Source: a virus
Virus record (IMG/VR): IMGVR_UViG_3300003691_000034
Span: 1 to 30,796 of that record
Reading direction: 5' to 3' (one strand)
Length of the DNA stretch: 30,796 nt
This document shows, piece after piece, positions 1 through 30,796 of the stretch (positions are counted from its first letter, which is position 1; each line of letters starts with the position of its first letter). A model generated the notes under the pieces. It was not told the DNA's origin, did no database searches, and saw only the letters and a list, made by a program, of their open reading frames with translations. Position numbers and translations under genes: made by a program.

Positions 1-2
1 GT

Positions 3-185
3 CTGCCTAAAGGAAAAGACACTAAGATGACTATATACGAGGCTTTCGAGTATGAGTATGACAACTACGAATGGGAGATTGTTAAAGGTGTTAACTTAGA
101 CCGCCCTTTAAAGATGGACGACCATTATTTAGATGGTACACGTTATGTTATTACTTGGGTTTGTAAGTACCTAGGTATTAAATAA
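3..185 (+). CDS. Terminase large subunit, C-terminal fragment
   Basis: The open frame enters from the left edge and gives the last 60 residues of a protein ending in CKYLGIK. The tail contains DDHYLDGTRYVITW, which resembles the D-(x)2-DA-x-RY signature at the end of the RNase H-like nuclease domain of large terminases (inference from the family). Position supports this: portal, protease and capsid genes follow in the usual packaging-to-head order. Large terminases cut concatemeric phage DNA and drive it into the prohead with ATP. The ATPase domain lies outside the window, so the assignment rests on the short tail plus synteny. Confidence 0.7.
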   Translation: MPKGKDTKMTIYEAFEYEYDNYEWEIVKGVNLDRPLKMDDHYLDGTRYVITWVCKYLGIK

Positions 186-402
186 CCTTTTGATAAGTTC
201 GTCTACTACTAACCTCATAACCGCTTAACTTAATAATCAAATCTATAGTAGATTGAGATAGGCTGTTATTTCTATATCGGTGTTTTATTGTGTATGAATA
301 ACTTTGAGCAAAGATACCTACATACCATTTGTACGTATTAAATATATCTTCTATTACTTCGGATTCAGTCATTGGATTGATTTTACGTCTAATATACAAC
401 AT
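178..402 (-). CDS. Small antisense protein, possible helix-turn-helix DNA-binding protein
   Basis: A 74-residue frame runs opposite to the late genes in the gap between terminase and portal, and its stop overlaps the terminase end by a few bases. The segment NNSLSQSTIDLIIKLSGYEV looks like the second half of a small helix-turn-helix, with helices separated by a short turn and a final GYxV. I recall similar short proteins in flavobacterial phages but cannot name a family. An internal ATG at 372 (MTESEV) is an alternative start that would leave room for a leader. The bases upstream are AT-rich with only a poor -7-like box (TAAGTTTT). Function unknown; a local regulator is a guess. Confidence 0.5.
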   Translation of the reverse strand: MLYIRRKINPMTESEVIEDIFNTYKWYVGIFAQSYSYTIKHRYRNNSLSQSTIDLIIKLSGYEVSSRRTYQKVI

Positions 403-484
403 TAAATAAAACTTACAATAGTGTTGTTACTTAAAGCGTGTATAAACATAACATTTCTTTATTTTTGTTTATAAAATTACATTT

Positions 485-1693
485 GTGGGTATATTATCTA
501 TTTTTAGTAAGAAGTCGGTAGATGTCATTAGAGACAATACGGGCGAGTATTCTTATTGGTTTACTGATAACGCTTTTGGAAACAACAAAGAGTATCTTAA
601 ATGGTCATTGACAAACCCTGTCTTAATGACAGTTATCGCTATACGTTCTAAGTTGTATTCTCAGATGGAAATAATGCATTTAGATAGTTCAGGTAATCCG
701 ATTGAGAATAGCGAGGTGTTAAAGAAGTTTAAAAACCCTAACTACTTTCAATCACAACAAGACTTTTTATTTCAGCAAATGTGGTTCTTATCCGCTACAG
801 GTGAAAATTACACATACTCACCTAAGAGATTTAAAGCAGATGAAGTGCCTAGCGTAATGTATAACCTTATACCTAGTCAATTAGATTTTGGTAACGTTCA
901 AAACTTAGATTCATTTATAGTACAAGAGAAGGATAAAAAGAAATTCAGAGAGCAGAAGATAAAATATACTTTAAACGACACAGAAAAGAATATCGAGTTA
1001 AACGATTTGATACCTTTTTACGACTTAGCAAACAACATCGAGCCTAATAGCTGGATGAGTAGTCCTAGTCGTATAGATGGTATTAAGGACGTATTATGTA
1101 ATATAGAAGAAAATCTAAAGTCTAAGAATATCAATTTAAAGATGTCTCAGAAGTACTTAGCGTCTAACAAGAGTGGTATAGACGGAACACCTATGATAGG
1201 TGAAGAGGATAGAGAAGCTATAGAAAGAACTTTCGGAAGCAAAGCGTTTCATATAACGAATGCTAACGTAGATGTTAAGCATTTAGTAAGTGACCTAAAG
1301 AGGCTTTATTTAGATGAATCGTTTAATAGGGATGCTATGAAGGTGTTACTGGCTTACGAAATGAATAAGGACGTACTTAATTACTCAAGTGATGACGGTA
1401 GTACATACGAGAACCAAGAGCAAGGCACTATAAGATATATTCAAAACGGTGTGCAATCAAGTGCTGATGCCTCAATGAATAGTTTTGCAGATTCTTTTGG
1501 TCTTATTGAGAAAGGTGAGTCTTTAAAAGCGTCGTTTAATCATTTACCCGTTATGCAAGTAGTGATGAAAACCAGGATGGAAACTTTAAAAGCTTATCAG
1601 GAGACAATTAGCATAGGTTTAGAGAATGGAACTATAACGACAGTAGAAGCAAAGAAGATGAGTGATAAACTTATAATTGATTTAGGATTATGA
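485..1693 (+). CDS. Phage portal protein
   Basis: This 402-residue protein would form the dodecameric ring at the capsid vertex through which DNA enters and leaves. Portal-like features include an N-terminal segment with SLTNPVLMTVIAIRSKLYSQ (a helix and early stem region), a beta-rich middle with the FIVQEKDKKK clip-like section, and a C-terminal helical part ending in EAKKMSDKLIIDLGL. It starts at GTG; no ATG lies upstream before the in-frame stop at 449-451. Its length is typical for HK97-type portals. It is the first gene of a tightly packed head operon, and its stop overlaps the next ATG (ATGA at 1690). The call rests on these features plus position between terminase and protease. Confidence 0.8.
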   Translation: MGILSIFSKKSVDVIRDNTGEYSYWFTDNAFGNNKEYLKWSLTNPVLMTVIAIRSKLYSQMEIMHLDSSGNPIENSEVLKKFKNPNYFQSQQDFLFQQMWFLSATGENYTYSPKRFKADEVPSVMYNLIPSQLDFGNVQNLDSFIVQEKDKKKFREQKIKYTLNDTEKNIELNDLIPFYDLANNIEPNSWMSSPSRIDGIKDVLCNIEENLKSKNINLKMSQKYLASNKSGIDGTPMIGEEDREAIERTFGSKAFHITNANVDVKHLVSDLKRLYLDESFNRDAMKVLLAYEMNKDVLNYSSDDGSTYENQEQGTIRYIQNGVQSSADASMNSFADSFGLIEKGESLKASFNHLPVMQVVMKTRMETLKAYQETISIGLENGTITTVEAKKMSDKLIIDLGL

Positions 1694-1815
1694 AAGATGC
1701 ATTAATAAAGAGTCTAGAGGTTAAGCTGTCTAAGGTTACAGATGATAAAGTTAAAGAGGCGTTAAAGTCTAAAATAGATATACTAAAGGCTAATAAAACA
1801 GTATTGAAATGGTAA
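1690..1815 (+). CDS. 41-residue basic helical protein between portal and protease
   Basis: A very short frame, MKDALIKSLEVKLSKVTDDK and onward, ends in TVLKW. It is joined by ATGA to the portal stop at 1690-1693 and overlaps the protease start at 1809. The overlaps on both sides suggest translational coupling and argue that it is a real gene. It is lysine-rich and predicted to be almost wholly helical. No family is recognised. Its place suggests a small head-assembly factor, but this is only contextual. It could instead be an accidental frame in a gap of about 115 bases. Confidence 0.5.
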   Translation: MKDALIKSLEVKLSKVTDDKVKEALKSKIDILKANKTVLKW

Positions 1816-2657
1816 TATGTAAAGAGTTAAATAGAGAGTTTGATACTAAGCATGATATGCTTAAAGCTTTATATGAGAATAAAGACAATATTATATCGCT
1901 AAAGAAAGCGCAAGTTTATAAGAGTCATGAAAAGGGGCTAGGCGTAGATTTGAGATACTACCACGAAGAAACAAATAAAGTTTATTGCACTAAGGCGTTA
2001 AACGAAATAAAAGGTTTTGATGATGGTTTTTTATATCCTGTTATATCTAACGTTAATTACGCAGATAGTCATAAGGATGCTCACTTAACAAACTCAATGA
2101 ATCGAACTATTAAACATCAAAAAGGAAATATCCATTATGTTCTAGACCACAAGTTAGAGACTGGTAAGATTATAGCGTACCCTCAAGATGTTGAAATGTT
2201 AATAAAAGAAATAGAATGGAAGAATCTTGGTAAACCATACACAGGAAAAACACAATGTCTTTTATTCAAAACAGAACCACAAGAATACACTCCTAAAGAG
2301 GCTCTAGATGTAATTAAATTAAATCTACCCACGCAGCATTCAATTAGAATGGTGTATAAAGATATATCGTTTGGTATTAAAGACCGCAGCGATGAATGGG
2401 CAGACGCAAACAAAGAATGGGATGATTATATCAATCTTATAGTTAATAAAGAGGTATTAGATGATGATGGTTATGTTTGGTTTGTCAAAGAATTAGGAAT
2501 AGTAAGCGAGGGAAGTATGCTGCCATTAGGTAGTAATGACGCAACTCCTTTATTTTATACACCTGAGTCCGCTAAAAGCACCTCAGAACAAAAAGCTGAA
2601 CTCGCAAGAAAAGCACTTCAGGAAAGCAAATTAATTATTAATCCAAACTTTTATTAA
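1809..2657 (+). CDS. HK97-type prohead protease (peptidase S78-like)
   Basis: This 282-residue protein is probably the serine protease that removes the scaffold from capsid precursors during prohead maturation. Visible features are a histidine in YVLDHKLETGK (catalytic His candidate), HSIRMVYKDISFGI (the GvSfGf-like strand that carries the nucleophilic Ser in this family) and KELGIVSEGSML, matching the EiSlVs-like motif near the end of the protease core. A polar C-terminal tail, rich in Ala, Glu and Lys, follows. The gene lies between portal and major capsid protein, the canonical position. The fold family is recognised from motifs and context; the exact catalytic residues are inferred. Confidence 0.7.
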   Translation: MVICKELNREFDTKHDMLKALYENKDNIISLKKAQVYKSHEKGLGVDLRYYHEETNKVYCTKALNEIKGFDDGFLYPVISNVNYADSHKDAHLTNSMNRTIKHQKGNIHYVLDHKLETGKIIAYPQDVEMLIKEIEWKNLGKPYTGKTQCLLFKTEPQEYTPKEALDVIKLNLPTQHSIRMVYKDISFGIKDRSDEWADANKEWDDYINLIVNKEVLDDDGYVWFVKELGIVSEGSMLPLGSNDATPLFYTPESAKSTSEQKAELARKALQESKLIINPNFY

Positions 2658-2658
2658 A

Positions 2659-3930
2659 ATGTTTAAATACAAAACAAACAAAGAGTTAGCGGAACTATCA
2701 CCAGATGAGTTAGATACATACGCTAAAGAAAAAAGAACCTTTGAAGATGCCGAACAAAAGAAAGCTATCGATAAGGCAATTGAAACAGAATTAGCTGCTG
2801 CTAAAGGAATTTCGGACAAAGCAAGAGAAGCGCTTAAAACCGAATTAACAGATAAGTACAACGAGCTCGCAGATGAGTTCGAAGAGTACAAGACTAACGG
2901 TAATAAAGCAGACCAATCTTTCAAAGCGCAATTAAATAAGTTTTTAATTGACAATAAAGATGAGATCCAAAAACTTAAAGCATCAGGAAGTGGTGTAATT
3001 GAATTTAAAGCTGTAGAAGATATTACAACTGCTAACGGTGTAAATACGAGTCCACCTAATATTACAGGAACTCAACAAGCACCATTAGGTAATGTTAACC
3101 TTAGAGACTTTAATGTAGCATCATTAACAACTAACGTTAATACATCATTAGCTGCCTATCCTTACACCGAGACAGTTCCTAAAGATGGTGATTATACATT
3201 CGTTGCTGAGGGTGCGATTAAACCTCAAATGGATTTTACATGGGAAACTAACTATGCTAAACCTGTAAAGGCTGCTGCATGGATTAAGTTAACAGACGAG
3301 AGTGTAGAAGATGTTGCAGGACTAGAGAGTGTTGCAAATGACTTGTTAAGAAAAAAGCATACTTTAAGAAAATCAAAAGGTATTCTTTTCGGGGATGGTA
3401 TTTCTCCAAATCCTAAAGGAGCAACAGTTTACGGACGAGTTTTTGTAGCTGGAGATATGGCTGATGCCGTAGCGAACTCTAATTTTATGGACGTTGTTAA
3501 TGCGTGTATTACGGATATTTCAACAACTCATAACTATGAAGACGAAGTACCTTACATGGCAAACTTAGTAATGGTTAACCCAATTGATTTCTTCTTACAA
3601 TTAGTAAGCGCAAAGGATGATAACGGATTACCATTATATCCAACAGCATCATTATTTAACACGGTTGTTATAGGAGGTGTAACTATTATACCTGAAGAAA
3701 CAATCCCGTCAGGAAAGATTTTTGTTTCTGATATGTCTAAGTACAATACAACTAATTATACACCTTATAAAGTTATAATTGGATGGATTAACGATGATAT
3801 GATTAAGAATCAATTTGTAATTCTTGGAGAGTCTAGATTCCACGCATTTGTTAAGGTGCTAGATGAACAAGCGTTTATATATGATGATATCGCAACGATT
3901 CAAGCAGCAATTGATCCTGCTATAGCTTAA
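2659..3930 (+). CDS. Major capsid protein, HK97 fold, with N-terminal scaffold-like region
   Basis: This 423-residue protein starts with about 110 charged, Lys/Glu-rich, coiled-coil residues (TNKELAELSPDELDTYAKEK and onward). These match the delta scaffold domain that the upstream protease would remove. From about residue 130 the HK97-like shell domain begins (NITGTQQAPLGNVNLRDF), with E-loop and spine-helix-like segments (LTDESVEDVAGLESVANDLL), the motif ILFGDGISPNPKG and a C-terminal P-domain and A-loop part (IPEETIPSGKIFVSDMSKY). It starts one base after the protease stop, so the two are probably coupled. Family assignment is firm; the cleavage site is not identified. Confidence 0.9.
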   Translation: MFKYKTNKELAELSPDELDTYAKEKRTFEDAEQKKAIDKAIETELAAAKGISDKAREALKTELTDKYNELADEFEEYKTNGNKADQSFKAQLNKFLIDNKDEIQKLKASGSGVIEFKAVEDITTANGVNTSPPNITGTQQAPLGNVNLRDFNVASLTTNVNTSLAAYPYTETVPKDGDYTFVAEGAIKPQMDFTWETNYAKPVKAAAWIKLTDESVEDVAGLESVANDLLRKKHTLRKSKGILFGDGISPNPKGATVYGRVFVAGDMADAVANSNFMDVVNACITDISTTHNYEDEVPYMANLVMVNPIDFFLQLVSAKDDNGLPLYPTASLFNTVVIGGVTIIPEETIPSGKIFVSDMSKYNTTNYTPYKVIIGWINDDMIKNQFVILGESRFHAFVKVLDEQAFIYDDIATIQAAIDPAIA

Positions 3931-3940
3931 ATAGATAATT

Positions 3941-4588
3941 ATGCCTAATATAACAGACTTTACATTTTTCAACAAGCCTAACGTTTTAAACATAGCGTTG
4001 GCAACTACGCAGCCTTCAACGGTAACGACTGTAGCGAACCCTAGTAACCAAAAAGGACTAGAGAACACTATAACGGCTGTAGAGAACGATGTATTGATTA
4101 ATAGTTTAGGCTTAACAATCTATAATGAACTTCAAACAGCACTAGAAGATTTACCAAGTGCAGACCAGAAATGGAAAGACCTGGTGAACGGTGTAGAGTA
4201 TGATGGTAAAAAATGGGAGGGATTAGATAATGACCTATCTCTCCTGTGTTTTGCTACTTATTTTCTATTCATGAATGGTAATACTCAGTTTCAAACAGCA
4301 GTAGGCATAGTACAAGTTAATAGCGAGAACTCTAACGTAGTATCTCCTAACTATAAACTAGCTAATGCATGGCAAGCGTTTGTCGATAAGTACCAAGGCA
4401 GTAAGGCTACAAGCCCTCTTGTTTATAATATAAACGGCTCTACATTTACGGACTACTACGGTATTAACGTAAGTAGTGTATTTGTATCGTTATATGAGTA
4501 CTTAGTTGACAAGAAAGATGATTTTTCTTGGAGTCCTGAAGATTTCGTATTGTATAACAAGAATGCTAATAACAGTTTTGGTATATGA
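3941..4588 (+). CDS. DUF6712-like head-tail connector protein
   Basis: This 215-residue protein directly follows the capsid gene. Its N-terminus (MPNITDFTFFNKPNVLNIAL) and the central helical segment with LSLLCFATYFLFMNGNTQFQ and VGIVQVNSENSNVVSPNYKL match my memory of DUF6712 proteins of Bacteroidetes phages, which sit where gp6-like adaptor proteins do. The likely role is the adaptor ring between portal and tail. The stop overlaps the next start by four bases. Recognition is from memory plus synteny, so the exact family name is tentative. Confidence 0.6.
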   Translation: MPNITDFTFFNKPNVLNIALATTQPSTVTTVANPSNQKGLENTITAVENDVLINSLGLTIYNELQTALEDLPSADQKWKDLVNGVEYDGKKWEGLDNDLSLLCFATYFLFMNGNTQFQTAVGIVQVNSENSNVVSPNYKLANAWQAFVDKYQGSKATSPLVYNINGSTFTDYYGINVSSVFVSLYEYLVDKKDDFSWSPEDFVLYNKNANNSFGI

Positions 4589-5094
4589 TAGTTTTTGAGA
4601 CGGCTTTAGATAGTATTATTGAGAAGATGCCATTAATTGAAGATGCAAACGGTAACACGTTTAAAATTCGGTTTGATTGGGGAACTCAAGATGTTCTTAA
4701 TAAGTTCATAGTAATACCTGAAAATGTATCTAAATACCCTTTAATATGGTTAGTTGTTGGTAAAGAAAGCCACAATTTATCAAGCAAAAGGATAACAAGA
4801 GTAACAAAATTAGTAATTGCAAAAAATAGTGATGCTCCAGATGAGTTTAATAGGTTTCAATATAAGACGGATTTTGACAAGATGTTAAACCCAATATTAG
4901 AAAACTTAATAAAAGCATTAGAGCGTAGTGGAATCAGTAAGATAATAGATTACGATTTCGACGTTGAGCGAATGCCTAATTTTTCAGAGGTTACAAATGA
5001 GACTAAAACGGTGGCTATTTGGAACGCTATTGTATTTGAAGCGAATATAGAAATGCATGGTAAAAGATGCATACGAGATATTAAATTTAATTAA
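4585..5094 (+). CDS. Putative tail-completion or neck protein
   Basis: The 169-residue product begins MIVFETALDSIIEKMPLIED and carries SKYPLIWLVVGKESHNLSSK, then a helical C-terminal half. It lies between the connector and the tail tube, where siphoviruses encode tail terminator or head-completion proteins. The mix of an N-terminal helix and beta strands (TKLVIAKNS, AIVFEANIEM) would fit a terminator-type fold. No motif fixes the family, so the function comes from position. Confidence 0.5.
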   Translation: MIVFETALDSIIEKMPLIEDANGNTFKIRFDWGTQDVLNKFIVIPENVSKYPLIWLVVGKESHNLSSKRITRVTKLVIAKNSDAPDEFNRFQYKTDFDKMLNPILENLIKALERSGISKIIDYDFDVERMPNFSEVTNETKTVAIWNAIVFEANIEMHGKRCIRDIKFN

Positions 5095-5109
5095 TAAAAT
5101 AATAAAACA

Positions 5110-6054
5110 ATGATTTCAACGATTATAAATAATGTTAATTGCGGTGCTGGTGAGTTGCTTGGAACAGGTACAAACCATTGCCCTATTGATATTAAAAGAA
5201 TTACGACGCTAGAATTTAGCAAACGTAGTTATAAGTATGATGATGCTACTGGCGACACGTTAGCAGGCATTAGAACAGCGCAACAAAGCGAAGATGTAAT
5301 TATATTACAAGGTGTAGTAGAAACTACTATCGATACTGCGGATGACAATTACACAACACGTACAGGATCAGGAATAGAGAAGTTATCGGGTAAGAATCCA
5401 ATAGGGTTTACATTTACTTTTGATAATGGGGTTTATTTCAGTAAGGCTTTACAAGAATTGATTTCTTACGGTCAGTACAACTTATCGATGTATGACTCAG
5501 AAGGGAATAAATTCTTTGTAGAGACTAAGGCTAACGAATTTAAAGGGTTTGCTTGTTTCCAAGTTAACGCAGGTGCATATATGCCTAGTAATGGAGCGGA
5601 TGCAGCACAACAAACTGTTAGACTTCAATTAAACCGTGAAGAGTATGATAAGCGCATTAGCTGGATTACTTCTGATAACCTAGATTATACAGCAGATGTA
5701 GATTTAGATGGTTATAACGATTTAAACCTATCTATTGCAACAGCTGTTAATTTAACAACAGATGTTATATTTGATGTTTATTCGGTAGCAGACAATAAAA
5801 TAGTAGCTATTACAGGTTTAGCTAAAGAGGATTTCCTTTTTACCTTAAACGGTGTAGAAGATGTTATTGTAAGTCTTACGCCTAGTACAACGATACAAGG
5901 CAGATATACATTAGTATCTACAACTACTTTAGCAACATCTGATATTATCACTCTTAAAACGTGGGATAGTGCTTTATTGAGTGCTATTATAGATGTAGAA
6001 GGTGTGTTGTATAAATCTAATACAGATACTTTTACAGTAACAGTAGCAGTATAA
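5110..6054 (+). CDS. Putative major tail tube protein with C-terminal Ig-like domain
   Basis: A 314-residue beta-rich protein. The first about 195 residues (RITTLEFSKRSYKYDDATGD, later GKNPIGFTFTFDNGVYFSKA and VRLQLNREEYDKRISWI) fit a tail-tube core. A following segment of alternating Val/Thr/Ile strands (about 196-314) looks like an added Ig-like domain, as many tail tube proteins carry. It sits between tail completion and tape-measure genes and is followed immediately by a strong hairpin terminator, which suits a highly expressed structural gene. No catalytic motif is seen. Alternative: another virion beta protein. Confidence 0.55.
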   Translation: MISTIINNVNCGAGELLGTGTNHCPIDIKRITTLEFSKRSYKYDDATGDTLAGIRTAQQSEDVIILQGVVETTIDTADDNYTTRTGSGIEKLSGKNPIGFTFTFDNGVYFSKALQELISYGQYNLSMYDSEGNKFFVETKANEFKGFACFQVNAGAYMPSNGADAAQQTVRLQLNREEYDKRISWITSDNLDYTADVDLDGYNDLNLSIATAVNLTTDVIFDVYSVADNKIVAITGLAKEDFLFTLNGVEDVIVSLTPSTTIQGRYTLVSTTTLATSDIITLKTWDSALLSAIIDVEGVLYKSNTDTFTVTVAV

Positions 6055-6074
6055 TTAATAACTCTAGAAAAAAC

Positions 6075-6108
6075 GAGGGATGGGGTTAGTTCCTTATCCC
6101 TTTTTTTT
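6075..6108 (+). terminator. Rho-independent terminator after the tail tube gene
   Basis: Arms at 6076-6085 (AGGGATGGGG) and 6092-6101 (CCTTATCCCT) pair over ten positions, two of them G-U, with a six-base loop, and run into eight T residues. The hairpin sits between the tail tube stop and the next ATG at 6111. All later tail genes run the same way without a clear new promoter, so partial termination or read-through to tune expression is likely. Confidence 0.75.
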
Positions 6109-6110
6109 AT

Positions 6111-6542
6111 ATGATAACAGTATTTGACTACATACAGAAATTAAATAAAGTAAAAGGTGATTTACCTAAACAAACTGAGCGTATTGTATTAAAGAACAAA
6201 AAGAGAATACTAGATTTAAATAGAGAAACGCAGCTATTTGATAAAGGCATTGATAGTGATGGAAAGCTATTAAGGGAATATAAACCTTTTACGATAGCTA
6301 TAAAGAGGCAAAAAGGCGAGGTTTTTAATAGAACTACATTACTAGATACAGGAAGTTTTTACAAAGGATTTGATTTATTAGTTAGGAACAATGTTATATC
6401 TATATTCTCAAGAGACTCAAAGAGTGCTGACTTAGTAGATAAGTATGGTAACATATTCGGATTAATAAAGGAAAATGAAATAATAGTTAACCAAGACATA
6501 GTATTACCAGAAATATGGGAGTATTTGAACAGATTTTTATAA
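6111..6542 (+). CDS. Conserved phage tail-region protein, unknown function
   Basis: The 143-residue protein contains DKGIDSDGKLLREYKPFTIA, then TTLLDTGSFYKGFDLLV and DLVDKYGNIFGL. I recall this order (GiDsdGk...Y, DTGxFy, KYG) from Bacteroidetes phage proteins near the tape measure, but no experimental function. The start follows the terminator poly-T by two bases, so a separate message would be leaderless; translation of read-through transcripts seems more likely. Its 3' end overlaps the next gene by 28 bases in the -1 frame, as tail-assembly chaperone pairs often do. Confidence 0.55.
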   Translation: MITVFDYIQKLNKVKGDLPKQTERIVLKNKKRILDLNRETQLFDKGIDSDGKLLREYKPFTIAIKRQKGEVFNRTTLLDTGSFYKGFDLLVRNNVISIFSRDSKSADLVDKYGNIFGLIKENEIIVNQDIVLPEIWEYLNRFL

Positions 6543-7129
6543 AGCCTAAATTCTACAAGACATGTAAAGAGATGTCTTTGTATAATTTCACACAATACCT
6601 AGAATCTAACGATTTAAAGTGGTTTTCACATAAGCTGAAGACTTACAAACAATCTAATGAAATAATGGTCAATTTCTTTACTGAGTACATAGAATTAACC
6701 CAAAACATAAAAATGACTAATCGATTCGTCAAGATGCATAAGATGATGAAGATAGATATTAAGTACAGGGGCGTTATTTTATTACTTAAAGATATATATA
6801 GTAACGGACTAAAAGAGGAGCAAATACAGGAAAGCATCGAAGAGTTAAGGAAATGGAAATACAAGATATATAAAGAGAAAGATTTGTTTCTACAATTAGA
6901 TGCAATTTACAACCGAGTTCAGAACCTTAAAACACAGTACGAACTATTAAAATTAGACTTAGAAAAGGAAGATAAAAAAGAGGTTATAAGTATTGAGAAG
7001 CAATTAATAATAGTATCTAAAGGCTTAGAACTAGGATATAGAATAGACCCAAAAGAAACAACCGTATTTGAGTGGCACGAATACCAAGAGTTGTTAAAAG
7101 AACGTCAAACCCAATTAAAACAAAAGTAA
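6515..7129 (+). CDS. Putative tail assembly chaperone, upstream of the tape measure
   Basis: A 204-residue, strongly helical and charged protein (NRVQNLKTQYELLKLDLEKE). It ends TTVFEWHEYQELLKERQTQL, which resembles the C-terminal helix of tail chaperones. It directly precedes the tape measure gene and its stop abuts the next ATG, the standard place for gpG/gpGT-like chaperones, which bind the tape measure during tail assembly. It starts inside the preceding gene in the -1 frame; both an internal ATG start and a frameshift fusion are possible. Sequence similarity was not verified. Confidence 0.45.
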   Translation: MGVFEQIFIKPKFYKTCKEMSLYNFTQYLESNDLKWFSHKLKTYKQSNEIMVNFFTEYIELTQNIKMTNRFVKMHKMMKIDIKYRGVILLLKDIYSNGLKEEQIQESIEELRKWKYKIYKEKDLFLQLDAIYNRVQNLKTQYELLKLDLEKEDKKEVISIEKQLIIVSKGLELGYRIDPKETTVFEWHEYQELLKERQTQLKQK

Positions 7130-10100
7130 ATGAGCAATGCAATAGATTTAGTAGTAAGTAAAAAGGCTATAGAGGGTTTAAATCAATTAGAAGCAAAGCT
7201 TTTAGCTGCTCACAATAGTATAGTAAAGATAAATGCTTTAGGTGTTAAGTTTAACGGTGGTAAGCCAGTTAAAGGACTTCCTGAAACCATATCACTACAA
7301 GCTGAGTACAATAAATTAGTTAAGCAAACCGAGAGCGCAAACAATAAAGCAACTTTAGCACAGGCGGGATATAATAAAGCTATTTTAGAGGCTAGAAACA
7401 CAACCAATGAACTAAACAAACAAACAAGACTACAGATAAAATCCACGAGTGCATTAAGTGACGCATATACTAAGGTTGACGCAAAATTATCTTTGCTTAT
7501 TAAAGATTATAGGAATTTAGCTATAAGAAAAGAGCAAGGCGATAAGCTTACGAAGAGAGAGATTAAAAGAATGGATAAGTTAAGGGGTAAGATTCAGAAA
7601 TTGGATTCGGCTCTTAAACGAGTAGACGCTAGCACTGGTAGATTTGGTCGATCTGTAGCTAATTATCCTAAACAAATTAATCCTGCAATTTCATCTATAA
7701 GGGCTTTAGCTTCAGCAATGGGGTTAGTCGGCGGTGCGTTCTTATTTGTTCAAGTTATGCGTGACGCATTTAATAGGGTTCGTGAGTTCGATAAAGCAAT
7801 GCAGAACATATCGGGTATATTAAGAACTAATAGAAGTGAATTAAAAGACCTGGAGCAAGTTATTATAGAGGTTGCTGGAGCTAGTATAAAAACATCTAGA
7901 GAAGTTGCGGGATTAGCTGAGTCTTTAGTTACGTTAGGTAAATCTAAAGGGGAAATAAAGCAGTTATTAAAACCAGTTAACGACTTAGCAATTGGTTTAG
8001 AGACTACAGGAGAAGAGGCAGCAGAATTTCTAGTACAAACATTAAACGCTTTTGGTGCGGGTAGTGATGAAGCAGAAAAATACGCAGATACAATCGCCAC
8101 AATAAGGACTTCTACTACTTTAAATTTTCAAAAGATGCGGGATTCTTTCCAATTCTTAACTCCTATATCTAGAATATTAAACAAAGATTTAGCCTTTACA
8201 GGTGCTTTAATTGGCGTATTAGCAGATAATGGTGTTAGAGCGGAAAGGGCTGGTAGATTATTAGGTACGGCGCAACAAAAACTTGCTAAAGAGGGTAAAA
8301 CGTTGTTTTCTGCATTAAATGAAATAAACGAAGCCTTTGCTAGAGGTGTTAAAGAAGAAGAGTTATTAGCTCTAGCAAGTGATTTATTTGGTAAACAAGC
8401 AGCGGCTTTAGGTATTATATTAGCAAATAACACAAGTATAATAGAGAAAAACGCACAAGCTATACGAGATAATGGCGGTGCTTTAGATGATTTAGTTAGT
8501 GAGCAGTTAGAGTCTTTAGACGCTAAATTAAAGATATTAGATAGTACATGGGAAAAGTTTATACTGTCTATTGAAAAAGGTGACGGAGTTATATCTAGAG
8601 TGGTAAAAACGTTTATAGAATTAGCTACAGAAGCTTTTAATCTAGCTATACTTTTTAATAAGCTATCTACTACAACTTATAATGAGCATTTTATAGAAAA
8701 ATTTTACCAACAGACTTTGAGATTATTAGATGCTGAGAAACAAACAAATGAGGTTTTAGAGGCTAGTTTAGGTATTAATCAAAGAAAATTAGCGCAATTA
8801 AAAACAGCGGCTAAGTTTGATAATCTAACAGAGAAGCAATTAAAAGACAACAAGTTAGAGCAGTTACAGCAAATAGGAATAATAAAGGCTCTTAAAGAAA
8901 AAATAGTTACTCTAAAAGAATTAGAGCAGCTAGAAGGAGACGGCGCTAGCGGTGGCGGTGACGGCGATGTATCAAGGCAAAAAAATCTAAAAACAGTATT
9001 AGAATTAGAAAAAAAGATAGGTAAAGAAAAGACATTTAATATAGCGCAAACTGTATCAATGACTGATGCCATAAAAGAACAGATAACCGCAACAGAAAAT
9101 ATATTATCAAGGTTGCCTAAATGGTCAGAAGGATATACGCTTGTTAAAAATAAATTAGATCAACTAAAAGACTCTTTAGAGGGAATAAAAGTAGACAAAA
9201 TAATAAAAGATTTAGATAAATGGGCTGAGAAATACGAAGAGCAACAAAAACTAATTAGAGATACGCATAAGTTTTACGCAGACCAAAGAAGAGATATTGA
9301 AAGAGACTTGCAGAACACTATAAAAGACTTAGCTATAAGTGTTGTTGATTCTATATTTGAAGTTCAATTAAGAAGGTTTGATAGAGAATCTCAATTAGCA
9401 CAAGATACAGCAGAAAGAGATTTATTATTTGCAGGAGATAGCGCAGCGGCTCAAGAGAATATTCAAAATCAATTAGCAGACAGGGAAGAAGATATACAAC
9501 GGAGAAGAGAAGAAACGGAAAGAAAAGCGTTTTTGTTTCAACAAGCATTTAGGGCGGGTGAAGTTGCTATAGACACTATCCAGGCTGTAGCCGAATTAAA
9601 AGCACAAGCCGCTATACTTTTAGCAAATCCAGTTACAGCACCATTAGCAGGACTGGCATTAGGGCAAATACCTTTAGTTATAGCTACAGGAGCAATAGCT
9701 GGCGGTGCAATACTAGCACAATCATTACCAGCGTTTAAAGATGGTGTTCATGACTTCGCAGGAGGTTTAGCTATAGTTGGAGACGGTGGAGTTAATGAGG
9801 TTGTAGAAACACCAAACGGAACTTTCTTAACACCAAACAAAGATACTTTAGTTAATCTACCTAATAAATCAAATGTTTATAGTAATCAAGAAGAGTACTT
9901 TAGAGAGAAATTAAACCAAGTGTTATCTAATAACGGCATTCAAGGTATTAGAGATATTACAATACCTAAAGGGTTAACGAAGCAAGATTTAGACGACGTA
10001 ATGAGTAAGCAATTCAAGAAGATGCCAAAAGGTCAAGCGGTTGTTAATTTTGATAAGAAAGGTATTCATACTTATTGGGATGATGGTGTAACTAAAAAGA

Positions 10101-10144
10101 AGATGCTAAACGCTAGGGTTCGGGGTCTTGGAAGGAACGTATAA
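7130..10144 (+). CDS. Tail tape measure protein, TP901 family
   Basis: At 1004 residues this is the largest gene in the window. The N-terminal 180 residues are coiled coil (LRGKIQKLDSALKRVDASTG). The TP901 core spans about 210-480, with FDKAMQNISGILRTNRSELK, AGLAESLVTLGKSKGE and LADNGVRAERAGRLLGTAQQ. A second long coiled coil follows (about 530-790). Near 800-865 is a hydrophobic Ala/Leu-rich stretch (AILLANPVTAPLAGLALGQI), typical of the tape-measure segment thought to reach the host membrane. A Gly/Asp-rich linker lies near residue 600 (GDGASGGGDGD). It sets tail length and is ejected with DNA. Assignment is firm. Confidence 0.92.
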   Translation: MSNAIDLVVSKKAIEGLNQLEAKLLAAHNSIVKINALGVKFNGGKPVKGLPETISLQAEYNKLVKQTESANNKATLAQAGYNKAILEARNTTNELNKQTRLQIKSTSALSDAYTKVDAKLSLLIKDYRNLAIRKEQGDKLTKREIKRMDKLRGKIQKLDSALKRVDASTGRFGRSVANYPKQINPAISSIRALASAMGLVGGAFLFVQVMRDAFNRVREFDKAMQNISGILRTNRSELKDLEQVIIEVAGASIKTSREVAGLAESLVTLGKSKGEIKQLLKPVNDLAIGLETTGEEAAEFLVQTLNAFGAGSDEAEKYADTIATIRTSTTLNFQKMRDSFQFLTPISRILNKDLAFTGALIGVLADNGVRAERAGRLLGTAQQKLAKEGKTLFSALNEINEAFARGVKEEELLALASDLFGKQAAALGIILANNTSIIEKNAQAIRDNGGALDDLVSEQLESLDAKLKILDSTWEKFILSIEKGDGVISRVVKTFIELATEAFNLAILFNKLSTTTYNEHFIEKFYQQTLRLLDAEKQTNEVLEASLGINQRKLAQLKTAAKFDNLTEKQLKDNKLEQLQQIGIIKALKEKIVTLKELEQLEGDGASGGGDGDVSRQKNLKTVLELEKKIGKEKTFNIAQTVSMTDAIKEQITATENILSRLPKWSEGYTLVKNKLDQLKDSLEGIKVDKIIKDLDKWAEKYEEQQKLIRDTHKFYADQRRDIERDLQNTIKDLAISVVDSIFEVQLRRFDRESQLAQDTAERDLLFAGDSAAAQENIQNQLADREEDIQRRREETERKAFLFQQAFRAGEVAIDTIQAVAELKAQAAILLANPVTAPLAGLALGQIPLVIATGAIAGGAILAQSLPAFKDGVHDFAGGLAIVGDGGVNEVVETPNGTFLTPNKDTLVNLPNKSNVYSNQEEYFREKLNQVLSNNGIQGIRDITIPKGLTKQDLDDVMSKQFKKMPKGQAVVNFDKKGIHTYWDDGVTKKKMLNARVRGLGRNV

Positions 10145-10157
10145 AATATATAAATAA

Positions 10158-12827
10158 ATGGGTGTTTTACAATATAAATTTAAACTTAATTTTATTAACG
10201 TCGATGACTTCGCGGAGATTGACACAACCGAGACAGTACAATTTGATGGTGCGAGTTTTATTTTAGAGCAAGAAGCGGAGAGATACGGTAGAGATGTGTT
10301 TTACCTTAATGATAAGATAGATTTGTTTTTTTATAATGGTGTTTATGACTTAGCAGAAAACCCTTTACAATTACCAAACGGAACTATAATAAATCATTTA
10401 ACGCAAGGTTTTGACCATTTATACGAGGCTATAAAGCAAAAAGGATATGAATTAGAGTGTGAATTTGTTATTTACAATGATACAACTCAATTTGCTTTCG
10501 GTGTATTAGATATACAGAACTTTGAAACAGATGATTTTTCATTTATCAAGTGCAAGGTTTTACAATCAACTCAAAAACAGATTATAAAAAGGAGGGCTGA
10601 TTTTGTTGTTGATATGTTTAGCGATAAAGATGCAGACGAAAACCCAATAGACCCAATACAAACATCTAATATACTATTACAGGCTAAACCATTAGTGCAA
10701 AACAGCAAATGGACAGCACCTAATTATAGTTATGAAAGTCAGTTTTTCGGCAGTCAAGCAAGCGCACAATTTCCTATATTCAGAAATATTATAGATAGTG
10801 AAATACAAGATACATTAACGTCTTTTTTTGATGTAATAGACGCGCCTACTGGAACAGATACAGCTTTCTTTGAGGGAGCTAGAGAAGATTTAAGATTTAT
10901 AGTAGCTAGAAACGATTTAAGTAATATAACACTAAATATAAAAGACCTATCCTTAACATGTCCTTTCTTTGGCTCTCAAGTAGTAACCAAGAGGCTTAGT
11001 GTGGTTTATGGTACTGGTTTTGCGGTTGGTGAATTTGAATTTATAGACCTTTTCAATAGTTCAGATGATATAATATCTATAAGCTCACAGGATTACGAAA
11101 TAAACATTCCTTTTGTGCCTAACGGTGGATATATAACGTTATTGTTTAGTATTTTCGATACACAGACCTTACCAACTGTCACGCCATCTAGTTCAGGCAG
11201 TTTTAATGTTACAGGTGGAGAAATGACCATAGATGTAACCGCTACAGCTATAGACACCGTAATAAAAGGCGCAAGGTATATCGATGTAATAAAACAAACG
11301 GTTAAATCAATTAGCGGTTTAGGCGTAGAGTCTCATGATATCGGTGTAGGTGGTCAGTTTTACGATCAATTCGTATTTACAGGTAACTTAATAAAAGGGC
11401 GTGATGATGTCGCTTTCCCTGTTAAGTTCAAAGACATAATACAAAGCATAAAAGAGGTTAACCAAGGCTATCAAATACTTAACGATAAAGTTTATATAGG
11501 GGGGTTTAATGATTTCTACGCAAATAATGAAATTGCGGTTTTACCTTTGTATCCTGATGAAAGTTATATTCGTAGATTTAATAGTAGATTCGCTATTAAT
11601 TTGCTTGAGTACGAATATGATACTTTTGAGCAAGATAGAGACGAAGAAAATACAAGCGATAGTGTTCATACAGAAACACAATGGAGCATACAGAATAGAC
11701 AGGTAGAGAATAAGAAAGTAATAAAGAATAAACAAATACGAGATTACAATAAGATTGAAACTTCTCGTAAAGAGGCTATAAAAACAACAACGACAACAAG
11801 CTCAGATGATAAGCTATTCTTGCTTGATGTAATTAGTTTAGCACCTAGTGTAAGAGGTGGATTTACCTACCCTTTAACTCATAATATAGACGGTGACGGA
11901 AACGTACAGTTATTAAATGATAATTTCTTTAGCTGGTCTGTGTTAGGTTTTGGTTTAGGTTCTGAATTTAATATACTATCAATTGATAACGACGGTAGTT
12001 ACACGGTATTAGAGATAACGGATAATATAATAACATTAACACCAGTTGCGCCAGCGACACAATCATTTACTGGTGAATCTCTAACGGTAATCGATTTCCC
12101 ATACACAAACGTTCAATATACAAATAGAACTAATGAGGGGTTTGATTTAGTCGAGGGAATTATAAGCCCTGATAGGTCGAGTAATCTAAATTACACACCA
12201 AAAAGAAACATAAAACATTGGGAAAGATATTTAGCTAACTGTGTGTTATATACTAATGAGATACTAACTAATAGATACTACAAAAATAATCAATTTACAG
12301 AAGACGGATTAACCACCAGAAAGCAAGGAGAAACCGAAGATTTAAACGAGAAAGCAGATTTAACACTAGACAACCCTATTTTAAGCCCTTTTGAGTATGA
12401 TTTAAATCTTGTAGTTGATTTTGATACAATGGTTAGTATTCTTAACTCTTTAGACACTATAAACGAAGATAATAGTATAGGTGGTTTTATTAGGTGTTTT
12501 GATCCAGACAAGAAGATATTAAAAGTATATCCTAAGAAATTAGACTACGAACCTTCAACAGAAACGTTAACAATAACGGCGGAAGAGAGGTTTAGTAGTG
12601 ATGTTATACAGATATATACAAGTGGTAATAACGTGATTATAGATGATGTTCCTTACGATAATGTTGTAACAAATTTTAATTGGTTTGAGATAAACGCACA
12701 GTATTTAGTTATTTTTGATAGTAACAATATACCAATTATAAATCCAACTAGGTATGACAAAGTAAGCGTCAACGATGTGATTTATAATAACGAGGTCGAT
12801 TTGTCACAAGCTTTAATAGATTTATGA
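10158..12827 (+). CDS. Distal tail or baseplate hub protein
   Basis: This 889-residue, largely beta protein begins MGVLQYKFKLNFINVDDFAE and lies immediately after the tape measure, where distal tail, tail-associated lysin or hub proteins are encoded. Segments include YGRDVFYLNDKIDLFFYNGV, a middle part with DVIKQTVKSISGLGVESHDI and YQILNDKVYIGGFNDFYANN, and a C-terminal part with FIRCFDPDKKILKVYPKKL. No lysozyme or peptidase motif is visible. A baseplate structural role is inferred from size and position. The stop and next start overlap (ATGA at 12824). Confidence 0.55.
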   Translation: MGVLQYKFKLNFINVDDFAEIDTTETVQFDGASFILEQEAERYGRDVFYLNDKIDLFFYNGVYDLAENPLQLPNGTIINHLTQGFDHLYEAIKQKGYELECEFVIYNDTTQFAFGVLDIQNFETDDFSFIKCKVLQSTQKQIIKRRADFVVDMFSDKDADENPIDPIQTSNILLQAKPLVQNSKWTAPNYSYESQFFGSQASAQFPIFRNIIDSEIQDTLTSFFDVIDAPTGTDTAFFEGAREDLRFIVARNDLSNITLNIKDLSLTCPFFGSQVVTKRLSVVYGTGFAVGEFEFIDLFNSSDDIISISSQDYEINIPFVPNGGYITLLFSIFDTQTLPTVTPSSSGSFNVTGGEMTIDVTATAIDTVIKGARYIDVIKQTVKSISGLGVESHDIGVGGQFYDQFVFTGNLIKGRDDVAFPVKFKDIIQSIKEVNQGYQILNDKVYIGGFNDFYANNEIAVLPLYPDESYIRRFNSRFAINLLEYEYDTFEQDRDEENTSDSVHTETQWSIQNRQVENKKVIKNKQIRDYNKIETSRKEAIKTTTTTSSDDKLFLLDVISLAPSVRGGFTYPLTHNIDGDGNVQLLNDNFFSWSVLGFGLGSEFNILSIDNDGSYTVLEITDNIITLTPVAPATQSFTGESLTVIDFPYTNVQYTNRTNEGFDLVEGIISPDRSSNLNYTPKRNIKHWERYLANCVLYTNEILTNRYYKNNQFTEDGLTTRKQGETEDLNEKADLTLDNPILSPFEYDLNLVVDFDTMVSILNSLDTINEDNSIGGFIRCFDPDKKILKVYPKKLDYEPSTETLTITAEERFSSDVIQIYTSGNNVIIDDVPYDNVVTNFNWFEINAQYLVIFDSNNIPIINPTRYDKVSVNDVIYNNEVDLSQALIDL

Positions 12828-14047
12828 TTGATTTTAGTTTTATAAGATTTAAAGATAATTTAGCAGATGCGCTAAATGTAGGTAATAGCCCTATAGCATC
12901 GGTTGTTTATTACGACGCTATACATTTAAGTCCTAATGAATCTTATTTACAGATAACAAATGTAGAGGGCGGCATATCGTTACAAAATGATTTTACTGCT
13001 TTATTAGTGGATTGCAACGGAAACACGTTAGAAGATGTTACAGACCACATATATACTGAAGAGATAACTGGAGTAGATGGAAACACACAGTTAAAAGTAG
13101 AAATAGTAAATATTGGTACTGATTATTATAACAGACCAATATTATTAAAGTTCTTTGACGATTTTGTAGAGTATTATAGTAATCCATTCATATTGACGGA
13201 TGAGTTCTTAGAGTTAAGTACTTATTTTCAATATAAGAATTACAATGATTTTAGAGGTATTTCATATTCTAATGCAGATGTTTACCAGTCTATAAGGCTA
13301 AATAGTTACTTTTTAATATCGAGAGATATATCAGAAATTAGCGACTATTACCAAATAAGCAGAGAGGCAACGATAAGCGCAAGAGTATTATATAAAAGCT
13401 TTGAAGATTATAAATTTGATTATATAGACCGTTTTGTTTACGACAGATTAAACGTTGTTTTACAGCACGAGATTATTTATGTAGATGGTGTTAGAATTAC
13501 TAATAAAACTAATTTTGAATCTGGTGATTTAATCGATAAGACTAATTTATTTGAAACAACATTTAGTGTTACTAAGAATTATGCGGATAGTCTAAGTTAT
13601 TCTTTTCAAGTATTTGATAGTTTTAATATAATAGATTTTTCGCCTAGTGGATTAAATACCTTATGTGATCTTGACGTTAGTTTGGTAGTTACATTTAACC
13701 ATGATGTACAATTAGAAACTGGATTTATAACTATTTATGATGCTAGTGATGATTCTGTAGTTAAGCAGTTTACTGAAGCAGACATGATTGCTAGTACTAA
13801 TACTATATCTATTCCAAATTTAGATACATATATTACTGAAACAGGTAATTATTATGTATTAATGAGTTCGGGCTTAGTTACGTTTATAGGAATACCTAAC
13901 GAAGCTATAATAGACCCTAACGAGTGGACTATAATTATAGGTTTAGGAGAATATGAAGAAAGCGAGTATAATAATGATGAATATAATGTAGGATGCGTAG
14001 TCGTTGCAAATGTGTTTAACGACAAATTTAATGATAAATTTAATTAA
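12824..14047 (+). CDS. Tail protein with SbsA/Big_5-like Ig domain
   Basis: The 407-residue product is beta-rich. Its last third (about 285-375: LCDLDVSLVVTFNHDVQLET, later GNYYVLMSSGLVTFIGI) fits the SbsA/Big_5-type Ig-like domain, often used as a spacer or sugar-contact module in surface and tail proteins. The N-terminal region (VVYYDAIHLSPNESYLQITN) is unassigned. The very end carries a small internal duplication, NDKFNDKFN, from a 12-base tandem repeat around 14020-14043. It is coupled to the baseplate gene by ATGA. Likely a baseplate-peripheral or adhesin-carrying protein (inference). Confidence 0.5.
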   Translation: MIDFSFIRFKDNLADALNVGNSPIASVVYYDAIHLSPNESYLQITNVEGGISLQNDFTALLVDCNGNTLEDVTDHIYTEEITGVDGNTQLKVEIVNIGTDYYNRPILLKFFDDFVEYYSNPFILTDEFLELSTYFQYKNYNDFRGISYSNADVYQSIRLNSYFLISRDISEISDYYQISREATISARVLYKSFEDYKFDYIDRFVYDRLNVVLQHEIIYVDGVRITNKTNFESGDLIDKTNLFETTFSVTKNYADSLSYSFQVFDSFNIIDFSPSGLNTLCDLDVSLVVTFNHDVQLETGFITIYDASDDSVVKQFTEADMIASTNTISIPNLDTYITETGNYYVLMSSGLVTFIGIPNEAIIDPNEWTIIIGLGEYEESEYNNDEYNVGCVVVANVFNDKFNDKFN

Positions 14048-14050
14048 GAA

Positions 14051-14503
14051 ATGGCAACAGTACAAGAGTTAAAAGACCAGATAGATGTTGAGATTACAGA
14101 TGTAACCGCAACTAATGGTGTAACGCAAATAAATGTAGGTAATCGATTAAAACAGATTATGGACGTTTTAAAGCCTTACAAAGAAATAACTTTCGATATG
14201 TCGATAAGCGGGTCAACTGTTACACCTACTTATATAATTAATGATTTTGCGTCAGAAACTATAACGCTATCTATACCTAGTACAGGTCTTTTAAGAGTGG
14301 AGGTAACAAGTAGTGTTTTACAGGCGGGTAAAGTTTATTTAGCAACACAAACGATGAATAATGCGGGTACACCTTATTTTTTAGTGCCTGATTACGGTTT
14401 GCTGCCTGTGTTTTTTGATATAAGTATGAAACGATACGATAACGATATGAGTAGTACGCCTAGTGTATCTAATCAACGTGTAGAAATTAGAATATATAAT
14501 TAA
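14051..14503 (+). CDS. Small tail adhesion protein, helical N-terminus plus beta domain
   Basis: A 150-residue protein. Residues 1-42 (ATVQELKDQIDVEITDVTAT, later NRLKQIMDVLKPY) form helices that could trimerise or dock to the baseplate. The remainder is a beta domain with repeated Ser/Thr-rich strands (TLSIPSTGLLRVEVTSSVLQ). It starts three bases after the previous gene and belongs to a run of similar small, beta-rich genes upstream of the spike. Family unknown; a baseplate accessory or short fibre role is inferred from context only. Confidence 0.5.
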   Translation: MATVQELKDQIDVEITDVTATNGVTQINVGNRLKQIMDVLKPYKEITFDMSISGSTVTPTYIINDFASETITLSIPSTGLLRVEVTSSVLQAGKVYLATQTMNNAGTPYFLVPDYGLLPVFFDISMKRYDNDMSSTPSVSNQRVEIRIYN

Positions 14504-14508
14504 TAATC

Positions 14509-14991
14509 ATGAGTCAAAAGTCAGAGATAATAGCATATATAAAAACACTTTTAACGCTAAACCCTAGCAAAACATCTAGGACAGATCACGAAGAGTATAT
14601 TTTCAATGGCGATGACCAGTTATTAGACAACTTATATGCTTTGTCTACATTTGAATCGCAGTTAACGATTAGCGGAATAACAATATCAAACGGAAACTTT
14701 GGGTATAATGTTTACATAACTAAGACAGGCGGCAAAGTACTATTGTCAGGTAATTTTACAATTGTTTCAGTATCAAATTTACCAGCACAATCTATAATAT
14801 TTAGCATAGACGGTTCAAACACGGAATACATAGAGCAAGGTTCTGTAGGTGGGTTTCATGGAATAGCATATAATACAATAACAGGAGAATCTACAGGTAT
14901 AAGCTTATCTAGTAACGATTTTAAAGTTCGTTCTGCGGTTGCGTCTGGTGAGATATATAACTTTTCATTAGAATATATAACAGAAAACTAA
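14509..14991 (+). CDS. Small tail adhesion protein, second of the pair
   Basis: The 160-residue protein has the same layout as its left neighbour: a short helical head (SEIIAYIKTLLTLNPSKTSR, then GDDQLLDNLYAL), followed by a beta-rich body (NGNFGYNVYITKTGGKVLLS). The body ends in NFSLEYITEN. The heads of both proteins look like variants of one docking element, the bodies unrelated. It is probably a tail-tip component. No enzymatic motif is seen and the family is not recognised. Confidence 0.5.
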   Translation: MSQKSEIIAYIKTLLTLNPSKTSRTDHEEYIFNGDDQLLDNLYALSTFESQLTISGITISNGNFGYNVYITKTGGKVLLSGNFTIVSVSNLPAQSIIFSIDGSNTEYIEQGSVGGFHGIAYNTITGESTGISLSSNDFKVRSAVASGEIYNFSLEYITEN

Positions 14992-14992
14992 A

Positions 14993-16054
14993 ATGGGATT
15001 AGACATAAATAGAGCAGGGATAAACTATAGAGACAATTTAATAGACCCTTTATTATCTTTTAACACGTCTCAAACATGGACGGTATCAAGTGGTACGGGT
15101 TCGGCAGGATTAGATAACAACACTTTATACGAAGGTGATAGCAGCCTTAAAATAATAAACACAGACCCTACAAACGATCTTGTGGTAACAAATAGTGTTC
15201 AATCTAGTGTTATTCCTTATGATGGTGACTTTAGGTTATCATTTTACATGCGTAAAGATGAGCCTTTAGAGTTTATGACTTTAGAGGTTGTGACGTTTCA
15301 AAACGCTTCACCATTTAACACGCAAACTTTTGTCTTAGATACTGATGCGGGCGGGAATGATATAGATGGAATATTTCAAAGATTTGCAGCAGATGTGGAC
15401 TATAATTTTACTAAAGGTGATGATATTACATTTACTTTTAATCTAAAAGGCAAAGCAGGAACTTTATTGCTAAACACTACTGTATGGGTTGACGCTATGC
15501 AATTAGAGGCTGTAACAACAAATAATAAGTTTCCTAGCGAATTTAAACTACCTAGAAAAACATTAGTAGGAGCTCAATTATTCGGTGTTTACAATTATAA
15601 TGATGATGTAACAGCAACTACTCCAATAAATTTAATAAACGGTTCTTGGGTTCATGTGACAAATGATGGAATAGGAACGAATACTTTTTTAGGTGGAGCT
15701 TTTAGTGATATAACACCTTATAATATTGTTACTGGTAATTTTGAATTTGCGGAATTAGAGCTTTTTGATTCTATAGATATAAGATTAGATACAATAATAA
15801 CAACTAGTTCTGCAAATGAATTTGTAGAGGCTAGAATAATGCTTAGTTTAGGTAGTTTAGATATACCTTTAACATTTGTTTCAGAGACATTTAAGTCTGC
15901 TGGTACATATCCTTTATTTGGTTCTATAAAAGTAGTTCTATACACCGAACTAGTTAGGGCTGTAGATGCTAGAATAGAGTGCTTAACAGATGGCGGTTCT
16001 AGTACGCTAGAGGTTAACGGTTGGTCAATGCAAGTTAATAAGCGTGTTATATGA
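14993..16054 (+). CDS. Tail protein with carbohydrate-binding-like jelly roll
   Basis: This 353-residue protein has, after a short head (MGLDINRAGINYRDNLIDPL), a region of about 25-170 that looks like a CBM4/9-type beta sandwich: a Trp-containing strand (NTSQTWTVSSGTG), LYEGDSSLKIINTDP, LSFYMRKDEP and the closing strand TVWVDAMQLEA, a pattern common in such modules. The C-terminal half is a second beta domain of unknown type. In a tail operon this suggests glycan or exopolysaccharide recognition. Domain recognition is by pattern only. The stop overlaps the next ATG (ATGA at 16051). Confidence 0.5.
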   Translation: MGLDINRAGINYRDNLIDPLLSFNTSQTWTVSSGTGSAGLDNNTLYEGDSSLKIINTDPTNDLVVTNSVQSSVIPYDGDFRLSFYMRKDEPLEFMTLEVVTFQNASPFNTQTFVLDTDAGGNDIDGIFQRFAADVDYNFTKGDDITFTFNLKGKAGTLLLNTTVWVDAMQLEAVTTNNKFPSEFKLPRKTLVGAQLFGVYNYNDDVTATTPINLINGSWVHVTNDGIGTNTFLGGAFSDITPYNIVTGNFEFAELELFDSIDIRLDTIITTSSANEFVEARIMLSLGSLDIPLTFVSETFKSAGTYPLFGSIKVVLYTELVRAVDARIECLTDGGSSTLEVNGWSMQVNKRVI

Positions 16055-16434
16055 TTTTAACAATAAGAAAAAAAGGTAACAAGAATTTCTTTCATTTCTC
16101 AGGCGGATTTGAATATGCAGCTAGTGACCTAGTTATATTTAACGATACCGATAATAGAGTTAAGTTAAGAACTGTAAGCGGTCGCATTATATTTGAGCGT
16201 GACGGTTGGTTAGTTACTGATGTTAGGATATATGACGACACGCAAGGCGGTTCAGAAGAAAGTTTTTCAACTTTTGAATTATTAGCAAATAGATTAATAA
16301 CGCTTGGTTATCCTGCTTATTATGAAGATAGTACTGGTGTGGCTGATTGGGGTAATATAGGCGGTGTTATAACTAATCAAATAGATTTAATAGATTACAT
16401 TAATACACAGCCAATAAACGGAGGTACACCATGA
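16051..16434 (+). CDS. Small tail-region protein ending in INGGTP
   Basis: A 127-residue protein of unknown family, beginning MILTIRKKGNKNFFHFSGGF and with a FELLANRLITLGYPAYYED segment. It overlaps both neighbours by ATGA, so its place in the coupled tail operon is well supported. The last six residues, INGGTP, recur exactly at the end of the small protein at 16778-16915, and the DNA encoding them includes a GGAGG just before the next ATG. The role is unknown; a small tail-tip or fibre-attachment factor is a contextual guess. Confidence 0.5.
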   Translation: MILTIRKKGNKNFFHFSGGFEYAASDLVIFNDTDNRVKLRTVSGRIIFERDGWLVTDVRIYDDTQGGSEESFSTFELLANRLITLGYPAYYEDSTGVADWGNIGGVITNQIDLIDYINTQPINGGTP

Positions 16435-16781
16435 TACAAACCTTACATATACCAGCGCAATTAGGAAGGATTTGTCCTTATATAAAGCAAGGCGACACTA
16501 TAAAGCAGCTTGAGTTTTCTTTTGCTGCTACAGATGATATTGATTTAACAGGCTCAACTATTAAGATGCAACTTTATCAAGGTAGCTCAAAGGTTTTTGA
16601 TGTATCTAACGGAAACGGAATAACAATAGTTGATAGTAAGTCTTTCAATATAGATCAGGTAGATGAAAATGATTTCCCACATGGAGAGTTAAAAGGGGAT
16701 TTAGAGATAAAATTAAGTAACGGTGATATACTAACGTATTTCAATGTTATTTATACAATATTAGAACAGTACACAAGATGA
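16431..16781 (+). CDS. BppU-like N-terminal domain protein, possible baseplate or fibre connector
   Basis: The 116-residue sequence follows a pattern known from the N-terminal domain of upper baseplate proteins (BppU/DUF2479): KQLEFSFAATDDIDLTGSTI, then a conserved VSNGNGITIVDSKSFNI strand pair, and a closing strand GDILTYFNVIYTILEQYTR. Such domains connect receptor-binding modules to the baseplate. Here it stands alone, with no fused binding module. It overlaps both neighbours by ATGA. A GGAGG precedes its start by a suitable distance, unusual in this window. Family match is by eye. Confidence 0.5.
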   Translation: MIQTLHIPAQLGRICPYIKQGDTIKQLEFSFAATDDIDLTGSTIKMQLYQGSSKVFDVSNGNGITIVDSKSFNIDQVDENDFPHGELKGDLEIKLSNGDILTYFNVIYTILEQYTR

Positions 16782-16915
16782 CACTAACTGTAACACAAAA
16801 CGTAACTAAGTTAAACCTATCATTGGTTTATGATGGTATTTCAGTAGAATTAAAACCTGTTATAGTAATGGGTGGTTCTTGTGATTGCGATGTAATAAAT
16901 GGAGGAACGCCTTAA
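16778..16915 (+). CDS. 45-residue protein ending in INGGTP
   Basis: A short frame starts at the ATG that overlaps the upstream stop (ATGA at 16778-16781) and ends ten bases before the tail spike start. It begins MTLTVTQNVTKLNLSLVYDG and contains a Cys-Asp-Cys-Asp motif (GSCDCDVINGGTP). The same last six residues end the protein at 16051-16434. The coupling and shared tail support a real gene. Function unknown. Confidence 0.5.
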   Translation: MTLTVTQNVTKLNLSLVYDGISVELKPVIVMGGSCDCDVINGGTP

Positions 16916-16924
16916 AATAAAATT

Positions 16925-19138
16925 ATGCCAAGAGAAAAACTAATACAATTAAGGGCTGGTACAGCAGCCTTATGGGATTCTGTCAATCCTATTCTAGAAG
17001 TTGCTGAAAAAGGACACGAAACCGACACGAGAAAGTCAAAAACTGGTGACGGTGTAACGGCGTGGAATAGTTTATTGTATGATGTAGGAGAGTCGGCTAC
17101 ATCAACATTTCAAGAGGTAACAACAGCAGGAAACACGACTAATACTGATGTGGAGATTGCTGGCGAATTAACATTAGGTAATGGATCAACTGGGTTTATA
17201 ACATTTGAAGATTCAAACGGTGGGGAAATTGAAGTATCTGGTGAGTTCAATATAAATCACGACGTATCTATAAATCTAACCTCGCCAGTAGTAACCAAGA
17301 ACGGTAATCCAATATCTTCATTTAATGGGGTCTACAATGCAACAACAAATACACCTGCTTTATCAAACGCAAATTCTAACAGAAACGCTGTGTACTATGA
17401 AGTAACAGTAGCAGGAACACAAGATTTCGGGGGAGGAAACATAGTCTTAGCTATAGGCGACAGAATAGAAAACAACGGCACTATATGGTTTAAGTCGGTA
17501 GATAATAATCAAAGCGGAGGATCAACTACATTACCTTGGTTAAACATACAAGATGCGCCTTATAATGGTGTAGCGGATGCTTTAGGCGATAGCGGTGTAG
17601 ATAGTACACCAGCTTGGAACGCTGCTTTAGATGATTTAGAAACAGCGGGTGGTGGTATTCTTTATATACCATACGTAGACGGAAAAAGATTTAATATAAC
17701 GCCTGGAGAATTAGTAACAAGAGATTACTCTAATATAGCAATAGTTAGTTTTACTAAAGGTAATATATTTATAAAAGAAACACAGGGTGTTGTTACAAAT
17801 AGCAGAGGTATTTTAGTGAATATAGGATCTGGAACTGATAATTTTTCTGTTAAAAAATTAGACGTATTAGTGTCTTCAGGAGCGTTTAGAAACAACTTTG
17901 AAAACGGTATTATTTGCAGTCAATCTGGTAATTGGTCTAATATAACAATAGAAGATAATAAATTTGAGAACGAATCTAAATTAGATACAGAAATTGGAGT
18001 TGATGCTATAACATTATTTAGAAATGTAGGTGTAGTAGATACAGACACAGGTGAAAATCTAATAATTAGAAATAACAACATAAAGCTTTACGGGAACTCT
18101 ATTTATGGCATTCAAATACTTAGAAAGACTTTCAGAACTAACGTGTACGGAAACACTATTGAGTTAACAGCTTTTTCAGATATGAATAATGATTCGTTTA
18201 ACGCAATTGCAATGTATGGCGATAGTCAGTATTTTAATATAGAATTTAATACAGTAGTTAGTAGTGGTCATTCGGGTATCGCATCATCTATGAGTAGTAA
18301 CGGGTCAATTAAAAATAACTTTGTATTTAATGTAACAAACCCTTCTGAAGCTGGAATAGAAATTGAATATAAAGCTACTCACGGAACTGAGAGCGTTGCG
18401 TCTCACGGTGTAGATGTTTATAAAAATTACATTCAAGATTGTTACTATGGTATTTGGGTTACTGAAAGGGATGATTCGCCTACAACATTTGCGCCTTATG
18501 ATTTAAACATAGAAAACAACGAAATAAGAAATAGTACTATAAACGATATTTTTGTAGCGTCTAAATTAACAGGCTCTTCTGATACTACATCTATAATAAC
18601 AAACGTCACAATAAACAACAATGATTGCTTCAGTACAGCCACGGACGCAGGAATTAGAATATATGACAGTAAAGACACAAAGGTTATAAATAATACATGC
18701 GTAGGACAGGTATTTGGAATTAAAATAGGTAGGAATACAAATATATTGCCTACTGGATATTTATTACTACAAAACAATGAGGTTAGGGATAATACTAATA
18801 AAGGTATTTTAGTTGAGCAAATGAACTGTGATTTAACACTAGATAACAATAGAATAATAAACCCTACAAACCAATGTTTCCAAGTTGCAGCAGCAGTAGG
18901 TGGTCATATATCCCTTACTGATAATTTTTCAGATGGTGGAGTTACAGGATTCTTATGTATAACATCATCATTAGAAGAAATGAAAGTAACAGGCAACAGA
19001 GCTATTAACGCAAGTGGTCGAGGTTTTCAGATAACAAGTGTAAACGGTAGCGCGGCATTTAATACATCTAATAACTGCCCTACTCCGGATTTATTTAGTG
19101 GTGCTGGAATGGTAACAACAGATAATAAAGATTTATAA
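16925..19138 (+). CDS. Tail spike with right-handed beta-helix, probable polysaccharide depolymerase
   Basis: The 737-residue protein begins with MPREKLIQLRAGTAALWDSV, and TRKSKTGDGVTAWNSLLYD is the G-D-G-x-x-x-W-x-x-L element of N-terminal domains found on many phage fibres. About residue 205 the pectate-lyase-3-like entry appears: LNIQDAPYNGVADALGDSGV, later GGGILYIPYVDGKRF. From there to the end, repeated Asn-rich rungs (IENNEIRNSTIND, INNNDCFST, LQNNEVRDNTNKGI) form a parallel beta-helix. Such spikes bind and often cleave capsule or exopolysaccharide. No specific catalytic residues can be named, so binding without cleavage remains possible. Confidence 0.75.
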   Translation: MPREKLIQLRAGTAALWDSVNPILEVAEKGHETDTRKSKTGDGVTAWNSLLYDVGESATSTFQEVTTAGNTTNTDVEIAGELTLGNGSTGFITFEDSNGGEIEVSGEFNINHDVSINLTSPVVTKNGNPISSFNGVYNATTNTPALSNANSNRNAVYYEVTVAGTQDFGGGNIVLAIGDRIENNGTIWFKSVDNNQSGGSTTLPWLNIQDAPYNGVADALGDSGVDSTPAWNAALDDLETAGGGILYIPYVDGKRFNITPGELVTRDYSNIAIVSFTKGNIFIKETQGVVTNSRGILVNIGSGTDNFSVKKLDVLVSSGAFRNNFENGIICSQSGNWSNITIEDNKFENESKLDTEIGVDAITLFRNVGVVDTDTGENLIIRNNNIKLYGNSIYGIQILRKTFRTNVYGNTIELTAFSDMNNDSFNAIAMYGDSQYFNIEFNTVVSSGHSGIASSMSSNGSIKNNFVFNVTNPSEAGIEIEYKATHGTESVASHGVDVYKNYIQDCYYGIWVTERDDSPTTFAPYDLNIENNEIRNSTINDIFVASKLTGSSDTTSIITNVTINNNDCFSTATDAGIRIYDSKDTKVINNTCVGQVFGIKIGRNTNILPTGYLLLQNNEVRDNTNKGILVEQMNCDLTLDNNRIINPTNQCFQVAAAVGGHISLTDNFSDGGVTGFLCITSSLEEMKVTGNRAINASGRGFQITSVNGSAAFNTSNNCPTPDLFSGAGMVTTDNKDL

Positions 19139-20655
19139 TGAGAATATTTTTATCATACATATTATTATTGATTGTTACATTTAGTTGCGGAACTATAGAA
19201 ACTATTGAGGCTCAAAGAGTAAAAAAGTCATCTAGTGACCCAATAGAAAAACAAGTACAAGATAATACAAGTGATATCGCTAAGTTAGAATCTAGACAAG
19301 ACAACCTTAAAAACAAACAACGCGAACTACAAAACGATTACGACGAACTAAAACGCATTGTAGATAGTTTAATAAGCCCACAACAACCGATAATTATAAC
19401 AGACATTGTTAAAGGTGCTGGAAAAAATGTTACGGGTGGTCGTGGCGGAATAGTTGTAAAGGTTACGAACTTAAATGATTCTGGAGCAGGTAGTTTACGT
19501 AGTGCATTAATGATGAAAGTACCACGTATGATTGTTTTTGATGTTAGCGGAACTATAATATTGAATAGTAGAATAGAACTAATAAAAGAAAACTCTAATT
19601 TCACAGTACTAGGACAAACCGCGCCAATGGGAGGTATTACGATATCAAACAATGTTATTCGTGTTGGTGGCGGATGGAATAGAGCGAGTGAGCCATGCGA
19701 TAATAATATTTGGATGTATGTTAGACCTAGAAACGGAAGATACAACGGACAACCAGACCAAGAGGCGGCAAACGCAATTATATGTTCTGGCGCAAATGGT
19801 TTAGTATTTAAAAACTGTTCATTTAGTTTCTGTGACGACCAAGCAATTTCCGCGGGTGGTGATTGGGGTGATTTAAGAAACATAACGATACAAAATTGCA
19901 TATTCTCAGAGAACGCTACAGGTGTTATATTAGGTATGAACAGCGCAAAACCTACAGGTGATGCAAGTATAATTAATAACTTATTTATTGACCAGTCACA
20001 TAGAACGCCAAACATGGGCGGAGGGCTTCAATATGATGTTGTTAATAACGTTTATTTTAATTGGAAGAGTAGACTATCAAATATAAATAGTAATGCGCCT
20101 AACGTTAACTTTGTAGGCAACTATCTAATTGAGGGTAGTTACACCGATATAGGTCAATACAACCAAATACAAAACAAATCGCCTAGAATATACAACAACG
20201 ACAATTACTTAGAACGAACTCGAGGTGTTATAGGAAATAATGTACTTTGGCAAAGGTTTGTTGATGAGGGCAACGTGTCAAGTTCTATATTCGTTAATGA
20301 GCCATTTGATTACTTAGGAGGTTTAGAGCCGTTGTCTCACAACGCAACGTATGACTACGTGGACGAGAATGTAGGAGCTAATAAATATATCAAAGATAAT
20401 GGAGAAATTGGATATTATAGAGATAGTTACGACACTCAAAAGTTATCAAATTTAAGAAACAGAATAAGTACAAATCCCTTTAATAAAAATTGGACGCTAC
20501 CAACACTACCAACCAATGTAAGACCATCAAATTATGATGTGAATAACAACGGTATATGTGATATTTGGGAATCTGAGAATATTCCAGACGGTGAGAATTG
20601 GGAAGATATTTCGCCTTCTGGTTGTTCTTGGTTAGAAACGTTCGCTTACAGATAA
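19138..20655 (+). CDS. Predicted lipoprotein with coiled coil and pectate-lyase (PL1-like) domain
   Basis: The 505-residue protein starts with an N-terminal signal ending in LLIVTFSC, a Bacteroidetes-style lipobox with Cys17 as the lipidation site. A coiled coil follows (about 38-75: KLESRQDNLKNKQRELQNDY). The rest resembles Bacteroidetes pectate lyases of the PL1 group: TNLNDSGAGSLRSALM, RMIVFDVSGTI, TVLGQTAPMGGITI, FCDDQAISAGGDWGDLRNIT and a C-terminal NNNGICDIWE motif. The lyase fold is likely; the substrate is unknown and need not be pectin. A lipoprotein signal is odd in a tail operon: the product may act on the host cell surface rather than in the virion. Start overlaps the spike stop (TAATG). 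Confidence 0.65.
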   Translation: MRIFLSYILLLIVTFSCGTIETIEAQRVKKSSSDPIEKQVQDNTSDIAKLESRQDNLKNKQRELQNDYDELKRIVDSLISPQQPIIITDIVKGAGKNVTGGRGGIVVKVTNLNDSGAGSLRSALMMKVPRMIVFDVSGTIILNSRIELIKENSNFTVLGQTAPMGGITISNNVIRVGGGWNRASEPCDNNIWMYVRPRNGRYNGQPDQEAANAIICSGANGLVFKNCSFSFCDDQAISAGGDWGDLRNITIQNCIFSENATGVILGMNSAKPTGDASIINNLFIDQSHRTPNMGGGLQYDVVNNVYFNWKSRLSNINSNAPNVNFVGNYLIEGSYTDIGQYNQIQNKSPRIYNNDNYLERTRGVIGNNVLWQRFVDEGNVSSSIFVNEPFDYLGGLEPLSHNATYDYVDENVGANKYIKDNGEIGYYRDSYDTQKLSNLRNRISTNPFNKNWTLPTLPTNVRPSNYDVNNNGICDIWESENIPDGENWEDISPSGCSWLETFAYR

Positions 20656-20675
20656 ACAATTAAAACAACTATATT

Positions 20676-21272
20676 ATGAAAGCAATTTACACATTACTAT
20701 TATTAATCTCTTTTAGCGGGTTCGCTCAAATCGTTGAAACAAACGTAACCAACTCATTAAACACTCCATGTAATGCAACTACGTGTACTACGCATCAATT
20801 AGGAGTATGCCCTGGAGATACGCATGCAGACGGCACGCCCTACACTTACACAGGCTTCAATGTTTGGTATGTATTAGAAGATATTGATTTTCAACATCCT
20901 TATTTTATTCTTAGAAATGGAAGATTAGAATTTAGAAACGGTGCAAGTTTAATTAATAACGGAGTTGTTGTTGATATTCAAACAGACTGCGATTCTGAGA
21001 CAGGATTTACTACAGAAATTGTTTTTATTGGAGGTGGTGGAAACTTCGCTAGTTTTGATGAAATGAACGCAACACTAGGTATTAAAATCGTTGAATCTTT
21101 AGATATATTTAACTTACCAATTGGTGAAAGTTATCAATTATTAGCCTTAACAGGACAAGTAATAAATACAGGTATAGTAGACCAATACACAAAAGACTTT
21201 TTAAAATCAACTGGATCAGGTATAAACATCCTTCACATACAAGGCTATAAAGCTTTAAAGATTGTGAATTAA
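20676..21272 (+). CDS. Secreted protein with signal peptide and T9SS-like C-terminal domain
   Basis: The 198-residue product has a clear signal peptide (MKAIYTLLLLISFSGFAQ, cleavage expected after Ala17). The middle has four spaced cysteines (CNATTCTTHQLGVC), then beta strands. The end (about 133-198) with LLALTGQVINTG and GINILHIQGYKALKIVN follows the layout of type A sorting domains used by the type IX secretion system (L-x-G-x-x-V, then G-x-Y/N-x-L-x-x-x...K-I-V). The usual PNP element is missing. It may be displayed on the host surface. Function unknown; the sorting call is by pattern. Confidence 0.55.
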   Translation: MKAIYTLLLLISFSGFAQIVETNVTNSLNTPCNATTCTTHQLGVCPGDTHADGTPYTYTGFNVWYVLEDIDFQHPYFILRNGRLEFRNGASLINNGVVVDIQTDCDSETGFTTEIVFIGGGGNFASFDEMNATLGIKIVESLDIFNLPIGESYQLLALTGQVINTGIVDQYTKDFLKSTGSGINILHIQGYKALKIVN

Positions 21273-21278
21273 AAACAG

Positions 21279-21286
21279 TAACTTTG
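21279..21286 (+). promoter_or_regulatory. Possible Bacteroidetes -7 box ahead of the lysis module
   Basis: TAACTTTG matches the Bacteroidetes -7 consensus TAnnTTTG, about 50 bases before the ATG at 21338, in a gap between the secreted protein and the lysis genes. The best -33 candidate (TTG at 21262-21264) is only 14 bases away, shorter than usual, so support is moderate. Confidence 0.35.
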
Positions 21287-21337
21287 CTATTAACCCGATA
21301 CCGAGATTGAGGGATTGACGTATCACAAAATTAAATT

Positions 21338-21463
21338 ATGAATAAACGATTAAAACGAATTGAGGCAATGTTGAGATTGCTTTTAGAAGAAAAAGGAATT
21401 GACACAGAAGACGTATTAAAAAGCATCGGAGGCGGTGGAATAAAGAAGCCTAAAAAACCTTAA
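21338..21463 (+). CDS. 41-residue charged protein at the start of the lysis module
   Basis: The short frame MNKRLKRIEAMLRLLLEEKG, then EDVLKSIGGGGIKKPKKP, has an amphipathic helix, a glycine hinge and a basic, proline-containing tail. It follows the only sizeable gap in the late region, with a possible promoter. It precedes the membrane protein by six bases. Family unknown. The basic tail could bind membrane or nucleic acid, but nothing shows this directly. Confidence 0.45.
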   Translation: MNKRLKRIEAMLRLLLEEKGIDTEDVLKSIGGGGIKKPKKP

Positions 21464-21469
21464 ATAAAA

Positions 21470-21793
21470 TTGAAAAAACTAATAAGAGAGTATGCGCCAT
21501 TTATAATGTTGGGTTACAGTTTTGTATTTGCTGTACTCTCTTATTTTGATTTCTATTACGACTGGTATAGTTACTTGTCAGAGGCTTTAGGTTTTTCTAT
21601 ATTCACAAACATATTTATGTATAGTGTTTACATGAATAAAAAATACTGTACGTCGACTAAATTGTGTGTAATTGGATTAATAGTGTTAAATTTATTCAAC
21701 ATGATACATATTACGTTTGATATAAACATGATTGTTTACGATATATACCTTATTACGATTGTGTTTGCAATATTAATATTAAAAAAACTATAA
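21470..21793 (+). CDS. Small multi-spanning membrane protein of the lysis module
   Basis: The 107-residue protein has about four hydrophobic segments: APFIMLGYSFVFAVLSYF, EALGFSIFTNIFMYSVYM, LCVIGLIVLNLFNMI and IYLITIVFAILILKKL. It starts at TTG; the six-base gap from the previous gene leaves no better start. Position between the lysis promoter and the endolysin suggests a role in host membrane disruption or in its timing, but no holin family is recognised, and the clearer holin lies at 22944. Confidence 0.55.
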   Translation: MKKLIREYAPFIMLGYSFVFAVLSYFDFYYDWYSYLSEALGFSIFTNIFMYSVYMNKKYCTSTKLCVIGLIVLNLFNMIHITFDINMIVYDIYLITIVFAILILKKL

Positions 21794-21796
21794 AGC

Positions 21797-22024
21797 ATGT
21801 CTTTAACACAAATAGAGCAAGCTAAAGAACTTCTTAGCATTGAATATGTTTCTGTAGTTGGTCTTTTGCTTATTTTCTGCTATTACCTTATATGGGTTAA
21901 CAAGCAAACAAAACAAGAGCTAAAAGATGCTAGAAAAGAAAACAAAGAGAAGGACGAAATGATAGCGGGTTTTATGGAAAAATACTATACAATAGCATCC
22001 AAATTATATGATTTTCTTAAATAA
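21797..22024 (+). CDS. Single-span membrane protein with cytoplasmic coiled coil
   Basis: The 75-residue protein has one membrane segment (VSVVGLLLIFCYYLIWV, about 18-34), followed by a charged helix (KQTKQELKDARKENKEKDEM). This layout, one anchor plus coiled coil next to an endolysin, is common for spanin inner-membrane subunits or class III-like holins. No lipoprotein partner of spanin type is seen close by. The next gene starts inside its end (22008), so translation may be coupled. Function inferred. Confidence 0.5.
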   Translation: MSLTQIEQAKELLSIEYVSVVGLLLIFCYYLIWVNKQTKQELKDARKENKEKDEMIAGFMEKYYTIASKLYDFLK

Positions 22025-22478
22025 TGAACCAATGTGCGTGAATGAAAGATACGATTATAAAGATAAACATCTAAAATTAAAAATACAGATGCATAAGTTA
22101 GATAGCGACCATTCTAATCTTATGGGTATTCTAGAGGCTTTTAACGGTAAAACACACGAGCCAATAAACTATAATGATTTACTTAAATTTCCTTTATTTG
22201 AATGGGTTGATTTAAATTGTAAAGTAGCTATAAGGAGGCGTAATATGCTTTTTAAAGAGTATATAAATTTTGATACTGAGATAAAAAAAGGCGGTGAATT
22301 TGGTAAACACTTTCATTCAGATGTAATAGAAAGTGCTGAAATTATAGAAGGTAAAATTCTTGATAAAAACGATGGTGAGGTTTACGAAGAAGGTGATGTA
22401 ATGCATTACGAGAAAAACCAACATCATACACCAATAGCATTAATAGACTCAAAACTAAAAGTAATATTTAAACCATGA
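22008..22478 (+). CDS. Cupin-domain protein
   Basis: This 156-residue protein carries a strict cupin motif 1: G-x5-H-x-H-x4-E-x6-G, seen at about 95-115 (GGEFGKHFHSDVIESAEIIE then G), with His101, His103 and Glu108 as metal ligands. The second motif region has YEEGDVMHYEKNQHHTPIAL with His139 or His140. The fold would bind a metal and perhaps a sugar or small acid. The start may be 22008 or an ATG at 22032. A cupin between membrane and endolysin genes is unexpected; no catalytic role can be assigned. Confidence 0.65.
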   Translation: MIFLNNEPMCVNERYDYKDKHLKLKIQMHKLDSDHSNLMGILEAFNGKTHEPINYNDLLKFPLFEWVDLNCKVAIRRRNMLFKEYINFDTEIKKGGEFGKHFHSDVIESAEIIEGKILDKNDGEVYEEGDVMHYEKNQHHTPIALIDSKLKVIFKP

Positions 22479-22903
22479 AAGCAATAGATGTAGCATTAGC
22501 AGAATACGGTGTAAAAGAAATTGTAGGAAAACAACATAACCCTAGAATAGTGGAATACGCACGAATAATCGGTCATAGTTGGATAACAACAGATGAAACC
22601 GCATGGTGTAGTATATTTGCTAACTTCGTTTGCTTAAAAGCAGGTTTACAATATAGCGGAAAGTTAAACGCTAGAAGCTGGTTAAACGTAGGAAATAGCA
22701 CAAAAGATCCTAAAGTCGGTGATATTGTTGTATTTTGGCGTGGTTCTCCTGATAGCTGGAAAGGTCATGTAGGTTTTTTTATTAGAGAAACTAAAGACTG
22801 GACGTATGTATTAGGAGGCAACCAAAGCAACCAAGTAAAGATATCAGCATACAGAAAAAATAGAGTATTAGATTATAGAAAATTAAATCAACTAGGATTG
22901 TAA
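22475..22903 (+). CDS. Endolysin, TIGR02594-like cysteine peptidase/amidase
   Basis: The 142-residue protein would cut peptidoglycan at the end of infection. It has the CHAP/NlpC-type arrangement: Cys45 in TAWCSIFANFV, His98 in WKGHVGFF and Asn116 in LGGNQSN as a possible third residue. The segment KVGDIVVFWRGSPDSWKGHV is characteristic. There is no signal peptide, so release would depend on a holin, which is the next gene. It overlaps the cupin stop by ATGA. The TIGR02594-type assignment is by motif recognition. Confidence 0.8.
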   Translation: MKAIDVALAEYGVKEIVGKQHNPRIVEYARIIGHSWITTDETAWCSIFANFVCLKAGLQYSGKLNARSWLNVGNSTKDPKVGDIVVFWRGSPDSWKGHVGFFIRETKDWTYVLGGNQSNQVKISAYRKNRVLDYRKLNQLGL

Positions 22904-22943
22904 AGCACAATCTAAACTATAAATAAATTTAAAAATCAATATT

Positions 22944-23213
22944 ATGGGAACAATCTCAGACAAGGTTGAAGGTGCTAAAGCATGGTATCAATCTAAAACA
23001 ATTATCGGAACTATTTTAATGTTTATACCTACAGTAGTTAGGTTATTTGCGCCAGACGTAGACGTAGACGCAGTAGGAACTGTAGACGAAGTATTTAACG
23101 GTGCTGAAGGCGTAGCTGCTTATGCGGATTCTGTTTGGGCTACTGCTCAAGAGGCTTTAGGATTTGTTATAGCTGTTTACGGTAGAATTAAAGCTAAAGC
23201 AGGAATTAGATAA
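22944..23213 (+). CDS. Putative holin
   Basis: The 89-residue protein has two hydrophobic segments: TIIGTILMFIPTVVRLF (about 19-35) and a C-terminal EALGFVIAVYGRIKAKAGIR that ends in the basic YGRIKAKA tail common in small holin-like phage proteins. A central acidic part (DVDVDAVGTVDEVFN) joins them. It follows the endolysin and precedes a terminator, closing the lysis operon. It would form the inner-membrane lesion that lets the endolysin reach the wall. Confidence 0.65.
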   Translation: MGTISDKVEGAKAWYQSKTIIGTILMFIPTVVRLFAPDVDVDAVGTVDEVFNGAEGVAAYADSVWATAQEALGFVIAVYGRIKAKAGIR

Positions 23214-23220
23214 ATTAACT

Positions 23221-23277
23221 AAGCATCGCCCTAATATTATTGTTGGTTGGTTCAATGAGTTAGGGTGTTTGCTTTTT
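23221..23277 (+). terminator. Hairpin terminator after the holin gene
   Basis: AAGCA at 23221-23225 and CCCTAA at 23229-23234 pair with TTAGGG and TGCTT around 23260-23273, across an internal loop and a long apical loop, followed by six T residues. The gap lies between the holin stop and the next ATG at 23291. The stem is interrupted, so efficiency is uncertain. Confidence 0.5.
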
Positions 23278-23290
23278 TAAACACAAAATT

Positions 23291-23527
23291 ATGTTAGAAT
23301 TAATAGCAGCAGCATTAAAGCTTATTACACCTGATCCTGAAATGAAAGATGTTAGGTTAAGTAAGAAGGAATTAAAACTACAACTAAAGAAGCTTAGAAA
23401 GGCTAGAAAAGCATATAAGCGCATAAGAAGATACTACAAAGACGACGGAATATCAAAAGTAGAGCAAGAGTCTTTAAACACTCTTAAAAACGCATTGATA
23501 CAAAGAGAGATTGATTTGATAATTTAA
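23291..23527 (+). CDS. Basic helical protein at the end of the late region
   Basis: The 78-residue product begins MLELIAAALKLITPDPEMKD, followed by a very basic helical stretch (LKLQLKKLRKARKAYKRIRR) and an acidic-to-neutral C-terminal helix. I recall similar short proteins next to flavobacterial phage endolysins, but know no function. The high positive charge suggests DNA, RNA or membrane contact (inference). It is the last plus-strand gene before the convergent minus-strand region. Confidence 0.5.
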   Translation: MLELIAAALKLITPDPEMKDVRLSKKELKLQLKKLRKARKAYKRIRRYYKDDGISKVEQESLNTLKNALIQREIDLII

Positions 23528-23528
23528 A

Positions 23529-23618
23529 TAACTGTTATCTTAGTGTTTGCTTAAATAAATTTCGAACATTAAAACGCTCGATAACAGTTAATAAAAAACA
23601 TTAAAACGATTTTTTATT
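23529..23618. repeat. Convergent junction: 11-bp inverted repeat, direct repeats and AT hairpin
   Basis: TAACTGTTATC (23529-23539) is repeated inverted as GATAACAGTTA (23580-23590). AACATTAAAACG occurs twice (23565-23576 and 23597-23608). A third element, AATAAAAAA at 23590-23598 with TTTTTTATT at 23610-23618, makes a nine-pair AT hairpin with T/A tracts on either strand. The cluster separates plus-strand late genes from minus-strand genes and could end transcription from both sides. It may also be the outer end of the cassette array. Confidence 0.55.
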
Positions 23619-23647
23619 TTGGTGTTAGCAACAATAAAAAAGGGCGC

Positions 23648-24427
23648 TCACTGTTGCGGTTGTACGTGTTGAAAAAGTTTCCATATATCATTTTTAGTTA
23701 TGTAAGGGCTACTGCAATAATCTTTGCAACCTAACCAATCAAAGTTTAAAATTGTTTCTTTTACAAAATCAACTTTTGTTTTATCCTTAACTACTATTTT
23801 GTAAGTTTGAGTATGTTGGTTAATTAGTTTTTCTTTTCCAATACTTGCGCCACGTCTAAAAACACATAAATCAAAATTACAATTTTCGTGTTCTTTTTGG
23901 TCTTCTCTGTAAATTTTAATCCAATCTATTTTGTAGTTAGGCTTTTTGTTTAGTTTTCCATTTCTTGGTCTGTGGTATAAATTAAAACAACAATGTACTT
24001 TCATACCGCTATATTCCATTTCACCTAAATCAATACTTTTAACTAAATCAAATTCATATAAACTATCATTATTATTCAATAAACCAATAGGTAAAATAAA
24101 GCCTATCATATCAGCCATTTTACAAGCGTGTTTATAAAAACTTCTGCTCAAATTATTTCTATCACCAAAAGGTGGGTTTCCTATAAACGCTCTGCCTTGT
24201 TTGTAAGGTAAATCTAATTTAAGAAAATCTTGTTTAATTATACTTTCGTGTTCTGGCTCTAAATCATAAGCAATACAATTGGGTATCTGTAAACTAAAAA
24301 TTCCATTTCCTGCACTTGGTTCAATTATTTCAACTACATTTAAAAATGTATCGTTAAATACATTAATACATTTCTTTGCAGTTTCTTTAGGTGTGTAAAA
24401 TTTATCTAATTCTATATTATTGCTCAT
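23648..24427 (-). CDS. Orphan adenine-specific DNA methyltransferase
   Basis: The 259-residue protein has class I methyltransferase motifs: FYTPKETAKK (motif X-like, 10-19), EPSAGNGIF (36-44, SAM binding) and NPPFG (84-88, catalytic motif IV for amino methylation). This order (X, I, IV) fits N6-adenine enzymes. No restriction endonuclease is adjacent, so it is probably a solitary phage methylase that protects phage DNA or changes expression. Target site unknown. It overlaps the 44-aa gene upstream by 11 bases. An RNA or protein substrate is less likely but not excluded. Confidence 0.8.
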   Translation of the reverse strand: MSNNIELDKFYTPKETAKKCINVFNDTFLNVVEIIEPSAGNGIFSLQIPNCIAYDLEPEHESIIKQDFLKLDLPYKQGRAFIGNPPFGDRNNLSRSFYKHACKMADMIGFILPIGLLNNNDSLYEFDLVKSIDLGEMEYSGMKVHCCFNLYHRPRNGKLNKKPNYKIDWIKIYREDQKEHENCNFDLCVFRRGASIGKEKLINQHTQTYKIVVKDKTKVDFVKETILNFDWLGCKDYCSSPYITKNDIWKLFQHVQPQQ

Positions 24428-24551
24428 ATCCTTTTATTAAGTCAATTAACGTGTTTGGTGCAATATGAAACCAACTACTGTTTTCATTTTTTAAAGATGC
24501 CCAAACGCCTGTTTCTTTTAAATACTCTATTACTTTTTCTCTATCTTCCAT
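24417..24551 (-). CDS. 44-residue protein co-encoded with the methyltransferase
   Basis: The chosen start gives MEDREKVIEYLKETGVWASL and the end NTLIDLIKGYEQ. The frame stays open upstream to a TTG at 24605, but that part runs through the cassette-end repeat and is probably untranslated. Small, mostly helical, unknown family. The overlap with the methyltransferase start points to coupled expression and perhaps joint function, for example as a target-recognition or regulatory helper (speculative). Confidence 0.5.
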   Translation of the reverse strand: MEDREKVIEYLKETGVWASLKNENSSWFHIAPNTLIDLIKGYEQ

Positions 24552-24600
24552 TCTGTACGTATTTGGTTTTTGCAAAACCACGCCCTTTTTTACAGTAGCT

Positions 24601-24620
24601 AACAATGGCTATAAAAAATA
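24601..24620. repeat. AACAATG-N2-TATAAAAAATA spacer motif, copy 1
   Basis: The 20-base string AACAATGGCTATAAAAAATA starts at the right end of cassette 1. Related strings occur at 26757-26776 and, two bases shorter, at 27287-27304. All three lie at cassette boundaries and none lies in a gene. The GCTAT and ATAGC halves here can also pair as a short hairpin with the next bases. Confidence 0.55.
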
Positions 24621-24718
24621 GCTGTTAATCGCTTTTAACGTGGTTTCTGTTTGTTTATTAATATTGTTTCTTATTCAAGGTTTTAGTGTTTTAAAACGCT
24701 ACATTTCATAGCCTAAAC

Positions 24719-24976
24719 GTTACCCACAATAAAAATTACTAGTCTTGTGGTTCTTTTGGCAATTCGCACCAATGGGTCACATCTTCCATAAAGCTTTCTC
24801 CTGCTTCATCATAAAAGCCTTTTGCATCATCGTAGTATTCAGCCACTACCCAACGGCTATTCTTAGGAAAGCTATGTGGTGCATAAGCTAAATAGCTTCC
24901 ACATTCTGCATCGGGTAATTTGTCTTTTACATTAAATATTTCTGTCATAATTCCGTAATTTTAAAAGATGGGTAAC
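24719..24976 (-). mobile_element. Putative gene cassette 2 (DUF551-like gene) bounded by inverted repeats
   Basis: The left end 24719-24739 starts GTTACCCA and finishes AAAATTAC. The right end 24955-24976, in reverse, also starts GTTACCCA and finishes AAAATTAC, differing only in the middle and by one base in length. The stop codon (24739-24741) touches the left repeat and the start codon is six bases from the right one. The enclosed unit is one gene. Confidence 0.55.
24739..24948 (-). CDS. DUF551-like small phage protein
   Basis: The 69-residue protein matches the DUF551 pattern: an N-terminal DKLPDAECGSYLAYAP segment with a conserved Leu-Pro, a middle VVAEYYDDAKGFYDEAG, and the diagnostic end DVTHWCELPKEP (usual form VTHWMPLPEPP). 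Members of this family are common in phages and prophages and have no agreed function. It occupies a cassette by itself. Length is near the family norm. Assignment to the family is fairly secure; function is unknown. Confidence 0.7.
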   Translation of the reverse strand: MTEIFNVKDKLPDAECGSYLAYAPHSFPKNSRWVVAEYYDDAKGFYDEAGESFMEDVTHWCELPKEPQD

Positions 24977-25036
24977 ACCACCTATATTTTATAATTTTTT
25001 CGTTCCTCAAAATTCCAAACCATAGCCATAACGTTA
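24973..25036. repeat. Diverged spacer core, copy A
   Basis: The spacer between cassettes 2 and 3 has TAACACC followed by CTATA, then CGTTCCTCA (25001-25009), then ATAACGTTA (25028-25036). Order and approximate spacing match the better conserved cores at 26167-26225 and 28449-28503 (ATAACACCGTATA, TCGTGCCTCA, TACGTTA). Confidence 0.5.
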
Positions 25037-25287
25037 TGCTACAATAGGCATCGAGCCACGCAATCAAACCAGTAAAAATCACACAGATATAAATACTTTA
25101 CACACAGGACAGTTTACATATCTACCGTCTCTATCTTGATTTATGTCTGAGTTATTATAACTAAATTCAGTATCGCATTTATGGCATACTTTGTTTATTT
25201 CTTGATTCTCCTTAAGATTACCTACTTTAATTATTTTCATTTTTTTAGATTTTTAATAGTTTAAAAGATTGCTTATTGTAGCATAAC
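25033..25287 (-). mobile_element. Putative gene cassette 3 (zinc-ribbon microprotein) bounded by inverted repeats
   Basis: GTTATGCTACAATAGGCA at 25033-25050 is matched in reverse at 25270-25287 with a single mismatch over 18 bases. The unit contains one 53-residue gene. The repeat differs from those of all other units, which argues that it is the end of this unit rather than a general intergenic repeat. Confidence 0.6.
25079..25240 (-). CDS. 53-residue zinc-ribbon microprotein
   Basis: The frame MKIIKVGNLKENQEINKVCH continues to a second cysteine pair and ends CKVFISV. Cys19 and Cys22 (CHKC) and Cys44 and Cys47 (CPVC) form a standard CxxC...CxxC zinc ribbon with a 21-residue loop rich in Asn and Asp. 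Such small ribbons usually bind nucleic acid or a polymerase partner; which applies here is unknown. It is the only gene in its unit. Confidence 0.6.
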   Translation of the reverse strand: MKIIKVGNLKENQEINKVCHKCDTEFSYNNSDINQDRDGRYVNCPVCKVFISV

Positions 25288-25458
25288 GGGCAACGTATGG
25301 CTACGCATCGGCGATCTAAGTTTATATTTATTTAATTCATTTTCTATTCGATGTCTACTATACATAACAATGCATAAAGTTCAAAGATGCGCAGCTCAAT
25401 CGGTTCTAGTGTGTATGCTGCGCATCCACGAACCTTATACGTTGCCCGTTATCTACAA
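25276..25458. repeat. Large imperfect palindrome between cassettes 3 and 4
   Basis: TTGTAG-C-ATAACGGGCAACGTAT (arm positions 25276-25298) is matched in reverse by 25437-25458, perfectly except for one extra C in the left arm. Inside lies a second hairpin with perfect ten-base arms (GATGCGCAGC at 25386-25395, GCTGCGCATC at 25417-25426). The interior has no convincing gene. The left arm overlaps the right end of cassette 3, the right arm the left end of cassette 4 and its stop codon. A single bulged base in a long folded arm is also a feature of integron attC sites. Confidence 0.7.
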
Positions 25459-25656
25459 TTTTTCTTTTAAATTTTTCCCAACGCTCTTTGGGTTTTGCAA
25501 ACCCATTAAAAAGGTTTCTAATGGTTGCTCCCATTTCTTAGGTAAGTTTTGAGAATCATTTACAGCTTTAATCAAAGTGCTATCAGGCATCTTTAAATGT
25601 TGTTCTATTGCTCTAATACTTAAAAACTTTTTGTTTTCTTTTAGCCAATCTATCAT
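25453..25656 (-). CDS. 67-residue probable helix-turn-helix protein
   Basis: The protein has SIRAIEQHLKMPDSTLIKAV, which fits a helix-turn-helix pair, followed by LPKKWEQPLETFL, a segment I recall from small Bacteroidetes phage regulators. A basic C-terminus follows. It is the last gene of the three-gene unit, joined by an ATGA overlap at 25653-25656, and its stop codon is inside the cassette repeat. It is a candidate for the factor that binds the two operators ahead of the same operon, which would make it autoregulatory (inference). Confidence 0.55.
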   Translation of the reverse strand: MIDWLKENKKFLSIRAIEQHLKMPDSTLIKAVNDSQNLPKKWEQPLETFLMGLQNPKSVGKNLKEKL

Positions 25657-25910
25657 AAGTACTCACCTCTTGTTATTGATAAAAATAAACTCTCTAAATC
25701 TTCTGTCCCAGCAACGACACCAAGTAGTATTGTATTCTCCCAAATATCCTGTTGTAAGTGTAATTGATGCATATAAACAAGATAATCTTTATTTATTTTC
25801 ACTATTTGAAATTTAGTTCTACCTCCATTAATTTCAAATGTAAACCCCCAAGTGTTTTTATTTCTACCTAATTTTGGGTAATCATTAAGTATTTTATCCG
25901 TTATTTTCAT
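25653..25910 (-). CDS. 85-residue phage protein with E-D-L-x-x-L-F-x-x-I-T-R end
   Basis: The middle gene of the three-gene unit begins MKITDKILNDYPKLGRNKNT and has a beta-rich centre (KFQIVKINKDYLVYMHQLHL). It ends with TEDLESLFLSITRGEYL. The same kind of ending occurs in the 80-residue protein of cassette 6 (HELRDLFFAITRTKLI), so the two are probably distant paralogues. Both ends overlap neighbours by ATGA. No biochemical function is known to me. Confidence 0.55.
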   Translation of the reverse strand: MKITDKILNDYPKLGRNKNTWGFTFEINGGRTKFQIVKINKDYLVYMHQLHLQQDIWENTILLGVVAGTEDLESLFLSITRGEYL

Positions 25911-26056
25911 AATCCTAATCTTTTAAAATTCCCTCTCGCTGCTTCTCTTGCTTTTTTTACACTTCCAAAACATATAATATCTACACACTTGGAACAGTTC
26001 TTTTGGTTTGGGTAAATTTTTACACCACAACGATTGCATTTTTTAGTTTTTTCCAT
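25907..26056 (-). CDS. 49-residue four-cysteine zinc-finger protein
   Basis: First gene of the operon: MEKTKKCNRCGVKIYPNQKN, then CSKC, ending in a basic GNFKRLGL. Cys7/Cys10 and Cys21/Cys24 give a compact CxxC-x10-CxxC zinc knuckle, followed by a further Cys and a basic helix (KKAREAARGNFKR). It overlaps the 85-residue gene by ATGA. A promoter -7 box lies 24 bases upstream. Probably nucleic-acid binding; a regulatory role is inferred from composition. Confidence 0.6.
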   Translation of the reverse strand: MEKTKKCNRCGVKIYPNQKNCSKCVDIICFGSVKKAREAARGNFKRLGL

Positions 26057-26074
26057 AATTATATGTTTTAATAT

Positions 26075-26122
26075 TTATCCAAAGATACGGATAATAATTG
26101 ATATATCCTAATTTGCGGATAA
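26075..26122 (-). promoter_or_regulatory. Promoter with two operator-like palindromes for the three-gene unit
   Basis: On the minus strand TATCTTTG (26080-26087) matches the -7 box TAnnTTTG. It lies inside a palindrome, TTATCC-N8-GGATAA at 26075-26094. A second, almost identical palindrome (ATATCC-N8-GGATAA, 26103-26122) lies exactly 28 bases upstream, over the expected -33 region. Two such sites overlapping both promoter elements indicate control by a dimeric repressor. The -33 element itself is weak. The binding protein is not known. Confidence 0.6.
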
Positions 26123-26166
26123 AATAAATAAAAGCCCACGCTAAAATTTAAAATAAAAACAGATAG

Positions 26167-26225
26167 ATAACACCGTATATAGTCTATTGCTCGTGCCTCA
26201 CAACATACCATATACAAGTACGTTA
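26167..26225. repeat. Spacer core, copy B
   Basis: ATAACACCGTATA (26167-26179), TCGTGCCTCA (26191-26200) and TACGTTA (26219-26225) make up the spacer between cassettes 4 and 5. The same three blocks in the same order form the spacer at 28449-28503. On the minus strand AAC and GTATAT near one side can pair with ATATAC and GTT near the other, leaving TGAGGCACGA in the loop. Confidence 0.65.
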
Positions 26226-26410
26226 CCAACAATTAAATTGAGGTAAATGTTTCGGGGTAATCCCTACGCAACACCCTCGCACCCAATAAGTCTTGTAATT
26301 TATGTAGGTTGCTTACCCATTCCGTTATTTCCATTGGGTGTGTTTTGTCTAATTCTATAAAGTTATTGTGCGCTTCCACAAGTAAATCCATAATTTTAAC
26401 TGTTAAGAAC
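26222..26410 (-). mobile_element. Putative gene cassette 5 (52-aa protein) bounded by inverted repeats
   Basis: The left end 26222-26239 (GTTACCAACAATTAAATT) is matched in reverse at 26392-26410 (GTT, AACA, TTAAA and TT blocks in register with one gap). The stop codon lies inside the left repeat and the start codon directly abuts the right repeat, so the unit is almost only gene plus ends. Confidence 0.5.
26233..26391 (-). CDS. 52-residue conserved phage protein (HP-x-E...W...LHKLQ...R type)
   Basis: The frame gives MDLLVEAHNNFIELDKTHPM, then EITEWVSNLHKLQDLLGARV and ends PETFTSI. The spaced signature H-N-x-F...THP...E-W-V...LHKLQ-x-L-x-x-R...R-R-D-Y-P is one I recall from very small proteins in many phage early regions. 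Its conservation suggests a real and useful gene, but no function is known to me. It fills cassette 5 from end to end. Confidence 0.6.
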   Translation of the reverse strand: MDLLVEAHNNFIELDKTHPMEITEWVSNLHKLQDLLGARVLRRDYPETFTSI

Positions 26411-26730
26411 AACGTATATAATTAAGCACTTATTAGTTGTTTATCTATAAGTTTTGTTCTTGTTATCGCAAAAAACAAATCTCTTAATTCGTGTTCGTAG
26501 TTTAATTTTACCAAAAATATTTCACCTCCAACCATAACGTCTATTTCATTACCGTGCAGATTAATTGTAACATGCTCAAATCCATACAAATTTTTATAGG
26601 CTTCATATTTTTTAATTTGTGGTAAACTAATAAGCCATTTCTTTGTTATTTTTTTTGCTTTCATTCTGTGATATATTTAAAAGTTCTGTCTTTATTCTGC
26701 GTGCCAAATCATATACAACACGTTGTGCTT
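26405..26730 (-). mobile_element. Putative gene cassette 6 (80-aa protein) with imperfect inverted ends
   Basis: Left end 26405-26429 (AAGAACAACGT, ATATAATT, GCAC) corresponds in reverse to 26701-26730 (AAGCACAACGT, ATATGATT, GCAC), with a five-base insertion between the first two blocks on the right. The match is weaker than for other units, and the left part overlaps the right end of cassette 5. Confidence 0.4.
26422..26664 (-). CDS. 80-residue phage protein, paralogue of the cassette 4 middle gene
   Basis: The protein begins MKAKKITKKWLISLPQIKKY and has a short beta region (HVTINLHGNEIDVMVGGEIF). It ends with HELRDLFFAITRTKLIDKQL. The end resembles TEDLESLFLSITRGEYL in the protein at 25653-25910, and both carry a beta-rich centre, which suggests a common origin. 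Family and function are not known to me. It has its own cassette-like unit. Confidence 0.55.
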   Translation of the reverse strand: MKAKKITKKWLISLPQIKKYEAYKNLYGFEHVTINLHGNEIDVMVGGEIFLVKLNYEHELRDLFFAITRTKLIDKQLISA

Positions 26731-26768
26731 CATTAAAACGCCACTTCGTTAAGCACAACAATGTGTAT
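26711..26768. repeat. Spacer hairpin between cassettes 6 and 7
   Basis: GTTGTGCTT (26722-26730) and AAGCACAAC (26751-26759) form a perfect nine-base stem. Outside a four-by-four internal loop, TATACA and TGTATA continue the stem. The apical part contains AACG and CGTT, which can pair again. No coding sequence lies in it. Confidence 0.6.
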
Positions 26769-26776
26769 AAAAAATA
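26757..26776. repeat. AACAATG-N2-TATAAAAAATA spacer motif, copy 2
   Basis: AACAATGTGTATAAAAAATA overlaps the 3' arm of the spacer hairpin and the left end of cassette 7, and reaches to within two bases of the cassette gene's stop codon (26778-26780). It matches copy 1 at 24601 in 18 of 20 positions. Confidence 0.55.
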
Positions 26777-27036
26777 GCTACATTTTCTCTATATATTGAG
26801 GTTTTACCCTAAAGTAAAAATAGCCTGCTTGCTCGCTTCCACATTTTACTATTCCTTTTGTAGTTCCCCTTTTGTTTTCTTCACCTTCGTAAGTTCCTTC
26901 TGCACCTGCTCGCCAACTAATGTCTAACTTACCCGTTTTTGGGTGGTACTCCTTGTAATTATCTACTATTTTTACTCTATCACCTATCTGCATTTCAATA
27001 ATATTTTTAGTTAATAAACCGCTACTTTTCATACAC
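26763..27036 (-). mobile_element. Putative gene cassette 7 (small beta protein) bounded by inverted repeats
   Basis: GTGTATAAAAAATAGC at 26763-26778 is matched in reverse at 27021-27036 (GTGTATGAAAAGTAGC), 14 of 16 positions. The stop codon (26778-26780) overlaps the last base of the left repeat. One gene lies inside. Confidence 0.5.
26778..26993 (-). CDS. Small beta-barrel (SH3/KOW-like) protein, unknown function
   Basis: The chosen start gives MQIGDRVKIVDNYKEYHPKT, then WRAGAEGTYEGEENKRGTTK and FRVKPQYIEKM at the end. The opening I-G-D-R-V-K-I-V and the G-x-Y-E-G turn resemble small SH3-like or KOW-type barrels. The frame is open to an ATG at 27032, but that start lies inside the cassette repeat, so the internal ATG is preferred. 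The longer form would add 13 residues. Function unknown. Confidence 0.55.
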   Translation of the reverse strand: MQIGDRVKIVDNYKEYHPKTGKLDISWRAGAEGTYEGEENKRGTTKGIVKCGSEQAGYFYFRVKPQYIEKM

Positions 27037-27043
27037 CAATCAC

Positions 27044-27289
27044 GTTAGCAAACATTAGTACACTGTGTATCCATCAGGGTCTATTCCTAATTTTACACAT
27101 TGCTCAATACAGCTTGTTCTACCTCCTTTCATTGTTCTAAGTAACAACCAGTCTCCTACTAATTTTGCATTTGTAATTCTTTTCCTTTGTGCTTTAGGCA
27201 TTCTATCTTCAATATTTCTAAGAAGCCCCGTAATAAAATCTTTTTGATCTATTCCTTCAATTAATTCATTCATATTAACGTTTGCTAAC
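27044..27289 (-). mobile_element. Putative gene cassette 8 (72-aa protein) bounded by inverted repeats
   Basis: GTTAGCAAACATTAGTAC at 27044-27061 and its reverse at 27272-27289 (GTTAGCAAACGTTAATAT) share 15 of 18 positions, ten of them an unbroken block. The stop codon (27055-27057) lies inside the left repeat and the start codon (27271-27273) touches the right one. Confidence 0.6.
27055..27273 (-). CDS. 72-residue protein of cassette 8
   Basis: The preferred start reads MNELIEGIDQKDFITGLLRN, followed by a basic stretch RMPKAQRKRITNAKL, then LLLRTMKGGRTSCIEQCVKL and the end PDGYTVY. The frame is open to an ATG at 27291, but this would translate the cassette repeat. The Lys/Arg-rich centre and the two cysteines in the C-terminal half are the only notable features. 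I recognise no family. Confidence 0.5.
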   Translation of the reverse strand: MNELIEGIDQKDFITGLLRNIEDRMPKAQRKRITNAKLVGDWLLLRTMKGGRTSCIEQCVKLGIDPDGYTVY

Positions 27290-27304
27290 AATGTATAAAA
27301 AATA
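27287..27304. repeat. AACAATG-TATAAAAAATA spacer motif, copy 3
   Basis: This copy lacks the two variable bases but keeps AACAATG and TATAAAAAATA. It begins in the right end of cassette 8 and extends outward, away from the gene, as copy 1 does at cassette 1. Confidence 0.5.
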
Positions 27305-27365
27305 TACTATCATTAGGCTTTTTAAAGGTTTGTAATTATTTATATTGTTCTGTTTTTACTCGTTA

Positions 27366-27406
27366 TTTCGTGCTTATCTACACGTACATTTCTTATACTA
27401 AACGTT
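27366..27406. repeat. Diverged spacer core, copy C
   Basis: TTTCGTGC (27366-27373), a middle part with ACGTAC and TTATAC, and AACGTT (27401-27406) resemble the right two-thirds of the core at 28449-28503. The ATAACACC block is not recognisable. It lies just left of the 90-residue gene. Confidence 0.4.
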
Positions 27407-27434
27407 GGTAGTAATGTTTGCTTAGTCAACGCTA

Positions 27435-27707
27435 TTACCCTAAACTAAGATTAGTTACTGCCATATTGTTACTACCATTTGCATACTTTATCGCTTTGGC
27501 TTGTGTTGTAAACATACCATGTACCACAAGAGAAATTGTGTCTTGTACCATCCAAACACTACAACCAACACCGTGTAACAGTAATTGCTCTTCCTTATAT
27601 TTCACCAAAATCTGTGCTATATCTTTACTAGCTTTTCTGTCATATCCTTTAGAAGTCATCCATTTAAACGCTTCTACTTCTTCTAATGCTTTTTCTTGTT
27701 CTGTCAT
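27435..27707 (-). CDS. 90-residue protein, unknown function
   Basis: The protein begins MTEQEKALEEVEAFKWMTSK, with a helical N-terminal half (GYDRKASKDIAQILVKYKEE), then a more hydrophobic part (GCSVWMVQDTISLVVHGMF) and a polar end. It lies between a diverged spacer core on the left and another spacer on the right. A clear private inverted repeat is not seen for this gene, unlike its neighbours. No family recognised. Confidence 0.5.
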   Translation of the reverse strand: MTEQEKALEEVEAFKWMTSKGYDRKASKDIAQILVKYKEEQLLLHGVGCSVWMVQDTISLVVHGMFTTQAKAIKYANGSNNMAVTNLSLG

Positions 27708-27770
27708 TATTTGTTATTTAAGTTCTTAATTCCACGCAACTACGGTTACACAATTACGTTATATACAATA

Positions 27771-27911
27771 CTATTTTTTTCCACCCACTCTTGCGTGCTC
27801 ACTCAATACATCTTGGATGTAGTTTTTAAGGTCTTTCTTTGCTTTGATGGCAAGTATCTGTAAACTTTCAAGCGTTCCGTCATCTTCGTCTATATCTATT
27901 AATTTTCTCAT
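27771..27911 (-). CDS. 46-residue ribbon-helix-helix-like protein
   Basis: The frame MRKLIDIDEDDGTLESLQIL, then AIKAKKDLKNYIQDVL, ends in a basic GGKK. A leading strand with alternating residues, then two helices with K-x-L-K-x-Y-I, is the layout of Arc/MetJ-type ribbon-helix-helix proteins, which bind DNA as dimers. Similar proteins (MRKLIDID...LKILAIKA...LKNYIE) are, from memory, frequent on Bacteroidetes mobile elements. It may act as an antitoxin-like or phage regulator. Its stop lies in the cassette repeat. Confidence 0.6.
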   Translation of the reverse strand: MRKLIDIDEDDGTLESLQILAIKAKKDLKNYIQDVLSEHARVGGKK

Positions 27912-27928
27912 TGTTCAATATTTTTTAG

Positions 27929-27947
27929 TGTTCAGTTACAATGAACA
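27929..27947. repeat. Short hairpin between the two genes of cassette 10
   Basis: TGTTCA (27929-27934) and TGAACA (27942-27947) flank a seven-base loop at the end of the 121-aa gene; its stop codon (27936-27938) lies in the loop. No T-tract follows in either direction, so it is a weak terminator or processing site at best. Confidence 0.35.
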
Positions 27948-28340
27948 GTTAAATTCTTTGAACAAATTACCAAAGAAAAACATAAGTGTATCACCACTTA
28001 ATTTATTTTTACGTGCTTGTTTTAATGCTTTTTTAGCAGAATCAAAATCCCACTTCATTGGGTTTATATCAAAAAACAATATAGCATCATAAGAGGCTTT
28101 TGCTTGTTCAAAAGTCATATTCATAGTTCCAAATGCTAAAGTTGGAAAAACACCTACTTCAACATAGTAGCTATCACCATTAAAACCATAAGCCTTATCA
28201 AGTGAATCACCTATTACGCCAATAGGTTTTTTATAGTTAACTAACTTTTGAGCATTTATAGAAGCTCTAACTGTTGAAGAATGTGTCGGTGTATGTGTGA
28301 AAAATGCAGGCATAATAAAAAAATTAAGTTGTTGCTTCAT
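27936..28340 (-). CDS. Protein of unknown function in cassette 10
   Basis: From the ATG at 28340 the frame reads MKQQLNFFIMPAFFTHTPTH; a second ATG at 28313 (MPAFFTHT) would leave a leader of about 30 bases after the promoter and may be the real start. The frame also continues upstream to 28481, but that part crosses the promoter and the cassette boundary. Central strands (KPIGVIGDSLDKAYGFNGDS) and a helical end (FDSAKKALKQARKNKL) suggest a small alpha/beta protein. No family recognised. Confidence 0.5.
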   Translation of the reverse strand: MKQQLNFFIMPAFFTHTPTHSSTVRASINAQKLVNYKKPIGVIGDSLDKAYGFNGDSYYVEVGVFPTLAFGTMNMTFEQAKASYDAILFFDINPMKWDFDSAKKALKQARKNKLSGDTLMFFFGNLFKEFNCSL

Positions 28341-28350
28341 TGCAACAGTA

Positions 28351-28382
28351 CAAATATATATTATATATATGATATACACAAA
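28351..28382 (-). promoter_or_regulatory. Bacteroidetes-type promoter for cassette 10 genes
   Basis: On the minus strand TATATTTG (28351-28358) fits the -7 box TAnnTTTG, and TTTG (28379-28382) fits the -33 box. The gap is 20 bases, at the long end of the usual range. Transcription would start about 28345, which favours the ATG at 28313 over that at 28340. Confidence 0.5.
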
Positions 28383-28448
28383 CATTTGTTGTAAATATTT
28401 TATTTTTATGCAAAAATAATTTGCCAACGCGCTAAAATAGTACAGTAT

Positions 28449-28503
28449 ATAACACCGTATAAAATCCATTTCGTGCCTCAACGTATCTTATTACAATACG
28501 TTA
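28449..28503. repeat. Spacer core, copy D
   Basis: ATAACACCGTATA (28449-28461), TCGTGCCTCA (28471-28480) and TACGTTA (28497-28503) repeat, with slightly shorter gaps, the core at 26167-26225. It separates cassette 10 from the NinG-like gene and marks the outer end of the array on this side. Confidence 0.65.
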
Positions 28504-28526
28504 AACCTCAGTAACACCAATAACAA

Positions 28527-29126
28527 CTAAGTCTTCAGTTCCTTTAGTTGATTTCTGTAATACGCTCTTATCTTTTTTAACTCTTCTCGATCCCATTTAA
28601 AATCTACGCTATGGTCTAGTTTTCCTAATTCATCTAGTGCTTTAAAAGCGTCTTCTCCGATTCGTGATGGTAAATTAACTCTATACTCGCTTTCGTTTCC
28701 TTCTTTTCTAATATTACATTGAACACATTGCGCATTAATATTTAGCTCATTAAACTTTATAGTACTGAATAATTCAGCTTTATAAAAGTGTCCTGCCTGG
28801 AAATCTTTGTGCCATTGAGTGCCACAACTTATACAAGGTTTGTTTTTATCTCTTAGTCTTATGTATTCGTGACATACCGATTTAACAGATTCTAAAATAG
28901 AGGTTAATCCTTTTCTGTTTTTATGTTCCTTTTCTATCTTCTCAAAATCTAAACGAGGCTTTGAAACTTTTAAAGCGCTCCTTTTTATTCGATTAATTCC
29001 ATTAGGTGTATTATATAAAAACTCTTGATAACACCTACAATCTAATCCTAATCCTAGTTTTCTGTTTTCTTGCTCAGTATTACAACCGAGTCCGTAAGTG
29101 TCTTTAGATGTTCCTCTACATTTCAT
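28527..29126 (-). CDS. ninG: NinG/Rap-type recombination protein
   Basis: The 199-residue protein matches the NinG family: an N-terminal cysteine cluster (Cys3, Cys15, Cys30, Cys32), a helical middle, and the core with Cys98/Cys101 (PCISCGTQWHKDFQAGHFYK), His113 and Cys134/Cys137 (LNINAQCVQCNIRKEGNESE). Lambda NinG (Rap) is a Holliday-junction/branched-DNA endonuclease that acts in recombination. The HNH-like metal site appears complete. A Rad52-type annealing protein is encoded upstream on the same strand, which suits a joint recombination role. The start directly follows the upstream stop. Confidence 0.8.
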   Translation of the reverse strand: MKCRGTSKDTYGLGCNTEQENRKLGLGLDCRCYQEFLYNTPNGINRIKRSALKVSKPRLDFEKIEKEHKNRKGLTSILESVKSVCHEYIRLRDKNKPCISCGTQWHKDFQAGHFYKAELFSTIKFNELNINAQCVQCNIRKEGNESEYRVNLPSRIGEDAFKALDELGKLDHSVDFKWDREELKKIRAYYRNQLKELKT

Positions 29127-29441
29127 TTAAGATTCCTTTTTAATTATAGACACCTCACTTCTCATTGACCAAATAACATGATCCATAGACTCCATTAACT
29201 TACGTATCATTCTTAATTCTGGAACTTGTTCTTCTGCTAGTATTTTACCAGCACTTACCGAGCCTTTATGTTTGTATTGTACTGCGTTATATTGTTGAAA
29301 GTAGTCTATATTAAACTTAGTTAAGTGATAATATTTTGCGCTTAATTGTCTCAACATCTGTCTTAGATTGTCGCAACTCTTCCATTCTCCAGACTCATAC
29401 GTTATTATTATAGATGTTATGTCTTCTAGTAAATCGTTCAT
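29127..29441 (-). CDS. 104-residue protein, unknown function
   Basis: The product begins MNDLLEDITSIIITYESGEW and is mostly helical, with SCDNLRQMLRQLSAKYYHLT and a C-terminal helix MIRKLMESMDHVIWSMRSEV. It is directly joined to the NinG-like gene (stop TAA then ATG). Its place in the recombination block suggests an accessory role in phage DNA metabolism. No motif identifies a family. Confidence 0.55.
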   Translation of the reverse strand: MNDLLEDITSIIITYESGEWKSCDNLRQMLRQLSAKYYHLTKFNIDYFQQYNAVQYKHKGSVSAGKILAEEQVPELRMIRKLMESMDHVIWSMRSEVSIIKKES

Positions 29442-29471
29442 GTCTATATTGTTTTATAGGTTGTAAATCAT

Positions 29472-29909
29472 TTACTTAGTAAAGTATTCTAACAAGTATA
29501 GTTTAGGGGCTACTAGTATGAATATTATCCTATACATATTTGCAGAAAATAAAAGAAACAAAATAAATAAACCTGAGTATTTAAAAATAAGTGATGCTGT
29601 ATATTTGTCACTTCCTCGTTTATAGTACTTACCTTGAATTAATACAGATTGCTCTTCTTCTTCAAAAGAATATCCTTTATTTCTTACCCACATAAAAGAC
29701 TCTTTAGACCCAAACAATGAGCTTATAAATCTTAAAACAAAAAACACACCTATACCTATAAATATGAATATTATAGACCTAGTTATATGCCACATATAAA
29801 ACTCTTGTAATAATAACGGTGCTTGTTCTATTGCAAACTCTCCTGTTTTCTCAGCTACTTCTATAGCTTTTTTTAATAATTCTGATAATTGTGTTTCTAA
29901 TTCGTTCAT
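29472..29909 (-). CDS. Membrane protein in the early block
   Basis: The 145-residue protein has an amphipathic N-terminal helix (ELLKKAIEVAEKTGEFAIEQ), a first membrane segment (SIIFIFIGIGVFFVLRFISS, about 45-64) and a second hydrophobic region (YSGLFILFLLFSANMYRIIF, about 111-130). Between them is a polar region with SFEEEEQSVLIQGKYYKRGS. A membrane protein within a recombination block could be a superinfection-exclusion factor or replication anchor; neither is shown by the sequence. Confidence 0.55.
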   Translation of the reverse strand: MNELETQLSELLKKAIEVAEKTGEFAIEQAPLLLQEFYMWHITRSIIFIFIGIGVFFVLRFISSLFGSKESFMWVRNKGYSFEEEEQSVLIQGKYYKRGSDKYTASLIFKYSGLFILFLLFSANMYRIIFILVAPKLYLLEYFTK

Positions 29910-29921
29910 TGTTATTGGTTT

Positions 29922-30143
29922 TTATTTCCTATTGTTATTATTAAACCTATCTAGGTTAGTGTTTGCTTGTTTCTTTGCTTTTAACAATGCTTTAAACATT
30001 TTATTGTCTTTTAGGTGGTCTGTATTTGGTAGCGTTTTAATACTATGTATAGAGTCTTTAAACTCAGCTTCCATGTGGTTTCTAAAACTGTGTTCTATTA
30101 GGTCATTGTCTTCGATCTTGAACGTTATATTTATTAGTCTCAT
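29922..30143 (-). CDS. 73-residue protein coupled to the Rad52-type gene
   Basis: The small protein MRLINITFKIEDNDLIEHSF continues with a charged helical part and ends in an Asn-rich DRFNNNNRK. Its start overlaps the Rad52-type stop (ATGA at 30140-30143), so it is translated from the same message. No family is recognised. Size and position suggest an accessory of the annealing protein, without direct evidence. Confidence 0.5.
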   Translation of the reverse strand: MRLINITFKIEDNDLIEHSFRNHMEAEFKDSIHSIKTLPNTDHLKDNKMFKALLKAKKQANTNLDRFNNNNRK

Positions 30144-30724
30144 TTCAATAAGTCTTTAGAATACTGTTCAGCATTAGCCTTAGATATTTTAAAATACTTT
30201 CTTAAATCTTCTATTGGTGACTTCTTAGTTAAAGCACCTTCCCATTCTTTAGAGCCTACATTTAACCATGGCTTGTCGTCGTTTTGTTTATTGTTGCCTC
30301 CAGATGATTTAGGCGGGTTTACTTCACCTTTAAACATATCGATACCTATTTCTAGATAAGATGCTATCTTGCTTATACAGTCTGTTATAGCTGATTTATA
30401 ACCATCTGCTATTTCTGTGTTTTTACCAGATGTCTTATGTCCTCCATATTGACTAGGTATAACAACATCGTAATCTAAAGAAATAAATTTTCCACGTATC
30501 AAAACATAGTCTTCTGTTCTTTCTATTACTTTATGCTTAATACTCCATCTTCCTAAACCAAAAACATCGTTTAATCTTTCTGTAACATACATTGCTTTTA
30601 GAGTTGTTAAAAACGTCTTAGTTGGGTGTTGTGAATATGCTTTATCAGGAAACTTATTTCTAAGATCCTCTCTCATTCCTTTGGTTATTTTTTCTTTTTT
30701 ATCTCCTACTATTATTCCTTCCAT
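30140..30724 (-). CDS. Rad52/Rad22-type single-strand annealing protein
   Basis: The 194-residue protein carries the Rad52-family core: LKAMYVTERLNDVFGLGRW (about 42-60), strands KVIERTEDYVLIRGKFISLD, and the signature YGGHKTSGKNTEIADGYK followed by SAITDCISKIASYLEIGID (about 93-129). A low-complexity linker (SGGNNKQNDDKP) joins a short C-terminal helical part that may contact a single-strand binding protein. Such phage proteins anneal complementary DNA strands during replication and recombination. The C-terminal helix-rich tail KISKANAEQYSKDL is unassigned. Confidence 0.75.
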   Translation of the reverse strand: MEGIIVGDKKEKITKGMREDLRNKFPDKAYSQHPTKTFLTTLKAMYVTERLNDVFGLGRWSIKHKVIERTEDYVLIRGKFISLDYDVVIPSQYGGHKTSGKNTEIADGYKSAITDCISKIASYLEIGIDMFKGEVNPPKSSGGNNKQNDDKPWLNVGSKEWEGALTKKSPIEDLRKYFKISKANAEQYSKDLLK

Positions 30725-30725
30725 C

Positions 30726-30796
30726 TTATTGGTTTTTATTATTTTTAATTCCTATTACAGTAAGTATATACATTGCTAATGCAAATACTCCTAAAA
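30726..30796 (-). CDS. C-terminal end of a small membrane-type protein, partial
   Basis: A minus-strand frame enters from the right edge and ends in LGVFALAMYILTVIGIKNNK then NQ and a stop, immediately before the Rad52-type gene. The hydrophobic run followed by a polar tail fits the last membrane span of a small protein. Only 22 residues are visible, so it may be fortuitous. Confidence 0.35.
   Translation of the reverse strand, partial: LGVFALAMYILTVIGIKNNKNQ

Follow-up and report, generated by a model that had tools for sequence, protein, structure and literature searches.

The stretch of DNA analysed here (the window) is the 30.8-kb virus record IMGVR_UViG_3300003691_000034, from a virus of a marine bacterium, and its region between 23.6 and 28.5 kb is very probably a phage-borne array of integron-like gene cassettes, in which a recombinase would join folded sites to an attI site at GTT. 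It is also considered likely, with somewhat less confidence, that the array belongs to a Bacteroidota-wide class of integrons apart from the IntI integrons, with a XerA-like recombinase devoid of the IntI domain and private ends of seven bases; phages, with an attI-like site and arrays of their own, would exchange small accessory genes, for example DNA methylases, by means of the host enzyme. The system resembles an integron in the way it works but departs from the standard type, because its recombinase is without the IntI domain and its R boxes fail the consensus RYYYAAC/GTTRRRY. This reading is based on the anatomy of the array, the borders of the cassettes, their exchange between genera and between phages, and the linkage of recombinase, attI-like site and array.

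The window holds head, tail and tape-measure genes of a phage. Nine minus-strand units, each with GTT at its start and AAC at its end, lie at 23.6-28.5 kb. In eight of them each end is the inverse of its partner and not of the ends of other units, and the ninth (E) has a degraded pair. The units and the attC-like sites that join them are the following.

23571-23626, minus strand: putative attI-like docking site that closes the array; palindrome AATAAAAAAC-9 nt-ATTTTTTATT, then TTGGT/GTT; the first cassette joins at GTT 23624
23624-24603, minus strand: cassette I; 259-aa methylase-like gene (23648-24427) and 62-aa ORF (24417-24605); 23-bp private ends
24601-24721, minus strand: attC-like site, H/I junction; site HMM E=1e-12; GGCTAT...ATAGCC stem
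24719-24976, minus strand: cassette H; 69-aa DUF551 gene (24739-24948)
24974-25035, minus strand: short attC-like site, G/H junction, recognised from its sequence
25033-25287, minus strand: cassette G; 53-aa gene (25079-25240); 18-bp private ends
25288-25447, minus strand: composite spacer; perfect 16-bp palindrome GGGCAAC...GTTGCCC and nested GTT/AAC boxes
25448-26171, minus strand: cassette F; three small genes (25453-25656, 25653-25910, 25907-26056)
26169-26224, minus strand: attC-like site of 56 nt; AAC-GTACT-TGTATATGG...CTATATAC-GGT-GTT
26222-26412, minus strand: cassette E; 59-aa ORF; private ends degraded
26410-26724, minus strand: attC-like site with an 80-aa gene (26422-26664) in its loop; stem TGTATATGATTTGGCAC / GTGCTTAATTATATAC
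26722-26759, minus strand: mini-unit D, 38 nt; GTTGTGCTT...AAGCACAAC; no gene
26757-27046, minus strand: attC-like site with an 84-aa gene (26778-27032) in its loop; the site HMM matches both halves
27044-27289, minus strand: cassette C; small gene, 78-aa ORF (27055-27291)
27287-27406, minus strand: attC-like site, B/C junction; weak site HMM match (E=0.09), layout conserved
27404-27569, minus strand: cassette B; C-terminal part of a 90-aa ORF (27435-27707)
27567-27760, minus strand: attC-like site with the N-terminal part of ORF 27435-27707 encoded in its loop
27758-28453, minus strand: cassette A; ORF 27936-28481, whose true start is probably inside the unit, and gene 27771-27911; 20-bp private ends
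28451-28502, minus strand: attC-like site, junction of NinG gene and cassette A; AAC-GTATTG...TTTTATAC-GGT-GTT
28527-29126: NinG gene, a recombination gene beside the array

Some of these genes lie wholly within a hairpin loop, whereas some ORFs begin in the loop and cross GTT into the unit. Some of the apparent spacers are large for this reason, since they hold a whole gene (26778-27032, 26422-26664) or the start of an ORF (27435-27707). The preliminary description of this DNA had named seven units, and two weaker ones, with inverted ends of about 16-29 bp. The seven units stand, and a further good one (B) had been taken as spacer; ends of that kind are strong in A, B, C, G and I, but they are not a property of every unit, E being degraded and D only 38 nt without a gene.

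The plan of the ends is GTT followed by seven private bases and A, with the inverse at the other end of the unit. The strongest inverted repeats of the window (partners within 1.3 kb) all fall within the array. For the nine GTT...AAC units, the mean score is 8.7 against the own end and 1.2 against other ends, and none of 20,000 permutations of the ends reached the observed own-end mean, which upholds the earlier claim that each unit is enclosed by its own inverted repeat. Moreover, five GTT...AAC inverted repeats scoring at least 9 are present in the array, far above the 100 dinucleotide shuffles (mean 0.45, maximum 2), and five control stretches taken from this phage contained none. As to the remaining units, F and H have ends of moderate strength and E shows three mismatches in the private bases. 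In a set of 123 sites that came almost entirely from genomes and viral contigs, 46% score at least 8 with the own end, compared with 0 of 615 swapped ends and 1% for downstream ends. In chromosomal units, the fixed A at one end faces a fixed C at the other. An insertion sequence or MITE was rejected as a reading because the ends are private to each unit, with no terminal inverted repeats common to a family.

The spacers of the window share one common attC-like hairpin site, matched in some of them by a site HMM, in line with the shared motifs seen there previously. Read in gene direction, the site is AAC-5 nt-TGTATA...loop...TATAC-3 nt-GTT. The L stems are conserved among sites, and so are G.T/A.C positions. 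On folding as DNA, the genome sites give z values of -2.9 vs -2.2 on the two strands, and the window sites are mostly weak and weakly better than shuffles, a point against the integron-like model. Only 9 of 85 and 6 of 128 sites conform to the R boxes RYYYAAC/GTTRRRY, and the integron consensus is thus missed, as had already been pointed out. Alternatively, the stems could act at the RNA level, as terminators or processing hairpins on either side of each gene, their linkage to a recombinase being coincidental. Stems do adjoin most genes, and the strand of the phage site pairs through G.U, so that an RNA hairpin would form; in the chromosomes, on the other hand, the genes run against the site and the RNA hairpin would therefore carry mismatches. 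This explanation, which has no Rfam match in the window and accounts neither for private complementarity over hundreds of bases nor for the recombination borders described below, is given next to no probability.

Sites of the same type form arrays in chromosomes of Flavobacteriaceae and of the wider Bacteroidota. In GTDB genomes, one exact half-site pattern had over 116 matching stretches, most of them in Flavobacteriaceae, and with at most one mismatch the half-site pattern is found in 86 of 199 Flavobacteriaceae genomes, compared with about 1 for the reversed control; the preliminary description was right in suggesting similar spacers in Bacteroidetes. The genome unit is usually compact and filled by one compact gene, whose ORF often starts 13-36 nt past GTT and stops about 14 nt before AAC. 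One locus (L245) has seven consecutive cassettes, whose sites measure 114-122 nt, and its array begins 44 nt past the recombinase gene. The direction of the genes relative to the site is reversed between the two settings: phage genes run towards attI and chromosomal genes away from it, which does not yet fit the model.

Cassettes common to different genera have borders within 1-3 bp of the GTT/AAC boxes and lie in different neighbourhoods, as expected from the earlier proposal of mobile units. Positions 9698-10583 of an Algibacter miyuki locus (L166), for instance, are shared with 10454-11338 of a Cellulophaga sp. locus (L167) over 886 bp with 96.7% identity, from GTT to GTT, and the flanks are unrelated; the cassette comes first after the recombinase (8526-9653) in the former and stands behind another cassette in the latter, whose recombinase is at 8695-9837. 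In general, 23% of the ends of common segments are at most 15 bp from a box vs 2% at random, although the 115 segment ends include reciprocal hits and the independent events are therefore about half. In two pairs of loci (L057/L085 and L076/L124) the common piece is the unit without either adjoining site, which counts against the model. A cassette composed of a gene and one site, bordered by GTT and found in varied neighbourhoods, is what characterises integrons, and the exact borders and the exchange of units support the integron-like logic of private ends and shared spacers proposed before.

The chromosomal arrays adjoin a gene for a tyrosine recombinase, mostly of 375-415 aa. Directly past its stop codon there is a palindrome and then the GTT-N7-A of the first cassette; the array starts 27-119 nt past the gene, at this palindromic attI-like site ending in GTT. 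At 23 of 36 recombinases there is a GTT within 150 nt whose seven bases recur inverted before AAC within 3.5 kb, compared with 0 of 19 XerC/D-type controls and a background of 0.4% per GTT; the other 13 did not show the pattern, which counts against the model. Related to this, site matches were present near the array recombinase in 12 of 20 fetched loci, whereas 20 neighbourhoods of XerC/D-type recombinases from these genomes gave no match. Two loci of one Psychroserpens genome (L163, L164) are identical up to GTT and then continue into different cassettes. An attI next to the recombinase gene, with the first cassette joined there, is again an integron trait. However, the 3' end of the recombinase gene faces the array and the gene is co-directional with the cassette genes, instead of being transcribed away from the array.

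The array recombinase is kin of the integron integrase IntI4 and of archaeal XerA. With the model for integron integrases, TIGR02249 (cut-off 265), whose profile positions of about 180-240 are unmatched, it reaches 175-207 bits, and with NF040815, which covers XerA and integron integrases (cut-off 220), 178-236 bits. Residues 182-238 or so of IntI4 have no counterpart in the enzyme, whereas XerA and XerC align without that gap, and the additional domain specific to IntI is missing. The N-terminal extension of about 105 aa has no Pfam match; across the phylum, relatives of the recombinase were found in 80 of 247 Bacteroidota genomes, many of them without this N-terminus. The best PDB matches are XerA and then IntI4. 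An AlphaFold model of the recombinase has good local confidence, and its domain arrangement was left unused because of a pTM of 0.44.

From its place beside the arrays, this enzyme is a strong candidate for the mover of the cassettes. The preliminary description had found no recombinase in the window and held the mover to be unknown. The first point holds for the proteins scanned (a subset of the ORFs of the 30.8-kb fragment), but the second gives way to a host-encoded IntI/XerA-like recombinase as strong candidate. Among viral contigs the array-linked family has one distant relative only, and the tyrosine recombinase gp037 beside the array of phage phi18:3 was discarded as mover: it is not of that family and matches only XerD (29 bits). 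The host origin of the enzyme is deduced from the fact that the phages examined are without such a recombinase, and it is probably the host-encoded enzyme that moves the phage cassettes.

Related phages do not keep these genes in a fixed order; a fixed order had been named as the observation that would argue against mobile units. The genomes of P12002S and P12002L share 98-99.7% identity along most of their extent, yet their cassette content differs, units being gained, lost or replaced. An identical 68-bp stretch bearing a palindrome is present in both, with two copies in P12002L (three in all), and the first cassettes start differently at each copy (GTT-CTATGTA-A, GTT-ACCCACA-A and GTT-AGGCACA-A). 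Judged by sequence, these stretches and window positions 23571-23623 may be phage attI-like sites. The window stretch is found with 88-90% identity in Cellulophaga phages phi10:1 and Nekkels, where the cassette content is other, and the ends of cassette I are 98-100% identical, up to the unit edge, to stretches of Polaribacter phage P12002S and of Cellulophaga phage phi18:3. Searches of viral contigs by means of NinG and a left-flank protein returned no close relative of the window, an exact search of viral contigs with its docking site gave no match, and its methylase had no match in 198 Flavobacteriaceae genomes.

Ordinary phage mosaicism could be considered for these differences, the spacers being short homology linkers for annealing or general recombination and the inverted ends incidental or transcriptional. 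It agrees with the one clear P12002S/L indel, which counts against the cassette model since its junction falls within the short TGTAT repeat, some 11 nt into the site instead of at GTT; with the recombination gene NinG beside the window array; and with the methylase cassettes, which have 47-50 bp of common ends around different, unrelated methylase genes and are not yet fitted by the cassette model. However, private ends with a fixed plan, exact cassette borders between genera, attI-like sites with different first cassettes and a linked recombinase are all left unexplained, and mosaicism is assigned a small chance of being the right account. The idea of crossovers in the TGTAT box, taken from that single indel, was also abandoned, most other borders being at GTT/AAC.

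In the integron-like model, a cassette would consist of the unit (GTT, seven private bases, A, gene, inverse bases and AAC) plus one hairpin site (AAC...stem-loop...GTT). In the circular cassette, the private ends would meet around the site and pair, forming one long hairpin specific to that cassette. The tyrosine recombinase would then join the folded site to the attI-like palindrome with crossover at GTT, so that new cassettes would enter at the attI end, which in the window is the methylase end at 23.62 kb. Once in the array, the private ends of a cassette would be parted, each site being flanked by the ends of two different cassettes. Circular intermediates and single-strand recombination at GTT are inferred by analogy, to which the activity of a P12002L site with IntI1, published in PMC9892861, adds an argument that extends to the use of the host enzyme.

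If this is true, integron-like gene capture would be common in a major phylum and would have been largely missed, because standard detectors require the IntI domain and a canonical attC. Phages would gain a ready route by which to collect accessory genes, methylases among them, and private hairpin sites would be shown to recombine cassettes without the domain considered to define integron integrases. The seven private bases would also provide a direct readout of which ends pair in each cassette and which joined last.

The array seems to be a relative of the integron system that has been overlooked; the two have in common a recombinase gene, an adjoining attI-like site, tandem compact single-gene cassettes, hairpin sites, GTT...AAC boxes, the inferred exchange at GTT and, within the array, sites flanked by the ends of two cassettes. 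It differs in its recombinase, which is without the IntI-specific domain, carries about 105 extra N-terminal residues and points towards the array; in R boxes of the form GTT-N7-A with private bases instead of GTTRRRY; and in phage genes that run against the chromosomal orientation. The pdif modules are Xer/dif-using elements with a Xer-family enzyme and palindromic dif-like sites; the attI-like site described here also resembles dif, but cassettes have a private hairpin as their site instead of a conserved 28-bp duplex. Treponema integrons have a true IntI, and no plan of private seven-base ends is known in them. These reverse-oriented integrons of Spirochaetota, with integrase and cassettes in a non-standard relative orientation, likewise break the rule that the integrase is transcribed away (PMC9668308). 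Integrons have previously been reported in Bacteroidota (PMC8618304; PMC2426708). In the literature searched, which left preprints and most subscription journals outside its scope, no description was found of a platform that combines private seven-base ends, a dif-like attI past the recombinase and an enzyme devoid of the IntI domain.

Phage CALINs, including that of Polaribacter phage P12002L, have already been published, and in E. coli IntI1 was able to recombine the site P12002L_attC2 with attI1 (PMC9892861). This activity speaks for a canonical CALIN, with attC sites of the standard kind taken over from an ordinary IntI integron; given that the R boxes fail the consensus, that the linked enzyme is without the extra domain of IntI and that recombinase and cassette genes are co-directional, such an origin has only a very small chance of being correct. 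The integron-like array proposed here and those CALINs share the phage group, methylase cassettes, attC sites with no integrase (in the window, among the proteins scanned) and the one IntI1-active site. The main text of that publication deals with two tested P12002L sites and mentions neither a phage attI nor private ends nor a recombinase of Bacteroidota, and in P12002L the present analysis recognises more sites than that text, together with two attI-like copies.

Whole genes are enclosed by the loop of the attC-like site hairpin, and not by a unit, both in the window and in L004, one of the sequences compared:

window 26422-26664, gene wholly in a site loop
window 26778-27032, gene wholly in a site loop
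L004 39350-39484, gene wholly in a site loop

Other ORFs start in the site loop and read on via ...ACGGTGTT... into the following unit, and an HNH endonuclease of the Polaribacter phage P12002S, which has related cassettes, shows the same build. As these ORFs cross into the next unit, their C-terminal parts would be exchanged by recombination:

window 27435-27707, ORF from site loop into next unit
L004 39969-41809, ORF from site loop into next unit

Methylase cassettes from unrelated families have the same 23-bp ends, and the flanking sequence that they have in common reaches up to 50 bp:

window 23624-24603, minus strand, methylase cassette with these ends
L004 38122-38943, methylase cassette with these ends
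L007 14842-16014, methylase cassette with these ends

Many genes of the array-linked tyrosine recombinases of Bacteroidota are located at contig ends (L161, L165-L174, L177, L180), as expected if assemblies break because of the repeated arrays. At least two genomes have a divergent gene upstream of this recombinase:

L163 3454-3846, small cysteine-rich protein gene
L180 9902-10249, small cysteine-rich protein gene

The recombinase (for example L039 172-1329) has an N-terminus of about 105 residues that matches no Pfam family and whose predicted secondary structure is beta-beta-alpha-beta-beta-alpha. Related recombinases, with 52-55% identity to the array-linked enzyme in the catalytic part, are carried by Acinetobacter plasmids (matches H36-H38, H53).
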